From: Candidatus Thorarchaeota archaeon SMTZ1-83 | Lineage (GTDB): Archaea > Asgardarchaeota > Thorarchaeia > Thorarchaeales > Thorarchaeaceae | Direction of reading: 5' to 3' | DNA length: 20,239 nucleotides | NCBI GenBank assembly: GCA_001563325.1 | Contig: LRSK01000237.1 | Coordinates: forward strand, 1 to 20,239 | Shown: positions 1-20,239 of the stretch, one piece after another | Position numbering within the stretch: the stretch's first letter is position 1 | Layout of the letters: every line of letters begins with the position of its first letter | Program-made: the position numbers and the translations under genes | The notes under the pieces: model-generated | Database searches by the model: none | What the model saw: only the letters and a program-made list of their open reading frames with translations | What the model was told of the DNA's origin: nothing

Positions 1-710
1 CTCACCGTATCGAGGAGCATGCTCGGCCTGCCGTCAAAACCAGCTAGTTCATCCACTCCCAATCCCTCGAGCAATCCACGTTGCGCATGGAACCATTTCG
101 TAATAGGAGTCCTTTCAAGAACTGTGCGAATGCGGTTGATAACTACCTTCCAGCCGAATCTTCTGATGAGCTCCGGGTAGTCAATCCAGATTATTATCGG
201 TGTAGCGGTCCAGGTTGAACGATCTGTCCTCACAGAATGATACCTCTTCTTCAAATCCTCCGGGCTGGTCACGTACTTGAGTATCGAGTCTGCAGTAAGT
301 ACCACTGTTGAGTCAGTTCGCATCTCCTCACAAGTGAAGACGGGTGTGATGTCGAGAGTTCGTAATCGATTGCTGCAAGCGTCGACTATACGTAGGTCGC
401 TACAGTTCACAAGCGGCCAGAGGTCGAGATTGGTGAGTCGGTTGTCTTGAAGCAGTAGTCGCTTCAAAGTCTGGGACTCTTGAAGAGGACCCATATCGAT
501 TGACTCAACGAGATTATGAGAGACATCCAACGTTTCGATTCTGTCACATTCTGCAAGCTCGGACAAGTCTATCGTCATAGCTGCTCGCATTCGAAGGTCA
601 ATCACTGATGCGTCTGAATTGAACGATCGCTCCTCCTGACGACCATGTGGACTTGTGTATTTGATAGTGATTTCTTTCAAGTTCACCCATATCCGATTTA
701 CAATTGGCAT
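1..710 (-). CDS. Leucine-rich-repeat protein, C-terminus cut by window edge
   Basis: An open minus-strand frame runs from ATG at 710-708 to the window edge, giving 236 residues with no stop. AAAGG lies directly before the ATG. Residues about 47-142 form three clear and one weaker 24-residue leucine-rich repeats with the pattern (I/L)D(L/M)xPLxxCxxLxxLxLxxNRLxx; examples are LDVSHNLVES and LLLQDNRLTN. LRR arrays form curved protein-binding surfaces. No signal peptide or membrane helix is visible, so the protein is probably cytosolic. After the repeats comes a non-repetitive, Trp-rich segment, including WFHAQRGLLEGLG near residue 206 and ELAGFDG near 221. It looks like a distinct C-terminal domain; from memory similar tails occur in Asgard LRR proteins, but I could not check this. 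It lies 124 bases downstream of the large surface-protein gene on the same strand. The fold is well supported; the binding partner is unknown. Confidence 0.8.
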   Translation of the reverse strand, partial: MPIVNRIWVNLKEITIKYTSPHGRQEERSFNSDASVIDLRMRAAMTIDLSELAECDRIETLDVSHNLVESIDMGPLQESQTLKRLLLQDNRLTNLDLWPLVNCSDLRIVDACSNRLRTLDITPVFTCEEMRTDSTVVLTADSILKYVTSPEDLKKRYHSVRTDRSTWTATPIIIWIDYPELIRRFGWKVVINRIRTVLERTPITKWFHAQRGLLEGLGVDELAGFDGRPSMLLDTV

Positions 711-834
711 CCTTTGAGTACGCACTATGCTTGAGGAGTAGATAAGCGCTACTGCCCTTTTACAAACAGGTCTGTGCCATCCGGTAAGGCGACCTTCAGA
801 TGATCAGGCACTAGGCCGTAGGTCCGAGAAGAAT

Positions 835-3800
835 CTATGACGGCTCCGCAGGAGGAGGGAGCCTTCTCTCTCCAGCGATCAGAAAGCCGCCGTCTATGGC
901 CTCAAGCACCATCTCATGGGCCTTCAGCTCACTATAACCAAGAAGAATCACTGTCTTGATCATCGCCTCAGGGGTCACCCCATAATCAATACTCATCGAA
1001 TGAAATGCGTCAGCGACTGGGGTCAGATGCTCTGGGAGGTTCTTCCTGACTCCGACGTACCTAGCCAACAGCGAGCCATCGAAGTAGCTGTCGAATATCG
1101 GATCGAAGGTTCGCACGAAGGCCTCAGAGAGTTCGGGAGTGTGGAACATCTGTCTGATTGTGTGGTCCTCATGATCATAAAGCCCGCCGACATCACGGCC
1201 AAAAGTTTCGAGCTGTTTCTTCTGCTGCTCCGAAGCTTGCTCTACAGTCACAATCGCGCAAATGAGTACCTCGGTCTGAACAGCAGTGATTACTTCAGTA
1301 ATCTGTATTGCTGACCAAATCGGTTCGTCCCAAGAGAACTCTGACCTAAATTGGGCAATTGCAGCGATGAATGAGCTGATCATCGACTCATCAAAACCGC
1401 CCTTGAGCACTCTCGAGTATACTGGTAGTCCGATGTTTCGATGGATGACTAAGAGGCTAATCAAGTTCTTGGCGTCCTCAAGTCGTCCTTTCAGGGTTAG
1501 GAGCTCCATGGTTCTACGGGCAGCCTGAGTTGAGAGAAACCTGCGGCCTACCACCCCAATAATGACTGCAGCGCCCAATGCAAGTGCTCCGATTACTCCC
1601 GCTAGAAGAATCGTGACAGTAAGTGCCTGGGGATTCGTTTCAGAACTTAGCACTATGTCTTGGGTCCAAGTTTCGTGGTGGTCCTTTTCGACTGTAATTC
1701 TCACCACATAGAGACCCGGTTTTGGAACCGTTATGTTCGCAAAGTAGACACCACCAACGTAATCGAAATCAGTTCTGTTCAACAGCTCCCCATTCGTTTC
1801 AAAGAGAAGTAGTCTTACCGATGCTCCAGGAATCAAGTACCCAGTATCAGCTGCAAGAGGCTTCAGTTGAAGCGAGAGTTTTGAGCCTTCAAGCTTAGTG
1901 TATGTATTGTTGAGTGCAAATTCGGGATCAAGTCTGATGGGAATCTTGCCCACCATCATGTCGAAGCTAAACGAGCCTTCTTGATATCCTTCAATCTCCA
2001 ACCAGAAGGTTGCGTTCCAATTGCCACTCATTGGAGTGAGCGTAAAACGATACCAGCCATCGCTGGATTCTGCAAAGCTGAAGAAGTCACGAACAGCTGT
2101 CGAGGGAGTAATCCTAGCGCCTGTAATTCCATTCTCAAACGTTGAGTTGTAATAGACCTCAAACTCGTATGTCCGGCTCTCGTAGTAGGTTTCTCTCAAT
2201 CCATACCCAACAACCGTCGTTGGGATTTCTTCGACATCGAATCCGAACGAAGTATCCGCAAACGCGAACCCCTGCTTGTAGAACCTCAAGAACACGGCAT
2301 ATGAACCGACATCTGGAACTCTTATCGAAATACTGTAGAAACCTTGCCCTGCATCTATCCATTCCACAATGGACACAGGATTGTAGGTCACATTCACTGT
2401 CGCGCCCTCGATTCCAACAGATTCTATTGTGCCATAGAATAGTGAGAATGTGTAGGTCTGATTATAATACAAGACTCCTGGGAGTCCAGCTCCTGCAACT
2501 TCAAGTTTTGTCGATACAGCCCCCACGATTAGATAGAGCGAAGTGGCAGCAGTAGCGTGGTTCTGCTTTGCACCAGTGACTGTTATGACGTAAACACCAC
2601 CGAACTCACCGGTGAATCGGATGGAGTAATTGCCGGGTTCACCAGAAACAGGTTGTGTGTCATTGTACTGGAGCCCTCCAAGGGGACCAGTCCATGAGAA
2701 GACGGACACATTTGCGTCCATGATGCCTGTTCCATCCAAGAACATGAATCTGAAAGTGGCCTCGTATGAACCCCCGGGACTGATTTCCACGAACTGGTTC
2801 CCAAGAACTGTCATGACTGTTAGTGTAAGAACATCAACTGTTACGGTGCAGTTGGATTCACTATGATAGGGCATAGTGGCGTTCACGACTATGACGAAGC
2901 TACCGGCTCCAGTAAGAGACGTGTTGAAGTCAGCCTCATACCATCCCTTTGCCAAATTGGGGCTAAACTGTATCTGCATTCCCGACCAGTTGCCAACAAC
3001 ATTGGCCCCGCTCAAGATTGGGTTTCCGTCATCTTGGTCATGAAGGTAGACTGCGACGGTGAAGTTCTCATCAAGCTCAGCCTCCACATGTGGAGTATAG
3101 GAGAAGACCGTCAGTCGGTGACGAACTTCGAAGCCCGTTGAACCAAAAGCCACCTCGGTCCCATTTGTCCAGAAGGCACTGACCAACCATTCCCCCGGTG
3201 TTGCGTTGAATGGACCGAGTGTTCTCCCTACACTCACAATGACAGAACCTGTCATATTACTGTCTACTTCACTAGCCCAAAGATTGTCAGATGGGCCATA
3301 CCATTCCACTTCTAGATCCGAAACTGAAGATGGGGATACAGTCTGAGTGCCAACGATGACTTTGCACCTTATCCTGTTCCCGCTCCAGAAGACATAGTTG
3401 TCCTCCCAGGAACCGACGCCGTATACTTGGGTTGTGATGGTCCTGGCGTAGTTGGGTCCGTTCATTTCCACGGTCCACCAACCGACAGAGTCGACTGCGC
3501 CCATAGGAATCTCAATAGAGCCTAAACCTACTATCGACTGGCCAGTAACCTCGGCTCCAAACGGGTCTTTGATTGAAGCATTCTCCCAATCTGAAGGATG
3601 ATGGATGATGAAGCCAAGATTCTTTGCTTCGGGATATGATTGGATATAGGTGAAGAGAGATAGGTTCGAACTTTGATCAAGTTCAATGAGATATGCAACT
3701 CCCAATGAGTCCAAGCTTGTGGAGAATGAAGAGTTGTACAATCTAGACATCCTACTGACCCTGGCAGAATACTCAAATGAAACCGTAGTGTTGGCCCCAA

Positions 3801-5526
3801 AACTAATGGCTATAGAGGCTCTTCGCCAGTAGGAGTAGTTCAGCAAAGCATAGCCTATGCCTGAGTCTTCTGTAATCTGGGCTGGACCAGTTTCGTCAGA
3901 GTTGACAGAGAGACTGACGCTTTCACATCTTGGTGGCTCTGCAGCGGTGAGAGAAACATCATCCACAAAGAGAGTTACGAACTGACCGTTTGCATTATCT
4001 CCGTCGAGGTCGGGGTCTGTTATGGGAATCTCAACATAGCTAGAGTTCATGTGGACTTCCAAGCTTAGTCTTGCCTGGAAAGTTGCAGGAGCTCCAGGAA
4101 TGCTCAATGCAATCGGTCCTGCGCTGTACCAAATCCCTCTCTGTGTCATGTTCACAGGATCTATCGACCAACTCCATAAGACGGAGGATCCATTGAGAAT
4201 CTCGAGCCCGAACTCAAAGACGTTACTATAGTTGGTGCCGATGGGCCCATGCTGATAGTAGTATTTCAGGCTGAACACAAAATCCTCCGTAGAACCATTG
4301 TTCTGTACGTCTTGGTACCAGTAGATTATGGTGTCATTGTAGTGTCGGTATCCTTCAGGTGTCGATACTGCGTACCCTTCATTCTGCAGGACAACATATT
4401 CCGGGTCGGTGCTGACATATGCAGCCCGTTGGTATCCTCTCCATTCCGTATACTCTCGACGCGCAAGCCATCCGGATGCGTAGTACGTTCCATCCCCACT
4501 CCAGTCTACATTGACACCAGGATTCCCATTCTCGAATGTCCCGTTAAGGACAACTAGCCGCTTCAAGTCTGTGACACTAACGGCAATCTGTTCAGCAATC
4601 CATCCGTTCTCTGCAGCCGGGACGTCTCTGCTGTAAGAGTAGACTCCCTGTGGAGTCAAGTGGGTACTACCGGCGGAGTCCGATAGATCATCTTCAAACT
4701 CATAATAGTGCGTCAGATGAGGTTCTGTTCCTGTTAGCTTCTCTCTGTAGTCACTTGTCAGATCATTTCGACCTCTCTGTATATCGTAATATCTGAAATC
4801 ATCTACACGCCCCTCAACTTGAGTAGTCCTTCCTGCTGAGTTCATTATGTTGTTCTCAGAGTGTAAGCCTACGATGGAGTCGGTCCAAGTGCTTGTTGAC
4901 GCTTCTTCGATGGGCTCTGTGATCTCGTCACCCCAAAGGACCTCAATACTGTCCGAGTTTTCATCCCATGTGATTGCAATGAAGTACCAATGGTCAGGCT
5001 CCCAGTCACTCTTTGAACCTTGGAGAGTTGTGTCCCCGCCCCAGTCTAGCACAATACGACCGCTCGCCCATCGCGTTTCGAAATCATAGTGCTGTCCCCA
5101 GAACCGTCCATTAGGTGCAGTGCCATCCCACTTGATCCACATGGAGATTGTACCCTCTGATGAACCAAAGTCCGCCGAGCCACCTGCACCGACCAAGAAG
5201 TAGCCTCCAGAGCAGTCTGCAGATCGAGTGTTACCAGGGCTTCCTGCGGGCAACCATACCTCAGATTCCGGGGTAGATACAGTGTCGGTTCGTGCGTTCA
5301 GGTACTCAGTAGGACCGGATGCCTCACCTATGTGCTCTACAACCACAGGACTAAGAATGCCTGCTTCAGTGTCAGACTCCAAGTAATCCCGAACCGGAGA
5401 CTTTCCTTCATTTCCGACTCCCTGATAGCATATGTGATTCCATCCATGTAGTATCGGAATGGCCAACGGCATCCAGACTAGAATGAGTGCCATTAACGGT
5501 ATAACCACTGCACGGATTCGAGGCAA
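835..5526 (-). CDS. Giant surface protein: LamG + Ig-like repeats + TM + cytoplasmic longin-like domain
   Basis: This 1563-residue gene starts at TTG, chosen because GGAGG (5538-5534) sits 7 bases upstream. Residues 1-28 form a signal peptide with an Arg pair then a hydrophobic core. Residues about 105-260 look like a LamG/concanavalin-like domain (GTISMWIKWDG, then HWYFIAITWDE, ending VDDFRYYDIQRG). A beta-rich region follows. About 804-1300 are five tandem repeats of 93-107 residues with an Ig-like pattern (aromatic-rich start, G-A-x-V strand, G-x-Y/F near the end). N-x-S/T sequons are frequent, fitting a glycosylated ectodomain. One helix spans about 1301-1326, followed by Arg residues, so the C-terminus is inside. 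Residues about 1354-1475 (NLISLLVIHRNIGLPVYSR start, then a helix and EVLICAIVTVEQ strand) resemble longin/roadblock-type domains. The last 90 residues are mainly helical, possibly winged-helix. I infer a receptor or adhesin linking extracellular binding to a GTPase-type cytoplasmic module; ligand and partner are unknown. Confidence 0.8.
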   Translation of the reverse strand: MPRIRAVVIPLMALILVWMPLAIPILHGWNHICYQGVGNEGKSPVRDYLESDTEAGILSPVVVEHIGEASGPTEYLNARTDTVSTPESEVWLPAGSPGNTRSADCSGGYFLVGAGGSADFGSSEGTISMWIKWDGTAPNGRFWGQHYDFETRWASGRIVLDWGGDTTLQGSKSDWEPDHWYFIAITWDENSDSIEVLWGDEITEPIEEASTSTWTDSIVGLHSENNIMNSAGRTTQVEGRVDDFRYYDIQRGRNDLTSDYREKLTGTEPHLTHYYEFEDDLSDSAGSTHLTPQGVYSYSRDVPAAENGWIAEQIAVSVTDLKRLVVLNGTFENGNPGVNVDWSGDGTYYASGWLARREYTEWRGYQRAAYVSTDPEYVVLQNEGYAVSTPEGYRHYNDTIIYWYQDVQNNGSTEDFVFSLKYYYQHGPIGTNYSNVFEFGLEILNGSSVLWSWSIDPVNMTQRGIWYSAGPIALSIPGAPATFQARLSLEVHMNSSYVEIPITDPDLDGDNANGQFVTLFVDDVSLTAAEPPRCESVSLSVNSDETGPAQITEDSGIGYALLNYSYWRRASIAISFGANTTVSFEYSARVSRMSRLYNSSFSTSLDSLGVAYLIELDQSSNLSLFTYIQSYPEAKNLGFIIHHPSDWENASIKDPFGAEVTGQSIVGLGSIEIPMGAVDSVGWWTVEMNGPNYARTITTQVYGVGSWEDNYVFWSGNRIRCKVIVGTQTVSPSSVSDLEVEWYGPSDNLWASEVDSNMTGSVIVSVGRTLGPFNATPGEWLVSAFWTNGTEVAFGSTGFEVRHRLTVFSYTPHVEAELDENFTVAVYLHDQDDGNPILSGANVVGNWSGMQIQFSPNLAKGWYEADFNTSLTGAGSFVIVVNATMPYHSESNCTVTVDVLTLTVMTVLGNQFVEISPGGSYEATFRFMFLDGTGIMDANVSVFSWTGPLGGLQYNDTQPVSGEPGNYSIRFTGEFGGVYVITVTGAKQNHATAATSLYLIVGAVSTKLEVAGAGLPGVLYYNQTYTFSLFYGTIESVGIEGATVNVTYNPVSIVEWIDAGQGFYSISIRVPDVGSYAVFLRFYKQGFAFADTSFGFDVEEIPTTVVGYGLRETYYESRTYEFEVYYNSTFENGITGARITPSTAVRDFFSFAESSDGWYRFTLTPMSGNWNATFWLEIEGYQEGSFSFDMMVGKIPIRLDPEFALNNTYTKLEGSKLSLQLKPLAADTGYLIPGASVRLLLFETNGELLNRTDFDYVGGVYFANITVPKPGLYVVRITVEKDHHETWTQDIVLSSETNPQALTVTILLAGVIGALALGAAVIIGVVGRRFLSTQAARRTMELLTLKGRLEDAKNLISLLVIHRNIGLPVYSRVLKGGFDESMISSFIAAIAQFRSEFSWDEPIWSAIQITEVITAVQTEVLICAIVTVEQASEQQKKQLETFGRDVGGLYDHEDHTIRQMFHTPELSEAFVRTFDPIFDSYFDGSLLARYVGVRKNLPEHLTPVADAFHSMSIDYGVTPEAMIKTVILLGYSELKAHEMVLEAIDGGFLIAGERRLPPPAEPS

Positions 5527-5533
5527 TCTTTCG

Positions 5534-5538
5534 CCTCC
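5534..5538 (-). promoter_or_regulatory. Shine-Dalgarno site setting a TTG start
   Basis: GGAGG on the minus strand, 7 bases before TTG at 5526-5524. It supports this rare start over the in-frame ATG 11 codons further in, and keeps the basic N-region of the signal peptide. Confidence 0.6.
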
Positions 5539-5715
5539 GGAAGGACTGAGAAAGCGCCGTCAACTGGAAGAGTTCATCATTGGATTCCCAACTGCAATGA
5601 GCCAAGTCAGCAACGGCGCGGCTTTCTCCGCTGACCACATGGTGTCATGTGTATTTCAGCAATTGTGGTCTGAACAGACTCAAGATAGGCGATATTCTTT
5701 ACTAGAATGACTTTT

Positions 5716-7182
5716 CTAGAGAAGGCCAACCTTCTCGTTGAACTCAGTAATGAGAGAATCAATCTTCGGTACTAGTTCATGGACTCTCTCCCAGTAGCCA
5801 GGGTAGTCATACCACTGCGCGTTTAGCTCATCCAGATTGAATCCCTGCTGCTCAATCCAGGTGAAGTATTTGAGATGATGGATACGCTTTCGGTCGTAGT
5901 GATTCAGTTCAATCATGGCATCCGTCTTTTGACCCATCAAGTATCTATGGAAGTCTTTTATGGCCTTCCCTTTTGTGTATTCTCCAAATGATGTCCTTGC
6001 CTCGATAATGCGGGACTGATACATGTCCATCGAGTCAGTAAAGACTGTGAGAACGACATCATCCTTGGTCAATTCATAGTACTTGGCGAATTTAATCGAC
6101 ATCAGTAGGTTTGCTATGCTAGAGATGCCCAATAGGTCAAGCCTATTGACCAAGTCTGGCGAAACACCAGCCTCTTCAATCAAGTAGCTTCTGCCTGCAG
6201 GCTCATTGAAGAGCCGCATAAGATTCATTGTATCTTCATCGTCTATCGCGATTATCATGTCCGTGTTTCGTACATTGTGAATCCATGGCACATGCTTGTC
6301 ACCGATTCCCTCAATCCTGTGTGCGCCGTAGCCATTGAGCCAGAGTGTCGGACACTGTACTGCTTCCCCGGCCGCTATCTTTGATGTGGGATAGATTCGC
6401 TTCATGAAATCGCCGCATGCAATAGTGCCTGCGGAACCGGTGGTCAGACAGACACCGGCATACCTGTCACCACCCAGTTCCTTCTCAAGAACTTCTTTCA
6501 TTGCATTTCCGGTCACATCATAATGATAGAGACTGTTGCCAAACTCAGAGAACTGATTAAAGATGAAGATGTCATCCCTCGTTCGTCTTAGCTCCCAGCA
6601 CTTGTCATAGATCTCCTTGACGTTACTCTCTGAGCCTGGCGTCTTGATGATCTCGCCAGCAACCGTGGCAAGCCAGTCAAACCTTTCTTGGGACATCTCT
6701 TCGGGGAGGATTGCTACGCTCTCACAAGCCAATAGAGTCGCGTCATACGCACCACCGCGGCAGTAGTTTCCGGTGGATGGCCATACAGCCTTATGCTTAG
6801 TCGGGTCAAACTGCCCGGTCACCAGTGGAGGTACGAGACAACCGAATGTGGCTCCAACCTTATGCGCTCCCGTCGGGAACCATTTGCCTACCAACGCTAT
6901 GATCCGAGCCTCAACTCCTGAAAGCTCAGGTGGGATCTCCATGTAATTGGCTAAGGACCTGAAGAGACCCCCCTTCTCCTTGGGCTCATTCTTCCAAGTG
7001 ATTCGAAACAGGTTCTGAGGGACTATATCCCAGAGCCCGATTTCCTTGAGCTCATCATTGATTCTTCCTGGAGTCTTGGAAGGCTCCTTTAGCTGATCGA
7101 AGGTAGGGATTACAATGTTTCTCTCTTTGCAGCGTTGAACGGTGCGCTTCAGCTGTTCTTCATTCATGGTGAGGTCGATCAT
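5716..7182 (-). CDS. TrpB/cysteine-synthase-fold PLP-dependent enzyme, reaction unassigned
   Basis: This is a fold-type II pyridoxal-phosphate enzyme of about 488 residues. The Schiff-base lysine is probably in WFPTGAHKVGATFG (Lys108 counted from ATG 7182), which resembles the HK motif of tryptophan synthase beta more than the SxK motif of cysteine synthase. WPSTGNYCRGGAYD matches the substrate-loop position, and TTGSAGT is a plausible phosphate-binding loop. It is longer than TrpB or CysK (about 310-400), with an extended C-terminal part rich in Tyr and Trp. Members I recall are annotated only as PLP-dependent beta-subunit-like or cysteine-synthase-family proteins, so I give no reaction. Start: ATG 7182 has GAGG 8 bases upstream. 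An ATG at 7233 would add 17 residues and could be a leaderless start, because a TATA-like box lies about 25 bases before it. The gene diverges from pyruvate phosphate dikinase. Confidence 0.82.
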   Translation of the reverse strand: MIDLTMNEEQLKRTVQRCKERNIVIPTFDQLKEPSKTPGRINDELKEIGLWDIVPQNLFRITWKNEPKEKGGLFRSLANYMEIPPELSGVEARIIALVGKWFPTGAHKVGATFGCLVPPLVTGQFDPTKHKAVWPSTGNYCRGGAYDATLLACESVAILPEEMSQERFDWLATVAGEIIKTPGSESNVKEIYDKCWELRRTRDDIFIFNQFSEFGNSLYHYDVTGNAMKEVLEKELGGDRYAGVCLTTGSAGTIACGDFMKRIYPTSKIAAGEAVQCPTLWLNGYGAHRIEGIGDKHVPWIHNVRNTDMIIAIDDEDTMNLMRLFNEPAGRSYLIEEAGVSPDLVNRLDLLGISSIANLLMSIKFAKYYELTKDDVVLTVFTDSMDMYQSRIIEARTSFGEYTKGKAIKDFHRYLMGQKTDAMIELNHYDRKRIHHLKYFTWIEQQGFNLDELNAQWYDYPGYWERVHELVPKIDSLITEFNEKVGLL

Positions 7183-7251
7183 TGTTCTTGCCTCAGGTTT
7201 TGTCACTCCCGGGATGCAGGTCTGACAGGTCACTCAGAGAGAAGGCATGTT

Positions 7252-7260
7252 CCTTTTAAC
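7252..7260 (-). promoter_or_regulatory. TATA-like box for the PLP-enzyme gene
   Basis: GTTAAAAGG read on the minus strand. Its centre is about 25 bases from position 7232, the expected distance from an archaeal TATA box to the transcription start. This fits either a leaderless ATG at 7233 or a leader of about 50 bases ending at the GAGG-preceded ATG at 7182. Confidence 0.4.
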
Positions 7261-7316
7261 TCTAGGGACCAGACAAAGCCTCGTCAAACGAAGAGTGGTT
7301 TTTGCCAGAGGGACAC

Positions 7317-7325
7317 ATTAAAAAC
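7317..7325 (+). promoter_or_regulatory. TATA-like box for the PPDK gene
   Basis: ATTAAAAAC is the most A/T-rich stretch in the divergent intergenic region on the plus strand. A start site would be expected near 7347-7350, leaving a leader of about 100 bases before the PPDK ATG at 7448. Prediction from composition and position only. Confidence 0.35.
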
Positions 7326-7349
7326 GGATGGAAAGGAAACAATCGACAA

Positions 7350-7363
7350 CTCATCTAGATGAG
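7350..7363. promoter_or_regulatory. Perfect 14-bp palindrome, candidate operator
   Basis: CTCATCTAGATGAG equals its own reverse complement. It sits about 25 bases after the TATA-like box, where PPDK transcription should begin, so a dimeric regulator bound here would block initiation. The placement is visible; the role is inferred, and the regulator is not in this window. Confidence 0.35.
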
Positions 7364-7447
7364 CCGGTATCTGTTGATTCCAGAGAGATTCGCTCCGAGC
7401 GCTGTGCGAATTGAATGGGGCTGCGCGGCTTTGATAGTCTGACAGTT

Positions 7448-9571
7448 ATGACGGAGAAGAAGGTAGATACGTTGGAAAAACGCGTTTACAAATTCGGTGC
7501 AGGGAAGGCTGATGGAAAAGCGGACATGAAGAACGAATTGGGGGGAAAGGGTGCTTCTCTGGCAGGAGCAACTCTGTTAGGGTTGCCAGTCCCGCCGGGA
7601 TTCACAATCTCCACTGACGTTTGCAATGATTATCTTGAAACCGGAGGGCTTACAGACGAAGTGAAGTCCGAAGCCAAGAAAGCCCTTGCTTGGGTGGAGA
7701 AGATACTTGGAAAGAAGTTCGGTGATCCAAAGAACCCCCTCCTAGTATCCTGTCGGTCTGGTGCAAGACAGAGTATGCCTGGAATGATGGAAACGGTCCT
7801 CAACGTTGGTCTCACGACTGAAACGCTACCTGGACTGATTGAAGCATCAGGGGATGAGAGATTCGCCTACGACTCCTACAGACGTCTGATCATGATGTAT
7901 TCTGACGTCGTGATGGAGAAGGCGGAGGGGATAGAACCCGAAGAGGGTCAGGGTGTCAGACAGCAGCTGGAATGGATACTCGCGAAGAAGAAGAGAGAAT
8001 CAGGTAGACTTAGCGATACTGATCTTACAGTCGAAGACCTGAAGGGACTGTGTGTCGAGTTCAAGGAGAGAGTCAAGCTGACATTGGGGAAGGAATTCCC
8101 TGATGACCCCTACAACCAACTTTGGGGTGCAATTGGAGGGGTCTTCAAGAGCTGGTGGGGCAATCGTGCTGTTGCCTACAGGCGTATTGAGAATATCCCA
8201 GATGAGTGGGGGACGGCTTGCACCGTGCAGTCGATGGTATTCGGCAACCTTGGTGAGGATTCTGCCACCGGAGTGGCGTTCACAAGAGACCCAGCCACGG
8301 GCGAGAATCTGTACTATGGTGAGTGCCTATTCAACGCACAAGGAGAAGATGTTGTTGCCGGAATCCGAACTCCGAATCCGATGAACGAAGAGAGCAAGAA
8401 CGAACAGAACAAGCACCTGCCAACTCTTCAGGAGAGGATGCCTGGGCTCTATGCAGAACTGTGTAGCATACGAGATACGCTTGAAGATGATGTCAAAGAT
8501 ATGCTAGACTTGGAGTTCACTATTGAGAGGAACAGGCTCTTCCTGGTTCAACACAGAGTCGGCAAGAGAACGGCGACTGCCGCTTTGAATATCGCAATGG
8601 ACATGCTTGACAGCGGTATGATTGACAGACCGACTGCAGTCATGAGAGTACACCCCGAACAGCTTGGTCAGCTCCTTTATCCTGTCATAGACCCCGAGGC
8701 AGAGAAGGATGAAACTCCAATCGCCCAAGGTCTTCCTGCAGGCCCAGGAGGGGCCGTCGGCCAGATTGTGTTCACACAGGAGGACGCTGTAAAATGGGCG
8801 AGTCAAGAGAAGAAGGTCATTCTCGTTCGTGAGGAAACCAGCCCTGAAGACATCGAAGGAATGCGGTCCGCGGTTGGCATACTCACCGCACGCGGAGGCA
8901 TGACAAGTCACGCAGCACTTGTCACGCGGGGTTGGGGGAAAACCTGCATCGTTGGTGCGTCAGCGTTGGAGATTGACCCCTTCGACAAGAGTATGTCTGT
9001 TAATGGTGTGATTTACAGGCAGGGAGACACGATTACTCTCAACGGTACTAGGGGCCTCGTCTACAAGGGCGAGCTACCGATGATGGACTCGACTAGAAAT
9101 CCCAGACTTCTTGAGTTCATGGAAATGATTGATCAATTCAGAAAGATGGGAGTCAGGGCCAACGCTGAAACTCCAGAGGACGCCCGGACTGCTCTGGACT
9201 TCGGAGCCGAAGGGATAGGACTCTTCAGGACAGAACACATGTTCTATGGGGAGGGCTCCGATGAGCCTCTCTTCCTTCTAAGAAAGATGATTCTGAGTAA
9301 GACAAGGGCAGAAAGGAGAGCCGCGTTGGATGAGCTATCACCCTATGTGAAACGCGACATCAAGTCAACCCTTGAAGTGATGGACGGTCTGCCCGTCACG
9401 ATAAGACTTCTTGATCCGCCACTTCATGAGTTCGTGCCTCAAAGCCGAATTGGACAGGAAAGACTTGCTCACTCATTGGGGATAAGCGTGGAAGAGGTTC
9501 GAACAAGAGGTGAGGCCCTTCACGAGAGCAATCCAATGATGGGTCATGAGGTTGGCAATCACATACCCTGA
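7448..9571 (+). CDS. ppdK: Pyruvate phosphate dikinase, N-terminal fragment ending at a frameshift
   Basis: PPDK interconverts pyruvate + ATP + phosphate and PEP + AMP + pyrophosphate, linking glycolysis and gluconeogenesis in the cytosol. The fragment carries the ATP-grasp domain (MKNELGGKGASLAGATLLG start; CRSGARQSMPGMMETVLN; TGVAFTRDPATGE), the swivelling phosphohistidine domain (RGGMTSHAALVTRGWG, His488 counted from ATG 7448) and the first half of the PEP/pyruvate barrel (GIGLFRTEHMFY; TIRLLDPPLHEFVP). At NPMMGH the frame is lost: PPDKs continue with an RGxRL motif, but here the frame runs into seven unrelated residues and stops. Start: the ATG at 7448 gives MTEKKVDTLEKRVYKFG, a normal family N-terminus. 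An upstream in-frame ATG at 7415 would add 11 residues without support. Protein from this fragment alone should be inactive. Confidence 0.9.
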   Translation: MTEKKVDTLEKRVYKFGAGKADGKADMKNELGGKGASLAGATLLGLPVPPGFTISTDVCNDYLETGGLTDEVKSEAKKALAWVEKILGKKFGDPKNPLLVSCRSGARQSMPGMMETVLNVGLTTETLPGLIEASGDERFAYDSYRRLIMMYSDVVMEKAEGIEPEEGQGVRQQLEWILAKKKRESGRLSDTDLTVEDLKGLCVEFKERVKLTLGKEFPDDPYNQLWGAIGGVFKSWWGNRAVAYRRIENIPDEWGTACTVQSMVFGNLGEDSATGVAFTRDPATGENLYYGECLFNAQGEDVVAGIRTPNPMNEESKNEQNKHLPTLQERMPGLYAELCSIRDTLEDDVKDMLDLEFTIERNRLFLVQHRVGKRTATAALNIAMDMLDSGMIDRPTAVMRVHPEQLGQLLYPVIDPEAEKDETPIAQGLPAGPGGAVGQIVFTQEDAVKWASQEKKVILVREETSPEDIEGMRSAVGILTARGGMTSHAALVTRGWGKTCIVGASALEIDPFDKSMSVNGVIYRQGDTITLNGTRGLVYKGELPMMDSTRNPRLLEFMEMIDQFRKMGVRANAETPEDARTALDFGAEGIGLFRTEHMFYGEGSDEPLFLLRKMILSKTRAERRAALDELSPYVKRDIKSTLEVMDGLPVTIRLLDPPLHEFVPQSRIGQERLAHSLGISVEEVRTRGEALHESNPMMGHEVGNHIP

Positions 9572-10184
9572 AGTGTACGAGATGCAAATCCGGGCCATTT
9601 TGGACGCAGCCGTCGAACTCAAGAGGGAGGGCAAGAAAGTGCTGCTTGAAATCATGATTCCAGTGACCATAGGGTCCGCTGAGCTTAAGCACATGAAGAT
9701 GCGTGTAGATGCCCTATACGAGAAGTTCAAACAGGAAACCGGGGAGGAGGTAGATTTTCTTTACGGAACCATGATTGAGATACCTAGGGCGTGCATGCGG
9801 GCAGGTGACATGGCAGAAAGTGCAGAGTTCTTCTCATTCGGCACCAATGACTTGAGTCAGATGGGATTCGGCTTCAGTCGTGACGACATCGGCTCTTTCC
9901 TGCCAGACTATCTGGATGGCCACATCCTGAGGAATGACCCCTTCCAGAGCATTGACAAGCGTGGCATTGGACAGCTCATGCAGATTGCCATTGAGAGAGG
10001 CAGAAAGACCCGACCAGGGATGAAGATTGGAGTCTGCGGTGAACACGGGGGAGACCCCAGGTCTGTTGAGTTCTTCTACAAGATAGGTCTGGACTATGTT
10101 TCATGCTCTCCATATCGCTTGCCGATTGCCCGGTTGGCGGCTGCCCAGGCCGCCATAAAGGAGGAGCGGGGGGAGCTCGAGTAG
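9546..10184 (+). CDS. ppdK: Pyruvate phosphate dikinase, C-terminal fragment after the frameshift
   Basis: This frame continues the PEP/pyruvate TIM barrel in the next reading frame, starting inside the conserved RLAITYPEVYEMQ segment. It holds the rest of the active site: GTMIEIPRA with the catalytic Glu, FFSFGTNDLSQM with the Asn-Asp pair, and GVCGEHGGDP with the acid/base Cys (Cys164 of this fragment). The end is normal for the family. No further stops or damaged motifs are seen, so the break is recent or an assembly artefact. The ATG at 9546 is simply a codon inside the old gene; no ribosome site of note precedes it, so it is unlikely to be a separate gene. Together the two parts give about 915 residues, slightly above the usual 870-890. 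Confidence 0.88.
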   Translation: MRLAITYPEVYEMQIRAILDAAVELKREGKKVLLEIMIPVTIGSAELKHMKMRVDALYEKFKQETGEEVDFLYGTMIEIPRACMRAGDMAESAEFFSFGTNDLSQMGFGFSRDDIGSFLPDYLDGHILRNDPFQSIDKRGIGQLMQIAIERGRKTRPGMKIGVCGEHGGDPRSVEFFYKIGLDYVSCSPYRLPIARLAAAQAAIKEERGELE

Positions 10185-10206
10185 AGGTCCCCCAAGCTTT
10201 TTATCT
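10168..10206 (+). terminator. Probable terminator after PPDK
   Basis: A G run at 10168-10173 can pair with CCCCC at 10189-10193 across a loop of about 15 bases, followed by CTTTTTATC. The stop codon lies in the loop. Archaea often terminate on the T run alone; both signals are present here. Confidence 0.5.
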
Positions 10207-10248
10207 GACCAGCATCGGCCCCTGCGCAAGTTCAGAGCCCTTTGGAGC

Positions 10249-10257
10249 CTATTATAT
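10249..10257 (+). promoter_or_regulatory. TATA-like box for tdh
   Basis: CTATTATAT is centred about 33 bases before the ATG at 10286, so transcription should start near 10277-10280. That gives a nearly leaderless mRNA and places the alternative GTG at 10274 upstream of the transcript. Confidence 0.5.
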
Positions 10258-10285
10258 CGTGTAGTTAGAGTCGGTGAGTCAAGTA

Positions 10286-11239
10286 ATGAAGCGAATTCTT
10301 GTAACGGGAAGCTACGGACAGATTGGAACAGAACTAGTAGGAGTCTTGAGAAAGAAGTATGGCAGTGACAACGTCATTGCGACAGGCAGAAAGAAACCGC
10401 CAGAGATTCTGACACGTGACGGCCCTTACAAGCGACTAGACATTCTCAACACAAATCAGCTACACACGATGCTGGTCGACTTTGACATCGACATTGTCAT
10501 TCATAATGCGTCGGTGCTCTCAGCAACTGGTGAGAAGAACCCACAGCTTGCCTACCGGACCAACATCGAAGGAACCTACAATGTCATGGAAGCAGTTCGC
10601 ATCCTAGGGTTAGACCAGGCACTTGTGCCGAGCTCAATCGCCGCATTCGGACCTTCGACTCCTAGGGAGAACACTCCTAACGAAGTCATAACAAGACCGA
10701 CCAGCATGTACGGTGTAACTAAGGTGTTCGTTGAGTTGTTTGGAGAGTACTACCACCGACGCTATGACGTTGACTTCAGGTCTCTCAGGTATCCTGGCGT
10801 CATAAGCGCGGAGGCACTTCCGGGCGGTGGCACCACTGATTACGCTGTCGAAATCTTCTATGAAGCTCTGAAGAACAAGAAATACATCTGCTTCCTTGGG
10901 CCAGATACAAGACTCCCCATGATGTTCATGGCGGACTGCATCAAGTCAACGATTGACCTCATGGAAGCTGACAACGAGAAACTCAAGAGCCGAACCTTTA
11001 ATGTGACCGCCTTCAGCTTCACCCCGGCCGAGCTTGCGGAAGAAATCAAGAAACACATTCCAGAGTTTGAGATCACATACGAACCCGACTTCCGTCAGGC
11101 GATTGCAGATTCGTGGCCGATGTCTCTCGATGACAGTGTGGCCAGAGAAGAGTGGGGATGGTCCCCAGACTATGACCTTGCAAGAATGACCAAGGAGATG
11201 CTCGCCAGGCTCTCGCAGAAACTCGGCTTGAAGTACTAG
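10286..11239 (+). CDS. tdh: L-threonine 3-dehydrogenase, SDR type
   Basis: It oxidises L-threonine with NAD+ to 2-amino-3-ketobutyrate, which a CoA-dependent lyase splits to glycine and acetyl-CoA. It belongs to the short-chain dehydrogenase/epimerase-like TDH family (as in Thermoplasma and animals), not the zinc-dependent medium-chain type. Visible features: Rossmann motif GSYGQIG at residues 8-14; SSIAAFGP with the catalytic Ser at 116/117; YGVTK with Tyr142 and Lys146; and family stretches SLRYPGVIS, PGGGTTDYAVEIF, and HIPEFEITYEPDFRQAIADSWP near the end. The 317-residue length is normal. ATG 10286 is chosen over GTG 10274 because it directly begins the first beta strand (MKRILVTG) and GGTGA lies 8 bases upstream. 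The partner 2-amino-3-ketobutyrate CoA ligase is not in the window; a threonine ammonia-lyase and ThrRS are nearby. Confidence 0.93.
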   Translation: MKRILVTGSYGQIGTELVGVLRKKYGSDNVIATGRKKPPEILTRDGPYKRLDILNTNQLHTMLVDFDIDIVIHNASVLSATGEKNPQLAYRTNIEGTYNVMEAVRILGLDQALVPSSIAAFGPSTPRENTPNEVITRPTSMYGVTKVFVELFGEYYHRRYDVDFRSLRYPGVISAEALPGGGTTDYAVEIFYEALKNKKYICFLGPDTRLPMMFMADCIKSTIDLMEADNEKLKSRTFNVTAFSFTPAELAEEIKKHIPEFEITYEPDFRQAIADSWPMSLDDSVAREEWGWSPDYDLARMTKEMLARLSQKLGLKY

Positions 11240-11367
11240 TATGGATGCTACAGGGATTACATCAAGAGAGTTCTGAATTCCAAAGAAAGAACCGTCAGCC
11301 TTATCACAAGCGCCTCAACCAGCGCCTGTGTCCGAGTCGCTAGACGAACCCAAGAGGTGAGTTGACT

Positions 11368-13116
11368 ATGGTGGCGGATAGACGCATTCTCTACTACAGC
11401 CTGCTTATCCTATCCATACTACTCGCATCATCGCTCTACCTTTCATGGACGGTGGATAGAGGGCTGGGGACACTCGATGTAGAGAGAACCGGGGTGGAGC
11501 CAGAGCCTGGGCGCTCAGTGAATTTCACGGTCTATTCTCCAAGAGAAGAGTATCCTGGTCTCATGCCTGTCGTGCTGACAATACACGGTCTCGGCGGGGC
11601 AAAAGAGGCCATGTATGCATTCAACATTGAGTTGGCCCGAAGGGACTTCACTGTAGTAGCGATAGATCTAGCTGGTCATGGCGACTCGTCAGAGTCATTC
11701 GACATCGATAACTATACCAGAATGGCGGAAGACTGCTATGCCGTACTTCAGTATGTGGGATCGAATTATACTGACGTGAACCCAAGTCTCTATGGAGTTG
11801 TGGGCCACTCTCTCGGAGTCCATGTTGGCCTAGCAATGTATGAGATGGCTGTACAACCAAAGGCCATTGCAGCAATAGGCCCAGTTTGGTTGGAAGACTC
11901 CATGCCGCTCCCCGGGAATCTGCTCCTTGCCGCGGGCGAATTCGACGAGTTGATTCCTAGAGGCAGCCTTCTTGAGCTAATTAGAACCCTCAGTGGATTC
12001 CCGGATGCAATGGCAGGTATAACCTACGGCGGCTTCGACGGCGATGCAGCTTATCGACTTGTCCTATCGCCGACAAATCATATAGGCGAAGCTACTGACA
12101 TGCTTATTGTATCCGAAACCGTTTCATGGATGCTTCAGGCACTTCACAATGTCGAGGAACCCGATCTATCGGGGATACAGGTTCAGCTCATATATGAAAG
12201 GAAGACTGTTGCCTATGTTGTAGGAGCGGCTTCGCTATTGTTCTCACTCATACCGCTGCTGCTCATCTCATTGATTCACCTGCCAGAAAGGATTCGACCA
12301 CTGTCCCTCTCCAATGATACAGAACCAATGTCGCTCAGAAGAGAAGCGGTACTCAGCAGCATGCTCGCCGTGATATTTGTCCTATTCTATCTACTTTCAG
12401 GCCTCGCAGGAATCGCTCTGGAAGGCATGGGCATTGAACTATCTCTCAGCATGCTAGGTACTGGACTCCTGTTGTTCTTCATCGTATGCCCAGTTCTCTG
12501 GGTTATTGTCATGACATTGATGGCGGGGAAACAAAGGATGCTGCGGTCTTTGGTTGCATTGGGTTACAAGAAACCACACTTGAGAAGCTTCCTGTTGAAG
12601 GTAGCCAGAGCCGTAATCCCTGCGTTGATCTGCATGGCGTGGTTGCTGTTTTGGGCCGCTTTGGGCGGATTACCCGGAACAACAGGTCCAGTCATTGTCT
12701 TTCCTCTATTCAGGTTCCCAAATGACGAAAGGATTGTAAGCCTGCTAGCGATGACCTGCCTGGCTCTGCCATTCTCCATATCGGATGTACTATGGACTCG
12801 AGGCCTACTACTGGCAGAACGTGATTGGGGTGACAGAATGCCTTATGCCAGGAGATTCGTGTCTGTCTGGGGAATGAGGGTAGTTCCCACTCTCAGTCTA
12901 GCAATCGTTGCCGTTTTGGGTAGCGCAGCTCTTGGCATAATCGCTGCCCCGGTCGTACTTCTTGGGCTTCTTCTGCTTCATTTTGTCATAGCTTCGGCAG
13001 TGGTGTCGATGCTGGTCATCTTTGTGTCTGTTGAGCATGGCAATCCATGGCCTGCGACCATCATTGGCGCATTTCTATACGCATGGATTCTGATTGGGGC
13101 GATCCCCCTTGTCTAG
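11368..13116 (+). CDS. Membrane-anchored alpha/beta hydrolase fused to a multi-spanning membrane domain
   Basis: The 582-residue protein has three parts. Residues about 5-26 are an N-terminal membrane helix or uncleaved signal. Residues about 45-270 form an alpha/beta-hydrolase domain with oxyanion strand TIHGLGG, nucleophile elbow GHSLG (Ser148), acid in GEFDELIP (Asp193) and base in TNHIG (His238), a complete triad. Residues about 281-580 contain roughly eight hydrophobic helices. The single helix before the hydrolase puts that domain outside the cytoplasm; N-x-T/S sequons there agree. Substrate is unknown: an esterase, lipase or peptidase acting on surface or membrane molecules is possible. 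Start: GAGGTGA (11354-11360) lies 7 bases before ATG 11368, whereas the TTG two codons earlier is too close to it. The stop codon overlaps that of the convergent threonine ammonia-lyase in a shared CTAG. Confidence 0.82.
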   Translation: MVADRRILYYSLLILSILLASSLYLSWTVDRGLGTLDVERTGVEPEPGRSVNFTVYSPREEYPGLMPVVLTIHGLGGAKEAMYAFNIELARRDFTVVAIDLAGHGDSSESFDIDNYTRMAEDCYAVLQYVGSNYTDVNPSLYGVVGHSLGVHVGLAMYEMAVQPKAIAAIGPVWLEDSMPLPGNLLLAAGEFDELIPRGSLLELIRTLSGFPDAMAGITYGGFDGDAAYRLVLSPTNHIGEATDMLIVSETVSWMLQALHNVEEPDLSGIQVQLIYERKTVAYVVGAASLLFSLIPLLLISLIHLPERIRPLSLSNDTEPMSLRREAVLSSMLAVIFVLFYLLSGLAGIALEGMGIELSLSMLGTGLLLFFIVCPVLWVIVMTLMAGKQRMLRSLVALGYKKPHLRSFLLKVARAVIPALICMAWLLFWAALGGLPGTTGPVIVFPLFRFPNDERIVSLLAMTCLALPFSISDVLWTRGLLLAERDWGDRMPYARRFVSVWGMRVVPTLSLAIVAVLGSAALGIIAAPVVLLGLLLLHFVIASAVVSMLVIFVSVEHGNPWPATIIGAFLYAWILIGAIPLV

Positions 13117-14336
13117 TCCTCATAGAGCTCAAAACGAAGCCCTGCTTCATTGAACATGGACAACATACGTCTCACAGCCGACTCATCTGGAACTTCCAGG
13201 ACCATCCTTAGTTCGGCCATGTTGGGAGCAATGTCCGGGTCGAATCTATCTTGGTCAATCTCAACAACACTCACACGAGAAGCTGCTACAATCTCTAGCA
13301 CCTGATTCATGCTTCCCACTCTATCCAAGATTGTTCCTTTCACACGCACTGACCGGCCTAGCCTAAATAGCTCCTTCCCAACAACCCTCGACAAGAAACT
13401 CATGTCGATGTTACCCCCGGAAAGCAAAGCCACTGCGTTCTTGTTCTTGATGTCTATGACTCCGTGTTCGTAAGCTGATAGACCAACACATCCGGCCGGC
13501 TCTACAACTAGCTTTGCACGCTCAAGTAGATGGAAGAGGGTCCTTGTGACCTCGAGCTCCTCAACAGTTACAACATCGGTGAGAAGGTCTTTAACAATCC
13601 TGAAGGTAAGCTTTCCAGGCATTTTAACAGCTATGCCGTCACAGACTGTGCTCATTCCCTCCACTTTCACGGGCTTCCCCTGTTCAAGTGATGCCTTCAT
13701 GGATGCTGCACTTGCAGCCTCAACTCCATAGACATTGACCTCTGGCTTCTGGTAATTGATAGCCACCGAAATACCACTTGCTAGGCCGCCTCCTCCCAAA
13801 GGCACGGCTACATTATCAACATCAGGCAGCTCATCAAGAATCTCTAATCCGATTGTGCCTTGACCGGCAATTACGTTCTCATCGTTGAACGGATGGAGAA
13901 AAGTGACACCGGTGTCCTTGGACGTCTTGAGTGCATGAGCGAGTGCATCATCGAATGTGGTGCCGTGCAGGATCACGTTTGCCCCGTAGCCCTGAGTGGC
14001 TTGAATCTTCGCCACAGGAGAGAAGACTGGCATCACGATGGTCGATTCGATTCCCAACCGTGTTGCAGCATAGGCCACTCCTTGTGCATGGTTCCCAGCT
14101 GATGCTGCAATCACTCCCGCCTTCTTCTCGGCCTCCTTCAGCTGTGACATTGCGTATGCTGCACCCCTCACCTTGAAAGAGCCCGTCTTCTGAAGGTTCT
14201 CCAACTTGAGATAGACATTGCCGCCACTCATTCGGCTGAAGGTTGTGGAATGATCAAGTCGTGTCACGTGTTTGATGCCTCTGAGTACCTCTCGAGCGTC
14301 CAAGATCTTCTCGAAGAGTGCCTTGTACTTCTTCAT
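13113..14336 (-). CDS. ilvA: Threonine ammonia-lyase (threonine dehydratase) with C-terminal ACT domain
   Basis: It deaminates L-threonine to 2-oxobutyrate and ammonia using PLP, feeding isoleucine synthesis or catabolism; serine is a usual side substrate. The 407 residues show a fold-type II core: Lys55 in TGSFKVRGA forms the Schiff base, SAGNHAQG contacts the substrate, and GGGGLASG (181-188) holds the cofactor phosphate. EPAGCVGL and LLSGGNID follow near the end of the core. Residues about 325-405 form one ACT-like domain (VRVKGTILDRVGSMNQVLEI), as in the approximately 400-residue archaeal and TdcB-like enzymes. Two ACT-like units, as in the longest IlvA, are absent. Biosynthetic versus catabolic role cannot be settled from sequence; ACT suggests amino-acid feedback. 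It is last in a minus-strand trio behind thrS and the lysine-6-dehydrogenase-like gene, with a 72-base gap upstream. Confidence 0.92.
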   Translation of the reverse strand: MKKYKALFEKILDAREVLRGIKHVTRLDHSTTFSRMSGGNVYLKLENLQKTGSFKVRGAAYAMSQLKEAEKKAGVIAASAGNHAQGVAYAATRLGIESTIVMPVFSPVAKIQATQGYGANVILHGTTFDDALAHALKTSKDTGVTFLHPFNDENVIAGQGTIGLEILDELPDVDNVAVPLGGGGLASGISVAINYQKPEVNVYGVEAASAASMKASLEQGKPVKVEGMSTVCDGIAVKMPGKLTFRIVKDLLTDVVTVEELEVTRTLFHLLERAKLVVEPAGCVGLSAYEHGVIDIKNKNAVALLSGGNIDMSFLSRVVGKELFRLGRSVRVKGTILDRVGSMNQVLEIVAASRVSVVEIDQDRFDPDIAPNMAELRMVLEVPDESAVRRMLSMFNEAGLRFELYED

Positions 14337-14408
14337 AGTAAATCTCTAAGCAGGTTTGTCGTCATCTCTGATAACACTTGCCTCGAAAACCTGTTCTGAA
14401 TGGATGCT

Positions 14409-15551
14409 CTAGAAGACTCTCTCTTCTATCTCGATGCCCCGTTTTCTCATCTCCTCAATGAACTCAGATGGAGGAACTGCTACTTCTGGGGGAAGGACTC
14501 CTCGGTCGCCAATCGACCCACTGACGCTCATCGTGGCTACCGCAGAGGCTGGGAATGCTGTTGTTCGCATCATCGAGGTCAGATTCGATTCCTCATCAAA
14601 CAAGTCAATGACTTGGTACTCCACGATCCTGGAGTCTCCATTTATGTCACCCTCAACAGTCACCCTGATGAGAGTGGCATCCTTCCCGGTGGGCGGGAGA
14701 TTACGTTCAAGGAGTTTCTCAAGCACTGTCCGCGGCGCAACTCTAGCTCCGTCAAAGTCCTCCTCTTCGCCACTCATCAGTCCGAGCTTAAGGAAGGCGT
14801 ACATCTTCTCTGCGTGTCCAGGATAGCGGAGCGTCTTATAGTCAAGGTTCTTTATCTTGCCTTCGTGAGTTACAGGTAGCGTCGAGGTGCCGCCGCTTGT
14901 GTTGAAGGCCTCGAGCTTCCCAAATGGCGCGGGGAAGTCCAGATACTCAATCCCGACGAGGGGTTCCTCAAGGACAATCTTTCCGTCACGCAGTACTCTA
15001 CAAGGTTCCACATATTCGTTAATTAGACCCTCAACTGAGAAGATTAAGGCATAGTCGAGAGGTGGTTTTGGGTCCTGCTGAAGGCCTCCCACTCGGATCT
15101 TTACACTCTCTACATTTGTGAGTTGGTCGATACCAGCTTGGGCCAGAACGTTGGTCATTCCTGGTGCTACTCCACAATCAGGAACAACGGTAATTCCGGC
15201 ATCCTTCGCTCTATCACTCAGCTCCATCTGCTTCTCCACGACCCATAGGTTTCCGCCTAGGTCACACATGTGTGTGCCAGTTTCAATAGCAACCTCTGTA
15301 TGAAGCAGATTGACTGTGTAACTCACTGCGCTTACAACAGAGTCCACCATTGAGAATACACGCACTAGTTGATCCCGGTTTCGAGCATCCAACTGCTCGG
15401 CTGAGAACTTTGAGCCCATCTCTCTTGCCAAGCTCTTTGCTGCGCTGCTGTCAATGTCTGCCACAATCACGTGCTCGACCGATTCATTCCTTGCAAGGTC
15501 GAAGGCAGCGCCTCTTCCCATGAAACCTGAACCTACTATTAGGACCTTCAA
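14409..15551 (-). CDS. Lysine 6-dehydrogenase / saccharopine-dehydrogenase-like oxidoreductase
   Basis: An NAD(P)-dependent amino-acid dehydrogenase of about 380 residues. Features: Rossmann motif GSGFMGRG at the very N-terminus, acidic ADID after strand 2 (favouring NAD+), CDLGGN near 96-101, VPDCGVAPGM at 123-132, then EAFNTSGGTSTL, LDYKTLRYPGHAEK, and a C-terminal GVLPPEVAVP ... RGIEIEE. The order of these motifs fits L-lysine 6-dehydrogenase, which oxidatively deaminates the side chain of lysine, better than fungal saccharopine reductase; substrate identity remains an inference. Start: TTG 15551 has AAAGGTG 7 bases upstream and places the Rossmann strand at residue 2, as in the family. 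An upstream ATG at 15626 would add 25 residues and has GGGAG only 3 bases away. It lies between thrS and ilvA on one strand, an operon-like arrangement. Confidence 0.82.
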   Translation of the reverse strand: MKVLIVGSGFMGRGAAFDLARNESVEHVIVADIDSSAAKSLAREMGSKFSAEQLDARNRDQLVRVFSMVDSVVSAVSYTVNLLHTEVAIETGTHMCDLGGNLWVVEKQMELSDRAKDAGITVVPDCGVAPGMTNVLAQAGIDQLTNVESVKIRVGGLQQDPKPPLDYALIFSVEGLINEYVEPCRVLRDGKIVLEEPLVGIEYLDFPAPFGKLEAFNTSGGTSTLPVTHEGKIKNLDYKTLRYPGHAEKMYAFLKLGLMSGEEEDFDGARVAPRTVLEKLLERNLPPTGKDATLIRVTVEGDINGDSRIVEYQVIDLFDEESNLTSMMRTTAFPASAVATMSVSGSIGDRGVLPPEVAVPPSEFIEEMRKRGIEIEERVF

Positions 15552-15558
15552 TTGGGGG

Positions 15559-15565
15559 CACCTTT
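15559..15565 (-). promoter_or_regulatory. Shine-Dalgarno site favouring TTG 15551
   Basis: AAAGGTG read on the minus strand, 7 bases before TTG 15551-15549. The spacing is better than for the upstream ATG at 15626, and the resulting protein begins at the Rossmann fold. Confidence 0.5.
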
Positions 15566-15647
15566 CTACTCTGATGGGCCATCCGGGATACCGCTTGGTA
15601 AAAACACTATCGACTGGTCTATTCATGATCTCCCAGTTTTCTCGTCG

Positions 15648-17540
15648 TCAGACCTCACGTGAGAATACGGGTTGGGCAGATACTAGTTTCGGCAACAACA
15701 GCCTCTGCTTGGGGGCAAAGTTGGTCTTCTCTGCTATCTCCTCAGCAAGCTTCCTGACCGTCATTGATACTTGGTCGCCCTCCTCTCTTCGCCGAACGGC
15801 CAGCTTGCCAGTATTCTGTTCCTTCTCACCAACGACACAGATGAAGGGTACCCACAACTTCTCAGCCGCCCGAACCTTCTTAGCGACAGTCAACGGCCTG
15901 TCATCTATCTCATACCTTATTCCATACTTGTCAAGCTCCATGCCGATTTCAGTAGAGTATTCAATCAGGCTCTCATCGACAGGCAGCAGTCTGACTTGTG
16001 ATGGAGTCATCCAGAGTGGCAGCTTTGGTTTCTTGCCCTTCATCTTGTCCTTGTATGCCTGTTCGAGAACTCCGTACAATATCCTCTCGATTGAACCAGA
16101 AGGCGATGTGTGGAGAATAAGTGGGAATTTCTCCTTGCCATCCTCGTCCACGTACTTGATACCGAATCTCTCCGCATTTTCAACGTCGATTTGACACGTA
16201 GCCAGACATCCAGACTTTTCTTGGGAGTCCACAATATTCCATTCGCCCTTGAAAATGAAGTAGGCGTATCTCTCTTCGAAGAGCTCAATCATGACCGGTT
16301 TCCCTATTCTCTTAACTACCGCTCTTGCGAACTCCTGATTCTCTTCGAAGAATGAGCTTAGAAACCTAAATGAAACCTCATAGTCCACTTCCAGCTCAGT
16401 AGTCAGCTTGTCTATGAACTCTAGCTGGTTCATGACTGATTCTTTTGCCATCTCAATGTCTGCGACAAACTCATGTATGTCAGGCATTGTGAAAGCACGA
16501 AGCCGCCTCATTCCTGCCAGCTCGCCGCTCTGTTCCCTTCTGTAGGATGGCGCAATCTCAAACATCTTCAGTGGTAACTGTCTATGCGAAACCACTGCCT
16601 GGGAAACGAGGAGAAACTGGCCAAAACATGCTGAGAACCGTGCGAAGTAATCACGGTCGCCAGATCTCACGACATATTGGCGGGATGGGAACCTTTGAAG
16701 GTAGGACTTCAGTGATGGATGTTCATAGTCATAGATTAGAGGAGTCTGGACTATCTGAGCCCCGTAGTCAAGCATCTCAGCCGTCACCCGCTGTTCGATA
16801 GCTCTCTTGAGGGTAAGCCCACGTGGTGGCCATCTGAAGTTTCCCGGATCAGAGCCTGGCTCGTAGTCGACAAGCTCAAGCTTCTGCATCATCTGGATAT
16901 GTGGAGGAGGCTCCTTTGCAGTTCGATCCTTGGCGGTCTCATACCTAACATAGAGCTCGAGCTCCCGTTTTCCGGAGTAGTCGTACCTTTCATAGTCAGT
17001 CAGGCTGCCATCGGGTTCCATGATATGGAAACTCGACTTGGCCGCTTCTTCGGCCACAAGAGCAGTGAGGTCCTCACCCTCCGTGGCGTCCCTGATTTGG
17101 ACTTTCTTTGTTTCTACATCAAGGTCTAGCACCTTCGAGCGTTCGGCCAAGGGATGCCCTTTGCAATTGAGTGAGAATGACTTGTACCAACCAAATGGAA
17201 CTCGAACTACGCTGTAATCGCGTTTCTCGAGGTCAGTGGCCACGCTCTTGAGAAGTTTCAGAGCGGAACCAGGTGGAGACGGGGTCTCTGAAAGGTGCAC
17301 CCAGGGGTAGACTACTATGTTCTTCTCCTTGACTTCTTCGGCCGCTTCGGCAATCATGTCGGCAGTCATCTTTGAAGCTGTCTTGAGGTCCCTCTGATCA
17401 CTGACTTCTGCCGCAATGAAGTTGACAAGACATGAGTCCTCAGTGGAATAGGACTTGGACTCAACCTTCTCGGCGTTCTTGATTGCCTTTCTCTTGGCTT
17501 CATAAGAGAAACCATCGCTATGAATCTGCAGCATTCGCAT
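15648..17540 (-). CDS. thrS: Threonyl-tRNA synthetase, archaeal type with N-terminal editing domain
   Basis: It attaches threonine to tRNA-Thr in the cytosol. Residues 1 to about 140 are the archaeal editing domain, related to D-aminoacyl-tRNA deacylase, which removes mischarged serine. The MRMLQIHSDGFSYEA start, His82 (PWVHLSE) and Lys120 (GWYKSF) match the catalytic positions I recall for the Pyrococcus enzyme. The class II core has motif 2 SYRREQSGELAGMRRLRAF (RRE 334-336) and motif 3 GSIERIL (Arg486). Likely zinc ligands are Cys305 (SACFGQF), His356 (PDIHEF) and His477 (LILHTSP). The C-terminal 130 residues form the anticodon-binding domain. The 630-residue length is typical. Start: AGAGG (17553-17549) lies 8 bases before ATG 17540. 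It leads a minus-strand trio of amino-acid genes and diverges from the flavoprotein gene. Confidence 0.96.
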   Translation of the reverse strand: MRMLQIHSDGFSYEAKRKAIKNAEKVESKSYSTEDSCLVNFIAAEVSDQRDLKTASKMTADMIAEAAEEVKEKNIVVYPWVHLSETPSPPGSALKLLKSVATDLEKRDYSVVRVPFGWYKSFSLNCKGHPLAERSKVLDLDVETKKVQIRDATEGEDLTALVAEEAAKSSFHIMEPDGSLTDYERYDYSGKRELELYVRYETAKDRTAKEPPPHIQMMQKLELVDYEPGSDPGNFRWPPRGLTLKRAIEQRVTAEMLDYGAQIVQTPLIYDYEHPSLKSYLQRFPSRQYVVRSGDRDYFARFSACFGQFLLVSQAVVSHRQLPLKMFEIAPSYRREQSGELAGMRRLRAFTMPDIHEFVADIEMAKESVMNQLEFIDKLTTELEVDYEVSFRFLSSFFEENQEFARAVVKRIGKPVMIELFEERYAYFIFKGEWNIVDSQEKSGCLATCQIDVENAERFGIKYVDEDGKEKFPLILHTSPSGSIERILYGVLEQAYKDKMKGKKPKLPLWMTPSQVRLLPVDESLIEYSTEIGMELDKYGIRYEIDDRPLTVAKKVRAAEKLWVPFICVVGEKEQNTGKLAVRRREEGDQVSMTVRKLAEEIAEKTNFAPKQRLLLPKLVSAQPVFSREV

Positions 17541-17672
17541 TTCTGAAGCCTCTTCAATAGGACACGCTCGTTCAGCACTTAAGCTTGGCGAAGCGTCGAC
17601 AATGATTCAGCCGATGTAAGGGTCATGTTTGCAACGGCAGACTTATGAGTTTCACTATAGTTAAGGCGGTTC

Positions 17673-19091
17673 ATGAAGAAATATGATTTGATTGTGATAG
17701 GGTCAGGTGCGGGTCTGAACCTTGCCTCTCCTGCTTACCAGACTGGGATGGAGGTGGCCATTGTGGAAAATGGTCCGATGGGAGGAACATGCCTGAACCG
17801 AGGTTGCATCCCTACCAAGATACTGACGTATGTCGCGGACATGATTGTGCAGACTCAGCAATCTGAGCGCTTGAACTTCAAGGCCAAGATCGAATCGGTT
17901 GATTTCCGAGCGTTGATGGAAAGGATGCGCAACCATGTTAGAACAGATGCCCGCAACATCGGTGAATCAATCAATGCCGCCGAGGGCTATGACTGGTACA
18001 ACACCACTGGCGAGTTTATCGCCGACTACACCATGAAGGTAAATGATGAGAGAATCAAGGGCGAACACATTCTGATTGCTGCGGGCTCTAGACCACTGAT
18101 TCCCAAGCTTAGGGGCATCGACAAGGTTGACTTCATGACCAGCAAAGAAGCCCTGCAATTGACTGAGAAACCCAAGTCAATGATCATTCTGGGCGGTGGA
18201 TACATAGCGGCGGAATTCGGACACTTCTTTTCAGCAATGGGGACTGAAGTCACTATCGTTGGAAGAAATCCATACCTTGTGAAAATGGAAGACAGCGATG
18301 TTTCAGAGCTTCTGAAAAGGGAACTATCGAAACGAATGAGTGTCCTAACAAATCATGAAGTAATATCGGCTTCTCAATCGAATGGAAAGAAGACTGTTGT
18401 GGCAAGAGATCGCAACTCGGGTGCCGACAAAGAGTTCAGCGCAGACAGTCTGCTTGTTGCGGCCGGTCGTAGGTCCAATGCCGACTGGTTCAAGCCAGAG
18501 AAGACGGGCGTGGAGACTGATGAGAGAGGCTTTGTCATCGTTGATGACTATTTCAGAACCAGCAAGAAACGGATTTGGGCCTTTGGAGATGCGATTGGAA
18601 GGTACATGTTCCGTCATGTCGCAAATGAAGAGAGCGGGATTGCTTGGTACAACTGGCGAAAGTCCCTTCAAGGTGGAGATGAGAGGGACTTTGTCAGAAT
18701 GGATTATAGTACTGTTCCGTGGGCAGTTTTCTCATATCCTCCGATAGCGACTGTAGGCATGACTGTGAAAAAAGCGAAAGCATCCGGAAAACGCCTACTT
18801 GTCGGAAGAGCGGAGTACTCTAGCGTGGCCAAGGGCTTTGCCATGGGCGACCCAGAAGGTTTCGCGAGAATAATCGTGGACGCAGACACCCAACGGATTC
18901 TTGGTGCATCGATTATCGGTCCATATGCACCCATGCTAATCCATGAGATCATTGCTCTAATGAACACTGATGATGCATCCTTCATCCCCGCGAGGAGAGC
19001 GATGTATATCCATCCTGCCCTGTCCGAGGTAGTTAGGAACGCCTACGATAACCTCTCGCCGGTTGATGGAGGTCACGTACACCATCATTAG
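17673..19091 (+). CDS. Dihydrolipoamide-dehydrogenase-like FAD disulfide reductase
   Basis: The 472-residue protein is a class I pyridine-nucleotide disulfide oxidoreductase. It has an FAD-binding start (GSGAGL, with Leu in place of the usual last Gly of GxGxxG; Glu32), redox pair Cys40-Cys45 in GGTCLNRGCIPTK, second Rossmann GGGYIA (about 174-179), FAD motif AFGDAIG (Asp306), and the C-terminal dimer domain with His447-Glu452 (HPALSE) from the partner active site. The family includes lipoamide dehydrogenase, mycothione reductase and glutathione reductase. The second Rossmann strand ends in VGRNP, without the acidic residue normal for NAD-specific lipoamide dehydrogenase, hinting at NADPH. 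No lipoyl E2 or glycine-cleavage gene is in the window, so the substrate is open. The C-terminus ends GGHVHHH, possibly metal-binding. ATG 17673 has GGCGG a few bases upstream and diverges from thrS. Confidence 0.88.
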   Translation: MKKYDLIVIGSGAGLNLASPAYQTGMEVAIVENGPMGGTCLNRGCIPTKILTYVADMIVQTQQSERLNFKAKIESVDFRALMERMRNHVRTDARNIGESINAAEGYDWYNTTGEFIADYTMKVNDERIKGEHILIAAGSRPLIPKLRGIDKVDFMTSKEALQLTEKPKSMIILGGGYIAAEFGHFFSAMGTEVTIVGRNPYLVKMEDSDVSELLKRELSKRMSVLTNHEVISASQSNGKKTVVARDRNSGADKEFSADSLLVAAGRRSNADWFKPEKTGVETDERGFVIVDDYFRTSKKRIWAFGDAIGRYMFRHVANEESGIAWYNWRKSLQGGDERDFVRMDYSTVPWAVFSYPPIATVGMTVKKAKASGKRLLVGRAEYSSVAKGFAMGDPEGFARIIVDADTQRILGASIIGPYAPMLIHEIIALMNTDDASFIPARRAMYIHPALSEVVRNAYDNLSPVDGGHVHHH

Positions 19092-19161
19092 TGAAGGAAA
19101 TCGAATCGATTCTCTTACTTGAAAGATGGAAACTCGAACACATCCCGTAACGGGTCGACCT

Positions 19162-20239
19162 TCACTCCATCCCGACACCGCTTCCCGCATACCTGTCCAT
19201 CCGGCCTGTGACTGCCAGCCAGGAAACGAGGAAGCTAATAGTGACCAAGGCATACGCTGGGTCAACACCGGGGAGGTTCAGTAGCATAAAGGGTATGCGA
19301 ATGACAAGGAAGAGGAGAACCCCTAGTCCTATGCCCAGTGGTCTTAGTCGTCCAGGTGCACCAATTTTCCTCATTCGAGACCATACCCGTGTGAATAGGG
19401 CAACTGGAATGAGAAAGAGAATGAGAAGCGGGATCACCAACCAAATGATGGACAAGAAGACTTCCTCTAGAGGCGTCGGAAACTGTTGAATGAACAAAAT
19501 CAATAGGGGGACATACAACACGAGAGGCACTAGACCAGCGCTTCTGTATCCTGCAGCGTAGATAGCAGTCGCCGACAGCAGTGTCAGTGCCAACCCTATT
19601 GACAAGAACTCTATGTAGATGGCTTCGTCTGTGGGTATGTTACCGAAGTTCCCCAACAGCCCTGAAACCTGACCCAAGGCGAACAGCCCAAAAGCGAGAA
19701 GCATCAAGAGCGTCGGTAGTTGTCGGGACTCTCGGAATCGGCCATACAGATATGCAAACGTGCCTGTTGCCAACATTATTGCCAACGAAGCGAACGAAAC
19801 AATGAACAGTAGGATGAGGTCAGGGATGAAGGCTTGGGTCTGGAGTCCTGATATTACCAGAATTGGGCCAGCAAAGCTACCACCGTATCCTAGCAGCTCA
19901 AACGAAACTACCTGTTCCGGCCTCAAGAATGTGAAGGCCACCATGGCCGGGCCCATGAGCGTGATGAAGAGTATGATAAGAATGACAGAGTAGGGCAGAC
20001 TGAATCCCTCATAGTACCCTGGATCCTCAAGAATGGTGCCATATAGCTCTGGCAGATTGGCGATCTGCGAGAGCAGTGCGAATGCCATTGCAGCGGTTGT
20101 GCCCCTCCTTGTATCGTAGGCAATCCATAGGAAGATTGCCGCTACACCGGCCAGCATGAAGGATCGTACGAGAGACCCGAAGTCAAAAAGGAAGTTGGCG
20201 AAGATGCTGACTCTTGAAGCAAGAGTGATGTTGATAGAC
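19162..20239 (-). CDS. Multi-spanning membrane protein of unknown function, N-terminus cut by window edge
   Basis: The frame stays open to the right edge: codons beyond the internal ATG at 20157 continue without a stop for another 27 codons and read as plausible protein (for example NITLASRVSIFANFLF). The visible part is therefore at least 358 residues and probably starts outside the window; ATG 20157 is a less likely start. About ten hydrophobic helices are visible, joined by short loops, with charged loops such as YDTRRG, YGRFRESRQ and WSRMRKIGAPGRLRP that suggest cytoplasmic sides. I recognise no family motif, no cofactor ligands and no extramembrane domain. It is convergent with the flavoprotein gene, separated by 70 bases. 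No function is assigned. Confidence 0.7.
   Translation of the reverse strand, partial: SINITLASRVSIFANFLFDFGSLVRSFMLAGVAAIFLWIAYDTRRGTTAAMAFALLSQIANLPELYGTILEDPGYYEGFSLPYSVILIILFITLMGPAMVAFTFLRPEQVVSFELLGYGGSFAGPILVISGLQTQAFIPDLILLFIVSFASLAIMLATGTFAYLYGRFRESRQLPTLLMLLAFGLFALGQVSGLLGNFGNIPTDEAIYIEFLSIGLALTLLSATAIYAAGYRSAGLVPLVLYVPLLILFIQQFPTPLEEVFLSIIWLVIPLLILFLIPVALFTRVWSRMRKIGAPGRLRPLGIGLGVLLFLVIRIPFMLLNLPGVDPAYALVTISFLVSWLAVTGRMDRYAGSGVGME

What the first reader, a model, noticed from the sequence alone, without database searches (positions are those of the whole stretch)
835..5526. Candidate Asgard transmembrane receptor: LamG and Ig-like ectodomain joined to a longin/roadblock-like cytoplasmic domain
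The order signal peptide, LamG-like domain, five Ig-like repeats, one helix, then an approximately 120-residue domain resembling longin/roadblock folds is a eukaryote-like receptor layout. Longin and roadblock domains act on small GTPases in eukaryotes and are abundant in Asgard genomes, usually as soluble proteins. Seeing one as the cytoplasmic tail of a surface protein suggests signalling or trafficking tied to extracellular binding. The domain order is read from the sequence; the fold of the tail and the role are inferred.
Basis: partly seen in the sequence, partly recalled or inferred. Interest (0 to 1): 0.82.

Follow-up and report, generated by a model that had tools for sequence, protein, structure and literature searches.

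The report
Asgard surface protein with longin tail

The parts
5534..5538 (-). GGAGG, ribosome-binding-site-like, 7 nt before the TTG start
   Evidence: sequence printed
5449..5526 (-). signal peptide, residues 1-26 (R3, R5, then a hydrophobic stretch)
   Evidence: hydropathy max 2.50 at residue 7; many of the homologues printed start with a similar hydrophobic segment, others lack it or start later
4777..5175 (-). LamG/ConA-like domain, residues 118-250
   Evidence: Pfam PF13385 E 8.3e-5, below curated cut-off; 11 of 61 proteins annotated PF13385; residues 101-150 74% identical to homologues
3121..4569 (-). conserved middle ectodomain, residues about 320-802, present in long and short forms
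   Evidence: coverage 0.96-1.00, 35-63% identity by 50-residue block
2833..3120 (-). residues 803-898, conserved unit not demonstrably related to the repeats
   Evidence: hhalign probability 2.4% or less against the four repeats
2521..2832 (-). Ig-like repeat, residues 899-1002 (weak Big_1 match)
   Evidence: Pfam Big_1 919-993 E 0.043, below cut-off; hhalign with 1003-1100 87.9%
2227..2520 (-). Ig-like repeat, residues 1003-1100
   Evidence: hhalign 98.6% with 1101-1193, 88.5% with 1194-1298
1948..2226 (-). Ig-like repeat, residues 1101-1193
   Evidence: hhalign 98.6% with 1003-1100; 3.1% and 0.7% with the other two
1633..1947 (-). Ig-like repeat, residues 1194-1298
   Evidence: hhalign 88.5% with 1003-1100, 41.8% with 899-1002
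1549..1626 (-). transmembrane helix, residues 1301-1326, followed by RR
   Evidence: hydropathy 2.58; sequons 2.09 per 100 aa before it and 0.17 after it in the family
1465..1524 (-). juxtamembrane helix, residues 1335-1354, running into the first longin strand
   Evidence: tail model residues 2-21
1066..1467 (-). longin domain, residues 1354-1487
838..1062 (-). C-terminal winged-helix-like domain, residues 1489-1563
5716..7233 (-). neighbouring PLP-dependent enzyme (PALP) gene; conserved neighbour that marks the orthologous locus
   Evidence: Pfam PF00291; beside the gene in 7 loci with both long and short forms

Best explanation
It is a single-pass surface receptor or adhesin. The LamG domain, middle region and Ig-like stalk face outwards. 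One helix crosses the membrane and continues as a juxtamembrane helix into a cytoplasmic longin domain followed by a winged-helix-like domain. Most likely the longin domain works as a docking platform at the inner face of the membrane, probably as a homodimer or paired with another longin or roadblock subunit, so that binding outside (glycan, partner cell, surface) gathers or reorients platforms and recruits or regulates a small GTPase of the Ras/Rab/Arf/Rag kind, linking contact to membrane or cytoskeleton remodelling. Computed here: anatomy, predicted fold, conservation, recurrence in the Asgard phylum with different ectodomains. Inferred from the longin/roadblock families: dimerisation, GTPase docking, signal transmission, ligand class.
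Against: No GTPase gene neighbourhood: 1 of 36 loci. No curated longin model reaches any of the 33 tails scanned at E <= 1, so the fold rests on a predicted structure plus an indirect profile link; the model is weakest (block means 61-64) around residues 41-70, which hold the first longin helix, and Foldseek TM-scores are modest (TMq 0.2-0.37 in the listed rows). Longin domains also serve in SNAREs and coats without regulating a GTPase. Roadblock chains match too, lower down. No ligand, partner or oligomeric state was tested.
Confidence: 0.5

Rival explanations
1. Sorting or anchoring adaptor: the longin/winged-helix tail binds adaptin-, ESCRT- or cytoskeleton-like proteins and controls where the surface protein sits or whether it is taken up or shed, without acting on a GTPase.
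For: Structural matches include AP sigma/mu and COPI longins (chain identities partly recalled). Distant longin relatives lie in proteins with PCI/winged-helix and FG-GAP/BBS7/ITFG2-like domains (L104, L132). PMC11188069 describes Asgard proteins joining longin with Vps28-C, adaptin appendage, Ig-like or HTH/PCI domains (passages).
Against: No adaptor or ESCRT gene among the 10 neighbouring ORFs scanned, one of which has no match; coat longins are one branch among many tied matches.
Confidence: 0.27
2. Structural surface protein: the ectodomain is a stalk or coat protein and the tail only dimerises or anchors it, with no signalling.
For: Large, sequon-rich repeat ectodomain whose repeat block comes and goes between orthologues; 2-7 profile matches per Thorarchaeota genome in 8 genomes.
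Against: The longin core is about as conserved as the best ectodomain block and is kept where the ectodomain is not recognisable, which a passive anchor would hardly need.
Confidence: 0.15
3. Membrane-bound transcription regulator: the C-terminal winged-helix-like domain binds DNA and the longin part is a spacer or sensor.
For: The best structural matches of residues 1489-1563 are winged helices, many from DNA-binding proteins.
Confidence: 0.05

Closest known systems
Longin SNAREs (Sec22b, VAMP7, Ykt6)
   Different: In longin SNAREs (from general knowledge) the order is longin, SNARE motif, C-terminal anchor, with no large ectodomain; here a roughly 1300-residue ectodomain and the TM come first and the longin starts about 28 residues after the TM
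FUZ/MON1/HPS1 longin family (Rab GEF complexes)
   Different: those are soluble multi-longin proteins (general knowledge); the tail has one longin domain and is membrane-anchored; no direct sequence match
Asgard longin, roadblock and TRAPPC3-like proteins (PMC10933270, passages seen)
   Different: passages seen speak of small domain proteins or fusions to GTPases; 'transmembrane' does not occur in that main text
Asgard multidomain longin proteins of the ESCRT survey (PMC11188069, passages seen)
   Same: longin combined with other domains, Ig-like among them
   Different: those carry Vps28-C or SB domains and are discussed as ESCRT-linked; none of the passages seen describes an SP-ectodomain-TM-longin layout
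Actinobacterial conservons (sensor-kinase-like CvnA, roadblock CvnB, GTPase CvnD; abstract start of PMC13343842 seen in the listing)
   Same: works-like analogy: a sensor-type protein coupled to a roadblock protein and a Ras-like GTPase
   Different: separate genes in one operon with the GTPase; here one fused protein and no GTPase nearby

Membership tests
longin domain | beta2-alpha-beta3-alpha-alpha topology | tested here: met
   E22-29, E35-40, H47-63, E73-75, E80-84, E88-94, H100-117, then H121-129 and H131-148; predicted model, pLDDT 82.6, block means 61-64 around residues 41-70
longin domain | structural similarity to solved longin domains above other folds | tested here: met
longin domain | recognised by a curated longin sequence model | tested here: inconclusive
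   0 of 33 tails match a longin family at E <= 1; 5 of 11 soluble siblings match Fuz_longin_1, best E 0.0053, and the member shown scores below the cut-off
roadblock domain | alpha-beta2-alpha-beta3-alpha, helix before strand 1, no second C-terminal helix | tested here: inconclusive
   a helix precedes strand 1 but continues from the juxtamembrane segment, and further helices follow; roadblock chains are listed below longins
longin SNARE | SNARE motif between longin domain and a C-terminal membrane anchor | tested here: not met
   TM 1301-1326 precedes the longin; a winged-helix-like domain follows it and no later TM segment is seen
winged-helix domain (1489-1563) | H1-S1-H2-H3-strand arrangement and structural match | tested here: inconclusive
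LamG/ConA-like lectin | match to the LamG profile | tested here: met
   window E 8.3e-5 but below curated cut-off; 11 of 61 proteins annotated PF13385
Ig-like repeats | repeated units homologous to each other and to Ig-like families | tested here: met
   four units, not five, linked as a chain; Big_1 in 13, Filamin in 11 and Invasin_D3 in 8 of 20 proteins scanned, window included, at E <= 0.1; in the window itself Big_1 E 0.043, below cut-off
single-pass membrane receptor | signal segment, one TM, cytoplasmic C-terminus | tested here: met
   hydropathy, sequon asymmetry, placement in paralogues; sequence inference only
small-GTPase regulator | binds or regulates a small GTPase | not testable with these tools
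   needs complex prediction or biochemistry
small-GTPase regulator | gene neighbourhood with a small GTPase (not a strict requirement) | tested here: not met
   1 of 36 loci by motif; the same place is the only one within 10 kb in the listed part of the Ras-model matches (list cut)

The most novel reading that the evidence does not exclude
Asgard archaea possess a phylum-wide class of transmembrane receptors in which variable ectodomains are wired to a common longin platform that switches small GTPases: outside-in control of Ras/Rab/Arf/Rag-type GTPases in a prokaryote, before eukaryotic receptor-GTPase signalling and membrane traffic.
Probability: 0.3. Interest if true: 0.93.

Novelty: new variant of a known kind. 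Interest (0 to 1): 0.72.

Why it matters
Asgard genomes are known for many small GTPases and longin/roadblock proteins, but what they respond to is largely unknown. A longin domain fixed behind a transmembrane helix and a large outer domain, recurring in the Asgard phylum with different heads, gives a concrete, testable link between the cell surface and that eukaryote-like machinery.

Tried and rejected
Sequence-only identification of the tail: Pfam and solved-structure sequences gave no longin match; a TRAPPC3 chain at E 0.52 is treated as chance. The A6 profile of soluble siblings also reached no solved longin; its only related row is a roadblock chain at E 0.52. Tail-only protein searches found no clear soluble form of the close tail: the hits are short proteins, most from contigs of a few kilobases, that look like gene fragments; I did not check each one. 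Roadblock as first assignment: set behind longin. GTPase neighbourhood: looked for and not found; the Ras-model list was cut short of its 213 matches, and the motif scan's sensitivity was not measured. Five Ig repeats: only four supported. Arginine-finger idea: R1394, invariant in alignment A1, was compared from memory with the GATOR1/folliculin arginine fingers; they appear to lie in another loop, and many distant relatives have another residue there, so it was dropped. Absence of NPRL2 or DENN chains from the structural lists is no evidence either way.

Sampling bias: the 40 regions were picked by hand from the listing, many for long open frames, so their TM fraction is not a phylum-wide rate; one search's match list was itself cut. 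On re-check the counts (86 of 86 close, 4 of 29 distant) proved to hold duplicates, for example L036 and L108; one search gives the distinct counts used here.

Full report
OBSERVATION. The ORF at 5526-835 (minus) encodes 1563 residues from a TTG start, preceded by GGAGG at 7 nt. A region search with residues 1285-1563 returned 61 proteins at E <= 0.001 (worst 3e-56); P0001 is identical to the window's and may be its own record. Organism names, where a source gives one, are Thorarchaeota, Sifarchaeia or Promethearchaeota. Two clear hydrophobic segments stand out, at the N-terminus and at 1299-1332, the second followed by RR; a third 19-mer in the tail is marginal, 1.65. Across the 61 proteins N-X-S/T sequons occur at 2.09 per 100 residues before the TM (1336, shuffled expectation 695) and 0.17 after it (23, shuffled 48); 42 of 61 tails have none. 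The proteins are related, so this is not independent counting, but it fits an outside N-terminal part and an inside tail.

ECTODOMAIN. LamG at 118-250 (PF13385 in 11 of 61). Profile comparison links four units, 899-1298, as a chain through 1003-1100; two of the six pairs are not linked directly, and the unit 803-898 is linked to none. In 20 proteins scanned (window plus 19 locus proteins) Big_1 matches 13, Filamin 11, Invasin_D3 8 at E <= 0.1. The 61 proteins fall into 24 long (over 1450 aa), 34 short (1050-1250) and 3 others; in the short class residues about 901-1250 are absent (coverage 0.03; 0.10 for 1251-1300) while the LamG region, middle and tail are kept. Long and short forms lie at the same locus: the PALP gene next to the window's gene also stands next to the gene in seven loci, two with long forms (L003, L010) and five with short forms (L005, L007, L008, L009, L012); five of the seven also show the dikinase. 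Of the other five closest loci, L002, L004 and L006 are short contigs that end inside the gene, L001 shows no ectodomain match upstream of the tail, and L011 is a divergent paralogue (45% identity). So the repeat block was gained or lost between orthologues.

DISTRIBUTION. A scan of one genome per species (84,980 species, two degenerate patterns from the tail) gave 36 loci that encode a relative, 35 titled Thorarchaeota and one Lokiarchaeota. Eight Thorarchaeota genomes hold 2-7 profile matches each, weak partial ones included, sometimes in tandem, e.g. three on G002:C54. In the phylum of G002, 168 of 227 genomes match at E <= 0.001; outside the close group most matches are weak (about 1e-4 to 1e-11) and cover the longin part only. 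From all loci then held, 104 distinct ORFs with a profile match (E <= 1e-6; 140 before duplicates were dropped) were classed, which prints 80 with a TM segment (hydropathy over 1.6) just before the tail, 12 without, 12 with under 40 residues upstream. My reading of the latter two groups: 8 close paralogues with a weaker segment (1.19-1.58), 4 without one (L104, L117, L132 and the 351-aa L118), 7 of about 300 residues with an N-terminal longin, and 5 fragments. The window's ectodomain profile matches 57 of 57 distinct close relatives that have over 300 residues before the tail, but only 4 of 28 distant ones; of the 24 without match, L104, L117 and L132 lack a TM and 21 have one. A profile miss does not prove a different ectodomain, but the tail clearly is the constant part.

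LINK TO NAMED LONGINS. An alignment of 11 soluble longin ORFs matches the tail alignment with hhalign probability 96.5%, E 7e-10 over 140 columns, and 5 of the 11 match Pfam Fuz_longin_1 (FUZ, MON1, HPS1) at E <= 1, best 0.0053, the one shown scoring below cut-off. Against solved-structure sequences the same alignment finds no longin. This indirect sequence path agrees with the structural result without proving the subfamily.

GTPASES. The Ras model finds 22-32 places in each of 8 Thorarchaeota genomes (it also rings in 11 of 14 control genomes such as E. coli, so some are other GTPases). A motif scan of the 36 loci (475 kb) finds one, in L011, and none in the window. In the listed part the only GTPase that I see within 10 kb of a tail gene is the same place (G005:C67). 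[quoted passage not shown]

LITERATURE. Eight full-text searches of an open-access library that lacks most subscription papers listed nothing that I recognised as describing SP-ectodomain-TM-longin proteins. I saw passages only, of PMC10933270, PMC11188069, PMC4917890, PMC9834061 and PMC7997004. PMC9834061 reports longin families enriched in a cultured Lokiarchaeon and numerous surface proteins on its cells. PMC4917890 notes 41 longin-like domains in the first Loki genome, some fused to GTPases. So longin abundance is known; the receptor layout was not found in what I saw.

INTERPRETATION. Best reading: a surface receptor or adhesin with a longin plus winged-helix-like cytoplasmic platform, probably acting on or recruited by small GTPases. 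The anatomy is well supported (about 0.9, my estimate); GTPase coupling is about even at best. Rivals are a sorting adaptor, a structural anchor and, least likely, a membrane-bound transcription factor.

Noticed in passing
window 7415-9571 and 9546-10184 (+): A pyruvate-phosphate-dikinase-like gene lies in two overlapping frames, its C-terminal PEP-binding domain divided between them: a frameshift in the genome or in the assembly.
   Followed up: no
L104:1365-4424 (G088): A 1019-aa protein without TM joins an FG-GAP propeller (matches to BBS7 and ITFG2 models), PCI/winged-helix matches, this longin domain and a zinc ribbon, reminiscent of BBSome/KICSTOR parts.
   Followed up: partly
L119, L118, L120-L123, L090, L091, L094 (alignment A6): A soluble family of about 300 aa with an N-terminal longin that weakly matches the FUZ/MON1/HPS1 longin model and a conserved second half of unknown fold, perhaps a second longin-like domain; tandem pairs in L090 and L123.
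   Followed up: partly
G002:C54, G201:C127, G206:C23, G213:C195, G218:C103: Longin-tailed genes lie in tandem groups of two or three, suggesting local duplication.
   Followed up: no
L095:4028-6052 (G005): A 674-aa protein of a Thorarchaeota genome with TPR repeats and a C-terminal longin of this type, no TM.
   Followed up: no
window 19162-20157 (-): A 331-aa protein with many hydrophobic segments (by eye) and no Pfam match at E <= 1e-5.
   Followed up: no
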